Below are positions 1 to 64,000 of a stretch of 64,000 bases of DNA, piece after piece. The position numbers and the translations under genes were made by a program. The stretch's first letter is position 1. Each line of letters opens with the position of its first letter. The DNA is from Eoetvoesiella caeni. GTDB taxonomy: Bacteria; Pseudomonadota; Gammaproteobacteria; Burkholderiales; Burkholderiaceae_B. The stretch is taken from positions 124,001 through 188,000 of the forward strand of contig NZ_QNRQ01000007.1 in assembly GCF_003315175.1 (NCBI RefSeq). The letters are read 5' to 3'. The notes beneath the pieces were generated by a model. The model searched no databases. It was not told where the DNA came from and worked only from the letters and a program-made list of their open reading frames with translations.

Positions 1-1
1 G

Positions 2-1141
2 TCGAGCATTCAGATGCAGGTGCGACGCAATGCCACGCGCTTTGCCGATTTGGCCGTCAGCGGCAACCAGCGCGCGGCGGCCCAGGCCATAGAGAGCCAG
101 GGGCTGGGCGGCGCGGCCTACGATCCAGTGGTCCTCATGCAAGAGGCCGGCATGGCGCCCGGCGCATTCGATCAGTTGTCGGGCGAGATTTACGCCTCAA
201 CGCAGTCGGCTTTGGTGGACATTGGCGGCCTGCTGCGTCAGGCTGCGTTTGCCCGTCTTTATCAAGCGGGCCGCGACGGCAGCCCTGCCGGCCAGGCGCA
301 GGGCCGCAGCCCCAGCGGCAACCTGGCGGTTTGGACGCAAGCTCTGGGAAGCTGGGGCGAGCTTGGCGCAAGCAATGACGCCGGCCGCATGACGCGCTCG
401 ACGGGCGGCATCATGCTGGGTGGTGATGCGCGGCTGGGCGACAATGCCTGGGCGGGCATGGCGGCAAGCTTCACAGGGTCATCCTTCAGCGCCGTGGGCA
501 ACGCCAGCACCCGGGCCGACGGCTATCACCTGACGGCTTATGCCGGCCTTCAGCATGCAGCCTGGGCTTTGCGCGGCGGTGTGTCCCAGTCATGGTACGA
601 CTTGCGCACGCATCGATATGTGGGGTATCAGAACTTGGGCAAAGCCAGCAGCAGCCAGCATAGTCGCGCCACGCAACTGTTCGCCGAGGCCGGCTATGCC
701 TTGCAGGTGGGGTCCCGGACAGTGTTGGAACCCTATGCTGGGTTGGCCAGGATGTGGTTGCGCGGCAATGATTTCCAGGAGTCCGGCTCGGCTATTGCCT
801 TGGGCGGCCGCGCCAACAATTTCTCCATTACTTTTTCCACATTGGGCGCACGCGCAACCATGCAGTTGCCGGATGCGGGGCGCTTCGGCATGGAACTGAC
901 CGGGGGGCTGGGCTGGCGCCACGCGTTTGGCGACAGGGCCCCTACAGCCAACTTGCAGTTTGCCAGCGGCAATGCCTATACGGTGTCGGGCGCGCCTTTG
1001 GCCCGCAATGCACTGGTGGCCGAACTTGGAATAAGCCTGCAGGCATCGGGCACCAGCCGTTTTAGCTTGAGCTACGCAGGCCAGTTCGCGGGTGCAACGC
1101 AGGACCACGGAGTTCAGGCGCGGGCGATGTGGGCTTTCTGA
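2..1141 (+). CDS. Autotransporter C-terminal part with beta-barrel domain (5' truncated by window)
   Basis: The reading frame is open to the left edge, so this is only the C-terminal 379 residues of a larger type V secreted protein. Roughly the first 100 residues look like the helical linker that threads the pore. From about residue 105 there are repeated amphipathic strands rich in Gly, Ala and aromatic residues, and the protein ends in Trp-Ala-Phe, the terminal aromatic signature recognised by the BAM complex. Family knowledge says the barrel inserts in the outer membrane and exports or displays the passenger upstream. The passenger is outside the window, so the function (adhesin, protease or other) cannot be told. 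The gene converges on the BioC-like gene. Confidence 0.85.
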   Translation, partial: SSIQMQVRRNATRFADLAVSGNQRAAAQAIESQGLGGAAYDPVVLMQEAGMAPGAFDQLSGEIYASTQSALVDIGGLLRQAAFARLYQAGRDGSPAGQAQGRSPSGNLAVWTQALGSWGELGASNDAGRMTRSTGGIMLGGDARLGDNAWAGMAASFTGSSFSAVGNASTRADGYHLTAYAGLQHAAWALRGGVSQSWYDLRTHRYVGYQNLGKASSSQHSRATQLFAEAGYALQVGSRTVLEPYAGLARMWLRGNDFQESGSAIALGGRANNFSITFSTLGARATMQLPDAGRFGMELTGGLGWRHAFGDRAPTANLQFASGNAYTVSGAPLARNALVAELGISLQASGTSRFSLSYAGQFAGATQDHGVQARAMWAF

Positions 1142-1187
1142 TACTGGCGTTTATGTTTGCCGATACGGTGTAGCGGCAAGTTTTTGA

Positions 1188-1213
1188 ATCGGGCCGCTTG
1201 AAAGCGGCCCGAT
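1188..1213. terminator. Hairpin between convergent genes
   Basis: Eleven-base perfect arms (1188-1198 and 1203-1213) enclose a 4-base loop, between the stop of the autotransporter and the stop of the opposite-strand methyltransferase. There is no good T-run on either side, so it may be a weak bidirectional terminator or an RNA-stability hairpin. Confidence 0.5.
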
Positions 1214-1219
1214 GGCATT

Positions 1220-2143
1220 TCAGGGGTTGGGCGGCCGGCGGCTGCGCGAGATGGAATCGACTGAAATGCGGGTCTCGCCGGGTACGTCGCGGCTGCGCAC
1301 GGAGGCGGGCCGCCAGGCGTGGCCATAGGCCACTTCCAGGCTTAGATGTATCGTGCCGTCCATATGGCGCTGTTTTTCCAGGGCCTCCAGCAAACGTTGC
1401 CGCCATGCGCGCCCCGCCAGCCCGCGCTTGCGGTCCGTGGCGGGGTTGCCGCCCAGGACGTGCAAGTCGCCAAGCAGCTTTTCAGGGCTGCGGTAAGTCA
1501 GGGTGATGATTTCCTGATCCATCACCGGATCGGTGAAGCCGCGTTCCAGGAGCAGGTCGCCGAAGTCGTGCATGTCGACAAAACCGGGCGTGGCGGTTTG
1601 CAGCCCGGCGTCTTCAAGGGCCTGGCGCACTTCTTTCAAGGACCCCGGCCCAAGGCATGAAAACATCACCAGGCCGCCGGTCTTCAGTATGCGCCGCCAT
1701 TCGGCCAGAACCTGATGCGGTTCGGGGTGCCAGTGCAAAGCCATGTTCGACCAGACCAGGTCAAGGCTGGAAGGATCCAGCCCCGATTGGGCCAAGTCCG
1801 CTTCAATGAAATGCGGGGTTCGGGTAGGTTTGTTGCGCAGTTTTTGCCACAGGCTGGGGCGTGCGGCATAGCGTTCTGTAGCGGTTTGCAGCAGTGCCGG
1901 GCAGAAGTCCAGCCCCGTGTAGTCGATGTTGGGGAAGCGCGCGCGCAAAGGCTCGATGGCGTGGCCGGCGCCGCAGCCGGCGTCCAGCAAGGTGTTGGGG
2001 TCGATGCGGACGTAGCCCAGCCGCTGCAACATGCGTTGCGCGATTTCTCCGTACAGGAACTGCGCTTCGTCCAGAGGGTTGCGCCGGGCAAATTGCTGAC
2101 GGACATGAACCGGGTTCAGGGGCAGGGTAGGGGGCTGTGACAT
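1220..2143 (-). CDS. bioC: BioC-like SAM-dependent methyltransferase
   Basis: A class I SAM methyltransferase of 307 residues. Motif I (LLDAGCGAGHA) lies near residue 53, an acidic loop (DYTGLDFCP) follows, and SNMALHWHPEP near residue 133 matches the BioC-type 'LxWxxD' region. BioC methylates malonyl-ACP to start biotin synthesis; similar proteins in Bordetella are annotated as BioC-like, but no other bio gene is in the window, so the substrate is not proven. The start at 2143 (MSQPP) is chosen over an upstream in-frame Met at 2176 because homology begins just after it. It is divergent from comF with 90 bases between, which probably hold both promoters. Confidence 0.75.
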   Translation of the reverse strand: MSQPPTLPLNPVHVRQQFARRNPLDEAQFLYGEIAQRMLQRLGYVRIDPNTLLDAGCGAGHAIEPLRARFPNIDYTGLDFCPALLQTATERYAARPSLWQKLRNKPTRTPHFIEADLAQSGLDPSSLDLVWSNMALHWHPEPHQVLAEWRRILKTGGLVMFSCLGPGSLKEVRQALEDAGLQTATPGFVDMHDFGDLLLERGFTDPVMDQEIITLTYRSPEKLLGDLHVLGGNPATDRKRGLAGRAWRQRLLEALEKQRHMDGTIHLSLEVAYGHAWRPASVRSRDVPGETRISVDSISRSRRPPNP

Positions 2144-2233
2144 ATTTGCGTTTCGGGGCTGGCGGCGCGATAGCAATCGTGCTTAGATACACGGCCGGAT
2201 TTGGCCGGGCGTATTTGGGAAAACACACCTATT

Positions 2234-3007
2234 ATGGCTTATACATGGCTTGGGCGCGAATCCAGCCGCTTGTCCTGGCAAGCCGGTGTTGCAGCGGTTC
2301 GCCGGCATTATCGGGCTGCGCTAGGGAAAATTCCTTCCAATTGCCCCTTGTGCGCCGACGCCGCGCAGGGCGCGGAACTATGCCTCGCCTGTGCCCAGGA
2401 TGTCGTGGCCAGCATGCGCGGCGGGCATCCGCGTTGCCCCGTGTGCCGGCTGCAACTGGATCAGGGGGGCGGATGCCCCGACTGCGCGCGCCAGGCACCC
2501 GATTTTCATCGCGTGGTGGCGGCCTTCGACTATGCCGGGCTGGGCGAGCTGCTGATTGGGCAATTCAAGGCTGGCCGCCATTTTTCTCATGCCCGCTTTC
2601 TGGCTGGCATGCTGGAGCGGGAAGTACGGCATATCGGCTCGCCGCTGCCAAGGCATACAATCCTGGTTCCGGTGCCGGCCAGCCGGGCGTCCATTGTGCA
2701 GCGTGGCTTCAACCCCGCAGCCGAGCTGGCCCGTTATTTGGCCCCTTGCCTGGCCTTGCGCCGCCGGCCCGGCCTGCTGGTGCGCAGCCAGGAGGGCGGG
2801 CGCCAAACGCATCTGGGACGTACCCAACGCGCGCGGCAAGCGCCAGGGCTGTATCGCTGTACCGCACGCGTCGATGGTGCCACCATTGCCGTGGTCGACG
2901 ATGTCCTGACGACCGGCAGCACCCTCAATGGCATTGCGCGGCAGTTCCGGGCGGCGGGGGCGGCCGAGGTCTGGGGCCTGGTGCTGGCGCGTACGCCTTA
3001 TCGATAA
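2234..3007 (+). CDS. comF: ComF family phosphoribosyltransferase-like protein
   Basis: A 257-residue ComF/GntX-type protein. The N-terminal half carries a cysteine-rich zinc-binding region (CPLC...CLAC, then CPVC...CPDC). The C-terminal half has the type I phosphoribosyltransferase PRPP loop, VVDDVLTTGST. ComF proteins act in DNA uptake in naturally competent bacteria and have less clear roles elsewhere. The start at Met 2234 is preferred over 2201 because the upstream 11 residues look unrelated. trmL follows after 18 bases, so the two are probably cotranscribed. Confidence 0.88.
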   Translation: MAYTWLGRESSRLSWQAGVAAVRRHYRAALGKIPSNCPLCADAAQGAELCLACAQDVVASMRGGHPRCPVCRLQLDQGGGCPDCARQAPDFHRVVAAFDYAGLGELLIGQFKAGRHFSHARFLAGMLEREVRHIGSPLPRHTILVPVPASRASIVQRGFNPAAELARYLAPCLALRRRPGLLVRSQEGGRQTHLGRTQRARQAPGLYRCTARVDGATIAVVDDVLTTGSTLNGIARQFRAAGAAEVWGLVLARTPYR

Positions 3008-3025
3008 ACTTACTGGATCACGTTT

Positions 3026-3496
3026 ATGTTTCACATTGTGCTCGTCTCGCCGGAAATTCCGCCCAATACCGGCAATGTCATACGCCTGGCCGCGAACACT
3101 GGCGCAACGCTGCATCTGGTGCGGCCGCTGGGGTTCGATCTGGACGATAAAAAGCTGAAGCGGGCGGGGCTGGACTATCACGAATGGGCCAGTGTGCAGG
3201 TGCACGACGACCTGGAGCAGGCGCTGGCCTCCACCGGCGCCGGCGCAGCGCGGCGGTTTGCCATGACGACAAAAGGCTCGCGGCTGATTGGCGAGTTTCA
3301 GTTTTCGGCGGGCGACGTTTTTGTGTTCGGACGTGAAACCGCGGGCCTGGCCGACGAGCAGATGGCATTGTTCGAGCCGGCGCAACGAGTGCGCTTGCCC
3401 ATGCTGCCGCAGCAGCGCAGCCTGAACTTGTCGAACTCGGTGGCGGTGACTATATTCGAGGCCTGGCGGCAGGCCGGCTACGAGGGCGGCGTTTAA
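3026..3496 (+). CDS. trmL: tRNA (cytidine(34)-2'-O)-methyltransferase
   Basis: A 156-residue SPOUT-class methyltransferase of the TrmL/YibK type, full length. The N-terminus has the family motif [18 protein letters not shown]; the SAM-binding knot includes FGRETAGL (near residue 98) and [17 protein letters not shown] near the C-terminus. It methylates the wobble ribose of tRNA-Leu isoacceptors (known for the family). It lies directly after comF. Confidence 0.93.
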
Positions 3497-3605
3497 CCTA
3501 TACCCATGTCAAGCACGCACCTTGTCGGTTTCGCGTGCCTTTCGCATAAGCAATGCCCTGCGCGTTCGCGCTTGTTCCGAAAACGGAATAAAAATTCTGG
3601 ATTTA

Positions 3606-4670
3606 TTACTGGCCGGCTTGCGGCGTTTCGGCCTTGGCTTCGCGCGAAAGCAGGTCGGAGACCGCCTGGCGCGGCGAGACTTCGTCGAACAACACCTTGC
3701 AGACGGCTTCGGTAATGGGAAGATCAATGCCGTGCTTGCGCCCCAAGGCCAGGGCGGCGCGGGCGCAGCGTACGCCTTCGGCCGTCATGCCGCTGGCAAG
3801 TATGTCTGTCAGGGCTTGCCCTTGGCCTATGGCCAGCCCTACCTGGCGGTTGCGCGATAGATCGCCGGTGGCGGTCAGCACCAGGTCGCCCAGGCCGGTC
3901 AGGCCGGAAAATGTCGTAGCCTGCCCGCCCAGTGCCAGGCCAAGGCGCTGCATTTCGGCCAGGCCGCGCGTGATAAGGGCGGCGCGCGCGTTGGTGCCCA
4001 GCCCCAGCCCGTCGGAAATGCCGCAGGCAATGGCCATGACGTTCTTGAGTGCGCCGCCGACTTCCACCCCGACGATGTCCTGGCTGGTATAAATGCGCGC
4101 GGCGCGGCCGTGCAAGGCCTGGATGGCAAGGTCGGCCACTTCTTCTTGCTGGCTGGCCACGGTAAGCGCCACAGGCAAGCCCTGGGCGACTTCGCGGGCA
4201 AACGAAGGGCCCGACAGCACGCCCAGCCCGGGCAAGGCGTGGCCGCTGAATGCTTGTTGTACGATTTCGTGCGGCAGCAGGCCGCTTTCTTGGTGAAAAC
4301 CTTTGCAAGTCCACAGTACGGCCGGCCGTTTGTCCGGGAATGCAGCCATGGCCTGGTCCAACTGGGCGCAGATGTCGGCCAGGCCGGCCACGGGCACCCC
4401 CAGGATAATCAGTCCTTGGCCGGCGCTGGCGCCGCAGGCATGCGCCACGGCTTCGGTAAACCGGCTGGTGCAGCGCAGGCTTGCCGGCAAAACCACGCCT
4501 GGCAAGTAGCGCTGATTGATGTGCGTGGAATCGATGGCCTGGGCGGTCGCGGCGTCGCGCGCCCAGAGCAGGGTGTCGGCGTTGGCGCTGGCCAAGGCCG
4601 CAAGCGCCGTGCCCCAGCTTCCCGCGCCAAGCACGGCAACGCGGGTCTGGGCGGGAAGCGGGGACATCAT
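3606..4670 (-). CDS. gpsA: NAD(P)H-dependent glycerol-3-phosphate dehydrogenase
   Basis: A 354-residue cytosolic enzyme that reduces dihydroxyacetone phosphate to sn-glycerol-3-phosphate for phospholipid synthesis. The N-terminal Rossmann motif is [10 protein letters not shown]. Further family features are [13 protein letters not shown] (about residue 153), the catalytic-lysine region [13 protein letters not shown] (about residue 207), and the [14 protein letters not shown] segment. It follows secB by 4 bases on the minus strand and is the last gene of the rhodanese-grxC-secB-gpsA run, the order also seen in many proteobacteria. Confidence 0.96.
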
Positions 4671-4674
4671 GCGC

Positions 4675-5184
4675 TTACTGGCGGGTTACGCCAGGAGGCA
4701 GCACAATGCCCGAGTCCTGAGAGCCTTGCTCTTGTGCGATTTGCGCCACGCGCTCTTCGTACAAATTCTGGAAGTTGACTTCGGCCAAGTGCAGCGCCGG
4801 CAGCGATGTGCGGTTGATGAGGTCGGCCACATTGGCGCGCAGATACGGATAGAGCATGGTGGGGCAGACTATGCCCAACAGCGGATCCAACTGTTCCTCG
4901 GGGATGTTGGACGCTTCGAAAATGCCGGCTTGCGTGGCTTCGACCAAGTACATGACCTGCTCTCCGATGCGTGTCGTAACCGTGGCGGTAACCGTGCTTT
5001 CGTACACGGTGTCGGCCAGGCGCTGGCCGCCGACCTTGATGGAGACTTCGACGGCGGGGCCTTCCTGTTCCAGGAAAATTTGCGGTGCATTGGGCATTTC
5101 AAGCGAAATGTCCTTGACGTAAGTACGTTGCAGACCGAAGCTTGGGTCCTGGTTTTCTTGGTTGCTTTGATCCTGATCGGCCAT
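4675..5184 (-). CDS. secB: Protein-export chaperone SecB
   Basis: A 169-residue SecB, slightly longer than the roughly 155 residues of E. coli because of an N-terminal Asp/Gln/Asn-rich extension. Conserved segments include [13 protein letters not shown] and the C-terminal [11 protein letters not shown]. It holds preproteins unfolded in the cytosol and passes them to SecA. It sits between grxC and gpsA, the common grxC-secB-gpsA arrangement. Confidence 0.96.
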
Positions 5185-5231
5185 GAGTTTTCCTGTAAAT
5201 AACGTTTGGGCGCGTAAGCGCGGTGGCAGCG

Positions 5232-5489
5232 TTAGCTGTTGAGCAAGGGGATGAGTCCGTTGGCGCGATCCAGCGCGGCCAGATCATCATAACCGCCCAC
5301 ATGGGTGCCGTTGATGTAGATCTGCGGAACGGTGCGCCGCCCGGTGCGTTCCATCATGACGGCGCGCTGTTCCGGGTGGCTGTCGACGCGGATTTTTTCA
5401 ATTTCAGCCACGCCGCGCTGTTTCAGCAGCATTTCGGCGCGAATGCAATAAGGACATACTGCGGTGCAGTACATGGTGACATTGGACAT
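5232..5489 (-). CDS. grxC: Glutaredoxin 3
   Basis: An 85-residue dithiol glutaredoxin. The redox motif CPYC is at residues 12-15, and the glutathione-binding [17 protein letters not shown] segment is near residues 53-69. It reduces disulfides and glutathione mixed disulfides in the cytosol. It is second in the run behind the rhodanese gene (33-base gap) and ahead of secB. Confidence 0.95.
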
Positions 5490-5522
5490 GAAAGCCTCGA
5501 TATGAAATAAAAAGTCGGAGCT

Positions 5523-5936
5523 TCAGGCTTTTTTGCTTAAAGGCAGCCCGGCTTCGGCCCAACTGCGCAAGCCGCCCTGCAGGCTGACGGCTTCGGTAAA
5601 GCCTTGCTTGCGCAGTGCGCCGGCAACGCGGCCCGATTCGCGGCCCTGGTCGCAGAACACGATTATTGGCTTGTCCTTGGGCAGGGTGTTGGCCTTGCTT
5701 TCAATATCGACGGCCGGCAAGTTGCGGGCCTGGGGGATGGTTCCGGACTTGAACAGTTCGGCCGAACGCACATCGACAAAGATGCCGTGTTTCTGGTTGG
5801 CCAATTGCACGGCCTGTTGAACAGCCACCGGATTGCCGGCGCGGCCTTTGCCCAGAGTGGGCCACAGCAGCATAGCCCCTGACACCAAGGCTATTAGTAC
5901 AATATAAAGGTTATTCTGACTAAGAAGAAAATCCAC
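5523..5936 (-). CDS. Membrane-anchored rhodanese-like protein
   Basis: A 137-residue protein with one N-terminal transmembrane segment (about residues 9-26) followed by a single rhodanese domain. The active-site loop is FCDQGRESG, with its Cys near residue 94. It probably handles persulfide sulfur on one face of the inner membrane; the substrate is unknown. It is first in the minus-strand run rhodanese-grxC-secB-gpsA, so its upstream region likely holds the operon promoter. Confidence 0.88.
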   Translation of the reverse strand: MDFLLSQNNLYIVLIALVSGAMLLWPTLGKGRAGNPVAVQQAVQLANQKHGIFVDVRSAELFKSGTIPQARNLPAVDIESKANTLPKDKPIIVFCDQGRESGRVAGALRKQGFTEAVSLQGGLRSWAEAGLPLSKKA

Positions 5937-5980
5937 GATTCGTCCTGATTTGGCTCTCGAAATAAGAGTTGACTATATCA

Positions 5981-5986
5981 ATTATA
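5981..5986 (-). promoter_or_regulatory. Candidate -10 box for the rhodanese-grxC-secB-gpsA run
   Basis: On the minus strand these six bases read exactly TATAAT, about 45 bases ahead of the rhodanese start, in the only AT-rich stretch of this divergent gap. Possible -35 hexamers upstream (TTGAAA, TTGAAT) are badly spaced (21 or 14 bases), so this is tentative. Confidence 0.35.
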
Positions 5987-6026
5987 AAATGGGGCCGATA
6001 ATTCAACTTTCAAGTAGGTTTTTAAC

Positions 6027-6779
6027 ATGCATAAACTCGTGCTCATGCGCCATGGCGAAAGCCAGTGGAATCTGGAAAATCGCTTTACGGGGTGGAAGGA
6101 CGTCGACCTTACCGAAACCGGACGCACGCAGGCCTGGCAGGCCGGCGAACTTCTGAAAAAAGAAGGGTATGAATTCGACCTGGCTTTCTCTTCTGTCCTG
6201 AAACGGGCCATCCGCACGCTGTGGATCGCGCTGGACGCCATGGACGCGATGCATACGCCCATTGGCCTTAGCTGGAGACTTAACGAGCGCCATTACGGCG
6301 CCTTGCAAGGACTCAACAAGGCCGAGACGGCCGCCAAGTACGGCGACGAGCAAGTGCTGATATGGCGCCGCGCCTACGCCATCGCGCCCGAGCCTTTGTC
6401 GCTGGACGATCCGCGCCACCCGCGTTTCGATGAGCGCTACGCCAAGATCGAAGCCGGAAAACTGCCGGCCACCGAGTGCCTTAAAGACACTGTCGAACGC
6501 GTCGTGCCGTTCTGGAACGACTCCATCGCGCCGGCTTTGCGCTCGGGGCGCCGTGTCCTGGTGGCCGCCCATGGCAATAGCTTGCGTGCGCTCATCAAGC
6601 ACCTGGACTCCGTTTCCGACGAAGACATCGTCAATATCAATATTCCAACCGGCCAGCCGCTGGTTTACGAGCTGGACGACGATTTGCGCCCGATCCGCCA
6701 TTATTATCTGGGCGATGCGTCCGAAATCGAAGCGGCAATGGCGGCCGTTGCTGCGCAAGGCCAGGCTAAAAAGGGCTAG
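6027..6779 (+). CDS. gpmA: 2,3-bisphosphoglycerate-dependent phosphoglycerate mutase
   Basis: A full-length 250-residue dPGM that interconverts 3- and 2-phosphoglycerate in glycolysis. The phosphohistidine motif [10 protein letters not shown] has its His at residue 9. [26 protein letters not shown] and the second catalytic His in [12 protein letters not shown] are all present. The envC-like gene begins 7 bases downstream, so gpmA-envC-ctpA-moeB reads as one operon. Confidence 0.96.
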
Positions 6780-6786
6780 GGCTAAT

Positions 6787-8265
6787 ATGCGGCGTTTGCT
6801 GGGCGGTGTTTTGCTGACTATGTGCTTTGGGGCTGCCTGCGGCGCCGACACGCCCAGCGCCCTGGCCGCGCGCCAGGAACAGGCCAAGAAGCAGCAGGCC
6901 GAACTCCGTTCGGGCATCAGTGCGCTGCAAAAAGAAATCGACAGCCAGGAAGTATCGCGGCGCGATGCCGCCAGCGATCTCAAAGAATCCGAGTCCGCCA
7001 TCTCCAGCATCAATCTTCGCCTTGCCGAGTTGGCGCGGCAAAAAAAGCTGGCGGACGATGACCTGGCGAAGCTGTCCGGCCAGATAGCCGGCCAGGAAAA
7101 ACTGTTGAAACGGCGCCAGGCCGACCTGGCCGATCAGTTGCGAGCCCAATACGCCAGCGGTTTGTCGCCTTGGGCGGCGCTGCTTTCGGGCGACGACCCC
7201 CAGGCAATCGGCCGCGACCTCAGCTACTTTGGCTATATCTCCCAGGCCCAGGCCAAGGCGGTGGGCGCCTTGCGTACCGCCATTCAGGACCTGGCGGCGT
7301 TGCAGGACAAGTCCGAGGCGCGTAAAAAAGAACTGGCCGAAGTAGAAAGCGAAACCGTGGGGCAGAAAAAAAAGCTTGAAGAGCAGAAACACGAGCGGGA
7401 AAAGGTTCTGGCCCGCATTCAAGAGCAACTGGAACGCCAGCGCGCGCAGGCGGATACCCTGGAGCGTAACGACAGGCGGCTTGGACGCCTGATCATGGGG
7501 CTGGATGCAGAAATAGCCCGCCTGGCCGAAGAAGCGCGCAAGGCTGAAGAAAAGCGCAAGGCCGAAGAAGCCCGCCGCGCCGAAGAGGCTCGCAAGGCAG
7601 CCGAGGAAAAGCGGCGCGAACTGGAACGGCAGCGCAAAGCGGCACAAGAAGCCGAGCGCGCGGCTCGCGCGGCCCAGGCGCAGGCAGCGCAGCGCGAACA
7701 AGACCAAGAGCAGGCCCGCGAGGCACGCGTGCAAGTAGAGCGGGCTCGAGCCCAGGCCAGGGCGGCCGAGCAGGCCGAGCGCGAGCAAAACCGGGCCAGT
7801 GCCGAAGCCCAGCGCAAACCGCCCGCGCCCGCATCGCAACCCCAGGCTGCGCCGGGCCTGGAACCCGAGGGCGGCTTTACCGGCTTGCACAAGGGCTTGA
7901 AACCGCCGGTCGCCGGCGAAATCCAGGGCAAGTTCGGCGCGCAGCGTCCCGATGGGGGCGTATGGCGCGGTATTGTGCTGCGTGCCAACGAAGGCACCCA
8001 GGTGCGGGTCGTGGCACCGGGACGGGTGGTTTATGCGAACTGGCTCAAGGGGTTCGGCAATATCATTATTGTGGACCACGGCAATAAATATTTAAGCGTT
8101 TACGCCTACAACCAAAGCCTGCTGAAAAAAGTGGGCGATGTGTTGCACGGCGGCGACATCCTTGCCACGGTCGGGGCGACGGGGGGCCAGGTCGAACCGG
8201 GCTTGTACTTCGAAATCCGGCATAATGGTTTACCGGTCAACCCTCTGCTTTGGTTAACGCATTAA
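6787..8265 (+). CDS. envC: EnvC-type murein hydrolase activator (degenerate LytM/M23 domain)
   Basis: A 492-residue periplasmic protein. A signal peptide (residues 1 to about 20) is followed by a long coiled coil (about 25-240). Then comes a charged Ala/Glu/Arg-rich helix (about 240-345) and a C-terminal LytM domain (about 370-492). The domain has the EnvC-type pattern, with VDHGNKYLSVYAYNQSLLK and GLYFEIRHNGLPVNPLLWL, and lacks a full zinc ligand set. It therefore probably activates AmiA/AmiB amidases in cell separation rather than cutting murein itself. An upstream in-frame extension into gpmA is rejected because the signal peptide starts exactly at 6787. It is about 70 residues longer than E. 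coli EnvC. Confidence 0.88.
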   Translation: MRRLLGGVLLTMCFGAACGADTPSALAARQEQAKKQQAELRSGISALQKEIDSQEVSRRDAASDLKESESAISSINLRLAELARQKKLADDDLAKLSGQIAGQEKLLKRRQADLADQLRAQYASGLSPWAALLSGDDPQAIGRDLSYFGYISQAQAKAVGALRTAIQDLAALQDKSEARKKELAEVESETVGQKKKLEEQKHEREKVLARIQEQLERQRAQADTLERNDRRLGRLIMGLDAEIARLAEEARKAEEKRKAEEARRAEEARKAAEEKRRELERQRKAAQEAERAARAAQAQAAQREQDQEQAREARVQVERARAQARAAEQAEREQNRASAEAQRKPPAPASQPQAAPGLEPEGGFTGLHKGLKPPVAGEIQGKFGAQRPDGGVWRGIVLRANEGTQVRVVAPGRVVYANWLKGFGNIIIVDHGNKYLSVYAYNQSLLKKVGDVLHGGDILATVGATGGQVEPGLYFEIRHNGLPVNPLLWLTH

Positions 8266-8289
8266 TTTCGTTACTATTTGGCTGTGGGC

Positions 8290-8308
8290 TGGCGCTTGCA
8301 AAGCGCCA
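8290..8308 (+). repeat. Short hairpin between envC and ctpA
   Basis: Eight-base perfect arms (8290-8297 and 8301-8308) with a 3-base loop. Only two T residues follow, so it is more likely an mRNA processing or attenuation hairpin within the operon than a full terminator. Confidence 0.45.
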
Positions 8309-8337
8309 TTGATTACATAATTACTTCAGGAATGTGC

Positions 8338-9915
8338 ATGGGCACCCGCAGAATACGTAGTTTCAGTTTGGTCGTAATAGGCGCAGTTGGCGGCATTCTT
8401 TTAAGCCTGGGCATTTCCGCGGTGGCGCAGCGGGGCGAGCCTTTGCCGCTCAAAGAGCTGCAGCAGTTCGCCAATGTCTTCGCCGCCATCAAGGCAAGCT
8501 ATGTCGAACCTATCGGCGACAAGAAACTGATCAATGATGCCATCAAGGGCTTGTTCGACGACCTCGATCCGCATTCCGCCTACCTCGACGCCGAGGCTTT
8601 CAAAGAAATGGAAGCCATTACGCAAGGCGGCTTCGGCGGCCTGGGCATCGAGATCGGCAGCGAAGATGGCATGCCCAAGGTGATTGCGCCCATCGAAGAC
8701 ACTCCGGCCGCGCGCGCCGGCATTTTGTCGGGCGACCTGATCACGCAAATCAACGGCAAGCCCACCAAGGGCATGACGCTCAACGACGCCATCAAGCTGA
8801 TGCGCGGCGAACCGAAAACATCGATAGTGCTGACCATCAAGCGTGCCGGGCAAGACAAGCCGCTGGTCGTCAAAATCGTGCGCGACCTCATCAAGGTGCG
8901 CAGCGTGCGCAGCAAGATGCTGCCCGACGATATCGCCTATGTGCGTATTGCCCAGTTTCAAGAGCACACCACTTCCGACCTGGTCAAGCAGTTGCGCACC
9001 CTGGCCGAAAAGAAAACGCCTAAAGGCCTGGTGCTCGACCTGCGCAACGACCCGGGCGGCCTGCTGGATAGCGCCATAGGCGTGTCCTCGGCCTTCCTCA
9101 AGCCAGGCGTCATGGTGGTCTCCACCAAAGGGCGCATTCCTTCGGCCAACCGCGAATATTTCGCCAAGCCGGCCGACTACGAACGCGGCTACTCCAGCGG
9201 TGAAGCCGGAATGGTGGCAAGCCTGGCAGAATGGACCAAAACCGTGCCGATGGTGGTGCTGGTCAACGTCGGCTCGGCCTCGGCCTCTGAAATCGTGGCC
9301 GGTGCGCTGCAGGACCACAAGCGCGCCAAGGTCATGGGCAACCGCACCTTCGGCAAGGGCTCGGTGCAAAGCGTGCTGCCGCTTAGCGAAGATACCGGCA
9401 TCAAGCTGACCACGGCGCGTTACTACACGCCTAGTGGCAAATCCATACAGGTAACCGGCGTAGTTCCGGACATTACCGTCGACGATACCGCCAAGGGCAA
9501 TTTGTTCCGCTTGCCGCGTGAGGTCGATTTGCAGCACCACCTTATCAATGGTGCTTCGCCGGAAAAAATCGCGGCGGCCGCCGAGGGCGAAGAGTCTGAA
9601 GTACCGCCCAATAAAGACGCCAAGATGTTCGAATTCGGCGGCGCCGACGACTTCCAGCTTGAGCAGGCGGTCAACTTCCTGGAAGGCAAGTCGGTCAAGC
9701 AAAACGACCCCAAGGTAGTTGCCAAGGCCGACAAGGCCGCCAAGCCGGCTGCCGGTGCCGCGGTATCCACAGACAAAGATAAAGCGGCTCTGCCGCCCGA
9801 GGTCGTCGTGCCTGAAAAAAAAAGTGACCCCAACGCAAACCCGGTGACGCCGCCCGGCGCTCAAAAGACCGAGCGCTACCGCCTGACACCGGACGGGATG
9901 ATTAAAGTCGAGTAA
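8338..9915 (+). CDS. ctpA: S41 family carboxy-terminal processing protease
   Basis: A 525-residue periplasmic serine protease. An N-terminal signal/anchor (about residues 8-30) is followed by a PDZ domain (GGFGGLGIEIG to about residue 170) and the S41 core. The nucleophile Ser lies in VGSASASEIVAGAL, with the general-base Lys in GNRTFGKGSVQ shortly after. The C-terminus is a long Lys/Ala/Pro-rich tail of unknown role. Of two adjacent Met codons (8332, 8338) the second is better spaced from the weak CAGGA Shine-Dalgarno. Such proteases trim periplasmic and lipoprotein substrates, and linkage to envC suggests a role in peptidoglycan remodelling (inference). Confidence 0.9.
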   Translation: MGTRRIRSFSLVVIGAVGGILLSLGISAVAQRGEPLPLKELQQFANVFAAIKASYVEPIGDKKLINDAIKGLFDDLDPHSAYLDAEAFKEMEAITQGGFGGLGIEIGSEDGMPKVIAPIEDTPAARAGILSGDLITQINGKPTKGMTLNDAIKLMRGEPKTSIVLTIKRAGQDKPLVVKIVRDLIKVRSVRSKMLPDDIAYVRIAQFQEHTTSDLVKQLRTLAEKKTPKGLVLDLRNDPGGLLDSAIGVSSAFLKPGVMVVSTKGRIPSANREYFAKPADYERGYSSGEAGMVASLAEWTKTVPMVVLVNVGSASASEIVAGALQDHKRAKVMGNRTFGKGSVQSVLPLSEDTGIKLTTARYYTPSGKSIQVTGVVPDITVDDTAKGNLFRLPREVDLQHHLINGASPEKIAAAAEGEESEVPPNKDAKMFEFGGADDFQLEQAVNFLEGKSVKQNDPKVVAKADKAAKPAAGAAVSTDKDKAALPPEVVVPEKKSDPNANPVTPPGAQKTERYRLTPDGMIKVE

Positions 9916-10667
9916 TGGACGACGGTCATCTGCTGCGGTATGCCCGGCATATTCTGCTTGATGAGCTGGGCATCGAGGGGCAAGAGCGCTTGCTTGCCTC
10001 GCGGGTCCTTATTGTTGGGGCGGGCGGCCTGGGTTCGCCTGCTGCTTATTATCTGGCTGCGGCAGGGGTGGGCCAGCTTGTCCTGGCCGACGACGACGAC
10101 GTCGAACTAAGCAATCTGCAGCGGCAGATTCTGCACACGACGGCCCGCGTGGGCTGGCCCAAGGCAGAATCGGGCAAGCTCGCGCTGGCCGAGCTGAACC
10201 CTGGTGTAAAGGTTCAGGCCAGGGTGCAGCGCCTGTTGGGGCTGGACCTGGACGATGCCGTCGCCGGCGTGGATATTGTGCTTGATTGCTGCGATAACTT
10301 CGCCACGCGCCACGCCGTCAACCGCGCCTGCGTCAAACACCGCAAGCCATTGGTTTCCGGAGCGGCCATTCGTTTCGCAGGGCAGGTCAGCGTGTTCGAT
10401 ATGCGCAGCGACGACGCTCCCTGCTATCACTGCCTGTTTCCCGAAGCCGACGAAGCCGAAGAGCTAAGCTGCGCAACGACGGGCGTGCTGGGCCCGCTGG
10501 TGGGGATTATCGGCAGCATGCAGGCCGCCGAAGCCATCAAGATACTGACCGGCATGGGCGAGTCGCTGGCGGGCCGCCTGCTATGCCTTGACGCGCTGAC
10601 CATGCAATGGAACAACGTGCGCTTCCGGCGCGACCCGCAGTGCCCGGTGTGCAGCCACCGCGGCTGA
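9915..10667 (+). CDS. moeB: HesA/MoeB/ThiF family adenylyltransferase
   Basis: A 250-residue E1-like enzyme. The nucleotide-binding motif GAGGLGSPAAYYLAAAGVG is near residue 34, the Arg-rich NLQRQ loop follows, and there are paired zinc cysteines (CYHC and CPVC). It adenylates the C-terminal glycine of a ubiquitin-like sulfur carrier: MoaD for molybdopterin, or ThiS for thiamine. No carrier gene is beside it, and the window has thiG without thiS, so either role is possible. Its ATG overlaps the ctpA stop by one base, which shows translational coupling. Confidence 0.88.
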   Translation: MDDGHLLRYARHILLDELGIEGQERLLASRVLIVGAGGLGSPAAYYLAAAGVGQLVLADDDDVELSNLQRQILHTTARVGWPKAESGKLALAELNPGVKVQARVQRLLGLDLDDAVAGVDIVLDCCDNFATRHAVNRACVKHRKPLVSGAAIRFAGQVSVFDMRSDDAPCYHCLFPEADEAEELSCATTGVLGPLVGIIGSMQAAEAIKILTGMGESLAGRLLCLDALTMQWNNVRFRRDPQCPVCSHRG

Positions 10668-10849
10668 CGCGTCGTGGCCAAAGCCCAACTATAAATCCTG
10701 TTTATAAGTTGTTATTAATCGGCCGGGCTGGTTATTGCCCTTCCGGGCGACGATACTGCGGAGTGCTGGCGTAGCGAATGCCTGGCGGCCGATCCCTGTT
10801 CATTGATGCGGCTTTGCAGTCCGTGCGCCTCGTTCGAATAATTAACAAT

Positions 10850-10856
10850 AAGGAGG
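10850..10856 (+). promoter_or_regulatory. Strong Shine-Dalgarno for the solute-binding protein
   Basis: AAGGAGG, a perfect seven-base match to the anti-SD, lies 7 bases before the ATG at 10864. It fixes the start and suggests high translation. The rest of the 196-base gap from moeB shows no clear promoter hexamers. Confidence 0.7.
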
Positions 10857-10863
10857 CATTGCC

Positions 10864-11856
10864 ATGAGGTCGTTCTTTCGATTTTTCCTGGCGTTTCTCG
10901 TCATGCTGGCAGGCAGCGCCAATGCCGCGTCGACATCCAAACCGCTTGAAGTCATTGTTTTCCCGGGGGGCTTCAATTGGCCTATCTGGGTTGCGCAGGA
11001 CAAAGGCTTTTTTGCCGACAACCACGTTTCCATTAATGTAACGCCCACGCCCAGTTCGTCGTTTCAATTGTCCGGCTTGATCGACGGCAAGTTCGACATT
11101 GCCATGACGGCATTCGACAATCTGGTGGCATACCGTGAAGGACAGGGCGAAACGGACAAAGTGGGCCCCGACCTGGTTGCGGTCATGGGGGCGGACCGCG
11201 GTTTCTTGAAACTGGTCTCGGTCCCCGAGGTAAAGGCTATTGCGGACCTGCGTGGCAAGACGGTATCGGTCGACGCGCGCAACACCGGCTATGCGGCGGT
11301 TCTGTTCGAGATGCTTGACCGTGCCGGTTTGCGCGAGCCCGACTATACGGTGGTAAGGGCGGGCGGGGTTCTGCAACGGTTCAAAGAATTGCTCGAGAAA
11401 AAGCAGGCCGCCACTATGTTGATATCGCCGTTCGAAGTGCCGGCCCAGGCGCAGGGCTTTCATGTCCTGGGCGTAGCGTCCGAAATGTTCGGCGCATACC
11501 AAGGATTGGTTGCCGGAGCGCGGCAGTCGTGGGCGCAGCAAAACCGGGATCGGCTGGAAGGCTATATACGTGCCTATGTGCAGGCCGTGGAATGGTTGTA
11601 CGATCCCGCCAATCGCCAGGAGGCATTGAGCATCTTTGTAAAGCACATGCCCAATACAACGGACCAGGCGGCGCAAGCGATCTATGGCATATTGCTTGAC
11701 CCCAAGACGGGCATGCAGCGCAAGGCGGCCATCGAACTGCCGGGAATGGAACAAGTATTGAAATTACGCAGCAAGTGGGGCCAGCCCAGGCGCGAACTTA
11801 CCGATCCGCTGAAGTATTACGATGCAAGCTTTTATGACGCCGCGCTGAAGCACTAG
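10864..11856 (+). CDS. ABC transporter solute-binding protein, SsuA/NMT1 (NitT/TauT) type
   Basis: A 330-residue periplasmic binding protein with a clean signal peptide ending near residue 21 (GSANAAS). The mature start LEVIVFPGGFNWPIWVAQDKGFF is typical of the SsuA/ThiY/TauA family, and LIDGKFDIAMTAFDNLVAYREG marks the first lobe of the binding cleft. The ligand could be a sulfonate, a pyrimidine precursor or another small anion, and cannot be told from sequence. No permease or ATPase gene is adjacent, so it is an orphan receptor that would have to share a transporter. It converges on slmA. Confidence 0.85.
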   Translation: MRSFFRFFLAFLVMLAGSANAASTSKPLEVIVFPGGFNWPIWVAQDKGFFADNHVSINVTPTPSSSFQLSGLIDGKFDIAMTAFDNLVAYREGQGETDKVGPDLVAVMGADRGFLKLVSVPEVKAIADLRGKTVSVDARNTGYAAVLFEMLDRAGLREPDYTVVRAGGVLQRFKELLEKKQAATMLISPFEVPAQAQGFHVLGVASEMFGAYQGLVAGARQSWAQQNRDRLEGYIRAYVQAVEWLYDPANRQEALSIFVKHMPNTTDQAAQAIYGILLDPKTGMQRKAAIELPGMEQVLKLRSKWGQPRRELTDPLKYYDASFYDAALKH

Positions 11857-11904
11857 AAGCCTTTGCCAAGGGCCTGCCGTCGTGGGCCCGTTTATTGGCC
11901 TTGC

Positions 11905-12480
11905 CTAAAGTCCCAATAAAGCCAGGTGCTGCATGTAGCCGGCGGTGGGCGGGGCCTGCCAGTCTGTTTGCGTATAGCGCAGCCAACGTCCCTGCACCCA
12001 AAGCATGAGCATGTTGGCGTAGGTGGCGGCCTCGGTTGATTCGCGCAGCTTGTTTGCGTTGATGGCTGTTTGGGCGGCATGGCGCAAGATGGTTTCAATA
12101 TCGTCAATAAGCGCATTGACCAGGCCTTGCAGCCGCGGATGCTCCATTACCAACGCTTCGCCGGTCAGTACGCGGGTCAGGCCGGGGTGTCTCTCGGTAA
12201 ACAACAACAGCGCATAAAGCTGCTTGCGTAGTTGCTGGCATCCGTCGGGCTCGGTCGCGCAGATGTGGTTCAGGTCTTCCAGCAATTGAGCTTTGGCCAG
12301 GTCGATCAGGCTTTCGAATATATTGGCTTTGCTGGGGAAATGCCGGTAAAGCGCCGCTTCGGACTGGTCAAGCTGCTGGGCCAGCGCCGCCGTGGTGATG
12401 CGGTTGGCGTGCGGCTGTTCCAGCATGCGGATCAAGGCCGTCAGTATTACCGTCTTTTTGCTGTCGGGACGATCGAACAT
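11905..12480 (-). CDS. slmA: TetR-fold nucleoid occlusion factor SlmA-like
   Basis: A 191-residue TetR-family protein. The N-terminal helix-turn-helix is ITTAALAQQLDQSEAALYRHFPSK, with SlmA-like helices after it (IFESLIDLAKAQLL, LLLFTERHPGLTRVL). SlmA binds chromosomal sites and blocks FtsZ-ring assembly over the nucleoid. Related Bordetella proteins carry this name, though function there rests on homology. Start MFDRPDSKK (12480) is preferred; a TTG four codons upstream is also open. It is last in the argB-HAD-slmA run. Confidence 0.82.
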   Translation of the reverse strand: MFDRPDSKKTVILTALIRMLEQPHANRITTAALAQQLDQSEAALYRHFPSKANIFESLIDLAKAQLLEDLNHICATEPDGCQQLRKQLYALLLFTERHPGLTRVLTGEALVMEHPRLQGLVNALIDDIETILRHAAQTAINANKLRESTEAATYANMLMLWVQGRWLRYTQTDWQAPPTAGYMQHLALLGL

Positions 12481-12510
12481 GCTGGCTGCCAAAGAGAGTG
12501 GGCGCGCGGC

Positions 12511-13251
12511 TTAGCCGAGCAAAAGCCGGCGGCCGGTCAGCAGGTCGCCAAGTGAGTTGATGCGCAAATCCACATAGCTGTCGCGGCCGTTGCGCAAGTT
12601 CGAGAAAGGCGTGCCGGGATGGTAAACATAAACCGTGCGCATGCCCAACTGCTTGGCGCTTTTGAGATTCTTCAGGGTGTCTTCGATGAGGACGGTCCGC
12701 GAGGCCGGCACGGCCACCCTGGCCAGCACTTGCTTCATCAAGGCCAGCGACGGCTTGGGCCGCATCTGGCCTTGCAGCGACATGTGGTCGATGGCCCACA
12801 GGCTTTCGAACTGCTGCAGTATGCCCAGTGTTTTGAGCACCGTGCGGGCATAGTGCAAAGGGGCGTTGGTAAGCAGGATCTTGCGGCCTTGAAGGCGGCT
12901 TAGCTTATAGGGCAGGGCCGCTTCGGCGTGCACCAGCGACGGAATGTCGAAAGAGTGGCTAAGGTGCAGGAACTCGCGCGCATCGATGCCGTGATGCTTT
13001 ACCAGGCCGATGACGGTTGCGCCATAGCGCTTCCAGTACTTGGTGCGCAGCATGTTGGCGGTGTCTTCGTCGACCTGCAGGCTGGCGACGACCGCCGCCG
13101 TCATGCTTTGGTCGATAACCTTGAAGATGGCCCGCGACGAATCATGCAGGGTGTTGTCCAGGTCGAACAGCCAGACGGGATCGTCCGAGCAGGGCCGCCA
13201 GATATTGTGCCGGCATGGATGCGGCGCGGCCGGTCTGCGAAGCGCGCGCAT
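12511..13251 (-). CDS. HAD-superfamily pyrimidine 5'-nucleotidase
   Basis: A 246-residue HAD hydrolase. Motif I (WLFDLDNTLHD) is near residue 28, motif II lies in KILLTNAPLHYA, and the motif III/IV region in VLIEDTLKNLKSAKQLGMRTVYV. It matches the SDT1-like pyrimidine 5'-nucleotidase subfamily, which dephosphorylates UMP, CMP or modified nucleotides. The first 20 or so residues are Arg/Pro-rich and may not be translated. argB ends 4 bases upstream and slmA follows, a gene order I associate with Bordetella-type genomes. Confidence 0.85.
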   Translation of the reverse strand: MRALRRPAAPHPCRHNIWRPCSDDPVWLFDLDNTLHDSSRAIFKVIDQSMTAAVVASLQVDEDTANMLRTKYWKRYGATVIGLVKHHGIDAREFLHLSHSFDIPSLVHAEAALPYKLSRLQGRKILLTNAPLHYARTVLKTLGILQQFESLWAIDHMSLQGQMRPKPSLALMKQVLARVAVPASRTVLIEDTLKNLKSAKQLGMRTVYVYHPGTPFSNLRNGRDSYVDLRINSLGDLLTGRRLLLG

Positions 13252-13255
13252 GGCG

Positions 13256-14227
<972 letters not shown>

Positions 14228-14263
14228 CTACTGAATTTTACCGGCAAGGCCAGTGCCCGGCGC

Positions 14264-14758
14264 TTAGCCGGCCAGCGCTTTTTCGACGGTGCTTCTGAAG
14301 GCGACTTTGTCGTAGTTGCCCAGGTAGCGCTTGATGATATGCCCTTGCTTGTCGATAAGAAAGGCCGTGGGCGTAAGCTGCACGTCGCCGAAGGCCTTGG
14401 CGATCTTGCCTTGCGAGTCGATGGCCACGGTAAAGGGCAGCTTGCGAGTGTCGCTGTAGTTCTTGACGTAGTTGGGCGGGTCGTACTGCATGGCCACGGC
14501 AATGACGTCGTAGCCCTTGGGCGACATGTCTTCGTAGGCCTGGACCGTGTCCGGCATTTGCTGGATGCACGTTACGCAGCTGGTGGCCCAGAACTTGACC
14601 AGCACTACCTTGCCGCGCAAGTCCTGGGTGGAGATTTGCTGACCCGTAAGCGACGTGAAGACGACGTCTGGCGCGGTCTTGGCCGTACCGGCAAACTGCC
14701 AGTAGCCCAGGCCGGCAAGGGCGACAACGGCGATCAGGGATATAAGTGCTTTTTTCAT
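14264..14758 (-). CDS. TlpA/ResA-type thiol-disulfide redoxin
   Basis: A 164-residue thioredoxin-fold protein with an N-terminal signal anchor (residues 4-22), so it acts on the periplasmic side. The redox motif is FWATSCVTCIQQMP, with CVTC near residues 60-63. The cis-proline loop is LTPTAFLIDKQGHIIKRYLG. It probably keeps a periplasmic or cytochrome-type thiol partner reduced; the partner is unknown. Its start overlaps the dolP stop by 4 bases, so the two are translationally coupled. Confidence 0.9.
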   Translation of the reverse strand: MKKALISLIAVVALAGLGYWQFAGTAKTAPDVVFTSLTGQQISTQDLRGKVVLVKFWATSCVTCIQQMPDTVQAYEDMSPKGYDVIAVAMQYDPPNYVKNYSDTRKLPFTVAIDSQGKIAKAFGDVQLTPTAFLIDKQGHIIKRYLGNYDKVAFRSTVEKALAG

Positions 14759-15474
14759 TGGATAGGTATGGTTTCAACAGCGCCTGAACCGCTGCCGGCA
14801 GAGCTTGCCGGGGGCGCCGAAGAAGAATCTTTGTTTTCCACGGGCGCGGGCGGTTGCGACATAAAAGTGCTTTCGCGCGAAACGATTTCGAACAATTTTA
14901 CTACTTTGTTCACTCCGCTGACACTGGCGGCGGCCTTGGCGGCAAGCTGGCCTTCAGTGTCGGTGACTTTGCCCTGCAAATACACGACGCCGCGCTCGGT
15001 CGTGACAACTATGGTGCGGCTGGGCACGTCTTTGGTGTTGATGAGCGCGGTGGTGACCTTGGTCGTCAGCCAGGTGTCGTTGGTGCGCACGCTTAGCGGC
15101 GTGACTTCGCCGACGCGCAGTTCGTTGACGACCTGCTTGACCTTTTCAACCCCCTTGGCCGCGGTTCCCGCCTTGTCTTTGTCGGCCTGGGTGGGCACGT
15201 CGCCCACCAGCAGGACATGCCCGGCGTAGGAAGAAGCGATGACGCGGGCGGAGTCCGGATTGGCGGCGAAGAGGCGGCGGGTTTCGCTGCCGACTTTCAT
15301 TTCGATGGACTTGTCTTCGACTTGCTCGCCCGCGGTGCGCCTGTCGGTGGCCACGATGGCCGTGCCGGCGGCGGCGCCGCCGACCACCAGTGCACCGCAG
15401 CCGGTCAGCACGGCGGTGCAGGTAAGGCCAAGCGCCAGCAACAGGGCGCGTGAAACTTGTTGGGGGGTGTTCAT
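14755..15474 (-). CDS. dolP: BON-domain outer-membrane lipoprotein, DolP/YraP-like
   Basis: A 239-residue lipoprotein. The signal ends in lipobox LTGC (Cys near residue 26), followed by two BON domains (about 45-115 and 120-195) and a low-complexity Pro/Ser/Ala tail. DolP supports outer-membrane integrity and BAM function. The neighbours (yraN, diaA upstream, rsmI divergent) match the E. coli rsmI-lpoA-yraN-diaA-dolP locus without lpoA, which supports the call. The start is at 15474; the reading frame runs open upstream over diaA, but the lipoprotein signal fixes the true start. Its ATG overlaps the diaA stop by one base. Confidence 0.9.
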   Translation of the reverse strand: MNTPQQVSRALLLALGLTCTAVLTGCGALVVGGAAAGTAIVATDRRTAGEQVEDKSIEMKVGSETRRLFAANPDSARVIASSYAGHVLLVGDVPTQADKDKAGTAAKGVEKVKQVVNELRVGEVTPLSVRTNDTWLTTKVTTALINTKDVPSRTIVVTTERGVVYLQGKVTDTEGQLAAKAAASVSGVNKVVKLFEIVSRESTFMSQPPAPVENKDSSSAPPASSAGSGSGAVETIPIQ

Positions 15475-16067
15475 CAGAGTGTGTCTCCCAAAAGCAGGGC
15501 GTCGATACCGTCGCACATGGCATGCAAAAGCACGATATGGACTTCCTGGATACGCATAGTGCGCCCGTGCGGGACGCATAAGTGGATGTCGGGTCCGGAT
15601 AGCAGTTCGTTGACTTTGCCGCCGTCCTTGCCGGTAAGGGCGATGACGGTCATTTCGCGGTCGTGTGCTGCTTCGATAGAGCGTAAAACGTTGGGAGAGT
15701 TCCCGCTGGTGGAAATCGCCACCAGGATGTCGCCCGGTTGGCCCAGGGCTGTGACCTGGCGCTCGAAGATGGCGTCGAAGCCGTAATCGTTGCCTACCGC
15801 GGTAAGAATGGAGGTATCGGTGTTGAGCGCCACCCCGGCCAGAGGCAGGCGGTCGCGCTCGAATCGGCCTACGAGTTCGGCAATGAAGTGCTGCGCATCG
15901 GCGGCCGAGCCGCCATTGCCGCAAGCCAATATTTTGTTGTTGTTGGCCAGGGCGCCAAACAGTACGTCGACGGCCGCGGAGAGCGGTTCGGACAAGGCGA
16001 GCGAACTGGTCTTGAAGGCATCGATAGCATCATCGAAATGCGATGTCATGCGTGAGGTCATATCCAT
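15474..16067 (-). CDS. diaA: SIS-domain protein, DiaA / phosphoheptose isomerase-like
   Basis: A 197-residue single SIS-domain protein. Sugar-phosphate binding motifs are LACGNGGSAADAQHF (near residue 47) and AISTSGNSPNVL (near residue 115). GmhA (sedoheptulose-7-phosphate isomerase) and DiaA (a DnaA-binding initiation factor) share this fold and are hard to separate. Synteny with yraN and dolP favours DiaA, while the heptose gene at 47.9 kb shows that the cell needs a GmhA activity somewhere. One protein could serve both. Confidence 0.82.
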   Translation of the reverse strand: MDMTSRMTSHFDDAIDAFKTSSLALSEPLSAAVDVLFGALANNNKILACGNGGSAADAQHFIAELVGRFERDRLPLAGVALNTDTSILTAVGNDYGFDAIFERQVTALGQPGDILVAISTSGNSPNVLRSIEAAHDREMTVIALTGKDGGKVNELLSGPDIHLCVPHGRTMRIQEVHIVLLHAMCDGIDALLLGDTL

Positions 16068-16162
16068 GGCGCGTATTATCTCATGCCCCGCAGGAAAAAA
16101 ATGTGACCAGATCTAGTGCGCGGTTTGGCTCGTTCGTGCGTTCGGCCGGGCGAAACGGCGCA

Positions 16163-16657
16163 TCAGGACGCGCAAAAGGCGTTTTTTATCCAGGCCAGGC
16201 CGCCGGCTTCGATGGCAATAACGTCGAAGCGGCAGGCGGGCGTGCCTTCAAGCCGGCATTGGCGGACCAGGGCGGGCAGCAGCAGGGCGGCTGTATTGAC
16301 CAAGCGCTGCTGCTTGCGACGGTTTACACTGGCTGCTGCGCCACCGTAGCGAGCGGAGTGCCGATGACGTACCTCGACGAACACCAAAATGGCCCCGTCC
16401 AGGCAAACCAGGTCTATTTCGCCCGTTTTGCCGCGCAAATTGCGCGCGACAATGCCAAGGCCGGCCGATTCCAGATACTCTTTGGCCTGATCCTCGGCCC
16501 GGCAACCCGCTTTCTGGGTGGGCGAAAGCTGCATTTGTGCCGGCGCGGCGCGTACGCGCGGCTGGCGCGCCGCTTGCTGCCGTTTTTTGCGCCGGCGCAC
16601 GGCTTTTTCCTGTGCGGCGCGGGCGCGGGCATACGCGGCGCAGTCTTCGTCCATCAT
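16163..16657 (-). CDS. yraN: YraN/UPF0102 family nuclease-like protein
   Basis: A 164-residue protein. Residues about 45-160 form the UPF0102 domain with the restriction-endonuclease-like signature GEIDLVCLDGAILVFVEVRHR (the acidic and Lys/Arg residues of a PD-(D/E)xK fold). The first 41 residues are an unusual Arg/Lys/Ala-rich extension. A GGGAGG Shine-Dalgarno 7 bases before 16657 supports the long form over the internal Met at residue 42. Function in the family is unsettled; a role in DNA processing is suspected. First gene of yraN-diaA-dolP-redoxin. Confidence 0.87.
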   Translation of the reverse strand: MMDEDCAAYARARAAQEKAVRRRKKRQQAARQPRVRAAPAQMQLSPTQKAGCRAEDQAKEYLESAGLGIVARNLRGKTGEIDLVCLDGAILVFVEVRHRHSARYGGAAASVNRRKQQRLVNTAALLLPALVRQCRLEGTPACRFDVIAIEAGGLAWIKNAFCAS

Positions 16658-16699
16658 GGCTTTACCTCCCGCCCTTTATTCCACTAAATTTATTGCATC

Positions 16700-17650
16700 A
16701 TGACCGACACGCCTGAGTTCATTGATTCCAGCTTGACCTGGGAGCGCCTTGCCGAACGCGTGGGGGGCCAATCGTGGCCGCCTTCCACCTTGTATGTGGT
16801 GGCTACGCCCATAGGCAATATCGGCGATCTTAGCGTGCGCGCATGGCAAACTCTGGCCCGGTGTGACGTTATTGCGGCCGAGGATACGCGCGCCAGCCGG
16901 CCTTTGCTCGATGCCTGGGGCATAAGCACGCCGCTGACAGCGGCCCATAGGCATAACGAGGCGCAGGCGGCGCAGTCCCTGATAGCCCGGCTGGCGGAAG
17001 GGGAGCGCGTCGGACTGATTTCCGATGCGGGGGCTCCTGGCGTCAGCGATCCCGGCGCGCGCATTGTGCGCGCGGTGCGCGCGGCCGGCTATGACGTCGT
17101 GGCCATTCCCGGCGCCAGCGCCGTCATCACGGCGCTGATGGCCAGCGGCGCCACTTCCGACGAGAATCCGGCTTACGTCTTTGCCGGGTTCGCGCCGCCC
17201 AAGTCGATGGCGCGCCAAAAATGGCTGCGGCAATGGTGCGCCGTGCCGGCGCCGGTGGTGCTGTACGAGTCGCCGCACAGGCTCGAGGCCTGCGTGCGCG
17301 ACCTGCTTACCGTCTGCGGCCCTTCCCGCCTTTTGACGATTGCCCGCGAACTGACCAAGCGTTTCGAACAAGTGGCGACGCTGCCTCTGGAGCAGGTGCC
17401 TGAATGGCTGGAAGACGACAGCCATAGAACCCAGGGCGAATTTGTGCTCATTGTCCATGAAGCGATACAGGAAGAGTCCCTGGAGCTGGAAGCGGGGGCC
17501 GGCGTACTGCTGGATGCGCTGCTGGAAACGGTTAGCGTGCGCGATGCGGCCCGGGTGGCGGCCAAGGTAACGGGCTTGCCCCGCGATACTCTTTATACGT
17601 TGGCTTTGCAGCGGCAGCGCGCCGCGGGAGAGCCGGGGGCCGAAGGTTGA
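16700..17650 (+). CDS. rsmI: 16S rRNA (cytidine(1402)-2'-O)-methyltransferase
   Basis: A 316-residue tetrapyrrole-methylase-fold enzyme. Family motifs: TLYVVATPIGNIGDLSVRA (near residue 31), AAEDTR (near residue 57), LISDAGAPGVSDPG (near residue 110) and VLYESPHRLE (near residue 188). It methylates the ribose of C1402 in the ribosomal P site together with RsmH. It is divergent from yraN, 42 bases apart, as in E. coli. Confidence 0.95.
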   Translation: MTDTPEFIDSSLTWERLAERVGGQSWPPSTLYVVATPIGNIGDLSVRAWQTLARCDVIAAEDTRASRPLLDAWGISTPLTAAHRHNEAQAAQSLIARLAEGERVGLISDAGAPGVSDPGARIVRAVRAAGYDVVAIPGASAVITALMASGATSDENPAYVFAGFAPPKSMARQKWLRQWCAVPAPVVLYESPHRLEACVRDLLTVCGPSRLLTIARELTKRFEQVATLPLEQVPEWLEDDSHRTQGEFVLIVHEAIQEESLELEAGAGVLLDALLETVSVRDAARVAAKVTGLPRDTLYTLALQRQRAAGEPGAEG

Positions 17651-17733
17651 CCGGGTGAATCAAGCAGGCAGGCCGGGGCGCCAGGCGGCAAGATCGGCAA
17701 ACACGCCAGTTCTGGCTTTGCCGCCATCCGTCC

Positions 17734-18780
17734 TTACCGCGCGGCGACGGCCAGGCTGGGCTGTGTGCCGGTTTGCTGCTGGATGCGCCAGGCGGCGTTG
17801 ACCGCTTCGGTGCGGCTGGCGTAAGGCCCCATTTGCACTTTGTACAATTGGCCGGAGTTTTGGACCTGTACACGGCCGCTTTCCGATTGGGCCAGGGCCT
17901 GGTTCAGCTTTTGCGCCAGGGACTGGGCATTTTCGATGGCGCTGAAGGCGCCAAATTGCAGGTAAATGGACTGCGTGCCCGAACCCTGTTCAGTGACAGT
18001 TTCTACAGGTAACGCGCTGCTGGCTGCAAGCGTTGGCGCAGCATCGGGCAACAGACTTTCTGTGCCGCCATCCGAGGCTTCGCCGGACAATACGCTCAAG
18101 GCGTCATCGGGAGCCGTGGCTGATGCGGCCGGTATTGCGGCCGTCGTCGGCCCCGGCTCGGGCGCGGCCTGCCGGCTGGGCTGGGCCGGTGCGCTGTTGC
18201 CGGCCATGCGCGGGCCATAGCTTCCGCGGGCGATGTCCGAATTGGTGATGGCCTCGACGATGACTTGCCCGCTGCCCGGGCCGATAAGCCCCAGCTTGGC
18301 TGCGGCCACATAAGACAAGTCCATGATGCGCGAGCTGTGGAAGGGGCCACGGTCATTGATGCGCACGATGACGGATTTTCCGGTGCTGGCGCGGGTAACC
18401 CTGGCGTAGCTGGGAATGGGCAAGGTGGGGTGGGCCGCCGTCATGGCGTACATGTCGTAGGTTTCCCCATTGGCAGTTTTGTTGCCGTGGAACTGGCGCC
18501 CATACCAGGACGCCGTGCCTACCTGCCGAAACGGTTGTTCGTCGGATAGCGGCACATAGCGCTTGCCGAATACCACGTACGGTTTGAGGGTGCTTTTAGA
18601 GTGGGTTTCGATGCGCGGAACGGCATCCGGAATGGAGTCGACGTCGGGCGAACTGGTGCCTGGGCCGTCGTTTTGGTAGTAGCCGCCGCCGCGCCGCGCG
18701 GACCCCGATGTGCCGCAGCCGGCCAGTATGGCCGCGCAGCATAGTGCGGCCACCGCGGCAAGGAGGCGCGCGCGGATCAT
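17734..18780 (-). CDS. rlpA: RlpA-type septal-ring lipoprotein with DPBB and SPOR domains
   Basis: A 348-residue lipoprotein; lipobox LAGC places the lipidated Cys near residue 22. The double-psi beta-barrel (about residues 88-180) starts with GTASWYGRQFHGNKTANGE and includes VRINDRGPF. A Pro/Ala/Ser linker leads to a C-terminal SPOR domain (about 270-348) that binds denuded glycan at the septum. RlpA homologues cleave glycan strands without stem peptides in some species; the activity here is inferred. The start overlaps the rapZ stop by 4 bases. Confidence 0.92.
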   Translation of the reverse strand: MIRARLLAAVAALCCAAILAGCGTSGSARRGGGYYQNDGPGTSSPDVDSIPDAVPRIETHSKSTLKPYVVFGKRYVPLSDEQPFRQVGTASWYGRQFHGNKTANGETYDMYAMTAAHPTLPIPSYARVTRASTGKSVIVRINDRGPFHSSRIMDLSYVAAAKLGLIGPGSGQVIVEAITNSDIARGSYGPRMAGNSAPAQPSRQAAPEPGPTTAAIPAASATAPDDALSVLSGEASDGGTESLLPDAAPTLAASSALPVETVTEQGSGTQSIYLQFGAFSAIENAQSLAQKLNQALAQSESGRVQVQNSGQLYKVQMGPYASRTEAVNAAWRIQQQTGTQPSLAVAAR

Positions 18781-19649
18781 GGGATTTCGGTGGGCGGCTG
18801 GTTACGATGCCGCACCAGCAGCGGAGAATGGTCGGCAAACTGCCTGGCCAGTTGTTCGGTGACGTAAACCGAGCGGTGCTGGCCCCCCGTGCAGCCGACG
18901 GCGACGGTCAGGTAATTGCGCGTATCCTGCATGTAAAGTGGCAGCCAGCGCCGGATAAAGCTGGCAATGTCGTCGATCATGGTCTCTACGCTGCCGAATT
19001 GGCTAAGCCATTGCGCAACGGCATCGTCCCGGCCTGTCAGCGGGCGCAAGGCCCGGTCGTAATGCGGGTTGGGCAGGCAGCGCACATCGAAGACCAGGTC
19101 GGCGTCGCCGGGTACGCCGCGCTTATAGGCAAAGGACTCGAATGTCAGTACCAGCGCGGCCCTGTCGGCCTGGATCAGGTCGCGCATCCAGGCGCGCAAT
19201 TGGCCTGGAGTCAGGTCCGAGGTGTCGATGACATGTTCTTGTTCGCGCAAAGGGGCAAGCAGTTCGCGTTCGGCCTTGATGCACTCTTGCAGCGACGGCG
19301 ACTTTCCGCCTTGTTGCAACCGGTCGGTAAGGGGATGGCGGCGGCGCGATTCGGAATAGCGCTGCATCAGCGTGTTGTCGCTGGCATCCAGAAAAATGAC
19401 CCGCATTTCGGTGCCCATGGCGCGCAGCGCGGTAATGACGTCGGGCAGCTCGTCGAATTCGCCCGGCGAGCGCACGTCGATGGCGACGGCAACGCGTTCA
19501 AGCCCGTCCTCGCGCGTGCTGGCGATGAAGTCGTGCAGAAAACGCACGGGCAGGTTGTCGACGCAGGTATAGCCCGAGTCTTCAAGCAGACGCAGGGCGA
19601 CGGACTTTCCCGAACCCGAAATTCCTGTAATCAGAACGACTTTCAGCAT
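18777..19649 (-). CDS. rapZ: RNase adapter protein RapZ
   Basis: A 290-residue P-loop protein. Walker A GISGSGKS is at residues 8-15, the conserved VFDVRCLPNPHYDRALRPLTG segment near residue 175, and CTGGQHRSVYV near residue 260. In E. coli RapZ delivers GlmZ sRNA to RNase E and senses glucosamine-6-phosphate. In betaproteobacteria the role is less studied. It follows hprK on the same strand with a terminator-like hairpin between them, and is coupled to rlpA. Confidence 0.95.
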   Translation of the reverse strand: MLKVVLITGISGSGKSVALRLLEDSGYTCVDNLPVRFLHDFIASTREDGLERVAVAIDVRSPGEFDELPDVITALRAMGTEMRVIFLDASDNTLMQRYSESRRRHPLTDRLQQGGKSPSLQECIKAERELLAPLREQEHVIDTSDLTPGQLRAWMRDLIQADRAALVLTFESFAYKRGVPGDADLVFDVRCLPNPHYDRALRPLTGRDDAVAQWLSQFGSVETMIDDIASFIRRWLPLYMQDTRNYLTVAVGCTGGQHRSVYVTEQLARQFADHSPLLVRHRNQPPTEIP

Positions 19650-19670
19650 GGCAATGAAGAGGGCCTGTTA

Positions 19671-19697
19671 AAAAAGCCTGCTTTGGTTACAGCAGGT
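19671..19697 (-). terminator. Terminator between hprK and rapZ
   Basis: On the minus strand a 6-base stem (19691-19696 with 19677-19682) and 8-base loop lead into a GC pair and then six T residues. It would end or attenuate transcription from hprK before rapZ. Confidence 0.65.
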
Positions 19698-19724
19698 CTT
19701 TTTATATTGTATCGGACACCCATC

Positions 19725-20654
19725 CTATTCCGGACGGCTGTTTTCCATGATGGCCAAGGCCTGGCGCTCGATGAAATCGCCCATGGTGTCGATGCCGCGC
19801 AGAGTCAGGATGGTGTTTCGTACAGCGGCCTCGACCAGGACGGCCAGGTTGCGGCCCGCGGCAACCTGCAGCATGACCCGCCTTACCGGTATGCCCAGGA
19901 TGTCCTGGGTCAGGTCTTGCACGGGTAGCCGCTCGAATGCGTCGGCGTTGGAGCGGATAAGATGCACGACCAGTTTCAGGCGCATTTTGCGGCGTACCGA
20001 GGTTTCGCCGAATATGGTGCGGATATCAAGCAGCCCCAGGCCCCGGACTTCAAGCAGGTTTTGCAGCAAAGGCGGGCAATAGCCTTCGATGATGTTGGGG
20101 GCGGTGCGCGACAGCTCGACGGCGTCATCGGCCACTAGCCCGTGCCCGCGCGAGATAAGTTCCAGCGCCAGTTCGCTTTTGCCCAGGCCGGACTCGCCGG
20201 TAATGAGCACGCCCAGGCCCAGGACATCCATGAACACCCCGTGCGCCGTGGTAACGGGCGCCAGCCGCTTGCCCAGGTAGATGCGCAGCAGGTCGATAAG
20301 CTGGGCTGCATCGATGGGTGTGGAAAGCAGGGGAATGTGCTGCGCATTGCAGAAGTCGCGCAGGTCGTCGGGCACGGGCAGGTTTTCGGCCAACAGGATG
20401 GCGGGGACGCCGCCGGCAACCAGGTCTTCTAGGTGGTGGACGCGGCGCTTGGGCTCGAAGCGGGCGTAGTACTGGAGTTCTTCGCGTCCGAACACCTGGA
20501 TGCGCGCCGGGTGGATCAGGTTCAGGTGGCCGACCAGGTCGGCGCTGTGCATGCCCTGGTTGGGTATGACCTTGTCGCCTGAGCCGGCGCCGGCTATCCA
20601 GGTGAAAGCGATTTTTTCGGCGTTGTCCCTAACGAGTTCTTGGACGGTTAGCAT
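19725..20654 (-). CDS. hprK: HPr kinase/phosphorylase
   Basis: A 309-residue HprK. The C-terminal kinase domain carries Walker A ITGESGLGKSELALEL (near residue 147) and the family signature EVRGLGLLDIRTIFG (near residue 200). It phosphorylates and dephosphorylates HPr on serine. In betaproteobacteria it belongs to a truncated PTS that regulates rather than transports. The neighbours ptsN and rapZ fit this. It starts 15 bases after ptsN. Confidence 0.95.
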   Translation of the reverse strand: MLTVQELVRDNAEKIAFTWIAGAGSGDKVIPNQGMHSADLVGHLNLIHPARIQVFGREELQYYARFEPKRRVHHLEDLVAGGVPAILLAENLPVPDDLRDFCNAQHIPLLSTPIDAAQLIDLLRIYLGKRLAPVTTAHGVFMDVLGLGVLITGESGLGKSELALELISRGHGLVADDAVELSRTAPNIIEGYCPPLLQNLLEVRGLGLLDIRTIFGETSVRRKMRLKLVVHLIRSNADAFERLPVQDLTQDILGIPVRRVMLQVAAGRNLAVLVEAAVRNTILTLRGIDTMGDFIERQALAIMENSRPE

Positions 20655-20669
20655 GGTGGCTGGCTCGGT

Positions 20670-21137
20670 TTACTCGTCTGCGTCGGTGGTCAGCAGCCGA
20701 TGGATGGCGACAACGTCGGTTTCGGTGGCCAGGGCCTGCCGCAGCGCCGGGTTGGAAACCAGCTTGGCGATTTCGGCCAGCAGGTCCAGGTGCAGTTGGG
20801 TGGCTGTTTCGGGTACCAGCAGAAAAAACAGCAGGCTGGCCAGGCGCCCGTCGCTGGGGTCGAACCGTACCGGGTCGGCCAGGCGGATAAAAGCGGCACA
20901 AGGTTCTTTCAGGCCCTTGATGCGGCCATGGGGCACGGCAATGTGGTGCCCCAGCGCCGTCGAGCCAAGGCGTTCTCGTGCGATCAGGCTTTGGAAGACT
21001 GAAGTGCGTGCGACACCGTGGTGGTTTTCGAAGAGTAGACCGGCCTGTTCAAATGCCCGTTTTTTACTGGTGGCGGCCAGATCGAGCACAATGTTTTGCA
21101 GCGGCAAAATACGCGACATTAGGTTCATGGAATGCAT
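20670..21137 (-). CDS. ptsN: PTS EIIA-like nitrogen-regulatory protein
   Basis: A 155-residue EIIA-Ntr. The phospho-accepting His lies in TALGHHIAVPHGRIKGL (VPHG, near residue 70). It takes phosphate from NPr/HPr and regulates potassium uptake and other processes; it is not a sugar transporter. It is followed closely by hprK. Confidence 0.94.
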   Translation of the reverse strand: MHSMNLMSRILPLQNIVLDLAATSKKRAFEQAGLLFENHHGVARTSVFQSLIARERLGSTALGHHIAVPHGRIKGLKEPCAAFIRLADPVRFDPSDGRLASLLFFLLVPETATQLHLDLLAEIAKLVSNPALRQALATETDVVAIHRLLTTDADE

Positions 21138-21182
21138 TATATAGGGCGTTGCCCTGCTTTATGTCTGCTGATATAACACCGA

Positions 21183-21209
21183 GGCCCCAATCGTATGTCG
21201 ATTGAGGCC
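21183..21209 (-). repeat. Imperfect hairpin between hpf and ptsN
   Basis: Arms 21183-21193 and 21199-21209 pair at 10 of 11 positions around a 5-base loop. No T-run follows on the minus strand, so it could be a processing site that separates hpf mRNA from ptsN-hprK. The rest of the 160-base gap shows nothing else I recognise. Confidence 0.5.
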
Positions 21210-21297
21210 GCATAGGGTGGATTTCGGAATAGCCTTTACATGATTTTAGCGCAATGCAACGCGAGGCTTTGGCGTTGCCGGCTTGTCATTCAGAGGT

Positions 21298-21624
21298 TTA
21301 TTCGACGGGGATTTCCTGCCTTTTCACTGGTTCGTGAGCGTGGTTCTGAACTTTGCTTTTGTACTTTATGACCTGGCGGTCGATTTTGTCGGCTAGCAAG
21401 TCGATAGCTGCGTAGAGGTTCTCGTCGGTAGCTTCGCAATGAATATCTTTGCCGCGTAGCCGCATCGTGACTTCGGCCATGTGCTTGAGGCGTTCTATTG
21501 AGAGTATGACCTGTGTGTCTATGACATTATCGAAATGCCGCGCAACCCGCGCCATTTTGTTTTTGACATAGGCGTTTATTGCCGGGGTGACTTCCAGGTG
21601 ACGACCACTAATGCTCAGGTTCAT
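21298..21624 (-). CDS. hpf: Ribosome hibernation-promoting factor, short form
   Basis: A 108-residue HPF/YfiA-type protein. It opens with MNLSISGRHLEVTPAINAYVKNKM and carries the conserved RLKHMAEVTMRLRGKDIHCEAT region. The short length means there is no dimerisation domain of the long-HPF class. It binds the small ribosomal subunit in stationary phase. A good AGGAGA Shine-Dalgarno precedes the ATG. In many betaproteobacteria rpoN lies directly upstream; here there is a repeat-filled gap and then lptB. Confidence 0.94.
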   Translation of the reverse strand: MNLSISGRHLEVTPAINAYVKNKMARVARHFDNVIDTQVILSIERLKHMAEVTMRLRGKDIHCEATDENLYAAIDLLADKIDRQVIKYKSKVQNHAHEPVKRQEIPVE

Positions 21625-21773
21625 ATTGTGCTCTCCTATAAGTAGCTAGCTTGCGCAAAATGCGCGGTTCACGGGGTGGGTGGGTCTCCTTTCAAGTGGT
21701 GGCTGAAACTTCAGTGTAAAGCTTATGCAAACTAAAGCAAGGGGTTTCACTCGGGGTTTTTGCGGGTCCGGGG

Positions 21774-21807
21774 CAGCAAGCCGCGGTAGCGGCGCAGCGT
21801 GGGGGCC
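21774..21807 (+). repeat. 34-base direct repeat, copy 1
   Basis: These 34 bases are identical to 21935-21968, 161 bases further on, in the non-coding gap between lptB and hpf. The GC-rich unit contains CCGCGGTAGCGG. Confidence 0.85.
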
Positions 21808-21866
21808 CATTTTTGCCGCCGGGCCGCCCCAAGGCAAAAAGCGCCCCCTTGGGGGATGAGACCGGA

Positions 21867-21896
21867 CATAGGGCAGTCCCTGCGGACTGCCCTATG
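21867..21896. repeat. Perfect 13-base inverted repeat
   Basis: Arms 21867-21879 and 21884-21896 are exact reverse complements around a 4-base loop, so a very stable hairpin can form on either strand. It lies between the two 34-base repeats. Confidence 0.8.
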
Positions 21897-21910
21897 CCTG
21901 TCGAATCGGA

Positions 21911-21926
21911 GCGGCTTGCAAGCCGC
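21911..21926. repeat. 16-base perfect palindrome
   Basis: GCGGCTTGCAAGCCGC reads the same on both strands. It lies between the 13-base inverted repeat and the second 34-base repeat, and could be a protein-binding site or part of a REP-like element. Confidence 0.6.
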
Positions 21927-21934
21927 GACGTGGA

Positions 21935-21968
21935 CAGCAAGCCGCGGTAGCGGCGCAGCGTGGGGGCC
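21935..21968 (+). repeat. 34-base direct repeat, copy 2
   Basis: Second exact copy of the unit at 21774-21807; it ends 9 bases before the lptB stop. The whole 353-base gap (21625-21977) contains only these repeats and hairpins, with no gene-like reading frame. Confidence 0.85.
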
Positions 21969-21977
21969 TTTTTCCCT

Positions 21978-22772
21978 TTACATGCGGAAGTTCTTGCCCA
22001 GGTACACCTTGCGCACGGCTTCGTTGTCGATGATTTCGCTGGGGTGGCCGTTGGTCAGCACTTTGCCTTCGCTGATAATGTAGGCCCTGTCGCAGATGCC
22101 CAGGGTCTCGCGTACGTTGTGGTCGGTGATAAGCACGCCTATATTGCGGCTTTTCAGGAAATGCACAATGCGCTGGATTTCGATGACGGCAATGGGGTCC
22201 ACGCCGGCAAAAGGCTCGTCCAGCAGGATGAAGCGTGGATGCGTGGCCAGGGCTCGTGCAATTTCCACGCGCCTGCGCTCGCCGCCGGACAAGGATATTG
22301 CCGAGTTGCGGCGTATATGCCCGATTTGCAACTCATCCAGCAGGGTTTCCAGCTGCTCGCCTATTTGTTGCGACGACAGGGCCTTGCCGTCGTCGGCCAC
22401 CTGTAGCTCAAGCACCGCGCGAATGTTTTCCTCGACCGTCAGGCGGCGGAACACGGAGGCGTCCTGGGGCAGGTACGACAGGCCCATGCGGGCGCGCTTG
22501 TGCATGGGCATGCTGGTTATCGGCGTACCGTCGATTTCGATGCGGCCCGAGTCGGTGGGGACTATGCCCACTATCATGTAGAAACTGGTGGTCTTACCGG
22601 CGCCGTTGGGGCCCAGCAGGCCGACGACTTCGCCGCTGTCGACCGAGAGCGATACGTCATGGACCACTGTGCGCTTGCCGTAGGTCTTGCGTAGGCCCGT
22701 GGCGCGCAAGCTGCCATGTTCGGCGCTTGGAGCACGGTTCGAGCCGGCGTGCGGCGTTGCGGAAGAAAACAT
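21978..22772 (-). CDS. lptB: LPS export ABC transporter ATP-binding protein
   Basis: A 264-residue ABC ATPase. Walker [11 protein letters not shown], the signature [17 protein letters not shown] and Walker [14 protein letters not shown] are all intact, and the ATPase core starts near residue 24. It powers LPS extraction from the inner membrane with LptFG. The start at 22772 ([10 protein letters not shown]) is chosen because the frame further upstream runs into lptA; the first 20 residues are variable. It follows lptA by 40 bases. Confidence 0.95.
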
Positions 22773-22812
22773 AAATGGGAATCTTTTGAAAGGGAAAGAG
22801 CGTTGACAGGCG

Positions 22813-23484
22813 CTAGCCTTTGGCTGATTTTTGCCGGCATTCGGCCGCTGCGGCTTCGGCTTTTGCGCCCGGAGAGGCAACCGAACGTACCCGCCCGTTG
22901 TTGCCTGTCGCGCCCGACTTGCCGAACGCCTGATAAGTATTGGTTGATTGATTGTATTTGACGCGGTCGCCGCTGATGGTGTCGAAGGGTTTCCCGCAGA
23001 CGAATTTGGTGACGACGGCATCGCCTATCATTTCGAATTCGTCGGTTTTGCCGTTGTATTCGGCGCGCAGGCCCTTGGCTTCGACTACTTCGAATTTTTC
23101 GGGATTTTCCTGGCGCACGAACACCAGGCTGCCCGGAGCGACGGTGGCGGTGCCGTACTGAAAGCCTTCGGGGTCTTCATGCATGACCAACTTATCGGCG
23201 CGTAGCGTCATCAGGCCGCGGGTCATTACGACCTTGCCGGTAAACGTGCTTTGTTTTTTGACGTCGTCGTAGTTAAGGGTGTCGGACAGAATAAGCGTGT
23301 CGGGAGCGTCGGCCGCCTGTTTTTCGTTCTTGGCGCCTGGCTTGGCCGGTGCGCTTGCAGCGGCTGCCGGCTTGGCGGCGGCTGGATTGCTTGCCGCCCC
23401 TTGGGCGGCGGCGGGCGAACACGCCAAAGCGGCAGCGGCCGCAATCAGCCAGCAGCAGGGGGAAACTATGCGGCGTAAAGTCAT
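22813..23484 (-). CDS. lptA: LPS transport periplasmic protein LptA
   Basis: A 223-residue periplasmic protein with a signal peptide (residues 1 to about 28). A low-complexity Ala/Pro/Lys segment follows (about 30-60), then the LptA/OstA beta-jellyroll (about 65-190), with [24 protein letters not shown] at its start. It bridges the periplasm for LPS. The C-terminal tail is Ala-rich. The start overlaps the lptC stop by 4 bases. Confidence 0.9.
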
Positions 23485-24101
23485 GGTTTTTTGGGTTCTG
23501 TTTTTTTAGTGGTCGAACGGGACTGGGAATCCTGGCCCGATATTTTTACATCGCTGGCGGAGAACACTTTCAGCGTCCGGGTTTTGTTATCGTACCTCAT
23601 GCCTTTGCCGTTCATGGTGGAATTACCGTTTACGACCACGGCCGGCAAATCGGTGAAGGTAACGTCTTCATCGGGCAGCAAGGTAAGCTGCTGGCTGCGC
23701 ACGTCCAGTGCGGCGCGATCCTCGTCGGGAAGCCGGTGTAAATGCGCGTCGCCGGTCATGACGACGCGGCTGCCATGCTGGTCCATGACCGCCGTGCGCG
23801 AAGTGCCGATGGTAATGGGCGAGCCGGTGCGCTGGCCGATGGCCTTGGTATTGGTGATCTTGTAGGAGTCGTCGTCGGGGTAGTGTTCCATATGGTCGCC
23901 TTCCAGGCGATTGACCGCCACGCCTGCAGGGTCGGTGCGTACCATGATGAAATTGTCGGCCCATGAGTCCGGTTCGTGCGTTACCCGGCGCGCGGCTTCG
24001 ATTCGTACGGCGCGCTGGGTATAGTCGGCGGCCCACCACGTGCTGGCTACCAGGACGAAAAGAAGAAGAATGGCAACAAAGGATGGAATACGTTCTTTCA
24101 T
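23481..24101 (-). CDS. lptC: LPS export system protein LptC
   Basis: A 206-residue bitopic protein. One N-terminal transmembrane helix (about residues 7-25) is followed by a periplasmic LptC/jellyroll domain (about 50-185). The start at 24101 (MKERIP) is placed directly before the membrane helix; the open frame upstream overlaps kdsC and lacks a signal. It links LptBFG to LptA. kdsC ends 5 bases upstream. Confidence 0.9.
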   Translation of the reverse strand: MKERIPSFVAILLLFVLVASTWWAADYTQRAVRIEAARRVTHEPDSWADNFIMVRTDPAGVAVNRLEGDHMEHYPDDDSYKITNTKAIGQRTGSPITIGTSRTAVMDQHGSRVVMTGDAHLHRLPDEDRAALDVRSQQLTLLPDEDVTFTDLPAVVVNGNSTMNGKGMRYDNKTRTLKVFSASDVKISGQDSQSRSTTKKTEPKKP

Positions 24102-24106
24102 GCGGA

Positions 24107-24706
24107 TTATTGCGTCACGCCGCCCAGAATAAGCGCATTGGGCCCGAAAAATGTGCGGAGCCGGCCCTGGGCCGCCAGGATGAGGTCGCAGCATTCGCGC
24201 GCGGCGCCTTCTCCGCCGCGTTCGGTCGAGACCCAGTGCGCTGCCTGGCGCACATAGGCCGGGGCGGTCGGCGGGGTGGCGGCGAAGCCCACGCGCTGCA
24301 AGGCGGCCAGGTCGATGATGTCGTCGCCCATGTAGCCCACCTGGTCCAGGCTATAACCTTGTTCTTGCGCCAGCGCGGCCAGGGCCTGCGCCTTGTCGCG
24401 CACGCCCTGCAGTACCAGCGACAGCCCCAGTTCGGCGGCGCGGCGCGCCACGATAGGGCCTTGCCGGCCGGTAATAAGCGCGACCGCGACGCCGCTTTCG
24501 CCCATCAGGCGCAAGCCATGGCCGTCCAGGGCATTGAATCGCTTCAGGGTTTCGCCATTTTCGTTGTACCAGAGGCTGCCGTCGGTAAGCACGCCGTCTA
24601 CATCGAAGGCCATAAGGCGGATCTGGCGCGCGCGTTCTTGAACGGCCGGAGGCACTTTCGCCAGGATCAATACTTCAGCAGGGTGGGGGACGGTGGATGT
24701 CTTCAT
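24107..24706 (-). CDS. kdsC: 3-deoxy-D-manno-octulosonate 8-phosphate phosphatase
   Basis: A 199-residue HAD phosphatase of the KdsC type, with the nucleophile motif IRLMAFDVDGVLTDGSL (near residue 30) and the magnesium site VGYMGDDIIDLA (near residue 130). It releases Kdo from Kdo-8-phosphate, the step after the KdsD/KdsA reactions. Four bases separate it from kdsD, and the lpt genes follow, joining Kdo synthesis to LPS export. Confidence 0.95.
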   Translation of the reverse strand: MKTSTVPHPAEVLILAKVPPAVQERARQIRLMAFDVDGVLTDGSLWYNENGETLKRFNALDGHGLRLMGESGVAVALITGRQGPIVARRAAELGLSLVLQGVRDKAQALAALAQEQGYSLDQVGYMGDDIIDLAALQRVGFAATPPTAPAYVRQAAHWVSTERGGEGAARECCDLILAAQGRLRTFFGPNALILGGVTQ

Positions 24707-24710
24707 AAAT

Positions 24711-25700
24711 TCAGATTACCTTTGCGGCAAGCAGGTCGTGCATGTGCAGGGCGCCAAGCAGGGCACCGGATGGGTCGGTCACCAGGACCTGGGTAAGGCG
24801 GTTCGCATCCATCAGGGTAGCAGCCTCGACCGCCATGGCGTTGGGGGCGACGCATTTCGGATGGCGCGACATGCCGTCGGCCACGGTAAGGCTGCGGATA
24901 TCGCCATGGCGGACAATAAGCCGGCGCAGGTCGCCATCGGTAAAAATGCCAAGGGGGCGCTTGTTGTGGTCGACGACTATTGTCATGCCCATGCCCTTGT
25001 GCGACATTTCCCGCAGGACATCGGGCATGCTGGTGTCGGCCTGCACAATAGGCAGCGCCTGGCCCACGCGCATGATGTCGCTGACATGAGTAAGCAGCCG
25101 CCGGCCCAGGGCGCCGCCCGGATGCGAAAGCGCGAAATCCTCGGCGCTGAAGTTGCGGGCCTCAAGGCAGGCTACGGCCAGCGCATCGCCCAGGACCAGG
25201 GCCGCCGTCGTGCTGGCTGTCGGGGCAAGGTTCAGCGGGCAAGCTTCCTGTTCGACATGGGCGTTCAGGTGCAGGTCGGCATTGACGGCCAGCTCGGATT
25301 GCGGGTGGCCGGTCACAGCCACGAAAGGCACGCCCAGGCGCTTGGCGACCGACAGTATTGTCAGAAGCTCGGGAGCGGATCCGGAGTACGAGATTGCCAG
25401 TACGGCGTCCTGCTGGGTAAGCATGCCCAGGTCGCCATGAATGGCTTCGGCGCCGTGCATGAAAAAAGACGGCGTGCCGGTCGAGGCCAACGTTGCCGCG
25501 ATTTTCTTGGCGACGTGGCCGGACTTGCCGATGCCGGTGACAATGACGCGCCCCGCGCAGCCCAGTATGATCTCGACAGCGCGGCTGAAAGAGTCGTCCA
25601 GGCGTGCGTCCAGCGCCTGCAAAGCACTGATTTCAATTGAAAATGTTCGGTGGGCCGACTCCAGGGGATGGGCCCGCGGCGTGGTCGCGGCGTTTTTCAT
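24711..25700 (-). CDS. kdsD: Arabinose-5-phosphate isomerase
   Basis: A 329-residue isomerase. The N-terminal SIS domain (GIGKSGHVAKKIAATLAS near residue 57; ISYSGSAPEL near residue 104) is followed by two CBS domains (about 205-329). It turns ribulose-5-phosphate into arabinose-5-phosphate, the precursor of Kdo. It heads the kdsD-kdsC-lptC-lptA-lptB run; the promoter should lie in the 143-base divergent gap with apt. Confidence 0.95.
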   Translation of the reverse strand: MKNAATTPRAHPLESAHRTFSIEISALQALDARLDDSFSRAVEIILGCAGRVIVTGIGKSGHVAKKIAATLASTGTPSFFMHGAEAIHGDLGMLTQQDAVLAISYSGSAPELLTILSVAKRLGVPFVAVTGHPQSELAVNADLHLNAHVEQEACPLNLAPTASTTAALVLGDALAVACLEARNFSAEDFALSHPGGALGRRLLTHVSDIMRVGQALPIVQADTSMPDVLREMSHKGMGMTIVVDHNKRPLGIFTDGDLRRLIVRHGDIRSLTVADGMSRHPKCVAPNAMAVEAATLMDANRLTQVLVTDPSGALLGALHMHDLLAAKVI

Positions 25701-25843
25701 GTCCTGATTTTAAACGCACCTGTAATTAATGTTGGATTTTTGCGGTTTTACTTGCGTCGGCAGGCATGGGCATGCAGCGATTGCCCTTGGATTAGGGTTA
25801 TAGTTGACCCTGTTTTCAATTCCTTCTGTTTTCGGCGATTTAC

Positions 25844-26395
25844 ATGCATATTGATACTGTCGAGTATGTTCGCAGGGCTATTCGTAGTGTGCCCGACTGG
25901 CCCAAGCCTGGCGTTGTCTTTCGGGACATTACCCCGGTTCTGCAAGATCCTCGCACCTTCCGTGTCTTGATAGACATGTTTGTTTATCGTTATATGCGCC
26001 AAAGGCTGGACCTGGTTGCCGGAATCGACGCGCGCGGCTTCATACTTGGGGCCGTGCTGGCTTACGAATTGAACCTGGGCTTCGTGCCGGTCCGTAAAAA
26101 AGGTAAGCTGCCGTTTAAAACCCTGGCGGAAGAATATTCGCTCGAATATGGCAATGCCACCGTCGAAATGCATACCGACGCCGTCAAGCCCGGCCAGCGC
26201 GTTTTGCTTATCGACGATTTGATCGCCACCGGCGGTACGATGATGGCGGCGGCCAAATTATTGCAGCGCCTGGGCGCCAACGTGGTTGAAGCCGCGGCCA
26301 TTATCGACCTGCCCGAACTGAACGGTTCGGCAATCCTTAAAGAAACGGGCATGCCGGTGTTTACCGTGTGCAGCTTTACCGACGCCGAGCCCTGA
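25844..26395 (+). CDS. apt: Adenine phosphoribosyltransferase
   Basis: A 183-residue APRT. The PRPP-binding loop is [17 protein letters not shown] (near residue 124), with the family motifs [14 protein letters not shown] and [17 protein letters not shown]. It salvages adenine to AMP. It stands alone, divergent from kdsD and convergent with ilvA. Confidence 0.95.
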
Positions 26396-26468
26396 ACAGG
26401 CCTTTATAAGCCAGCGCTGATATGTAGGCTACGGCCGGTTTTTTAGAGTAAGCAGTTGCTTGCAATGT

Positions 26469-27977
26469 TTATAAAAACAAGTGGTATGCCGGGTTGTCCG
26501 TTTCGTTCCAGTAAGGATAGCCCAGCGACTCCAGGGACTGCTTGAGTTCTTTCTTGTCGGTGGGCGGCACCTGCATGCCAACCAGAATGCGCGCATAGTC
26601 GTCGCCCTGGTTGCGGTAATGGAACAGGCTGATGTTCCAGTTGGGGCTCATGGAGGTCAGGAACTTCATAAGCGCGCCCGGCCTTTCCGGAAACTCAAAG
26701 CGGAACAGCATTTCATTCTCGGCCAGCGTAGAGCGGCCCCCGACCATATAGCGTAAATGGGTCTTGGCCATTTCGTTGGACGTCAGGTCCAGCGTGGGTA
26801 TCCCTTTCTTGATGAGGCCGGCGGCGATGCGCTCGGACTCGCTTAACGAACCGATTTGCAGGCCCACAAACACCTGCGCCGCATTCGAGTCCGACATGCG
26901 GTAATTGAATTCGGTTACGCTGCGCTTGCCGATGGCTGCGCACAGCCGCAGGAAGCTGCCGCGTTTTTCGGGGATGGTCAGGGCGAAAAGCGCTTCGCGC
27001 GCCTCGCCGACATCGGCCCGGTCGGCTACAAAGCGCAGCCGGTCGAAATTCATATTGGCGCCGCTGGTAATGGCTATCAGCGTTTTGCCTTTCAGTTCGT
27101 GCAGCGCCGCGTAGCGTTTGGCTCCGGCCAGCGCCAGTGCGCCGGCGGGCTCGAGCACGCTGCGCGTGTCCTGGAACACATCCTTGATGGCGGCGCAGAT
27201 GGCGTCGGTGTCCACGGTTATGTAGTCATCGACGTATTGCTTGGCCAGCTTGAAGGTTTCAGAACCCACCAGCTTGACGGCCGTGCCGTCGGAAAACAGG
27301 CCGACATCGCTCAGTTCGATGCGCCGGCCCGCTTTGGCGCTGCGTGCCATCGCGTCCGAGTCGGCGGTCTGTACCCCGATGATCTTGATATTGGGACGCA
27401 ATTGCTTGATATAAGCGGCAACGCCCGCAATCAGGCCGCCGCCGCCGATGGGCACGAAGACGGCGTCGATTTGGTTGGGGTGCTGGCGCAGGATCTCCAT
27501 GCCTATCGTGCCCTGGCCCGCGATGACATCAGGGTCGTCGAAGGGATGAACGAAAGTAAGCTTTTCCTGTTTTTCCAGATCGAGCGCGTGGGCATAGGCG
27601 TCGGAGTAGCTGTCGCCGGCCAGTACCGCTTCGCCGCCAAGGGCGCGTACCGCGTCGACCTTGACCTTGGGGGTAGTGGTGGGCATGACTATTACCGCCC
27701 GGCAGCCCAGCCGCTTGGCCGAAAGCGCCACGCCCTGCGCATGGTTGCCGGCCGACGCCGCAATGACGCCGCGCTTGAGCTCGGCCGCGCTAAGGTTGGC
27801 CATTTTGTTGTAGGCGCCACGCAGCTTGAAGCTGAAAACCGCTTGCGTGTCTTCACGCTTTAAAAAGACCTTGTTCTGAATTCGCGTCGAGATTTGCGGT
27901 GCAAACTCCAGGGGGGACTCGATGGCGACATCGTAGACTTTCGATGTCAGTATGCGTTTCAGATAGTCGGTCGACAT
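26469..27977 (-). CDS. ilvA: Threonine ammonia-lyase, biosynthetic
   Basis: A 502-residue PLP enzyme. The Schiff-base Lys lies in AVFSFKLRGAYNKM, near residue 54. The glycine-rich phosphate cup is VPIGGGGLIAGVAAYIK, and two C-terminal ACT-like regulatory domains cover about 325-502. It deaminates threonine to 2-oxobutyrate, the first step to isoleucine, and is normally feedback-inhibited by isoleucine through the C-terminal domains. The start MSTDYLKR (27977) is chosen over an in-frame Met at 28079, because the upstream 34 residues do not resemble the family. Confidence 0.95.
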   Translation of the reverse strand: MSTDYLKRILTSKVYDVAIESPLEFAPQISTRIQNKVFLKREDTQAVFSFKLRGAYNKMANLSAAELKRGVIAASAGNHAQGVALSAKRLGCRAVIVMPTTTPKVKVDAVRALGGEAVLAGDSYSDAYAHALDLEKQEKLTFVHPFDDPDVIAGQGTIGMEILRQHPNQIDAVFVPIGGGGLIAGVAAYIKQLRPNIKIIGVQTADSDAMARSAKAGRRIELSDVGLFSDGTAVKLVGSETFKLAKQYVDDYITVDTDAICAAIKDVFQDTRSVLEPAGALALAGAKRYAALHELKGKTLIAITSGANMNFDRLRFVADRADVGEAREALFALTIPEKRGSFLRLCAAIGKRSVTEFNYRMSDSNAAQVFVGLQIGSLSESERIAAGLIKKGIPTLDLTSNEMAKTHLRYMVGGRSTLAENEMLFRFEFPERPGALMKFLTSMSPNWNISLFHYRNQGDDYARILVGMQVPPTDKKELKQSLESLGYPYWNETDNPAYHLFL

Positions 27978-28102
27978 AGCTAGTGAAGAAGAAAGGTTAG
28001 GGAAATACCTGGATGCAAGTAGATTACCACAGGCGTTTTGCTGTTTAGGCGGCTGGCGCAAGCCATCCATTGAGACCACTAATTCTGTAGACTAGCAGCC
28101 AT

Positions 28103-28672
28103 ATGGAAATGTGGATTCATGCATCGATTCATTGGTTGTTGGCCACCCTTGCGCTGCCCAAGGTGGGCCTTAGCGCCATCTTCGTTGTCAGCCTGGTGTC
28201 GGCCACGCTGCTGCCGCTGGGGTCGGAGCCGGCGGTCTTTGCGTATGCCAAGACGGTGCCGGACATGTTCTGGCCTGCCGTCCTGGCCGCTACTGTGGGC
28301 AATACGCTGGGCGGGATCATTACCTACTACATGGGGCTGGCGGCCGAGAAGGCGTTCGAGCGCTGGAAGGAAAAGCACGAGCACGCGGTTGCCGAGCATG
28401 GGCAGGCCGCTTCGCACCGTTTGAAGCCGGCGGCGTCGCTGCAAAAAATGGGCGGCCGCTGGCATTTGACTATCAGCCGATGGGTCCACAGGATGGGGCC
28501 GTCCGCCATGTTTTTTTCCTGGCTGCCGTTTGTGGGCGACCCTTTGTGCGCGGTCGGCGGCTGGCTGCGGCTTCCCTTCTGGCCGTCGGTCTTTTATATG
28601 GCGCTGGGCAAGTTTTTGCGGTATGCGGCCATGACAGCGGGCTTGCTTTGGGTGTTTCCCAACCTGCATTGA
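28103..28672 (+). CDS. YqaA/DedA (VTT domain) membrane protein
   Basis: A 189-residue inner-membrane protein with about four or five hydrophobic segments. It carries the SNARE-associated/VTT-type features LPLGSEPAVFAYAK and GNTLGGIITYYMG near the N-terminus, and WLPFVGDPLCAVGGWLRLPF further on. DedA-family proteins flip lipids or support membrane homeostasis; the YqaA subgroup has no assigned substrate. It is followed after 66 bases by the large FAD/Fe-S oxidoreductase. Confidence 0.85.
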   Translation: MEMWIHASIHWLLATLALPKVGLSAIFVVSLVSATLLPLGSEPAVFAYAKTVPDMFWPAVLAATVGNTLGGIITYYMGLAAEKAFERWKEKHEHAVAEHGQAASHRLKPAASLQKMGGRWHLTISRWVHRMGPSAMFFSWLPFVGDPLCAVGGWLRLPFWPSVFYMALGKFLRYAAMTAGLLWVFPNLH

Positions 28673-28738
28673 GCCGGCCGGCACGGGGCGATGAAGTAAA
28701 CTTGCGGTTGGATACTGCAATTCCCCTCCCGAGAAGCC

Positions 28739-31700
28739 ATGAACGCCCCTCTAGCTAGCCAGTTGCTTGCCGCTAAGGCCCCCGTCGAGCAAACCCCGCG
28801 TTTGCGCGAAATTCCCTACAACTACACGTCTTTTTCCGACCGCGAGATCGTCTTTCGGCTGCTGGGCGATGAGGCGTGGCAATGGTTAAGCGATTTGCGC
28901 GGCGAGCGGCGCACTGGGCGCTCCGCGCGCATGTTGTTCGAGGTCCTGGGCGATATTTGGGTGGTGCGGCGTAATCCATACTTGCAGGACGATCTGCTGG
29001 ACAATCCTAAGCGCCTGCGTTTGCTGATCGAGGCGCTTAACCACCGCCTAAGCGAGATCGATAACCGGCGCGACAGCAGCGATGCCAGTCGCGACAATAC
29101 TGTGGCGCGCCTGTTGCAGGCCGCGCGCGCTGCGGTGGCCGCCTTTGAAAACGAATTCGAGCAGACGCGCGACTTGCGCAAGCGCGTGCAGCGCCGCCTG
29201 GGACGCGTGACCGCCAAGGACAATATCAAGTTCGACGGCTTGTCGCGGGTCTCGCATGTTACCGATGCCACCGACTGGCGCGTGGAGTATCCGTTTGTGG
29301 TGCTTACGCCCGACGCCGAGGCCGAGATGGCCGCGCTGGTGCGCGCCTGTATCGAACTGGGCCTGACCATTATTCCCCGGGGGGGCGGTACCGGCTATAC
29401 CGGCGGCGCCATTCCGCTGACCTGGCGTTCGGTGGTGATCAATACTGAAAAGCTCGACGGACTGGGCGCGGTCGAATCCACGGTGTTGCCTGGCCTGGCC
29501 GAGCCGGTTGCCACGGTCTTGTCGGGCGCCGGGGTCGTTACCAAGCGTGTTACCGAAGCGGCCGAAGAAGCCGGCTTTGTCTTTGCCGTAGACCCGACCT
29601 CGGCCGACGCGTCCTGCGTGGGCGGCAACGTGGCGATGAATGCGGGCGGCAAGAAAGCGGTGTTGTGGGGCACGGCGCTGGACAATCTTGCGTGGTGGCG
29701 CATGGTCGACCCCCAGGGCAATTGGCTGGAGGTCACGCGTCTTGAACACAATATGGGCAAGATCCACGACGTTGACCAGGCGCACTTCGAACTGAAATGG
29801 TTCGACGGCGCGGCTGCTCCCGGCGCCAAGCTCTTGCGCACTGAAAAGCTCACCATCGAAGGCTCGCGCTTTCGCAAGGCTGGACTGGGCAAGGACGTTA
29901 CCGATAAATTCCTCGCCGGGCTGCCCGGCGTGCAGAAAGAAGGCTGCGACGGCCTGATCACTTCGGCGCGTTGGGTGCTGCATCGCATGCCGGGCCACAC
30001 GCGCACGGTTTGCCTGGAGTTCTTCGGCCAGGCGCGCGACGCCATTCCTTCGATTGTCGAAATCAAGAACTATCTGGACGGCGACGGCCGCGCGCGCGGC
30101 GCCATCCTGGCCGGCCTTGAGCACCTGGACGAACGCTATTTGCGGGCCGTCGGCTACGCTACGAAATCCAAGCGCGGCGGCTTTCCTAAAATGGTGCTGT
30201 TCGGCGATATCGTCGGCAACGATGCCGATGCGGTGGCCGCGGCCGCCAGCGAGGTCGTGCGCCTGGCCAACACGCGCCATGGCGAAGGCTTTGTCGCGGT
30301 CAGTGCCGAGGCCCGCAAGAAGTTCTGGCTGGACCGCGCCCGCACGGCGGCCATTGCGCGCCACACCAATGCCTTCAAGATCAACGAAGACGTGGTGATT
30401 CCCCTGAATCGCATGGGCGAATACACCGACGCGATCGAACGCATCAATATCGAGCTTTCTACCCGCAACAAGTTGCGCCTGCTCGATCAGCTCGAACTGT
30501 TCCTGAGCACCGGCGAGCTGCCGGTGGGCAAGACCGAAGACCACGACGATGTCGTGCATACGCGGGCCGAAGTCTTCCAGGAGCGCCGCGACGATGCGGT
30601 GCTTACCTTGCAGGCCGTGCGCGAGCGCTGGACCTGGCTGCTGGAAAACCTCGACATGCCGTTGGCGCAGGGCCTGCCCATCATGCTGGACCTGGGCATG
30701 CAGGCCCTGGAGCCGGCGCTGGCGCAACGTCTGCGTGACCAGGCTGATGTCCGGGTATTCGATGTGGTGCAGGACCATACCGTGCGCGTTTCCTGGAAGA
30801 CGGAAGTGCGCGCCGCCATGGAACGCTATTTCGGCGGAGCGGACTGTGCCGCAGTGCTGGCAGAGATCCAGGCCATTCACGATCGTGTGCTCAAGGGACG
30901 CGTGTTCGTGGCCTTGCACATGCACGCCGGCGACGGCAATGTGCACACGAATATTCCGGTCAATTCCGACAACTACGAAATGCTGCGCGAGGCCAATGAA
31001 ACAGTGGCCCGCATTATGCAGATTGCGCGCGACCTGGACGGCGTCATTTCGGGCGAGCATGGCATTGGCCTGACCAAATACGAGTTCCTGACGCAAGACG
31101 AGTTGCAGCCTTTCCAGGACTACAAGCAGCGCATCGACCCGGAAGGGCGCTTCAATGCGGGCAAGCTGATGCCGGGCGCCGATTTGCGCCATGCCTGGAC
31201 GCCCAGCTTCAACTTGATGGGCTATGAATCGCTCATCATGCAGCAAAGCGAGATCGGCGCGATCTCTACGGCCATCAAGGACTGTTTGCGTTGCGGCAAG
31301 TGCAAGCCGGTGTGCGCAACGCATGTGCCGCGCGCCAATTTGCTGTATTCGCCGCGCAACAAGATTCTGGCCACGTCGCTCCTTATCGAGGCCTTCCTGT
31401 ACGAAGAACAAACGCGCCGCGGCGTCAGCCTGAAGCACTGGGAAGAGTTCGAGGACGTGGCCGACCACTGCACGGTTTGCCACAAGTGCTACAACCCCTG
31501 TCCGGTCGATATCGACTTTGGCGATGTGTCCATGGAAATGCGCGCCTTGCTGCGGCGCATGGGCAAGAAGTCGTTCAATCCGGGGACCACGGCGGCGATG
31601 TTCTTCCTGAACGCCAAAGATCCCATGGTGATCAAGGCCACGCGCAAGGCCATGATCGACTTCGGCTACAAGGCCCAGCGCGCGGCGCATGACTTTCTCA

Positions 31701-32683
31701 AGGTTCCGGCGCGCAAGCAGGTGGCGGCGCCGCCGGCCACGATAGGCAAGGCGCCGATTCGGGAACAGGTCATTCACTTCATAAACAAGCGTATGCCGGG
31801 CGGGCTGCCGAAACAGACGGCGCGCAAGCTGCTTGATATTGAAGACGCCGACTACGTGCCTATCATCCGCAATCCGCAGGCGACGTCGGCGGATACCGAG
31901 GCGGTGTTTTATTTTCCGGGTTGCGGTTCCGAGCGCCTGTTTTCGCAGGTTGGCCTGGCAACGCAAGCCATGTTGTGGCATGTGGGCGTGCAGACGGTAT
32001 TGCCGCCGGGCTACCTGTGCTGCGGTTATCCGCAGCGCGGCAATGGCATGAACGACAAGGCCGAAAAGATCATCACGGACAACCGTGTGCTGTTCCATCG
32101 GATGGCAACGACGCTGAACTATCTGGATATCAAGACGGTGGTGGTGAGCTGCGGTACGTGCTACGACCAGCTGGCGGGCTATGAGTTCGAGAAGATATTC
32201 CCGGGCTGCCGTTTAATTGATATTCACGAATATTTGCTGGAAAAGGGTTTGCAGTTGGAAGGGGTTACGGGCACGCGCTATATGTACCACGACCCCTGCC
32301 ATACGCCGATGAAGCTGCAGGACCCGATGAAGACGGTGAAGTCGTTGTTGGGCGACAGCACGATCAAGGCGGACCGCTGCTGCGGCGAGTCGGGGACGCT
32401 GGCTGTGTCGCGTCCGGATATTTCGACCCAGGTGCGTTTCCGCAAGCAGGAAGAGCTGGCCAAGAACACGGCGGCGATTCGAGCCGACGGCTTCGACGGC
32501 GAGGTGAAGATTCTGACGTCGTGTCCTTCGTGCTTGCAGGGTTTGTCGCGGTTTGAAGAGGATACCGGGATGGACGCCGACTACATCGTTATCGAGATGG
32601 CCAAGCATATTCTGGGTTCCAGCTGGATGGAGGATTATGTGCGGGATGCGAATGCGGGGGGGATAGAGAGGGTGCTGGTTTAG
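28739..32683 (+). CDS. Single-chain FAD/FMN-binding and Fe-S oxidoreductase with DUF3683 N-terminus
   Basis: A 1314-residue protein. Residues about 1-170 form a DUF3683-like domain. A GlcD-type FAD-binding PCMH domain follows, with [18 protein letters not shown] near residue 216, and an FAD-oxidase C domain with [14 protein letters not shown] near residue 725. Then come two 4Fe-4S motifs ([23 protein letters not shown], about 845-925) and two CCG/GlcF-like regions ([33 protein letters not shown]). It joins in one chain what glycolate or D-lactate oxidases split into GlcD and GlcF. The substrate is probably a D-2-hydroxy acid (inference from YdiJ/GlcDF families), with electrons passing to quinone. 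A strong terminator follows. Confidence 0.88.
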
Positions 32684-32708
32684 GCTTCTATTCCGCTGCA
32701 AGTGAAGG

Positions 32709-32743
32709 CCAGGCTCGGTTGTTGAGCCTGGTTTTTCTTTTTG
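32709..32743 (+). terminator. Rho-independent terminator of the FAD/Fe-S oxidoreductase gene
   Basis: Eight-base arms (32709-32716 and 32724-32731) with a 7-base loop are followed at once by TTTTTCTTTTT. It lies 26 bases past the stop. Confidence 0.92.
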
Positions 32744-32778
32744 GGTTTGTTGTTGTTGGGTTCTTGAGCCGTGCGCGC

Positions 32779-32890
32779 GGGGCCGGGGGTGGGGTTGTGC
32801 TCCTCGGGTCCAGTTCGTCGCCCTGCGGCGCCGAACCCCGCTAGGCTCGCTTGGACCCGCTTTACGTCGCCCAACCCCACCCCCGGCCCC
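32779..32890. repeat. Large GC-rich inverted repeat (cruciform-like)
   Basis: Nineteen-base perfect outer arms lie at 32779-32797 and 32872-32890. A nested pair (GGGTCCA at 32806-32812, TGGACCC at 32852-32858) sits inside the 74-base interior. No reading frame of substance covers it. The rest of 32684-33157 holds the terminator above and nothing further that I recognise. Confidence 0.8.
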
Positions 32891-33157
32891 CCACGCCCTC
32901 AGGGTGTTTGTTCAAGGGAGGGTGTCGTCTCTGGGTTGTTCATGTGCTCTGAGCTGGACGGGTGACGGCGCCACAATTGGCTGCGCTTTGATAGGCCAGG
33001 CCCAAACGTAGACGAGGACAGCTCCTGACTTGTCTGTGGAAGTGTGCAATTCGCATCTCGTATTGCTACGACGGTGATACTGTCAAGAGCGTCGAGCGTG
33101 CTGTTGGAATGCTTTAGTCGGTGGTCAGTCTTGTCTTTTTCTGTTGGCCGCCGGTTC

Positions 33158-33595
33158 TTACTTCGCGAATAGTGAGTCCAAATCGTTGAACGCTTTGAAT
33201 TCCAGGGCATTGCCGGATGGATCAAGGAAAAACAGGGTGGCTTGTTCACCGGGTTGGCCTTTGAAGCGGATGTGGGGCTCGATGATGAACTTGGTGTTGG
33301 CGGCCTGTAGCTTGGCGGCCAGGGCGTGCCAGTCGGCCATTTCCAGGACCACGCCGAAGTGGCGTATGGGGACGTTGTGATCGTCCACGGCGTTGGTGTG
33401 CTGGCTGGCGCCGGCGCATTCTTGGGGCGAGAGGTGGGCGACGATCTGGTGGCCGAAGAGGTTGAAGTCGACCCATTGGTCCGACGAACGGCCTTCGGGG
33501 CAGCCCAGCAATTGGCCATAGAAGGCGCGGGCTTCGGCGAGGTCTCGTACTGGGAAGGCTAGGTGGAAGGGGCGCAGGGCGGGGGTTGCGGGCAT
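33158..33595 (-). CDS. VOC family (glyoxalase/dioxygenase-fold) protein
   Basis: A 145-residue single-chain VOC protein. Metal-ligand-like positions are the first His in [11 protein letters not shown], the His in [11 protein letters not shown], and the final Glu in [16 protein letters not shown] proteins range from lyases to antibiotic-binding and dioxygenase types; the substrate is not evident here. The start at 33595 (MPATPAL) is the Met just before the fold; the open frame continues upstream without resemblance. It is at the edge of the accessory stretch. Confidence 0.85.
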
Positions 33596-33798
33596 GGTGG
33601 TCAGTCGAATGGTTTGTTGTGGGTAACGGCTTGCGCCGGTAGGGGCTCTTGGGCTGTGCAGGTTAAACGAAGTTAGGCAATTTAGCTTTAATACATGTAT
33701 TTTAATTGTGCGAATTTTCGGCGATCGCGCAGGATGGCAGGCCATACTGAACAACTTCAGTCGCCATGTGGAGACGAATCGGTAATCTTTCGCCAGGA

Positions 33799-34050
33799 TC
33801 AGCTGCTGTTGATCCAATCTTGTGTATCCCGGATGAACCAGGGAAGATTCAACCTTTCTCCCTCGCCGGACTGTATGGTCAGGCGCTGACCCGAAGAACC
33901 GGGAGTGTTGTTCGCGCCATGTGTTGTGGAAGATGGGTGGCTGCGATAGTCTAGGCCGGTTTGCGGGGGCGGAGTATGCGCGCAGGCGGCGATCGACGCG
34001 CACGCGACCGCGATAAGGACTGGCCGTAGTGCTAAGTGTAGGGTCTTCAT
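33799..34050 (-). CDS. Small putative lipoprotein, unknown function
   Basis: An 83-residue reading frame with a basic N-terminus ([10 protein letters not shown]), a hydrophobic core and a lipobox-like IAAC, so Cys near residue 23 could be lipidated. The remainder is polar and Pro/Ser/Gly-rich, with no recognised domain. The start at 34050 gives the signal peptide its usual position; the Shine-Dalgarno is weak. It is 71 bases downstream of the marR-type gene on the same strand, so the two may be cotranscribed. The 203 bases between this gene and the VOC gene show nothing I recognise. Confidence 0.5.
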
Positions 34051-34121
34051 AAGATTCTGATTTCCACTAGCGACACAGGTGATGGGGCTGATTCTAGCCA
34101 AAATGGACGTCAAAAAGACAA

Positions 34122-34541
34122 TCACAATAATGCATTGACCAAGCCAGCCAGGGCTTTCTGTTGTTCCGGGCTGATAGGCTTCAGAAGGGACTCTGCAACT
34201 TGATTGAATGATGTGCTTGCCTCATCAAACACCCTCGTACCAGCTTCGGTAAGTACAACTAATCTTACCCTTGCGTCACGTTCGACATGGTCTTTTTCCA
34301 CCAGACCAATTTTTTCCATTGGGTTGAGCACTCTGGTCACGCCTGAAGCACTAAGGCCAACGGCCTGGGCAAGATCAATTCGTCTCATCCTGTGGGCTGG
34401 CGCTGACTTCAGGCTACGAAGGATAAGGTATTCAGTCAAACCTATCCCATAGAGGGACAGGGGGCGGCTAAGTTGTCCCTGAATTCTGGATTGAAGGTTG
34501 GTAAGTTGAATCAATAACTCACCATGCGGCGGCGTTACCAT
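34122..34541 (-). CDS. MarR-family transcriptional regulator
   Basis: A 139-residue winged-helix regulator. The recognition region is IDLAQAVGLSASGVTRVLNPMEKIGLVEKD (about residues 55-85), and the wing contains DARVRLVVLTEAG. MarR proteins usually repress divergent or adjacent transport and detoxification genes and release DNA on binding a phenolic ligand. Divergent from it, 232 bases away, is the YdeI/OmdA-like gene, a possible target. No clear operator palindrome was found in that gap. The surrounding bases are visibly AT-richer than the core genes. Confidence 0.88.
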   Translation of the reverse strand: MVTPPHGELLIQLTNLQSRIQGQLSRPLSLYGIGLTEYLILRSLKSAPAHRMRRIDLAQAVGLSASGVTRVLNPMEKIGLVEKDHVERDARVRLVVLTEAGTRVFDEASTSFNQVAESLLKPISPEQQKALAGLVNALL

Positions 34542-34773
34542 TTTAGTCCTTGATTTATGTTTGATCTCGCAAGTTTATGCTGGTTTTGTTGCGCAGTCAA
34601 CCATATCGCAAGAATACGGCCAACTTGGCTGTGGCCAGCTCGAATCGGCACGCGTCTTGTGGTCGCATCTTGGAAGTTTCCCGCTGTCGATGTAAGCTAG
34701 TTTTCTTTTGACCGACGAGCCGTTGCGGCGAGGCGCCATCGAAACTTCGTCGGGGCTTCAAAGGCATCCCGAA

Positions 34774-35322
34774 ATGTCAGAAACAGGAATCTCTACATTC
34801 AAGACAAAACTGCTTCGCCCGGCCAGCCCCGGAAAGGGCGACTCATGGGCGTTCCTTGTGCTGCCAAAGGCTGTCAGCGAGAAGCTGCCCAGGCGTGGCA
34901 GGACTTCGGTGCAAGGGGCTATTAACGGGCACCCGTTTCAAGCCACGCTTGAGCCGGATGGCCAGCTTAGCCACTGGCTGAAGGTCGACAAGAACCTGCA
35001 AGAAGCAGCGGCGGCGTCGCCGGGACAGACGGTTACTGTTCAGGTTTCTTCGGCCAAGCCAGAGCCGGAACCGAAGCTGCCCGACGACTTGCGGGAAGCA
35101 CTGGCTAAGTCTCCAGAAGCCAAGGCTACCTGGGAAGACACGACGACTATTGCACGTCTTGATTGGATTCACTGGATTGAGTCCGCAAAGCAGGCCAAGA
35201 CTCGAAAAAGCCGGATTTATAATGCCTGCGATATGCTGGCTTCGGGCAAGAAGCGTGTGTGCTGCTTTGACCAATCGGGCTATTACAGCAAGGGTCTCAG
35301 TGCACCGAAAGCGGAAGACTAG
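34774..35322 (+). CDS. DUF1905 / YdeI-OmdA (bacteriocin-protection-like) family protein
   Basis: A 182-residue protein. Residues about 8-95 resemble DUF1905 (FKTKLLRP...WAFLVLPKAV...INGHPFQATLEPDG). The C-terminal part resembles the YdeI/OmpD-associated OmdA domain (LPDDLREALAKSPEAKATWE, then WIHWIESAKQAKTRKSRI). Such proteins are linked to stress and bacteriocin or antimicrobial-peptide resistance in a few enterobacteria; function here is unproven. The start at 34774 (MSETG) fits the family. An in-frame TTG at 34708 would add 22 residues without resemblance. Confidence 0.8.
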   Translation: MSETGISTFKTKLLRPASPGKGDSWAFLVLPKAVSEKLPRRGRTSVQGAINGHPFQATLEPDGQLSHWLKVDKNLQEAAAASPGQTVTVQVSSAKPEPEPKLPDDLREALAKSPEAKATWEDTTTIARLDWIHWIESAKQAKTRKSRIYNACDMLASGKKRVCCFDQSGYYSKGLSAPKAED

Positions 35323-35472
35323 CGGTATGGCGCCGTATACCGTTGGCGTATTGCGGCTAAGTTCATGCCTGGATAAGATGCTTTGAGTTGATTTGAGGCA
35401 CAGGAAAATAGACTGTAATCGGCCACACGCCGCGGCTGATTTGCATGTTGGACGTTTAAGCGGAGACAAACG

Positions 35473-36117
35473 ATGGCACGGGTTCGTGTTGAAGGCTTCA
35501 CGATTTCGCTAGATGGATACGGGGCGGGTCCGGATCAGGACATCGACAATCCGCTGGGCATAGGCGGAACGGAGCTGCACCAGTGGCTATTGCCAACGCG
35601 TACGTTCCAAAAGACCTTGTTTGGCAAGGACGGCGGTACGACCGGGATTGACAATGATTTCGCCGCTCGCGGCTTTCAGGATGTTGGGGCCTGGATACTT
35701 GGAAGGAATATGTTCGGCCCCATTCGTGGGGACTGGCCGGACGCCAACTGGAAAGGCTGGTGGGGCGACAACCCGCCGTACCATGTTCCAACCTTCATCT
35801 TGACCCATCATGCCCGTGCACCCATCCAGATGGACGGCGGCACTACGTTTCATTTCATAACGGGCGGCATTCGCGAGGCGCTGGACCGTGCCCGCGAGGC
35901 CGCTGCGGGAAGGGACGTGCGGATCGGCGGTGGGCCGGACACAATACGGCAGTATCTTCGCGAGGGCCTCGTCGATGAACTGCACGTTGCTATCGCGCCG
36001 ATCCTGCTTGGGCAGGGAGAGCCGCTGTTCGAAGGGCTTGACTTGCCAGCGCTGGGATATGAATGCGTTGAGTTCGTCGCGTCGGAGAAGGCCACGCATG
36101 TCGTTCTACGGCGCTAG
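35473..36117 (+). CDS. RibD C-terminal / dihydrofolate reductase-fold protein
   Basis: A 214-residue NADPH-dependent reductase-like protein. It opens with a DHFR-type strand (RVEGFTISLDGYGAGP), has GAWILGRNMFGP near residue 73, and carries the cofactor region DVRIGGGPDTIRQYLREGLVDELH near residue 152. Proteins of this group act on pteridine-like or unknown substrates and are common in accessory regions. A Shine-Dalgarno-like GCGGAGA lies before the ATG. A truncated, highly similar second copy of its last 81 residues is found 1.2 kb downstream (37066-37311). Confidence 0.87.
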   Translation: MARVRVEGFTISLDGYGAGPDQDIDNPLGIGGTELHQWLLPTRTFQKTLFGKDGGTTGIDNDFAARGFQDVGAWILGRNMFGPIRGDWPDANWKGWWGDNPPYHVPTFILTHHARAPIQMDGGTTFHFITGGIREALDRAREAAAGRDVRIGGGPDTIRQYLREGLVDELHVAIAPILLGQGEPLFEGLDLPALGYECVEFVASEKATHVVLRR

Positions 36118-36159
36118 GCTGGCGCATGGACGACATGCGGTAGGCTAGATGCCAGGTAT

Positions 36160-36819
36160 TCACGAAATGGCGGGAAGCCCTTTCTGTTGCATTCGCCATA
36201 CCAGAAGATCGAAGCGATCTTGGCCGAAGAACGGCTCGCCGTCAAAGACAAATAACGGCACTCCCCAATGTCCGGCCTCATATTGGGCGGCCTGGTTGGC
36301 ATCTATTTCGGCAGTCATGCCGGCGGGATCAGCTTCGATGGCGCGCTCCAAGTCTACCAAGCTTAATCCGGCGCGTTCGGCGGCGCATGCCAGATGCGTT
36401 CCTTCGTTCCAGCCGGTGATGCTGCCGTCCCACAAAAGGCGGCCGACTTCTGCGATGAATGGGATGCCTTTGCCTTGGCGATTGGCTGCGATCCCCAACC
36501 GTGTCAGTTGGTCAATGTGCGGTTGGTCAGGCGAGATTTCGCGCGTAGCCATGTTCTGAACAACAGGATCGGGTGAAGGCCAGCGGTACGGCATACCGAG
36601 GAATGCGGCAACGCGTTCGCAGTCGGCGAGGACGTACCGCATCGCCAATGGATGCTGGCTTTTGAAGTAATCGGGATAGCGGATGGCCAGCGGGTACACG
36701 ATCCGAAGATTCCACTTCACGTCGCGCCGCTTCGATAGCGAGACGATACGCGGCAATGCAAGATAGCTGTATGGACTGCGAAATGACCAATACAGGTCAA
36801 CGGTGAAATCACGGCTCAT
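36160..36819 (-). CDS. DsbA-family / 2-hydroxychromene-2-carboxylate isomerase-like protein
   Basis: A 219-residue thioredoxin-fold protein with GST-kappa/HCCA-isomerase features. It begins DLYWSFRSPYSYLALPRI, where a Ser sits where DsbA has CxxC. A helical insert follows, and the C-terminal WGVPLFVFDGEPFFGQDRFDLL is typical of the family. It probably uses glutathione to isomerise or conjugate an aromatic or other small molecule. The start MSRDFT (36819) with a GGAAAC ribosome site is preferred over 36906. It lies between the intact and the broken copy of the DHFR-like gene. Confidence 0.85.
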   Translation of the reverse strand: MSRDFTVDLYWSFRSPYSYLALPRIVSLSKRRDVKWNLRIVYPLAIRYPDYFKSQHPLAMRYVLADCERVAAFLGMPYRWPSPDPVVQNMATREISPDQPHIDQLTRLGIAANRQGKGIPFIAEVGRLLWDGSITGWNEGTHLACAAERAGLSLVDLERAIEADPAGMTAEIDANQAAQYEAGHWGVPLFVFDGEPFFGQDRFDLLVWRMQQKGLPAIS

Positions 36820-37065
36820 TGCTTGTTTCCGGTAAGTGTGTGATTTGCGCCCCTTAAGAGCCGCAGTAGTTCCGCTATGTTCGAGGAGACTTATGCAGCC
36901 ACGCAAGTTGAGCCAAATAGGGTGGTTTTGTGCACTTTATTATATGTTCTAACAGCCTGTTTGAATCTAACTTTTAAGGGCGTCGCCTGCCGTTATTCGT
37001 CTGTTTTCAGCACAACCATTGCTCACGGTGGTGATTTCGTCGCAGCGGCTGGCTGGCTTTTAGTT

Positions 37066-37311
37066 CGCGAAGCGCTGGACCGTGCACGCGAGGCCGCTGC
37101 CGGCATGGACGTGCGGACTGGCGGTGGGCCGGACACAATACGGCAGTATCTTCGTGAAGGCCTTATTGATGAACTGCACATTGCTATCGCGCCGGTCTTG
37201 CTTGGCCGGGGAGAGTCGCTGTTCGAAGGGATTGACTTGCGGGCGCTGGGCTACGAATGTGTTGAGTTCGTAGCGTCGGACAAGGCCACACATGTCGTTT
37301 TACGGGGCTAA
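37066..37311 (+). pseudogene. Truncated second copy of the RibD-C/DHFR-like gene
   Basis: The 81 codons from REALDRAREAAAG to the stop match the C-terminus of the protein at 35473-36117 at 70 of 81 residues by my hand alignment. The N-terminal 133 residues are missing. The frame runs open upstream to an ATG at 36877, but those 60-odd residues resemble nothing and include a hydrophobic stretch. It looks like the remnant of a duplicated or independently acquired homologue cut on its 5' side. The gap 36820-37065 holds no other gene I can support. Confidence 0.8.
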
Positions 37312-37371
37312 GGGAACAGGGGCGATTAGCATCATTTCTACGTTTGTGCTAATGTGGGTTTGTGGAAATAC

Positions 37372-37377
37372 AAGGAG
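37372..37377 (+). promoter_or_regulatory. Shine-Dalgarno that fixes the parD start
   Basis: AAGGAG lies 7 bases before the ATG at 37385, which chooses this start over the in-frame ATG at 37292. Confidence 0.8.
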
Positions 37378-37384
37378 CTGCCAA

Positions 37385-37639
37385 ATGAGCCGTCTCACTA
37401 TCGACATTACCGATCAGCAACATAAGAATTTGAAGGCGTTAGCTGCTCTGCAAGGCAAGACAATCAAACAGTACGCCCTTGAGCGGCTCTTTCCTGAGGA
37501 TCCCAGTGGTGAGCAGGCTTGGCAGGAGCTGAAAGCTCTGTTGGGCGACCGCATAAACGACGGGCTTGCCGGAAAGGTCTCTGCAAAGAACATCGGAAAC
37601 ATCCTCAACGAAGAGCTGGCTAGTGGCGGCCGCTCTTGA
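37385..37639 (+). CDS. parD: Antitoxin ParD (plasmid RK2 type)
   Basis: An 84-residue antitoxin. The N-terminal ribbon-helix-helix (MSRLTIDITDQQHKNLKAL) is DNA-binding and autorepressing. The C-terminal half (about residues 45-84) should wrap the toxin. From memory the sequence is very close to ParD of the broad-host-range IncP plasmid RK2, including the shared GKTIKQYALERLFP. A promoter with a ParD-bound operator is expected in the 70 bases upstream, but I could not define it. The toxin start overlaps the stop. Confidence 0.92.
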   Translation: MSRLTIDITDQQHKNLKALAALQGKTIKQYALERLFPEDPSGEQAWQELKALLGDRINDGLAGKVSAKNIGNILNEELASGGRS

Positions 37640-37953
37640 CGCAGGGCCATTACGTCCTAACCGAGGCAGCGGAAGCCGATATTCGCGAGATCATCCGCTA
37701 CACCCGCAATCAATGGGGTGACACACAGGTGCGCCGCTATATCGAGGCGCTGGAACAAGGCATTGTCCGCCTTGCTGCTAGCCAAGGCACATTCAAGGAC
37801 ATGAGCGCCCTTTATCCAAGATTACGCATGGCTCACTGCGAGCACCATTACGTATTTTGTCTACCGAGTGAGAGCGCTCCAGCATTGGTAGTGGCGATCC
37901 TGCACGAACGAATGGATCTGATGCGGCGGCTAGCCGATAGATTGAATGGGTGA
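37636..37953 (+). CDS. parE: Toxin ParE (plasmid RK2 type)
   Basis: A 105-residue RelE/ParE-superfamily toxin. Key parts are YVLTEAAEADIREIIRYTRNQWG at the N-terminus, LEQGIVRLAASQGTFKDM in the middle, and HHYVFCLPSES and ILHERMDLMRRLADRL at the end, which match the RK2 ParE pattern. ParE poisons DNA gyrase. It begins at a TTG that overlaps the parD TGA (TTGA), so toxin synthesis is coupled to and weaker than antitoxin synthesis. It looks full length and intact. Confidence 0.92.
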   Translation: MTQGHYVLTEAAEADIREIIRYTRNQWGDTQVRRYIEALEQGIVRLAASQGTFKDMSALYPRLRMAHCEHHYVFCLPSESAPALVVAILHERMDLMRRLADRLNG

Positions 37954-38009
37954 GAAACGTCTCTGACAACGTCAGTTAACTCAAGTCAGGCTTAGTTCAC
38001 CAAGCCAAC

Positions 38010-39332
38010 TCACTCCGCCGCCTTCTGCCCCTCGTCTTCCGCCTGCACGATAACCCGCGACGCCGGAAACTCCACCGAAAAAATACTTCCAGCTCCGAAG
38101 CGGCTGCGGATGTGCAGTTCGGCGTGGTGGCGCATGGCGACGTGTTTCGTAATGGCCAGGCCCAGGCCGGTGCCGCCGGTGGCGCGGGAGCGGCCGCGGT
38201 CTACCCGGTAGAAGCGTTCGGTCAGTCTTGGGATGTCTTGCGAGGCGATGCCTATGCCGGTGTCCTGCACCGAGTAGCAGGCCGTGCCGGTTTCGGTGAT
38301 GTACCAGCTTACGGTAATGGTGCCGTCTTTGGGGGTGTAGCTGACGGCGTTGCTAAGCAGGTTGCTGATGGCCGAGGTCAGTTCGGACTCTATGCCCAGT
38401 ACGCAAAGCTTGTTGTCGATATTCTGAACGAAGACGTGCTGGTCGCTGGAGAGCACTTTGGCCTGCAGCAGGGCGTTGCGGATGACGGCGGCTACGCGCA
38501 CGGGCTTGCCGTTGATCGAGGGCGAAGACTCCAGGGTGGAAAGGGTCAGCAGGTCGGCCACGATGGCTTGCATGCGGTGCGCCTGTTCCATCATCAGGGT
38601 GTGGTAGCTTTCACGCTGTTCGGCGCTTAGCGAGTCGCCCGGCATGTCATGCAAGGTTTCCAGGAAGCCCGAGAGCACGGTCAGCGGGGTGCGCAGTTCG
38701 TGCGAAACGTTGGCCACGAAATCTTTGCGGGTGGTTTCCAGCTTTTCGACCTGGGTTACGTCGCGGGTCACGATCAGGAATTGTTTGACGCCGTAGGGGG
38801 TCAGTTGCACCAGCAGCGATTTCTCGCGGCCGTCTTTGGCCAAATGCAGAAGCAGGGGCTCGGGCCACGAGGGCTGGCGCCCGTACTGAGCGAATTCGGG
38901 GGCTCGCAGAATATTGAAAATGCTGAAGTTGCGGTCGGTCTCCATATTGAGCCCGAGGTGCTCGCTGGCCATCTTGTTGCACCAGGTGATCTGCATTTCT
39001 TCGTTCAGCGTGATGGCGCCGTCGGGCAGCGCTTCGGCGGCCAGCATGATGCTGTTGACCGCGTAGTCCAGTTCGCTGATTTCTTCCCGGTTTTTACGCA
39101 GCTTGCGGTAAATGACGGCCAGGGCATCGTCCCAGGGGCCCGCCGAGGCGGGGGGCGGGTCTTCGATGTTCTTTACCCATTTTTCGATTTTGGACAATTG
39201 CACGCCGCTGACCAGGATCATGGCCACCAGGCCCAAGGTCAGCACAGCCCAGCCCGTATTGGCGTTGATCCAGGTGCCGACCAGCCAGCCAGCCAGGCAC
39301 CACAAGCCGATTGAAATTAGGGTTTTGATCAT
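38010..39332 (-). CDS. phoR: Phosphate regulon sensor histidine kinase
   Basis: A 440-residue sensor kinase. Two hydrophobic N-terminal segments (about residues 4-22 and 28-45) are followed by a PAS domain (about 100-190) and the HisKA box with the phospho-acceptor in FVANVSHELRTPLTVLSGF (near residue 213). The ATPase boxes are N (ISNLLSNAVSYT), G1 (VQDTGIGIA) and G2 (GGTGLGLAITKH). It senses phosphate status through the Pst system and phosphorylates PhoB. The phoB gene lies 57 bases upstream on the same strand; no pst genes are in the window. Confidence 0.94.
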   Translation of the reverse strand: MIKTLISIGLWCLAGWLVGTWINANTGWAVLTLGLVAMILVSGVQLSKIEKWVKNIEDPPPASAGPWDDALAVIYRKLRKNREEISELDYAVNSIMLAAEALPDGAITLNEEMQITWCNKMASEHLGLNMETDRNFSIFNILRAPEFAQYGRQPSWPEPLLLHLAKDGREKSLLVQLTPYGVKQFLIVTRDVTQVEKLETTRKDFVANVSHELRTPLTVLSGFLETLHDMPGDSLSAEQRESYHTLMMEQAHRMQAIVADLLTLSTLESSPSINGKPVRVAAVIRNALLQAKVLSSDQHVFVQNIDNKLCVLGIESELTSAISNLLSNAVSYTPKDGTITVSWYITETGTACYSVQDTGIGIASQDIPRLTERFYRVDRGRSRATGGTGLGLAITKHVAMRHHAELHIRSRFGAGSIFSVEFPASRVIVQAEDEGQKAAE

Positions 39333-39389
39333 ACTGTTGCGGCGTTGTTGCTGGCACGGCGGGTGCGGAATCCGGGCAGTGAGGCGGGG

Positions 39390-40118
39390 CTAGGCATTGA
39401 GCGGTGTGTCGGCTTGGATTGGGCTTGGCAGCGGCTGCACGGCAAAGCGGTAGCCCGCGCCGCGTATGGTTTCGATGTGGTTTTCGTGCCCGCCGGGCTC
39501 CAGCGCTTTGCGCAGGCGCCGTATATGCACGTCGACGGTGCGTTCCTCTACAAACACATGGTCTCCCCACACCTGGTCCAGGAGCTGGGAGCGGGAAAAA
39601 ACACGTTCGGTATGGGTCATGAAAAAATGCAATAGCCGAAATTCGGTCGGGCCGACGGTCAGGGCCATGCCCTGGCCCGTGACTCGGTGGGTGGTTGGGT
39701 CCAGCACCAGTGTACCTATGGTGATGATGTCGTCGGTAAGCTGGGGTGCGCGGCGGCGCAGGACGGCTTTGATGCGGGCAACCAGTTCTTTGGGCGAGAA
39801 CGGTTTGGTGATGTAGTCGTCGGCCCCGGCTTCGAGCCCTTCTATTTTATCGTGTTCGGCGCCCTTGGCGGTCAACATGATAACCGGCACCTGGCGGGTG
39901 CGTTCGTTGTCGCGCAATTGCTTGGCCAGAGTCACGCCCGAGGCGCCGGGCAGCATCCAGTCCAGCAAGATAAGGTCGGGCAGTTCGGCGCGGATAAGAG
40001 TCTGGGCCTGTTCGGCATCGAAGGCCCGCAATACCTTGTGTCCGGCAAAGCTGAGATTGACGGCGATAAGTTCCTGGATGGCGGGTTCGTCTTCGATCAC
40101 TAATATGGTTGTGCTCAT
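39390..40118 (-). CDS. phoB: Phosphate regulon response regulator
   Basis: A 242-residue OmpR-type regulator. The receiver has the phospho-acceptor Asp in LILLDWMLPGASG (near residue 54) and the conserved Lys in VIMLTAKGAEHD. The C-terminal winged helix (about 140-235) carries FSRSQLLDQVWGDHVFVEERTVDVHIRRLRKAL. The start at 40118 (MSTTILVIEDEP) is chosen because the receiver begins there; the open frame extends upstream into the intergenic region. It is divergent from ubiE. Confidence 0.95.
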   Translation of the reverse strand: MSTTILVIEDEPAIQELIAVNLSFAGHKVLRAFDAEQAQTLIRAELPDLILLDWMLPGASGVTLAKQLRDNERTRQVPVIMLTAKGAEHDKIEGLEAGADDYITKPFSPKELVARIKAVLRRRAPQLTDDIITIGTLVLDPTTHRVTGQGMALTVGPTEFRLLHFFMTHTERVFSRSQLLDQVWGDHVFVEERTVDVHIRRLRKALEPGGHENHIETIRGAGYRFAVQPLPSPIQADTPLNA

Positions 40119-40181
40119 GGCGCTGGTGTCTTTATTGAAGATAAGAGGCGATTCTGAAGCATCTATATTATGGACGGATTG

Positions 40182-40205
40182 TTTCAGGTTTGTGAAAACC
40201 TGAAA
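40182..40205. promoter_or_regulatory. Inverted repeat in the phoB-ubiE divergent region
   Basis: Ten-base perfect arms (40182-40191 and 40196-40205) flank a 4-base centre, 64 bases before phoB and 65 before ubiE. This symmetry fits an operator for a dimeric regulator. It does not match the direct-repeat Pho box, so the regulator is unknown. Confidence 0.4.
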
Positions 40206-40269
40206 GTGACGGCGCAATGCCGGCCACGGGGGTGCAGAAGCAGTCCCGAATGGGGTACGATAACGTATC

Positions 40270-41037
40270 ATGCAAAATTCCTCTCGCCCTGAATCCTCCA
40301 GCGAATCCACCACTCATTTCGGCTATAAAACCGTCAACGAGGCCGAGAAGGCCGGCAAGGTGGCCGAGGTATTCCATTCGGTGGCATCGCGCTACGACAT
40401 CATGAACGACTTGATGTCGGGCGGGCTGCATCGCATCTGGAAGAGCTTCACCATCAGCCGCGCCAATATCCGGCCGGGCATGAAAATACTTGATATTGCG
40501 GGTGGCACTGGCGACTTGAGCAAGGCTTTCGCCAAGAAAACCGGCCCTTCGGGCGAGGTCTGGCTGACGGACATCAACGATTCCATGCTGCGCGTGGGCC
40601 GCGACCGCCTGGTCGACCAGGGCGTGCTGCTGCCCACCGCGGTGTGCGATGCCGAAAAACTGCCTTTCCCCGACGGCTATTTCGACCGGGTCAGCGTGGC
40701 CTTCGGCTTGCGCAACATGACTCATAAAGATCGCGCGCTGGCCGAGATGCGCCGCGTGCTGAAACCTGGCGGCAAGCTTCTGGTGCTGGAGTTTTCACGC
40801 GTGGCCAAGCCTCTGGCGCCGGCCTACGACTGGTATTCCTTCAATATTCTGCCCTGGATAGGCAAAAAGGTGGCGGGCGACGAAGAAAGCTATCGCTACC
40901 TGGCCGAATCCATACGCATGCATCCCGACCAGGACACCCTTGCCGCCATGCTGGAAACCGCCGGCCTGTCGCGGGTACGCTACTTCAATATGACAGCGGG
41001 CGTGGTTGCCCTGCACGAAGGTGTGAATCTGGGCTAA
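40270..41037 (+). CDS. ubiE: Ubiquinone/menaquinone biosynthesis C-methyltransferase
   Basis: A 255-residue class I methyltransferase. The family signature [17 protein letters not shown] is near residue 40 and SAM motif [16 protein letters not shown], near residue 76; [21 protein letters not shown] is near residue 142. It carries out the C-methylation of the ubiquinone ring. In many proteobacteria ubiJ and ubiB follow directly; here an opposite-strand hydrolase gene and a Tim44-domain gene intervene. Confidence 0.95.
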
Positions 41038-41074
41038 GAGCCCTGGGCAGCAGGTTCAAATCAGAAGCCTCCTA

Positions 41075-43159
41075 TCACTGATGTACCCGCAAGATGTGGT
41101 CGGCCCATGTCTTTTCCCTGACCAGGCTGCCGTTTTGCCGCAAGGTCTTGGTGAAGGTGACGTGGAAATATAAAGCATCCGACTCGATCAGGGCCTTGGT
41201 CGAGAGATCAATTTCATTACCCGAGATGGTGAAAACATTTCTGCGTTCGCCTTGGAAGCGGGCGTTGGCAGGCATGGCGTCATTGACGTTCCATCGGTAC
41301 GACTCGCTCGATTGGTATTCGTTGTCACGAATAGTCCAGGCGACCTTGTTGGTGGTCGTGAATGTCGAATCACCGGTTTGTTCATTGCGTACGCTGCTGA
41401 AAACGGGACCGTCATTTTTCGCCTCTTTGCCGAAAGGCGCTGTATCACTGGGCTCTGGCGGGGACAGTGCGCAGGCTGGGCTGGTTTCGTTTTTCACCGG
41501 CACCACCGGCAATTCAAGCCATGTGTTGTCGCCCAGCAAAAGACTGGTGGCACCTGGCGTGGGGCTGGGCCAGACCATGGGAAATTGCGCGTTGGCGACA
41601 GCCAGGCGGATGCGGTGGCCCGGTTTGAAGCGCCAGGTGGTGAAGTGAATCGAGGTGGCCAGCGTAGTCGGTTCGCCGGGTATCAGCGCAGCAGGTTCAA
41701 GCCGTGAAAAACGCTGGGAGGGATTGATGATTGCACCGCTAACCAACGACACCTTGCCGTCCGGAGCAACGTCTTCCAAGCGTACCGTCCACTGATACAA
41801 AGGAGCGTCTGCGGCCACACGCAAGCGTACTTGCGGCATGCCCATGATTTCCACAGCTTCGGTTAAAGGGGCCGAGTCGTAGATCAAGCTGTGCGCGTCA
41901 TCCGCTGCCATGTCGCCCGTTTGTTCGCCCCACCAGCCGCCCGCGGCCATGCCGGTGCCGGCGCGGTAGAACAGGGTTTGGGCGGTTTCCCGCGCTGAGG
42001 GCGCATTGCCCAATTGTTGCGCAATTTGAGGGTAGAGGCGCTGGGTAGGGCCGCCCTCCAATGGCAATTGCTTGTCGCAGCGCCAGTAACCGGGGACGGC
42101 GGCCAGATTTGTAGCGGGCGGATGCCCGGTGCGCATGAATGCCATCCACCGGGGTTCATCCAAAATTCCGTTGTCTATCCCTTTAAGCCAGTAATCCCAC
42201 CAGCGCACAGCTTTTTGCCGCCACTCGTAGTTAGGCCCGGGCACGCCGTATTCCGGCCATGCGTGGTTCCATGGTCCGATTTCCGCAATGACTGGAGCCT
42301 TGGAGGTCCGGCCCACATCCATGACGAAATCCCGGTAGCCGTCGAGCAATCCACCGATCAGATAGGCTGGGACTTCCAGCGGCGTTTTGAATTTGAGGGA
42401 CTCCTTGCGCCAGAATTCGCCATCTTGCTGCTGACGCAGCCAGGTGAATATCCAGGGTTCTCTGTCGAAGCGGTTCTGGAAATAGTCTTCATCAATACGA
42501 TAGTCCGGGCTTTGCGGCATTGAATTATCAGTGTCGATCTGATGCGCATAGGAGTCTATGTGCAAGGCTCCGTCAATGTAGTGAACGTCGTTGTAGAAAA
42601 GATCGGTCGAGCCGTGCGCCGCAATAATGGCCTTTAGCGCGGGCGGCTTTCTGTGGGCCGTCATCAGGGAATTGAAGGCGCTCCATGAAAGGCCGTACAT
42701 TCCCACATTGCCATTGGACCAGCTCTTTTTGGACAGTTGTTCAATCAGTTCCTCGGCATCGGCGATCTCTGCCTGGGAATATTCGCTTTCTGGGATGCTG
42801 CCTTCGCTGCCCCCGGTGCCGCGCACATCCACCCGGGCAACGACATAGCCGCGCTTGGCAAAATAGGCACCATACTCATAATCGCCCAGCGCGAAAAAAT
42901 CATCCTTGCGATAGGGCAGCATTTCCAGAATGACCGGAAAAGTCTCGTTGGGGGTTCTGGCCGAGGGACGATAGTAGGTCACGGCCAAATGCACGCCATC
43001 TTTCATTTCAAGTGTGCTGTTCTCCAAGAGAAACTCGTACCGGGCCGTTTCTGCGGGGGGTACTGTGTCCCCAGAGCAGCCGAGTAAACCGGATGCCAGG
43101 AAAAGGCAGATCGCCGGTTTTTTTAGGAAGGTTATAGCCCAGCGCATCATTTTCCCCAC
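41075..43159 (-). CDS. CocE/NonD (peptidase S15) family hydrolase, lipoprotein
   Basis: A 694-residue protein with a lipoprotein signal (LLGC, lipidated Cys near residue 28). An alpha/beta-hydrolase domain follows: the nucleophile Ser is in MYGLSWSAFNS near residue 156, a candidate acid in GGLLDGYRD and a catalytic His in GPWNHAWPEYG. A C-terminal jellyroll (X-Pro dipeptidyl-peptidase type, about 430-690) completes it. Family members cleave acyl esters or X-Pro dipeptides; the substrate here is unknown. The N-terminal MGKMMRW could start at either Met. It lies against the direction of ubiE and the downstream genes and interrupts the usual ubi order. Confidence 0.88.
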   Translation of the reverse strand: MGKMMRWAITFLKKPAICLFLASGLLGCSGDTVPPAETARYEFLLENSTLEMKDGVHLAVTYYRPSARTPNETFPVILEMLPYRKDDFFALGDYEYGAYFAKRGYVVARVDVRGTGGSEGSIPESEYSQAEIADAEELIEQLSKKSWSNGNVGMYGLSWSAFNSLMTAHRKPPALKAIIAAHGSTDLFYNDVHYIDGALHIDSYAHQIDTDNSMPQSPDYRIDEDYFQNRFDREPWIFTWLRQQQDGEFWRKESLKFKTPLEVPAYLIGGLLDGYRDFVMDVGRTSKAPVIAEIGPWNHAWPEYGVPGPNYEWRQKAVRWWDYWLKGIDNGILDEPRWMAFMRTGHPPATNLAAVPGYWRCDKQLPLEGGPTQRLYPQIAQQLGNAPSARETAQTLFYRAGTGMAAGGWWGEQTGDMAADDAHSLIYDSAPLTEAVEIMGMPQVRLRVAADAPLYQWTVRLEDVAPDGKVSLVSGAIINPSQRFSRLEPAALIPGEPTTLATSIHFTTWRFKPGHRIRLAVANAQFPMVWPSPTPGATSLLLGDNTWLELPVVPVKNETSPACALSPPEPSDTAPFGKEAKNDGPVFSSVRNEQTGDSTFTTTNKVAWTIRDNEYQSSESYRWNVNDAMPANARFQGERRNVFTISGNEIDLSTKALIESDALYFHVTFTKTLRQNGSLVREKTWADHILRVHQ

Positions 43160-43415
43160 GTCTTTTGTGCCGCTTTCGGTCGCCCATGGCGAATGTCAAT
43201 GTGATGATTGCGGCACGGCCTGCCCGCGATCGCCCCGCATCATGGCAGCGGTCATTGCTTTAAGCAAGCCAGCAGGGCAAAAAGCCAGGGGATTCGTTGT
43301 CGGTGGATGGGATTTGGCATAGCGGTCTGCTGTCGGGACGGTTAAATAGGGCTTGTATAGGCATTTCTTTGTGTTTCAAAGGCCTTTTCTTTCCACACCG
43401 CGGCTCAAGTTTCTA

Positions 43416-43421
43416 TATAAT
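43416..43421 (+). promoter_or_regulatory. Candidate -10 box for the Tim44-domain gene
   Basis: An exact TATAAT sits in the AT-rich part of the 361-base gap 43160-43520, about 100 bases before the start codon. No good -35 hexamer is found at the usual spacing. Nothing else in this gap is recognisable. Confidence 0.35.
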
Positions 43422-43520
43422 ATTCAGGTTCCAGTAAGAAAAGCCCGTGCGGTTGGCGTGGCTTGCCACTACATGCATTTGTCGCGAGCCTCGGCTACGC
43501 GTCTCACGGAGAGCACTTTT

Positions 43521-44501
43521 ATGTCTCGAGGTTTTACCAGGTTTTTTGCCATGGCCGTTTTGGCCATCTCGACAGGCGTCCTGCTGACGGCGTCTTTTGA
43601 CGCCGAGGCGCGGCGCATGGGCGGCGGCCGCAGCTTCGGCCGCCAGTCATCCAATATCACGCAGCAAACCAAGCCGGTGACACCGCCGGCTGCGGCTTCG
43701 ACAACGCAGCGCAGCGCCGCACCAGCAGCGGGCGCAGCGGCAGGTGCCGCCGGCACTGCGGCAAAAAGCGGCATGTCGCGTTTTCTGGGCCCCATTGCCG
43801 GCATAGCGGCCGGGCTGGGCATTGCCGCCTTGCTGTCCCACCTGGGCCTGGGCGGAGCATTTCTTGAAATGCTCTCCAGCATGGTGTTGATCGGCCTGGT
43901 GATATTTGCCGTCATGTTCATTGTGCGCCGCATGCGCGGGGGCGGCAGCAAGCCCGCCATGCAAGGGGCGCACGGGGCCGAAGGCGGCATGTTCAAGCAA
44001 GCCCATCCTCAGCCGCAGCCGCAAACCGGCTGGCAGCAGCCTGCCGCAGCGGCAGACGCTGCCACGGCCGAAGACCTTGCGCCGGTACCCGCGGCTCCGG
44101 TCGACGAAAAATGGTTTATTCCCGCCGACTTCGACACGCCCGCTTTCCTGGCCACGGCCAAGGCGCAGTTCGTCGCCATCCAGGCCGTCTGGGACAGCGG
44201 CGACCTGGACAAGCTGGGCGACTACCTTACCGACGACCTGATCGCCGAGTTCAAGCCGCAGATCCTGGCGCGCGAAGGCAAGCCCGAATCGACCGAAGTG
44301 GTCTTGCTCAATGCCGAGCTCATGGGTATTGAGGCTGTGGCCGGCGGCCACCTGGCCAGCGTGCGCTACTCGGGCATGTTGCGCGAATCCAGCCAGGCGG
44401 AAGCCTTCCGTTTCGAAGAGGTCTGGAACCTGTACAAGGCCGATAACGCTGGCTGGCTGTTGGCCGGCATCCAGCAAATTCCGGTCGAAAACGCAAGCTA
44501 G
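43521..44501 (+). CDS. Tim44-like domain membrane protein
   Basis: A 326-residue protein. A signal/anchor (about residues 7-27) leads to a Gly/Arg and Ala/Pro/Thr-rich segment. Hydrophobic helices follow (about 90-128), ending in Arg-rich RRMRGGG, and then a Gln/Pro linker. The C-terminal Tim44-like domain (about 190-326) carries FLATAKAQFVAIQAVWDSGDLDKLGDYL. Bacterial Tim44-like proteins are poorly characterised. Their neighbourhood with ubiJ-ubiB and ubiE is recurrent in betaproteobacteria (from memory), so a membrane or ubiquinone-related role is possible. The start at 43521 is the Met before the signal. Confidence 0.85.
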   Translation: MSRGFTRFFAMAVLAISTGVLLTASFDAEARRMGGGRSFGRQSSNITQQTKPVTPPAAASTTQRSAAPAAGAAAGAAGTAAKSGMSRFLGPIAGIAAGLGIAALLSHLGLGGAFLEMLSSMVLIGLVIFAVMFIVRRMRGGGSKPAMQGAHGAEGGMFKQAHPQPQPQTGWQQPAAAADAATAEDLAPVPAAPVDEKWFIPADFDTPAFLATAKAQFVAIQAVWDSGDLDKLGDYLTDDLIAEFKPQILAREGKPESTEVVLLNAELMGIEAVAGGHLASVRYSGMLRESSQAEAFRFEEVWNLYKADNAGWLLAGIQQIPVENAS

Positions 44502-44519
44502 GGTCCAAAAGGCCCATAC

Positions 44520-44567
44520 GAAACAGGCTGGGTTGGCTCCTGCGGGCGCCAGCCCGGCCTGTTTCGC
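44520..44567 (+). terminator. Long hairpin after the Tim44-domain gene
   Basis: A nine-base outer stem (44520-44528 with 44559-44567) extends inward through a second near-perfect GC-rich stem. It is followed by CTTATTGTC, a poor T-run. Probably a terminator or partial attenuator ahead of ubiJ. Confidence 0.6.
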
Positions 44568-44635
44568 TTATTGTCAGTTAAACTTAAGGCCTTGAACTAT
44601 CTTCGGGCATTTCGCGCCAGTTGCGAATTTCTGTC

Positions 44636-45280
44636 ATGCTTCCAATTCCCTCCTTCCTGGCCCCTGCAACGGTTTGTGCCGGCGCGCTGAACAAATTGCT
44701 GCAGCGCGAGCCGTGGGCGCGCGAACGCCTTGCCCGCCATGCGGGTAAAACCGTGCGCTTTGTCGCCGGTTCCTGGGTTGTGAGCTTGTCTTTGCAGGCC
44801 GGTGGCCTGGTGCAGGCCTCCGACCCGGCCATCGTGCCGGATGTCACCTTGACCATTCCAGCCAACCGACTGGGGCAATTGCCCCAAGTGCTGCGTTCGG
44901 CCGACCCCGGCGAAATCGCCGAACTGATGCACGTGCAGGGCGATGCCGGCCTGGCCCGAGTGGTTTCCGACCTGGCGCGCGAACTGCGATGGGATATTGA
45001 AGACGATCTGGCCGCAGTGGTGGGCGACGTGGCCGCCGTGCGCCTGATAAGCGGTGCGAAGCTGTTTGTCGGGGGTGTGCGCCAGGCCGGTAAACGGCTG
45101 GCCGGCAACGTGGGCGAATACTTGTCCGAAGAAAGCGGCGTGCTTTTGTCGCGGCCGGCCTTCTACGAATGGCAGCAGCGCATGCAGTCGGCGCAGCAGC
45201 GGCTGGCCGAGCTCGAGCACACTGTGGCCGGGCTGGAGCGCCGTGTGGCAGGCAAGGGTAACCGGAATACCGCATGTTGA
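44636..45280 (+). CDS. ubiJ: UbiJ, SCP2-domain ubiquinone biosynthesis accessory factor
   Basis: A 214-residue protein. The N-terminal SCP2-like lipid-binding domain (about residues 10-110) begins [19 protein letters not shown], and the C-terminus is a coiled coil (about 170-205). UbiJ binds ubiquinone intermediates and organises the soluble Ubi metabolon together with UbiK. The start is the ATG at 44636; a TTG five codons upstream is also in frame. Its last 7 bases overlap ubiB, which supports cotranscription and the identification. Confidence 0.9.
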
Positions 45281-46830
45281 CGTTGCTTCGCCTGATCCGC
45301 ATTGTTTTTATATCGCTGCGCTACAGGCTCGACGAGCTGGTGCTGTCCAGCATCAAGCATCCCATCGCCTATTGCCTGCTGCGTATTGTGCGGTTCGGGC
45401 GGCCGCCCCGCGTTGCGCGCGGCGTGCGCTTGCGTTTGGCGCTGGAATCCCTAGGCCCGATTTTCGTCAAGTTCGGGCAGGTGCTGTCGACGCGCCGCGA
45501 CCTTATTCCCTTGGATGTGGCCGCCGAACTGGCGTTGCTGCAAGACCGCGTGCCGCCGTTCCCTTCGGACCAGGCGGCCGCCTGCATACAGGCCGCGCTG
45601 GGTGCGACGCCGCAACAGCTGTTCCGCCACTTCGAGGTCGACCCGGTTGCATCGGCCTCGATCGCCCAGGTGCACCTGGCCGTCATGCACGATGGGCGCG
45701 AAGTCGCCGTCAAGGTCTTGCGTCCAGGCATGCTCAATATCATTGAAAAAGACCTGGCGCTGATGCGGGCCCTGGCCGGCGTGGTCGAGCGGCTGGCCCC
45801 CGACAGCCGGCGCCTGAAGCCGCGCGAAGTCGTGGCCGAATTCAACAACTACCTGCATGACGAGCTGGACCTGGTGCGCGAGGCGGCCAATTGCAGCCAG
45901 TTGCGCCGCAATTTCGGGCCTGATACAGGGCGTGCGAATTTGCTGATGGTGCCGGAAGTCGTCTGGGAATACACCACGACCACGGTCTTCACCATGGAGC
46001 GGATGCACGGCATTCCGGTAAGCCAGACAGACCGGCTGCGGGCCAGTGGAATCAACGTCAAGGACCTGGCTCGCACAGGGGTCGAGATTTTCTTTACCCA
46101 GGTCTTCGCCGACGGCTTTTTCCACGCGGACATGCATCCGGGCAATATTTATGTTTCCGACGCACCCGAAACGCTAGGGCGCTATATTGCGCTGGACTTC
46201 GGTATCGTGGGTTCGTTGTCGGAGCACGACAAGAATTACCTGGCCCAGAACTTCCTGGCTTTTTTCCGGCGCGATTACCGCCGCGTGGCGCAATTGCACA
46301 TCGAGTCGGGCTGGGTTCCCGCCGACACGCGCGAAGAAGAACTGGAAGGGGCCGTGCGCGCGGTGTGCGAGCCTTATTTCGACCGGCCGCTGGCCGAGAT
46401 TTCATTGGGGCAGGTATTGTTGCGCCTGTTTCAGACCTCGCGCCGCTTCAATGTCGAGATCCAGCCGCAACTGGTGCTGTTGCAAAAAACCCTGCTGAAT
46501 GTCGAAGGCATGGGGCGCGAACTGGATCCTGGACTGGACTTGTGGCAAACAGCCAAGCCCTTCCTGGAAAAGTGGATGCACGAACGGATGGGGCTGGCCG
46601 GTTTGCGCCAGCGCCTGGACAAAGAGGCGGCCCAGTGGGCTCAGATGCTGCCGCAATTGCCGCGCCTGGTGCACACCGCGCTGTCGCGCCCCGACTCGCT
46701 GCCGTCCATGAATGCTGAAATCAGCCGCCTGCGCAAGGCGCAAGAACAGACCAACCGTCTTTTAATGGTGTTTGCCGCAACCGTTGCCGTAGCGGTAGGT
46801 GTTGCAATTTGGGCACTTGCGGGACAATGA
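45274..46830 (+). CDS. ubiB: UbiB (ABC1/ADCK atypical kinase family)
   Basis: A 518-residue protein. The family KxGQ motif is [16 protein letters not shown] (near residue 63), the Ala-rich nucleotide loop [13 protein letters not shown], and the catalytic-type motifs [12 protein letters not shown] and [10 protein letters not shown] follow. Two C-terminal hydrophobic stretches (about 495-515) anchor it. UbiB is an ATPase needed for ubiquinone synthesis, probably by extracting or presenting intermediates. It follows ubiJ with a 7-base overlap. Confidence 0.95.
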
Positions 46831-47028
46831 ATTGGGTATTACGCTAGTTTCATGTCTTTTTAGTGTAGTGCACCGCATGTAGACTTACCTTAACCGTCAC
46901 TGGCGTTTCACTGACAGGCGACACCATGAAGGCGCCGCCTTCGATTTTTGCCGTAAATGCCGTCGCAGGACCGGCACGTTTCCGGGCTGTTATCCGGAAG
47001 CCACAAACATTACACAAGAGAGATCCTT

Positions 47029-47883
47029 ATGCTTTATCCTGAATTGTTCAAATCGATGGAAGCGGTACGCTGGAATATGGCGTCCGACATTCCATGGGAC
47101 GACTTTGATGGCAGCAAGCTCTCGGATGATCAGGCATATACAATCAAGATGAATGCCATTACCGAATGGGCGGCCTTGCCAGCTACTGAAATGTTCTTGC
47201 GCGACAATCGCGACGACAGCGATTTCTGCGCGTTCATGTCCATCTGGTTTTACGAAGAGCAAAAGCACTCGCTGGCCCTTATCGAGTATTTGCGCCGTTT
47301 TCGGCCGGAACTCACACCCACCGAAGAAGAACTGCACAAGGTGCGGTTTGAATTCGACCCGGCGCCCGCGCTCGAAACCCTGATGCTGCACTTTTGCGGC
47401 GAAATCCGCCTGAACCACTGGTACCGGCGCGCCTCGGACTGGCACTCCGAACCGGTCATCAAAAGCATCTACAAGATTATTGCGCAGGACGAAGCCCGCC
47501 ATGCCGGCGCCTATCTGCGCTACATGAAGCGTGCGCTGGTCCACAAGGGCAAAGAATTCGGCGAGCAGGCCCGCCTTTCGTTCGCCAAGATCGGCGTGCT
47601 GATGGCTTCGGCCCATCGTACGCCGCAGGCGCTGCACCCCACCAATCTGCACGTCAACAAAGACATGTTTCCCAACGACACCGTACAGTCCAAGCTGCCG
47701 TCGCCGGGCTGGCTGGAAAACTGGCTCGACAACCAGATTTGTTTCGATAAAGAATGGGAAGGCAAAGTCAGTTCGCGTATTTTGCACAATATGTCGCTGC
47801 TGATGGATACCACCTTCAATACGGTGCAAGACCTTAACCGCTATCGCAAGGAAATCATCAAGTCCTTGCCGGTGGTGGCTTAA
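47029..47883 (+). CDS. Ferritin-like di-iron protein, unknown substrate
   Basis: A 284-residue all-helical protein with a ferritin-like four-helix iron site. Candidate ligands are the Glu residues in ITEWAALPATEMF, the ExxH of FYEEQKHSL, the Glu in FCGEIRLNHW, and a second ExxH in QDEARHAGAY. It could be an oxygenase, a desaturase-like enzyme or an iron protein. The start at 47029 (MLYPELFK) has an AGAGAG ribosome site and fits the domain; an in-frame ATG at 46957 is less likely. It stands after ubiB and 4 bases ahead of the heptose gene. The 198-base gap before it holds no other recognisable feature. Confidence 0.8.
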   Translation: MLYPELFKSMEAVRWNMASDIPWDDFDGSKLSDDQAYTIKMNAITEWAALPATEMFLRDNRDDSDFCAFMSIWFYEEQKHSLALIEYLRRFRPELTPTEEELHKVRFEFDPAPALETLMLHFCGEIRLNHWYRRASDWHSEPVIKSIYKIIAQDEARHAGAYLRYMKRALVHKGKEFGEQARLSFAKIGVLMASAHRTPQALHPTNLHVNKDMFPNDTVQSKLPSPGWLENWLDNQICFDKEWEGKVSSRILHNMSLLMDTTFNTVQDLNRYRKEIIKSLPVVA

Positions 47884-47887
47884 GCAG

Positions 47888-48364
47888 GTGGCGGCCCGTT
47901 TTGAAGCCAAGGTATTAAGCCGCGAAGCTTGCGTTGCCGCAGCGGGCGAATTCGCCCGGCCGCTGGTGTTTACCAACGGCGTATTCGACATCCTGCACCG
48001 GGGGCATGTCACATACCTTGACGCCGCCGCCCAGTTGGGCGCGACGCTGGTCGTGGCGGTCAACACCGACGAGTCCGTGCGCCGCCTGGGCAAGGGGGCC
48101 GACAGGCCGCTGAACCGCCAGGAAGACCGCGCCGCCATGCTGGCCGCGCTGCAATGCGTTTCCGCCGTGACGGTGTTCGAAGAAGACACGCCGCAGGCGT
48201 TGATCGAACAGCTCAGGCCGGACATCATCGTCAAAGGGGGCGACTACGACATGGCCAGCTTGCCCGAGACCGCCAGCGTTGAAAGCTGGGGTGGCAAGGC
48301 GGTGGCGATACCGTTCGAGTTCGAACGTTCGACCACGGCGTTATTGCGCAAAATACGAGGCTAG
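47888..48364 (+). CDS. hldE: D-glycero-beta-D-manno-heptose 1-phosphate adenylyltransferase
   Basis: A 158-residue nucleotidyltransferase matching only the C-terminal (RfaE2) domain of E. coli HldE. The HxGH motif is TNGVFDILHRGHVTYLDAA near residue 30; IVKGGDYDMASLPE and a final FERSTTALLRKIRG complete the fold. It makes ADP-heptose for the LPS inner core. In this lineage the kinase domain is usually a separate gene. It starts with GTG 4 bases after the ferritin-like gene, so it is likely translated from the same mRNA. Confidence 0.93.
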   Translation: MAARFEAKVLSREACVAAAGEFARPLVFTNGVFDILHRGHVTYLDAAAQLGATLVVAVNTDESVRRLGKGADRPLNRQEDRAAMLAALQCVSAVTVFEEDTPQALIEQLRPDIIVKGGDYDMASLPETASVESWGGKAVAIPFEFERSTTALLRKIRG

Positions 48365-48408
48365 TTTTGATCGGGCAACTGCGGCTGCGCCGTGGCCTTC
48401 TTGTTGAT

Positions 48409-49761
48409 TTACCGGCTTAGCGCTGCGGCCGGGCCGGTTTCAAGCAACTGGTTGATGGCCGTGATGTCGGCTTCGCTGAGGATGCCGCTGCTGGCCTTGA
48501 GCCGCAGGCTGTTCATCAGCGTATCGTATCGGGCGCGAAGCAGGGCGCGCTGGGTTTCGTAAAGCTGTTGCTGGGCATTGAGTACGTCGATATTCACGCG
48601 CACGCCGATTTCGTATCCGATTTTGTTGGCATCGAGCGAAGCCAGGCTGGATTTTTCGGCTGCCTGCAGGGCCTCGATTTGGGCCAGGCCCGAGGTGACG
48701 CCCGAGAAATACTGCTGGGTTGACTGCACCGCCTGGCGCCGCGCGGCTTCAAGATCGTAGCGTGCCTGTTGCAGGCGCGAGGTCTGCTCGCGCACCTGCG
48801 ACGAAATCTCGCCGCCGGAATAAATGGGAATCAATAGCTGTACGCCGACCGTGGTGTCGAGCGAGCGCGGGCCGTTTTGCATGCCGTAGACGCCTCGGTC
48901 GCTGATGCTGCCGGTCTGGGCATACAGGCTGAGAGTGGGCGCGTGCCCGCTTTTGGCGATGGCGATTTGCTTTTCGACGATTTTGGCGGAGAGCTGGGCA
49001 CGTGCGACGGCCAGGTTGGCTTGGCCTGCCTGCGCCGTCCAGTCGCCCAGCTTGTTGGGCTGCGGGGGCGGCAGCGTGGTCGTGGAGGCCAGGCCGGCCA
49101 GCGCGCCGGGACGTTCGTAGATGATCTTGGCAAGCTGGTCTTCGCTGACCTGGACCGCATTGCGGGCTTGCAGTTCGCCGGCATTGAGCAGGTCCAGCCG
49201 CGACTGCGCTTCATAGGTGTCGGCGATGGTCTTGCCGCCCAACTCGAATCCCTTTTTGGCGGCATCCAGTTGCGAGCTGACCGCTTGCTTCTGGGCCAGC
49301 ACGGTGCGCAAAGTGTCTTGTGCCGCCAGCACATCGAAATAGGCTTGCGAGACGCGCAGTATCAGGTCCTGATAGGCTTGCTGCATGCCCAGGTCGGCAG
49401 AATTGGCCACAAACTGGGACTGTTCCAGCTTGTTCCAGTTGCCGATGTCGATGATGGGCTGGGTCAGCGTCAGCGCCCATAGGCCGCGCCGCTTGGTTTC
49501 GCCTTGGCTCAAGCCGCGCAGTTCGCGGTTGGTGTCGACTTCGCCGGCGGCGCTGGCGCTTATGTAGGGCAAAAGCTTGGCTCGTGCCTGCGGGACGATT
49601 TCCTGGTCGGCGTTGCGCTGGGCTCGGGCGGCTGCGTAAGCGGGGTCGCGTTGCAATGCGGCATCCCAGACCTGTTGCAGGTTCTGGCGATGCTGGGCAT
49701 GCGCCGGACTGCCCAGCAGAGCCAGGGCAATAAGGCTTGGCACCCAGGATGCGATGCGCAT
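48409..49761 (-). CDS. tolC: TolC family outer-membrane efflux protein
   Basis: A 450-residue OEP protein with a signal peptide (about residues 1-22). Two repeated OEP halves follow (about 30-220 and 235-430), with long alpha-helical hairpins and the family pieces VWDAALQRDPAYAAARAQ and GYEIGVRVNIDVLNAQQQLYETQRALLRARYD. It forms the trimeric exit duct for type I secretion and RND or ABC efflux. No inner-membrane partner is adjacent. It is 3 bases downstream of the pcm-like gene, an arrangement I associate with several betaproteobacteria. Confidence 0.93.
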   Translation of the reverse strand: MRIASWVPSLIALALLGSPAHAQHRQNLQQVWDAALQRDPAYAAARAQRNADQEIVPQARAKLLPYISASAAGEVDTNRELRGLSQGETKRRGLWALTLTQPIIDIGNWNKLEQSQFVANSADLGMQQAYQDLILRVSQAYFDVLAAQDTLRTVLAQKQAVSSQLDAAKKGFELGGKTIADTYEAQSRLDLLNAGELQARNAVQVSEDQLAKIIYERPGALAGLASTTTLPPPQPNKLGDWTAQAGQANLAVARAQLSAKIVEKQIAIAKSGHAPTLSLYAQTGSISDRGVYGMQNGPRSLDTTVGVQLLIPIYSGGEISSQVREQTSRLQQARYDLEAARRQAVQSTQQYFSGVTSGLAQIEALQAAEKSSLASLDANKIGYEIGVRVNIDVLNAQQQLYETQRALLRARYDTLMNSLRLKASSGILSEADITAINQLLETGPAAALSR

Positions 49762-49764
49762 GGT

Positions 49765-50445
49765 CTAGAACTTGAACTGCGACACAGCGGTGCCGCGCAG
49801 CGGCTTGATGACAGTGTCGAACAGCGCGACGGTATCGAAGCTTGCAGCGCTGGTTCGGGTAATGCGCATTGCCGTCATGATGGGACCCTGGCCGACGACA
49901 GCCACCATGCGCCCGCCGATGCACAACTGATACTTGAGTGCATCGGGGACGGTGGGGGTAGAGCCGCTAAGCAAAATGGCATCGTATTCGGCGGTTCCCC
50001 AGCCGGCATTGGCCGCGCCCACTTCGACCTTGACATTGTTGATCTGGTTGCGTTGCAGGTTGTTTTCGGCAAACGCAGCAAGGCGGCTTTCGATTTCTAT
50101 GCTGGTAACCTGCTGGGCCAGTTGGGCCAGCAGGGCAGCCTGGTAGCCCGAGCCTGTGCCGATTTCCAGTACACAGCAATTGCTCGTAAGCTGAAGTTCT
50201 TGCGCCAGCCTGGCCTCGACCTTGGGCGCCAGCATGGTCTCCCGCGTGTCGATGGAGTTGATGATCAGCGGCAGCTCGATATCCGAGAAGGCCAGTGCCT
50301 GTAGGCCGGGCGGCACAAATCGCTCGCGGCGAACCGTAAACAAGGCTTGCAGAATGTTTTGGTCAAGGACGTCCCAGGGACGGATTTGCTGCTCGACCAT
50401 ATTAAAGCGAGCTTGTTCGATTTCGGAAAGACCAGTCACGTTCAT
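49765..50445 (-). CDS. pcm: Protein-L-isoaspartate O-methyltransferase family protein
   Basis: A 226-residue class I methyltransferase. SAM motif I is CCVLEIGTGSGYQAALLAQL (near residue 88), and QALAFSDIELPLI sits where PCMT-family proteins bind isoaspartyl residues. It differs from canonical Pcm in the N-terminal active-site region, so it may belong to a PCMT-like subgroup with another role. It precedes tolC. A rhodanese gene that follows pcm-like genes in some relatives is not present here. Confidence 0.82.
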   Translation of the reverse strand: MNVTGLSEIEQARFNMVEQQIRPWDVLDQNILQALFTVRRERFVPPGLQALAFSDIELPLIINSIDTRETMLAPKVEARLAQELQLTSNCCVLEIGTGSGYQAALLAQLAQQVTSIEIESRLAAFAENNLQRNQINNVKVEVGAANAGWGTAEYDAILLSGSTPTVPDALKYQLCIGGRMVAVVGQGPIMTAMRITRTSAASFDTVALFDTVIKPLRGTAVSQFKF

Positions 50446-50496
50446 GGGTATGAGATAGGAAAAACCAGGATGGAATCGATCATTGTACTAAGGAAT

Positions 50497-50513
50497 CCCG
50501 CCGTCAAGGCGGG
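50497..50513 (-). terminator. Hairpin after thiD
   Basis: Six-base GC arms (50497-50502 and 50508-50513) around a 5-base loop, followed on the minus strand by ATTCCTT. A weak terminator candidate between thiD and pcm. Confidence 0.4.
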
Positions 50514-50541
50514 GGGGCCTTTCAGGCTGGAGCGTTACGGG

Positions 50542-51360
50542 TTATTGGGCCGGCCACGCGGCATGGAAATGATGCACCGGGCCGTGCCCGCTGCCCACTT
50601 GCAGCTCGCCCGAGCGGGCGATGGCCGCCACGAGATAAGCTTTGGCCTGGCGGGCGGCTTCGGGCACATCTTCCAGGCGCGGCAACAAGGCGGCCAGCGC
50701 GGCCGACAAGGTACAGCCCGTGCCGTGGGTGTTCTTGGTTTCGATGCGTCTTCCCGGCAGCTCGATCATGCGGTCGCCGTCGTGCAGAATGTCGATGGTG
50801 TCGTTGCCGGGCAAGTGCCCGCCTTTCAGGAATACCCAGCGCTCGCCGCGGTCGTTCAGCAGGCGCCGCAGCTTTTCGGCGACGCGGCGCATTTCCTTGA
50901 CCGAGTCGACCGGGCTGCTGCCAAGCAGCACGCCCGCCTCGGGCAGGTTGGGCGTGATGACGGTGGCCAGGGGAATAAGGTGTTCGCGCAATTCCTGTAT
51001 GGCCGATTTTTCCAGCAGGGCATCGCCGCTTTTGGCGATCATGACCGGATCCAGCACAATATGCGCCGGCTTCCAGTGGGCCAGCCGCTCGGCCACGACG
51101 CGTGTCACGGCCTGCTGGCCCAGCATGCCGATCTTGACCGCGTCGATGCGCACGTCGGCGAACAGAGTATCGATCTGCAAGGCGACGAAGTCGGGCGGCA
51201 CTGGGCAGACGCCGGCCACTACTTGCGTGTTCTGCGCGGTAAGCGCCGCAATGACCGCCGTTCCGTAGGCGCCCAGCGCGCTCATGGTTTTTATGTCGGC
51301 CAGGACGCCGGCTCCGCCGGAGGGGTCGACGCCGGCAATGGTCAGGGTATTGGGGATCAT
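50542..51360 (-). CDS. thiD: Bifunctional hydroxymethylpyrimidine / phosphomethylpyrimidine kinase
   Basis: A 272-residue ribokinase-fold enzyme. It begins LTIAGVDPSGGAGVLADIKT; VLDPVMIAKSGDALL lies near residue 105 and the anion-hole NTHGTGCTLSAALAALL near residue 213. It phosphorylates HMP and then HMP-P for thiamine synthesis. The start at 51360 (MIPNTLT) is chosen because the open frame upstream overlaps thiG. It follows thiG by 14 bases. Confidence 0.94.
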   Translation of the reverse strand: MIPNTLTIAGVDPSGGAGVLADIKTMSALGAYGTAVIAALTAQNTQVVAGVCPVPPDFVALQIDTLFADVRIDAVKIGMLGQQAVTRVVAERLAHWKPAHIVLDPVMIAKSGDALLEKSAIQELREHLIPLATVITPNLPEAGVLLGSSPVDSVKEMRRVAEKLRRLLNDRGERWVFLKGGHLPGNDTIDILHDGDRMIELPGRRIETKNTHGTGCTLSAALAALLPRLEDVPEAARQAKAYLVAAIARSGELQVGSGHGPVHHFHAAWPAQ

Positions 51361-51374
51361 GCTGCGGGCGCGCC

Positions 51375-52175
51375 TTATTTGCCGACGGACTGCAGTAGCC
51401 CTTCGGTGGGCGAGCTGGGGTCGGCGCTGTAGAACTTGCGCGGCATGCGGCCGGCGCGGAACGCTTCGCGCCCGGCCTCGACGGCCTTTTTCATGGCGCC
51501 GGCCATCAGTATGGGGTCGGCGGCGCCGGCAATGGCGGTGTTCATGAGGATGGCGTCGCAGCCCAGCTCCATGGCAATGGCAGCATCGGAGGCTGTGCCT
51601 ACGCCGGCGTCGACCAGCACGGGCACGGTGGCCTGGTCGAGAATCAAGCGCAGATTCCATGGGTTGAGAATGCCCATGCCCGACCCGATAAGCGAGGCCA
51701 GAGGCATGACGGCAACGCAGCCCATGTCGGCCAGCATGCGGCACTGGATGGGGTCGTCGGTGCAGTAGACCATGACCTCGAAGCCTTCATTGACCAGGGT
51801 TTGGGCCGCTTTGAGGGTTTCGGGCATATTGGGAAACAGGTTGTCCTTGTCGCCCAGTACCTCCAGCTTCACCAGCTTGTGTCCGTCCAGCAACTCGCGC
51901 GCCAGGCGCAGTGTGCGCACGGCGTCGTCGGCGGTATAGCAGCCGGCCGTATTGGGCAGGATGGTGAATTTGGACGGCGGCAGGAAGTCCAGCAGATTGG
52001 GTTCGCCCGCGTTTTGGCCTATGTTGGTGCGGCGGATCGCCACGGTAACGATCTGGGCGCCGCTGGCGTCGATGGCCTGGCGGGTTTCGTCGAAGTCTTT
52101 GTATTTGCCGGTGCCTACCAGCAAGCGTGAGTCGTAGTTGCGGCCGGCAAGGTTGAAGGTGTCAGAGTGGTTCAT
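51375..52175 (-). CDS. thiG: Thiazole synthase
   Basis: A 266-residue TIM-barrel enzyme. It begins [21 protein letters not shown]; the Schiff-base Lys is in [15 protein letters not shown], and [20 protein letters not shown] binds phosphate. It forms the thiazole of thiamine from DXP, dehydroglycine or iminoglycine, and ThiS thiocarboxylate. No thiS gene is in the window although it is often just upstream. The start at 52175 (MNHSDTF) is chosen over 52238, whose upstream residues are unlike the family. No TPP riboswitch was seen ahead of it. Confidence 0.94.
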
Positions 52176-52243
52176 GTGAGGTGCTGCGCTTGGGGTGGTT
52201 GTCGTGTGCCTGAAAGGATAATCGATTTTACGGCGCATCCGTG

Positions 52244-52269
52244 AAAAAGCCCATTCCGCTTGCGGCTTT
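52244..52269 (-). terminator. Terminator-like hairpin after btuF
   Basis: On the minus strand a five-base stem (52064-52268 side AAGCC, paired with GGCTT at 52047-52051 side as read on that strand; plus positions 52247-52251 and 52264-52268) is followed by five T residues (52248-52244). It could end btuF transcription before thiG. Confidence 0.45.
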
Positions 52270-52339
52270 GCCGGTGCGCAGCGTCATGGATCCAGGCAGC
52301 AGCGGATCAGCATGGAGGAAGCAGGTAGCAACGCCTAAT

Positions 52340-53269
52340 TCAGTTTCTTGCTTGATCCAGGTCCTTGCACAATTGTTCCGCGGCGTCGATCAGGCGGGGG
52401 CCGGGGCGAAAGAGCTGGTCCGGGTCCAGGGCGTAGATGCGGTGCTTCAGTGCGGCGCCCAATTGCAGCCGAGTCCATGCCTGGACGCGTTGCTCAAAGC
52501 CGGTTTCAGTGGATTCGGCAGTGACGATGGCGTCGGGCTGCCTCAGCATCAGGGTTTCGGCGCTGACTTGTGGCGCGGCGATGGCGGAATCGGCGAAAAG
52601 ATTGACGCCGCCGCAGGTTTCGAGGACATCGTTAAGCAAGGGGTCGCGGCCGATGGTGTAAAGCGGTGCGGCACCTACTTCAATAAAGACGGTGACGGGG
52701 CGCTTGCCGGCATAGCGCCGCCGCAGCGTGTCTATGCGCTGAGCCAGTGCCGCGGCGGCTGGCTCGGCACTGGCTTCGGTGCCGAATATCCGCCCCAGCC
52801 TCAGGACTTGTGCGGGGATGTCTTGCAAGGTTTGCGGCGCGGAATAGATCAGCGGGATATGCAGCTTGGCCAGGCTGGGGGCCAGCGTCCGGGCAGCCCC
52901 GGAAGCTTGCCAGGCGGCGACCAGGTCCGGATTCAGGGTCAGGGCTTTTTCGACATTGATATTGAGGCCGTCGCCGATTTTCGGAATGCCCGCGGCCGCG
53001 GCGGGATAGTCGCTGCTGATGACCGTGGCGACAATATGCTGGCCCGCGCCGGCGGCAAAGATCAGTTCGGTAATGTGCGGCGCCAGCGATATGGCGCGTG
53101 TTGCGTGCCGCGGTTCCGGTTTTTCTGCGGACGTTGCCACAGATGGAGCGGCAGGCAATGGAGTGGTCGCGGCCCAGGCTTGGCCGGCATCCGATCCCGC
53201 CAGCGCTGCTACGCAGGCTATGGCCAGCGGGCGCGCGATACGAAGAAGAATACGTGTGCAGGTCTGCAT
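52340..53269 (-). CDS. btuF: Cobalamin-binding periplasmic protein, BtuF-like
   Basis: A 309-residue class III binding protein with a signal peptide (about residues 1-33). RAISLAPHITELIFAAGAG marks the start of lobe 1 (near residue 58), LNPDLVAAWQASGAA follows, and a long backbone helix joins the lobes. It would deliver vitamin B12 taken in by BtuB to an ABC importer. BtuC and BtuD are not in the window, so the importer is elsewhere or shared. It lies 98 bases downstream of btuB, with a strong terminator between them. Confidence 0.85.
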   Translation of the reverse strand: MQTCTRILLRIARPLAIACVAALAGSDAGQAWAATTPLPAAPSVATSAEKPEPRHATRAISLAPHITELIFAAGAGQHIVATVISSDYPAAAAGIPKIGDGLNINVEKALTLNPDLVAAWQASGAARTLAPSLAKLHIPLIYSAPQTLQDIPAQVLRLGRIFGTEASAEPAAAALAQRIDTLRRRYAGKRPVTVFIEVGAAPLYTIGRDPLLNDVLETCGGVNLFADSAIAAPQVSAETLMLRQPDAIVTAESTETGFEQRVQAWTRLQLGAALKHRIYALDPDQLFRPGPRLIDAAEQLCKDLDQARN

Positions 53270-53311
53270 GCTGTCTGTTCCGGGCTGGGTCCGTGGGCTA
53301 TTGCGTAAAAC

Positions 53312-53360
53312 AAAAGGCCGACGAAGCCGGGCCGCAAGTCCGGCTTCGCGAGGCGGCCTT
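53312..53360 (-). terminator. Strong two-step hairpin terminator after btuB
   Basis: The outer stem (53314-53320 with 53354-53360) and an inner 8-base stem (53323-53330 with 53340-53347) form a long hairpin. On the minus strand TTTTGTTTT follows. It lies 7 bases beyond the btuB stop and may limit read-through into btuF. Confidence 0.82.
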
Positions 53361-53367
53361 CAACCTT

Positions 53368-55251
53368 CTACATGCGCACGGCCAGGTTCACGAACACGTT
53401 CGAACCGGCCGTGTTGTAGCCGTACGGAGCGTTGTAGAGGGCGTTGGAATATTCCTTGTTCAGGACATTGTTCCAGCGCACCTGAACCGCCACGTTCTTG
53501 GTGAAATCATAGCTGGCCGTCAGGTTCAGCAGGCCATAACCGCCCAGGCTGTTCTTGTTGGCCCCGTCGTCATAGCGCTTGCCGACAAACATGTATTCGC
53601 CGCCCAGAACCCATTGGTTTATGCGGTGGTCGGCATTAAGCCGGTAGACCTGGCGCGCGCGGCGGGCAAGCTGGTTGCCGTTGGAGTCGTCCTTGGGGTT
53701 GACGAAGTCCGCATTGGCCCGAACGGTTGTGGCGCCAAAGCGCTGTTCGGCGGTCAGCGTCAAGCCGCGTATGGTCGCTTCGTTGACATTCTCGGGGCGG
53801 CCCAGCACGCACCAGCCGCCGGCATAAGACTGGCATACATAGGTGCTGACAAGGTCGCGAATCTTGTTCTGGTACACCACGGCTGCCAGCTTGGTGGTTT
53901 CGGTCTGGTAGCGCAGGCTGGCTTCAACATTCCTGGACTTTTCAGGCTTGAGATCGGGGTTGCCTTTGTAGTCGTAGTAGGGGGCCGACAACGGGTAGTA
54001 CAGGTCGGCGAATGTCGGGGCTTTGAATCCCGTATTGCCGGCCACGCCGATGCGCCACTGGTCGCTGATGTCGAAGTCGTACGCCAGGCCGCCGGTGGTC
54101 TGGTTGCCATAGCCGGAAATATTATCGTTGCGCACGCTGGCCTGCACATGGTGGGCGCCGAAATTGCCGCGGTAAATAAGCCCGGCTGCATTGGTGTTGC
54201 GCTGTTCGGTCAAGTAGGGTTGCGAGCCCAGGGTGCGTTCTTCGCGGCGTTCAAGCACAAGCGAGACTTGCTGGCCCGAGCTTAGCTTGAGGTTGTTCTG
54301 CCATGTGTACATGCGTTGCAGGCTGCCGAAGGTGCTGCTGCTGTCCGGGTCGCGATTGTCGCCGGCGTCCCGGGTAAAGCCGAAACGCAGGACGCTTTGC
54401 CAGAAGTCGGTGATGTCGTCGGTGCTGGTCAGTGAATAGGCTTCCTGGCGCGTGATGGCAAGCGCGGGCTCCGGCGTTGCGAAGTAGGCGTCCGTGTCGC
54501 CCCGGGTATAGCCGTTATAGGCCGTTATGCCCAGATGGTGGCCGGGACGCCATTTATATCCCAGCGAAGCGGACAAAGTATGTTGCGTATAGCCGTCGTT
54601 GTCGGTCCTGCCCGGATACGAGGTAACGCTGTAGCCGCCGCTGTCGGCCAGGCTGGTGGCCAGCGCATAGTCCCAGCCGGAACTCGCGCCCGACAAGCCC
54701 AGGCTGGACTTGAACGTGTTGTAGCTGCCCAGTCCCAGGTTGGCATAGGCGCTAAGGGGCCGGTCCGCGCCGGATTTTTTGGTGATGATGTTGATGACGC
54801 CGCCGATGGCGTCCGAACCGTAAAGACTGCTTGCCGCGCCCCGCACGATTTCGACGCGGTCGATGTTGGCCGGGTCGATGGCGTTCCAGTTGACGCTGCC
54901 GGTTGTCGAGCCGTTTATCCGTAGTCCATCCACCAGTACCAAGGTCTGGTTGGCGTTGGTGCCGCGCAGGAACACGCCGGTTGCGGTTTGCGGGCCGCCG
55001 CTGTTGTACATCTCGATGCCGTGGTGGCGCGACAGCACTTCGGCCAGGCTGCTTTGGCCGGCTTGTTCCAGCTCTTTGCTGTCGATTACCGTTACGTCGC
55101 CCAGCGTTTCTTTTTCCAGTTGCGCAATGCGGCTGGGAGTGACGACGACATGCTCAAGCTGGGGAATTTGCGAGGCGGTTTGGGCCAGGGAGGCCAGGGG
55201 CAGGGCACAGGCTGCGGCGGCCAGCGCGCGCAGGGTGGGTTTCGGATTCAT
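53368..55251 (-). CDS. btuB: TonB-dependent vitamin B12 receptor
   Basis: A 627-residue outer-membrane receptor with a signal peptide (about residues 1-24). A TonB-box-like HVVVTPSRIAQ follows, then a plug domain (about 45-155) with LSRHHGIEMYN and RVEIVRGAASSLYGSDAIGGVINIITK. A 22-strand barrel ends with the aromatic/Met tail NVFVNLAVRM. The substrate is supported by the cobalamin riboswitch directly upstream. The start at 55251 (MNPKPTLRA) is the Met at the signal peptide. Confidence 0.93.
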   Translation of the reverse strand: MNPKPTLRALAAAACALPLASLAQTASQIPQLEHVVVTPSRIAQLEKETLGDVTVIDSKELEQAGQSSLAEVLSRHHGIEMYNSGGPQTATGVFLRGTNANQTLVLVDGLRINGSTTGSVNWNAIDPANIDRVEIVRGAASSLYGSDAIGGVINIITKKSGADRPLSAYANLGLGSYNTFKSSLGLSGASSGWDYALATSLADSGGYSVTSYPGRTDNDGYTQHTLSASLGYKWRPGHHLGITAYNGYTRGDTDAYFATPEPALAITRQEAYSLTSTDDITDFWQSVLRFGFTRDAGDNRDPDSSSTFGSLQRMYTWQNNLKLSSGQQVSLVLERREERTLGSQPYLTEQRNTNAAGLIYRGNFGAHHVQASVRNDNISGYGNQTTGGLAYDFDISDQWRIGVAGNTGFKAPTFADLYYPLSAPYYDYKGNPDLKPEKSRNVEASLRYQTETTKLAAVVYQNKIRDLVSTYVCQSYAGGWCVLGRPENVNEATIRGLTLTAEQRFGATTVRANADFVNPKDDSNGNQLARRARQVYRLNADHRINQWVLGGEYMFVGKRYDDGANKNSLGGYGLLNLTASYDFTKNVAVQVRWNNVLNKEYSNALYNAPYGYNTAGSNVFVNLAVRM

Positions 55252-55344
55252 TGTCAGACCTGAAGATAGCAGGCGTCCCCGCATGCTATTGATGGGTAAA
55301 TCGCTGCGCGCCGGTTTTGCTTTTCAGGGCTGCGCAACGAGCCG

Positions 55345-55470
55345 TGTGATGGGGGCCGGTGTCGGGCTGGCATGCGAGGCATGCTGACCGTTGCGGGGGC
55401 AGCACAGCTACGTGCGCGGGGCGTCGAAGACGCAATGCACGTTCTGTTTCCCGTTTAACTTTCGCAGGGC
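55345..55470 (-). ncRNA. Cobalamin riboswitch upstream of btuB
   Basis: Read on the minus strand, the leader contains GGGAAACAGAAC (55453-55442), then the core CTGCCCCCGCAACGG (within 55408-55388), and then the B12-box-like AGCCCGACACCGGCC (55368-55354), all in the order of the cobalamin aptamer. Between the last two is only a short CATGC/GCATG hairpin, so this is a compact form. It should lower btuB expression when adenosyl- or another cobalamin is plentiful. The expression platform is probably within 55252-55345. Exact ends are approximate. Confidence 0.88.
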
Positions 55471-55663
55471 GGGGCGCTGTTGTTTGCAACAGCGCGGCGG
55501 ACAATCCGCTCCGAAAGCACCTCAATCAGACGAAAATTTAACACGGCACAGCCTGTTGCGCTGTTGCACGCATAGTGTGCATTCTTTAGTTGAGAAATAC
55601 TCATGTTAATAAAGTCCCTGGCTTGCCGGATGCCGTTGCATGCCCTCGTACAGGCAGTCATGG

Positions 55664-55700
55664 CGGGCGATTCCACAGGTTTGGGAATCCGGCGCGCCCG
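55664..55700 (+). other. Candidate structured leader hairpin ahead of metH
   Basis: Inner arms GATTCC/GGAATC (55669-55674 and 55684-55689) and outer arms (55664-55668 and 55696-55700) form a bulged hairpin in the region between the btuB riboswitch and metH. The sequence 55471-55876 otherwise holds no gene or known RNA motif that I recognise; further GC-rich complementary tracts lie at 55700-55790. Confidence 0.35.
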
Positions 55701-55876
55701 TAGACGGCCCAATGGCGCAGCGCTCGAAAGGTCGTCCGGCCAAAAGGGTTACATGGCGGCCCGCCGGGCGAAGCCGATACAATAGTCCCTTACTTTCCCG
55801 CCTTCACGACAAGTGCCGCCGGCTTGCGCCGCGCCATTTCGCTCCATGGCCCTTCAACTGTCTTCAGGTAATACGC

Positions 55877-58800
55877 GTGTCCTATCCAGCCTTGCCCTAT
55901 CCTATATCCGCTTATACCCACGGCGCCGAGTTCGCGCGTTTGCTGGCCAAGCGTATTTTGATACTCGACGGGGCCATGGGTACCATGATCCAGCAGTACA
56001 AGCTGACCGAAGCGGATTTTCGCGGTACGCGTTTCGCCTCTCATTCCAAGGATGTACGCGGCAACAACGAATTGCTTTCGCTGGTCCGGCCCGACATCAT
56101 TGCCGCCATACATCGCCAGTATCTCGAGGCCGGCGCCGACGTCATTGAAACCAATACATTTGGGGCAACCACCGTGGCCCAGGGCGATTACGCCCTGGCC
56201 GAGATCGCCTACGAACTCAACCTGGAATCGGCCAAGCTGGCGCGCGCCGCCTGCGACGAGTTCAGCACGCCCGACCGTCCGCGCTTCGTAGCGGGCGCCT
56301 TGGGGCCCCAGCCCAAGACGGCCTCCATTTCGCCCGACGTCAACGACCCCGCCGCACGCAACGTCACGTTCGAGCAGCTGCGCGTGGCTTACACCGAACA
56401 ACTGAACGGCCTGCTGGACGGCGGCATCGACGTGGTCCTTATCGAGACAGTCTTCGACACCCTCAATGCCAAGGCGGCCATCTTTGCCGTCGAAAGCGTA
56501 TTCGAAGAGCGCGGCGTGCGCTTGCCGGTCATGATTTCAGGCACGGTCACCGATGCCTCGGGCCGTATTCTGTCGGGCCAGACGGTTGAAGCGTTCTGGA
56601 ACTCGGTGCGCCATGCGCGGCCCATTACCATAGGCCTGAACTGCGCCCTGGGTGCCGCCTTGATGCGCCCCTATGTGGCCGAACTGTCCAAGATCTGCGA
56701 CACCTACGTCTGCGTCTATCCCAATGCCGGCCTGCCCAACCCCATGGCCGAGACCGGCTTCGACGAGACGCCGGCCGATACGTCCTCCTTGCTTGAAGAG
56801 TTCGCCCGTTCGGGCCTGGTGAACATGGCCGGCGGCTGCTGCGGCACGACGCCGGACCATATCCGCGCCATTGCCGACAAAGTGGCCGCGTTGCCGGTGC
56901 GCGAAGTTCCGGTCATTCCGGTCATGACCCGCTTGTCGGGCCTGGAAGCCTTGAACATCGACCAGGATTCGCTTTATGTAAACGTGGGCGAACGCACCAA
57001 CGCAACCGGCAGCAAGATGTTCCTGCGCCTGATCCGCGAAGAAAAATACGAAGAAGCTCTCAGCGTGGCGCGCCAGCAAGTTGAAAACGGCGCCCAGATC
57101 ATCGATATCAATATGGACGAAGCCATGCTGGATTCGGCCGCATGCATGCACCGCTTTGTCAATCTGATCGGTTCGGAACCCGACATTTCGCGCGTGCCGC
57201 TGATGATAGACAGCTCCAAGTGGTCGGTCATTGAAACCGGCCTGCGCTGCGTGCAGGGCAAGGCCATTGTCAATTCCATTTCCATGAAAGAAGGCGTCGA
57301 GCCCTTTTTGCAGCAGGCGCGCCTGTGCCGCAAGTATGGCGCCGCCGTTGTCGTGATGGCATTCGACGAGAAAGGCCAGGCCGACACCCTGCAGCGCCGC
57401 AAGGACATCTGTGGGCTGGCCTATAAGCTGCTGGTCGAAGAAGTCGGCTTCCCGCCCGAAGACATTATTTTCGACCCCAATGTATTTGCCATTGCCACGG
57501 GCATCGAAGAACACAATCATTACGCCGTCGACTTTATCGAAGCCACCAAATGGATTACCGACAACCTGCCGTATGCGCGGGTGTCGGGCGGCGTCTCGAA
57601 CGTCAGTTTTTCGTTCCGCGGCAACGAGCCCATGCGCGAAGCCATTCATACGGTCTTCCTGTATTACGCCATTCAAAACGGCATGACCATGGGCATCGTC
57701 AATGCCGGGCAACTGGGCGTGTATGCCGACATCGACAAAACCTTGCTTGGCCTGGTCGAAGACGTGGTGCTTGACCGTGCCGAACCGGTGGGCAAGACCG
57801 ATCCCGCCGACGAGCGCAGTTCCACCGAACGTCTGGTCGAGTTTGCCGACAGCATCAAGAACTCGGGCGTCAAAAAAGAAGAGAACCTGGCCTGGCGCGA
57901 TCAGCCGGTCGAAGACCGTCTGTCTCATGCGCTGGTGCATGGCATCACGACATTTATCGTTGAAGACACCGAGGAAGTGCGGGCCAAGATCGCGGCGGCC
58001 GGCGGGCGGCCCATTCAAGTAATCGAAGGCCCCCTCATGGACGGCATGAACGTGGTCGGCGACTTGTTCGGCGCCGGCAAGATGTTCCTGCCCCAGGTGG
58101 TCAAGTCGGCCCGGGTCATGAAGCAGGCGGTTGCGCACCTGGTGCCCTTCATCGAAGAAGAAAAGCTGCAAATTGCCGCTGCCGGCGGCGACGTGCGCTC
58201 CAAAGGCAAAATGGTCATCGCCACCGTCAAGGGCGACGTGCACGATATCGGCAAGAACATCGTTACCGTGGTCATGCAGTGCAATAACTTCGAAGTCATC
58301 AATATGGGCGTCATGGTGCCTTGCGCGGAAATCCTGGCCAAGGCCAAAGAGGTCAATGCCGACATCGTCGGGCTTTCGGGACTGATCACCCCCAGCCTTG
58401 AAGAAATGGCTTATGTGGCGTCGGAAATGCAGCGCGACGAGTACTTCCGCAGCCGTAATCTGCCCCTGATGGTGGGCGGCGCGACCACCAGCCGCGTGCA
58501 TACTGCCGTCAAGATTGCACCTCATTACGAAGGCCCGGTCATCTATACGCCCGACGCCAGCCGTGCCGTCGGCGTGGCGACCAATCTGGTTTCCGATAAC
58601 GTGGAAACCTTTCTGGCTGAAATACGCGAAGAATACGAGGTGGTACGTACCCGCCACGCCAACCGCAAAGAAACGCCTCTGATGCCGTTGGCCGAAGCGC
58701 GCGCCGGCAAGCCGCAGATCGACTGGAGCAGCTATGTGCCGCCGCGCCCCAAGTTCATCGGGCGGCGCACGTTCGAAAACTACGACTTGAACGAAGTCGT

Positions 58801-59650
58801 GAAGTATGTGGACTGGACGCCGTTCTTCCAGACCTGGAGCCTGTTCGGCCAATATCCGGCCATCCTGGAAGACAAGGTGGTGGGCGAACAAGCCCGCAAA
58901 ATCCACGTCGAAGGCCAGGCCATGCTCAAGAAGATCATCGAGGGCCGTTGGCTCAAGGCCAGCGGCGTGGTGGCGTTTTACCCGGCCAATACGGTCAACG
59001 ACGAAGACATCGAGGTTTATCGCGACGAGACGCGTTCCGAAGTGCTGTTTACCTGGCGCAATGTGCGCCAGCAAAGCATCAAGCGCGAAGGCGTCGACAA
59101 CAAATGCCTGGCCGACTACATTGCGCCGAAATCGACGGGCATTCTCGATTACATCGGCATGTTTGCCGTAACCGGCGGCCTGGGCATGGAAAAGCACGAC
59201 GAAGCTTTCCTGGCCGACAACGACGACTACTCGAGCATTATGCTCAAGTCCGTGGGCGACCGGCTGGCCGAAGGCTTTGCCGAATGCCTGCATGCCCGTG
59301 TGCGTCGCGATCTGTGGGGCTATGTGCCCGACGAAGCCCTGGGCAACGAAGAACTTATCGCTGAAAAATACCAGGGCATCCGCCCGGCGCCCGGCTATCC
59401 GGCCTGTCCCGAACATACCGTCAAGAAAGATATGTTCAGGGTTCTGGAACCCGAGGAAATCGGCATGCAGCTTACCGATTCCTTCGCCATGTATCCGGCC
59501 TCCAGCGTATCGGGCTTTTATCTTAGCCACCCGCAGTCGCAGTACTTCAATGTAGGCCAAATCGGCGCCGACCAGGTCGAGGACTACGTGCGGCGCAGCG
59601 GCCGCAGTGAAGAAGACGTGCGCCGCGCCCTGGCCAGCGTCCTGCGCTAA
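55877..59650 (+). CDS. metH: Cobalamin-dependent methionine synthase
   Basis: A 1257-residue four-module enzyme. The homocysteine domain (about residues 15-340) has [15 protein letters not shown] and the zinc cysteines in [11 protein letters not shown]. The folate domain (about 360-620) has [15 protein letters not shown]. The B12 domain (about 660-900) has the base-off motif [12 protein letters not shown]. The SAM activation domain is about 930-1250. It transfers methyl from methyl-tetrahydrofolate to homocysteine. The start is set at a GTG (55877), giving the usual family length; the frame stays open 79 codons upstream without resemblance. It stands back to back with btuB, so B12 uptake and use are neighbours. 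Confidence 0.95.
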
Positions 59651-59683
59651 GCCCGAACTTTCAGCGCCGCCGCGAGAGCCAGC

Positions 59684-60520
59684 ATGGACGAGCCTTCCAT
59701 CGACACCGGCACCGGAGCATCGGACTCCCAGGCGCGCTCGGTCAGGCGGCGGGCGCTGGGAGAATTCCTGCGCAGTGTGCGCGCCCGGGTATCGCCCGAA
59801 AGCGTGGGCCTGCCCAGCGGTACGCGGCGGCGCACGCCGGGCCTGCGGCGCGAAGAGGTTGCACAGCTTTGCGGCATAAGCGTTACTTGGTATACCTGGA
59901 TAGAGCAAGGCCGCGATGTGTCGGTTTCGGCCGGCGTCTGGAGCCGTTTGGCGACTATCCTGCATTTGTCGCGTGCTGAACGTCATTATCTGTTCGAGCT
60001 GGCCGAATGCGCCGACCCGGAGCATGGACGCGAACACGACGAAGCCTTGCCCCAGGGCCTGGCCGCGTGCGTGCACAGCATTACCGCGCCGGCCTATATT
60101 CTTGATCGTTGCTGGAACGTGCTGGCGCGCAACGAACCCCTGCTGCGCTTGTTCGACGGCTGGCCCGACCGCTCGGCGCAGCCGAATTTGCTGCGCTATA
60201 TTTTCCAGGATCCCGCCGCCAAGCAATTGGTCGTGGATTGGGAGTCGCGGGCACGGCGCGTGGTGGCCGAATTCCGGGCCGATGCGGCGCCATACGCCGA
60301 AGAGCCCGACCTTCGCCTATTGATCGACGACCTGTCGCAAAGCAGTCCGGTCTTCGCGCATTGGTGGACGCGCCAGACTGTGGTCGAACGCGAAGGCGGC
60401 CGGCGCGAATTCCGGCATCCCGACATGGGCATTGTGCATTATCAGCAGATTACCTTCCGACTGGCCATACGTCCCGATTGCAAGCTGGTGATGCTGCTGG
60501 ACGAGGACAGCCAGGGCTGA
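59684..60520 (+). CDS. XRE-type regulator with MmyB-like ligand-binding domain
   Basis: A 278-residue regulator. The N-terminal helix-turn-helix has the MmyB-family signature TPGLRREEVAQLCGISVTWYTWIEQGR (about residues 48-75). A PAS-like C-terminal domain (about 120-275) includes SITAPAYILDRCWNVLARNEP and LVMLLDED near the end. Members often control nearby redox or transport genes and may bind fatty acids. The MFS gene converges on it from downstream, so any control of that gene would act at the distant 62.06 kb promoter. Confidence 0.88.
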   Translation: MDEPSIDTGTGASDSQARSVRRRALGEFLRSVRARVSPESVGLPSGTRRRTPGLRREEVAQLCGISVTWYTWIEQGRDVSVSAGVWSRLATILHLSRAERHYLFELAECADPEHGREHDEALPQGLAACVHSITAPAYILDRCWNVLARNEPLLRLFDGWPDRSAQPNLLRYIFQDPAAKQLVVDWESRARRVVAEFRADAAPYAEEPDLRLLIDDLSQSSPVFAHWWTRQTVVEREGGRREFRHPDMGIVHYQQITFRLAIRPDCKLVMLLDEDSQG

Positions 60521-60622
60521 CCCGATTTTCCGGCCGAGCCTGCGCGGCGCCTCGTGCCTGCCGGATCACGGCAGGGCCGGGCCGTATCAAGGCCTATCAA
60601 GGCCGTTGATTCTGCGATGGCG

Positions 60623-62059
60623 CTATTTTGCCTGCCGGTTGATATGCTCGGCGGTGTTGGCGGGCAAGCGCGCAAACGAAAAGTACGCCGCCATGGCCAG
60701 TGCGCCAATGATTACAAAGGCCCACATGACGTCCACTTGTTCTAGGTGGACGGCACCGCGCCAGGCCATGCTCAAGTTCAGGATAAGCGCCGCGCAGCCG
60801 ACGCCCAGGCTGATCCCCAACTGCTGGGCCATGGCGGCAAAGCTGCTGGCGCGGCTCATGTCGGCAGAGCTCAGGTCGGCATAGGTCAGCGTATTGACGG
60901 CGGTGAATTGCAGCGACCGAAAAATGCCGCCAATGAAAAGCACCACGATTATCAGCCAAACCGGCGTATCTGCCTGGAAAAAGCCGCAAACTATCACGAA
61001 CGCGCCGGTTAATAGCGCGTTATAGGTCAGAATAGGCTTAAAGCCCAGGCGGCCAATTACGTGGGTGACGATCAGCTTCATGAACAAGGCGCCCGCCGCG
61101 CTGGTAAAAGTAATCATGCCCGCGGCGAACGGCGTCATGCCAAAGCCCACTTGCAGCAAAATTGCCAGCAAGAAGGGTGTGGCCCCGACGCTGAAGCGGC
61201 ATAAATTGCCTCCCAGGATGGAGACTGCAAAAGTCTGGGTGCGCAGCAGGGTCAGGTCGATAATCGGATTGGCCGCGCGCCGGGCATGCCAAACGTAAAG
61301 CAAGCCGCAGGCCAGGCCCGTGCCCAGCAGCAGGGCCACGTACTGGCGCGACACATCGCTGCGGCCCAGGGCTTCGAAGCCCGAGACCAGAGTGGCCAGG
61401 GCAATGCCGCTAAGTATGAACCCCGGCCAGTCCAGGCGCGGCCTGCTTGCCGGGATGTCGTCAGGGATATAGCGTAGTATCAGCGCGATGCCCAGCGCCC
61501 CCACCGGTACATTGATCAGGAATATCCAGTGCCAGGACGCGTAGGTAACCAGAAAGCCGCCCAGAGGGGGGCCGATAATGGGTCCCAGCAGTGCGGGCAT
61601 AGACAGGAAGGACATGGCCTGCAGCAGCCGGTCCTTGGGCGTTATGCGCAATAATATGACCCGGCCGACCGGAACCATCATGGCGCCGGCCATGCCCTGG
61701 AATATGCGCGCCACCACCAGTTGGGGCAGGCTTTGCGAAAACGCGCAGGCCACCGAGCTGAGCGCGAACAGGACAATGGCGGCAATAAATATGCGCCGGG
61801 CACCGAAGCGGTCCGCCGCCCAGCCGCTGATCGGCACGAACACTGCCAAGGCCAGCAAATAGCTGGTGATGGTGACGTTCATTTTGACGGGCGTGGTCTG
61901 CAGCGCATCGGCCATGACAGGCAGGGCGGTAGCCACGACGGTTGCGTCCAGCATTTGCATGAAAAGCGCGCATCCGACAATGAAGGGAATCATCCGGATG
62001 GCGGTTTGTTCGCGGGCGGACAGGTGCCGGCTTGGTTTTGAAGTCGAATCGGTTCGCAT
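60623..62059 (-). CDS. MFS drug efflux transporter, DHA2 (EmrB/QacA) type
   Basis: A 478-residue inner-membrane protein with about 14 predicted helices. The substrate-determining segment LFMQMLDATVVATALPVMADAL is in helix 1, the loop 2-3 motif GWAADRFGARRIF is near residue 84, and GPIIGPPLGGFLVTYASWHWIFLINVPVG (motif C type) lies near residues 160-190. It should export toxic organic compounds by proton antiport. No membrane-fusion partner is adjacent. A small palindrome in its promoter gap may be its operator. Confidence 0.9.
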   Translation of the reverse strand: MRTDSTSKPSRHLSAREQTAIRMIPFIVGCALFMQMLDATVVATALPVMADALQTTPVKMNVTITSYLLALAVFVPISGWAADRFGARRIFIAAIVLFALSSVACAFSQSLPQLVVARIFQGMAGAMMVPVGRVILLRITPKDRLLQAMSFLSMPALLGPIIGPPLGGFLVTYASWHWIFLINVPVGALGIALILRYIPDDIPASRPRLDWPGFILSGIALATLVSGFEALGRSDVSRQYVALLLGTGLACGLLYVWHARRAANPIIDLTLLRTQTFAVSILGGNLCRFSVGATPFLLAILLQVGFGMTPFAAGMITFTSAAGALFMKLIVTHVIGRLGFKPILTYNALLTGAFVIVCGFFQADTPVWLIIVVLFIGGIFRSLQFTAVNTLTYADLSSADMSRASSFAAMAQQLGISLGVGCAALILNLSMAWRGAVHLEQVDVMWAFVIIGALAMAAYFSFARLPANTAEHINRQAK

Positions 62060-62067
62060 GCGTAATT

Positions 62068-62080
62068 CTAACTTTGTTAG
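62068..62080. promoter_or_regulatory. Small palindrome between MFS gene and DUF3460 gene
   Basis: CTAAC-TTT-GTTAG lies 9 bases before the MFS start in a 64-base divergent gap. It is a plausible half-palindromic operator for a repressor, or simply part of a promoter. Too short to assign. Confidence 0.35.
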
Positions 62081-62123
62081 TCTGAAGTAAACTGGGGCCT
62101 CCAGGTAAATTTATTGACGCATC

Positions 62124-62312
62124 ATGGCCAATCATTACGAGTCGGAAATTACCCAATTTCTGAACCAATACAAGAAACAGCACGCGGGCACCGAACAGCG
62201 CCAGCGCGAAGGGCGCGCCCGCTTGTGGGACAAGCAGATCGACCCCGAGCTGCAAGAGGGCTTTCGCGCCGCGCGCGTTCCGCAGCAGCCTTATGTGTAC
62301 CAGACCGAATAA
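62124..62312 (+). CDS. DUF3460 family small protein
   Basis: A 62-residue, highly charged soluble protein (NHYESEITQFLNQYKKQH, then GRARLWDKQIDPELQEGF), matching the short betaproteobacterial DUF3460 family. Its function is unknown. It lies 10 bases ahead of scpA, the usual position for this family in Bordetella-like genomes, so it is probably cotranscribed with scpA and panC. Confidence 0.88.
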   Translation: MANHYESEITQFLNQYKKQHAGTEQRQREGRARLWDKQIDPELQEGFRAARVPQQPYVYQTE

Positions 62313-62322
62313 ATATAGCTAA

Positions 62323-63201
62323 ATGGCACAGTCCGGTGGCATGACGGCCGATCTGAATGCGCTGGTCGATCCCAAGGTCGACAGTACGCCCGACGTCGTC
62401 GATAGCGTGGCTTTGGCTCGCCTGTACGGCGAGCCCTTGTTTTCCATGCCGCAAGACCTCTATATTCCGCCAGACGCGCTCGAGGTCTTCCTGGAAACCT
62501 TCCAGGGTCCCCTTGACTTGCTGCTGTACCTGATCCGCAAGCAGAACTTCAACGTCCTGGACATCCCCATGGCCGAAGTCACGCGCCAGTACCTGTCGTA
62601 TGTCGAGCAGATCCGCGACCAGAACCTGGAGCTTGCGGGCGAGTATCTGCTGATGGCGGCCATGCTTATTGAAATCAAGTCGCGCATGCTGCTGCCGGTC
62701 AAGAAGTCCGATACCGGCGAAGAGCCGGACGATCCGCGCGCCGAGCTGGTGCGCCGCCTGCTTGAATACGAGCAGATGAAGCTGGCCGCGCAAAAGCTGA
62801 ATGAATTGCCGCAGATGGGACGCGATTTCCAGCGCTCGCATGCTTTCCTGGATTTAAGCGTCGAACGCATGCTGCCCGAAGTCAGCCCCGAAGACCTGCG
62901 TCTTGCATGGGCCGACATCATGCGGCGCGCAAGCCTGAATGCGCATCACCGGATCACCAAAGAGCATTTGTCGGTACGCGAGCACATGACCAGCATTTTG
63001 CGGCGCCTGAGCGACGTCCGCTACATGGAGTTCGGCGAGCTCTTCCTCGAGCGCATCAAAGAAGGCGATGCGGTAGCTGTTATCGTTGTGCATTTCCTGG
63101 CCATGCTGGAGCTGGCGCGCGAGTCGCTGCTCGAGATCACGCAGGCCGAGCCCTATGCGCCCATTTATGTGCGCCTGTCCTACATTCGCGCGGCCGCTTA
63201 A
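62323..63201 (+). CDS. scpA: Segregation and condensation protein A
   Basis: A 292-residue kleisin. The N-terminal family signature FQGPLDLLLYLIRKQNFNVLDIPMAEVTRQYL is near residues 60-90 and MAAMLIEIKSRMLLP near residue 112. The C-terminal winged helix is about 215-285. It bridges SMC heads in chromosome condensation together with ScpB. scpB is not in the window. panC follows after 81 bases. Confidence 0.94.
   Translation: MAQSGGMTADLNALVDPKVDSTPDVVDSVALARLYGEPLFSMPQDLYIPPDALEVFLETFQGPLDLLLYLIRKQNFNVLDIPMAEVTRQYLSYVEQIRDQNLELAGEYLLMAAMLIEIKSRMLLPVKKSDTGEEPDDPRAELVRRLLEYEQMKLAAQKLNELPQMGRDFQRSHAFLDLSVERMLPEVSPEDLRLAWADIMRRASLNAHHRITKEHLSVREHMTSILRRLSDVRYMEFGELFLERIKEGDAVAVIVVHFLAMLELARESLLEITQAEPYAPIYVRLSYIRAAA

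Positions 63202-64000
<799 letters not shown>

Follow-up and report, generated by a model that had tools for sequence, protein, structure and literature searches.

The coupling of rpoN, which encodes sigma-54, to hpf and ptsN is a common argument for joint action of the nitrogen-PTS, ribosome hibernation, and sigma-54. A 64,000-nucleotide stretch of the Eoetvoesiella caeni genome (hereafter the window) contains, in the same order, all members of the proteobacterial rpoN cluster kdsD-kdsC-lptC-lptA-lptB-rpoN-hpf-ptsN-hprK-rapZ except rpoN itself, raising the question of what became of this gene. An initial annotation of the window proposed loss or relocation of rpoN, and that PtsN must work outside its classic sigma-54 context if the gene is absent altogether. 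Published work has described the context of sigma-54 genes as "remarkably conserved throughout" (Francke et al. 2011, PMC3162934) and has proposed that an ancestral rpoN cluster was rearranged later (Comas et al. 2008, PMC2405797). Displacement of rpoN from lptB to leuA is not mentioned in the excerpt of Comas et al. 2008 (PMC2405797) considered here, and our literature search found no report of rpoN relocation or of the repeats described below. The reading that we favor, and consider very probably correct, is that rpoN was displaced clade-wide from lptB to a site between leuA and bfd, that hpf-ptsN came under its own promoter, and that the repeats now found in the gap arrived later.

The lptB-hpf junction and the ancestral position of rpoN

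In the window, lptB (LPS export ATPase; positions 21978-22772, minus strand; NCBIfam TIGR04406, 388 bits) and hpf (ribosome hibernation-promoting factor; 21298-21624, minus strand; TIGR00741, 103.5 bits) are separated by exactly 353 bases (21625-21977), and hpf is followed by ptsN (nitrogen EIIA; 20670-21137, minus strand), for which the top NCBIfam match (TIGR01419, E 2e-33) scored 115.2 bits, below the curated cut-off of 138.7. An NCBIfam scan identified the surrounding genes as lptC, lptA, lptB, hpf, ptsN, hprK, and rapZ, with kdsC and kdsD farther up; as the top matches of PtsN, KdsC, and KdsD score under the equivalog cut-offs of their models, these three names reflect best hit plus position. 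A tblastn search with 58 RpoN proteins (E ≤ 0.01) found no sigma-54 frame or remnant in the gap, and all 58 queries matched the junction of genome G043, which retains rpoN and served as the positive control. Both the spacing and the absence of rpoN from the gap were as initially annotated. The gap yielded no Rfam RNA family at E ≤ 1 and no sigma-54 promoter site with two or fewer mismatches, and sigma-54 promoter matches across the window were not above chance. No DNA similarity to plasmids was found.

The position of rpoN was surveyed in an order-wide sample of 90 evenly drawn genomes, 87 of which lie outside the host family and 83 of these 87 had a detectable lptB. In 77 of the 83, rpoN lies directly behind lptB; among the remainder, one genome has rpoN elsewhere and five have no sigma-54 match. 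Within the family, 61 genomes were sampled, lptB was found at threshold in 57, and 56 junctions were read (the one left out is that of G009, in which the rpoN matches are far from lptB). Only three of these 56 junctions retain rpoN (G012, G034, and G043), while 44 show lptB directly next to hpf with gaps of 98 to 353 bases, the window gap being the longest; hpf was not found in nine, one of which is interrupted by a contig end. Loci with no hpf detected beside lptB include L055/L083 (G036), L077 (G022), L071 (G056), L078 (G057), and L080 (G023), and ptsN directly follows lptB in G057 and G023.

The order lptB-rpoN-hpf-ptsN, which the initial annotation had taken as the usual one, thus holds as ancestral in the host order, and since rpoN is at lptB in 77/83 outgroup genomes and in 3/56 family junctions, displacement is a derived condition that extends to most of the family. 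The small number of family junctions with rpoN could also be read to mean that rpoN never occupied the lptB site in this family and that nothing departed; however, three family junctions do carry the gene there, as do 77 of the 83 genomes from other families, and because of both observations we regard its presence at lptB as ancestral and the contrary reading as highly improbable.

Two sigma-54 genes and the new site of rpoN

Two sigma-54 genes were found elsewhere in the genome, rpoNa at C1:37508-38998 (L025:9009-10499) and rpoNb at C2:555257-556963 (L026:8758-10464), with the annotated start of rpoNb probably placed too early. Both are open frames with the AID (PF00309), core-binding CBD (PF04963), and DNA-binding DBD (PF04552) domains, both exceed the TIGR02395 cut-off, and the RpoN-box motif ARRTV.KYR is seen in the two translations as ARRTVSKYR and ARRTVAKYR. 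The genome also has seven Sigma54_activat matches, of which five are strong (loops GSFTGA, GAYTGA, GAFTGA, GAFTGS, and GAFTGA), and encodes HPr at C3:119648. About 2 kb separate rpoNa from the gene for an NtrC-family response regulator whose loop reads GSFTGA (L025:5374-6819, minus strand); this regulator may serve the second sigma-54 as a dedicated partner.

The proposal that rpoN is absent altogether, and that PtsN acts here without any sigma-54, fails on the genome-wide search for RpoN and activators, which returned two intact sigma-54 genes, five strong activators, and HPr; total loss of rpoN was therefore rejected. The absence of rpoN from its usual site, together with the lack of any sigma-54 match in ten genomes, several of them small, among the 61 of the family, would fit such a loss, but given the two intact genes and five activators with loops of the GSFTGA, GAYTGA, GAFTGA, and GAFTGS types, we consider loss of sigma-54 control from this organism practically inconceivable. 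The initial annotation had also named an intact rpoN elsewhere in all relatives as evidence against its reading; the family comes close to this, with sigma-54 present in 51 of the 61 genomes.

The relationships among the sigma-54 genes were examined in a tree of 58 RpoN proteins (38 of the 84 family sigma-54 matches plus 20 from other families), which is unrooted and contains two very long branches (G014 and G078), making its fine branching order unsure. One clade (support 100/99) combines 12 family copies, including rpoNa, with second copies from four other families, which identifies rpoNa, as judged from the tree, as an old second sigma-54 paralogue; sigma-54 regulation is intact because the genome also retains this older copy. 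The 22 displaced copies, including rpoNb, group with the G050 copy and the G043 lptB-site copy and adjoin the remaining lptB-site RpoN, and by this placement rpoNb appears as the orthologue of the rpoN found at lptB. Of the two options initially considered, relocation is thus supported and absence is not. Two sigma-54 copies have been described in R. solanacearum and many Burkholderiales, according to the excerpt consulted (PMC4371752). The window genome resembles these rpoN1/rpoN2 pairs (e.g., of Ralstonia solanacearum) in having two divergent sigma-54 genes, but differs from them in that neither copy is at lptB.

Across most of the family, rpoNb-type copies are located at leuA-rpoN-bfd-bfr-prfC. 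Among 22 displaced-type rpoN loci read, 20 adjoin leuA, mostly in exactly this arrangement, and the other two adjoin bfd/bfr; in genus g12 (G050 and G011), rpoN is instead behind recQ. In G043 and G050, bfd-bfr-prfC is present but the 9-10 kb read past bfd contains no rpoN and no leuA, an arrangement consistent with the site before rpoN arrival. In seven family genomes without sigma-54, leuA and prfC are still together with no rpoN between them, and bfd lies between them in six. Remnants of the rpoN start, 36-44 residues long, were detected by tblastn between leuA and bfd in two such genomes of genus g5 (L203:10432-11429 and L204:3253-4276; E 0.004 and 1e-5), and rpoN therefore decayed at its new site in those genomes. 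The sigma-54-less genomes G004, G006, and G046 retain hpf and ptsN at lptB.

Comparison of the junction among relatives, which had been proposed as a means of dating the change, establishes the displaced state in most of the family but is compatible with either one or two displacements. In the LptB tree, G043, with rpoN in place, joins genus g12, from which rpoN is gone at this site (86/80), and this grouping would require two displacements; in the RpoN tree, by contrast, the g12 copy is nearer the displaced clade (99/81) and apart from G043.

A further reading is that the rpoN at lptB was replaced by one acquired from elsewhere that landed between leuA and bfd, so that the gene now found there is not the same gene moved. 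The divergence of rpoNb, which is about 34-45% identical to the compared lptB-site RpoN proteins, would fit such a replacement, as would the fact that no intermediate genome carrying both copies of the lptB-site type was seen. However, in the 58-protein tree the displaced copies, the G050 copy, and the G043 lptB-site copy are successive along one lineage, and their order roughly matches that of the genomes in the LptB tree, so we regard replacement as improbable. Under the favored displacement, the ancestor had rpoN between lptB and hpf, as seen in the outgroups; the gene was likely copied or moved and the old copy then lost; and in most family genera the orthologous rpoN now lies between leuA and bfd-bfr-prfC. 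Its absence beside lptB would then be explained by its residence at a new chromosomal site across most of the family.

Repeats in the gap

The two exact 34-base repeats, 13-base perfect hairpin, and 16-base palindrome that had been noted in the gap are all real. The 34-mer occurs at 21774-21807 and 21935-21968 (0 expected, 100 shuffles) and sits within a 42-base repeat with copies that are 93% alike; the hairpin arms are at 21867-21879 and 21884-21896, and the palindrome GCGGCTTGCAAGCCGC at 21911-21926 (self-match). On both strands, the repeat block folds better than shuffled sequences (z -3.8 and -3.3). A genome search resolved the block, on the plus strand, into one unit of an approximately 82-base dispersed intergenic repeat (21771-21855), the extra segment of a long variant of about 160 bases, which contains the hairpin and palindrome (21856-21931), and a second, partial unit (21932-21973), 4 bases short of the final base of the lptB stop codon. 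Elsewhere in the genome the long variant recurs at three loci, C2:201238-201555 (as two copies in tandem), C5:174647-174846, and C13:81187-81349.

The genome search with the gap repeat gave 121 matches at E ≤ 1, and matches within the fetched stretches were joined into 42 arrays, each 36 bases or longer, after two stray 13-base matches were dropped. Array positions were assigned with our own simple codon-usage gene caller, which missed the window hpf, so that array-to-gene distances are rough: 23 arrays lie between tandem, 13 between convergent, and six between divergent genes; a gene 3' end is within 50 bases in 24/42 and a 5' end in 8/42, and four overlap a predicted gene. The repeat family is present in seven of 15 relatives searched (E ≤ 1e-12), but not in G016, which belongs to the same genus. 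An RHS frame with a Tle1-type phospholipase domain (L026:229-4011, minus strand) lies near the array at C2:550958-551118. In the units of the array at L325:2528-3050, GTTTACC/GGTAAAC stands in place of the TTTTGCC/GGCAAAA of other units; both arms of a possible stem are thus altered together, hinting that folding of the repeat is kept.

Like REP/BIME elements and other dispersed intergenic repeats, the gap repeats are palindromic and scattered through the genome, lie mostly between genes and often close to gene 3' ends, and partly form tandem arrays; unlike REP/BIME elements, they have an approximately 82-base tandem unit and occur in a genome without the REP-associated Y1 transposase (PF01797; 0 matches in the genome, with controls matched in 5/14), and a REP/RAYT origin was therefore rejected. 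A search for Rho-independent terminators, defined as a GC-rich hairpin with a T run behind it, placed one minus-strand site in the repeat block (21856-21844), with 4 found versus 1.4 expected in the 1-kb stretch. The repeats, which would represent later insertions of a dispersed element whose most frequent position is at the 3' end of a gene, may provide a terminator or an mRNA 3' structure behind lptB, and probably do at most this.

The juxtaposition of repeats and missing gene had implied a tie between the two. The repeats occupy exactly the former position of rpoN, and 4 bases separate the second unit from the lptB stop codon, as might be expected of a scar or agent of rpoN excision; yet none of the ten relatives aligned, which include the same-genus genome and all lack rpoN at this junction, carries the repeat there, and the repeat forms 42 arrays genome-wide, of which the nearest to an rpoN gene is about 4 kb away. 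A role in excision is thus very unlikely, and because relatives without rpoN at the site are also without the repeat, we take the repeats to have arrived after rpoN departed and to have no connection with its departure.

A probable hpf promoter and leader after displacement

With rpoN at lptB, hpf-ptsN was presumably read through from rpoN. In the window, a putative sigma-70-type promoter for hpf, TTGCTT-N16-TACACT, lies at 21713-21740 on the minus strand and is the only exact match to TTG-N19-TANACT in the 64 kb. Within the 170 bases upstream of hpf covered by the test, this pattern is found in 38/44 displaced junctions (0.09 expected from shuffles), usually as TTGATT-N16-TACACT, versus 0/17 junctions with rpoN in place, these being the ones with hpf inside the fetched stretch among 23 canonical-type loci searched; the strict pattern is missing in six of the 44. 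As the pattern was picked after viewing the alignment of displaced junctions, the shuffle control overstates the surprise, though not the contrast with canonical junctions. Its conservation suggests that hpf-ptsN is now driven by this promoter, which, along with the missing rpoN, sets the window apart from the usual proteobacterial rpoN cluster.

Between promoter and hpf is a 5' leader (21632-21691, minus strand) in which two GGAG-type motifs (21685-21691 and 21632-21638) flank a GCGCA/TGCGC hairpin (21653-21665); it is kept in 31/44 displaced and 0/17 canonical junctions. The combination of promoter and leader (window 21632-21745, minus strand; hpf upstream regions L028-L075) was seen at displaced junctions only. 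No covariation was found in the leader hairpin among 24 sequences chosen from the 44, which neither supports nor refutes the hairpin because the stem hardly varies. A conserved uORF was rejected, as an ATG or GTG within 14 bases after the first GGAG occurs in 0/31 leader-bearing junctions. A tentative and rather unlikely extension is that hpf became an independent unit once rpoN had departed, preceded by a structured leader RNA in which two Shine-Dalgarno-like motifs flanking a hairpin could let ribosome availability or HPF control translation; if so, hpf would be under a leader control not found where it is read from rpoN.

For annotation, these data caution that rpoN missing at lptB does not mean rpoN missing from the genome. 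In the displaced clade, which is probably Alcaligenaceae-like, the link between rpoN and hpf-ptsN is broken, with rpoN beside leuA and bfd and hpf-ptsN behind a putative promoter of its own. Some members went on to lose rpoN entirely, three of them still keeping hpf and ptsN at lptB. The meaning of the ancestral coupling between rpoN and hpf-ptsN thereby becomes testable through comparison of sister genera.
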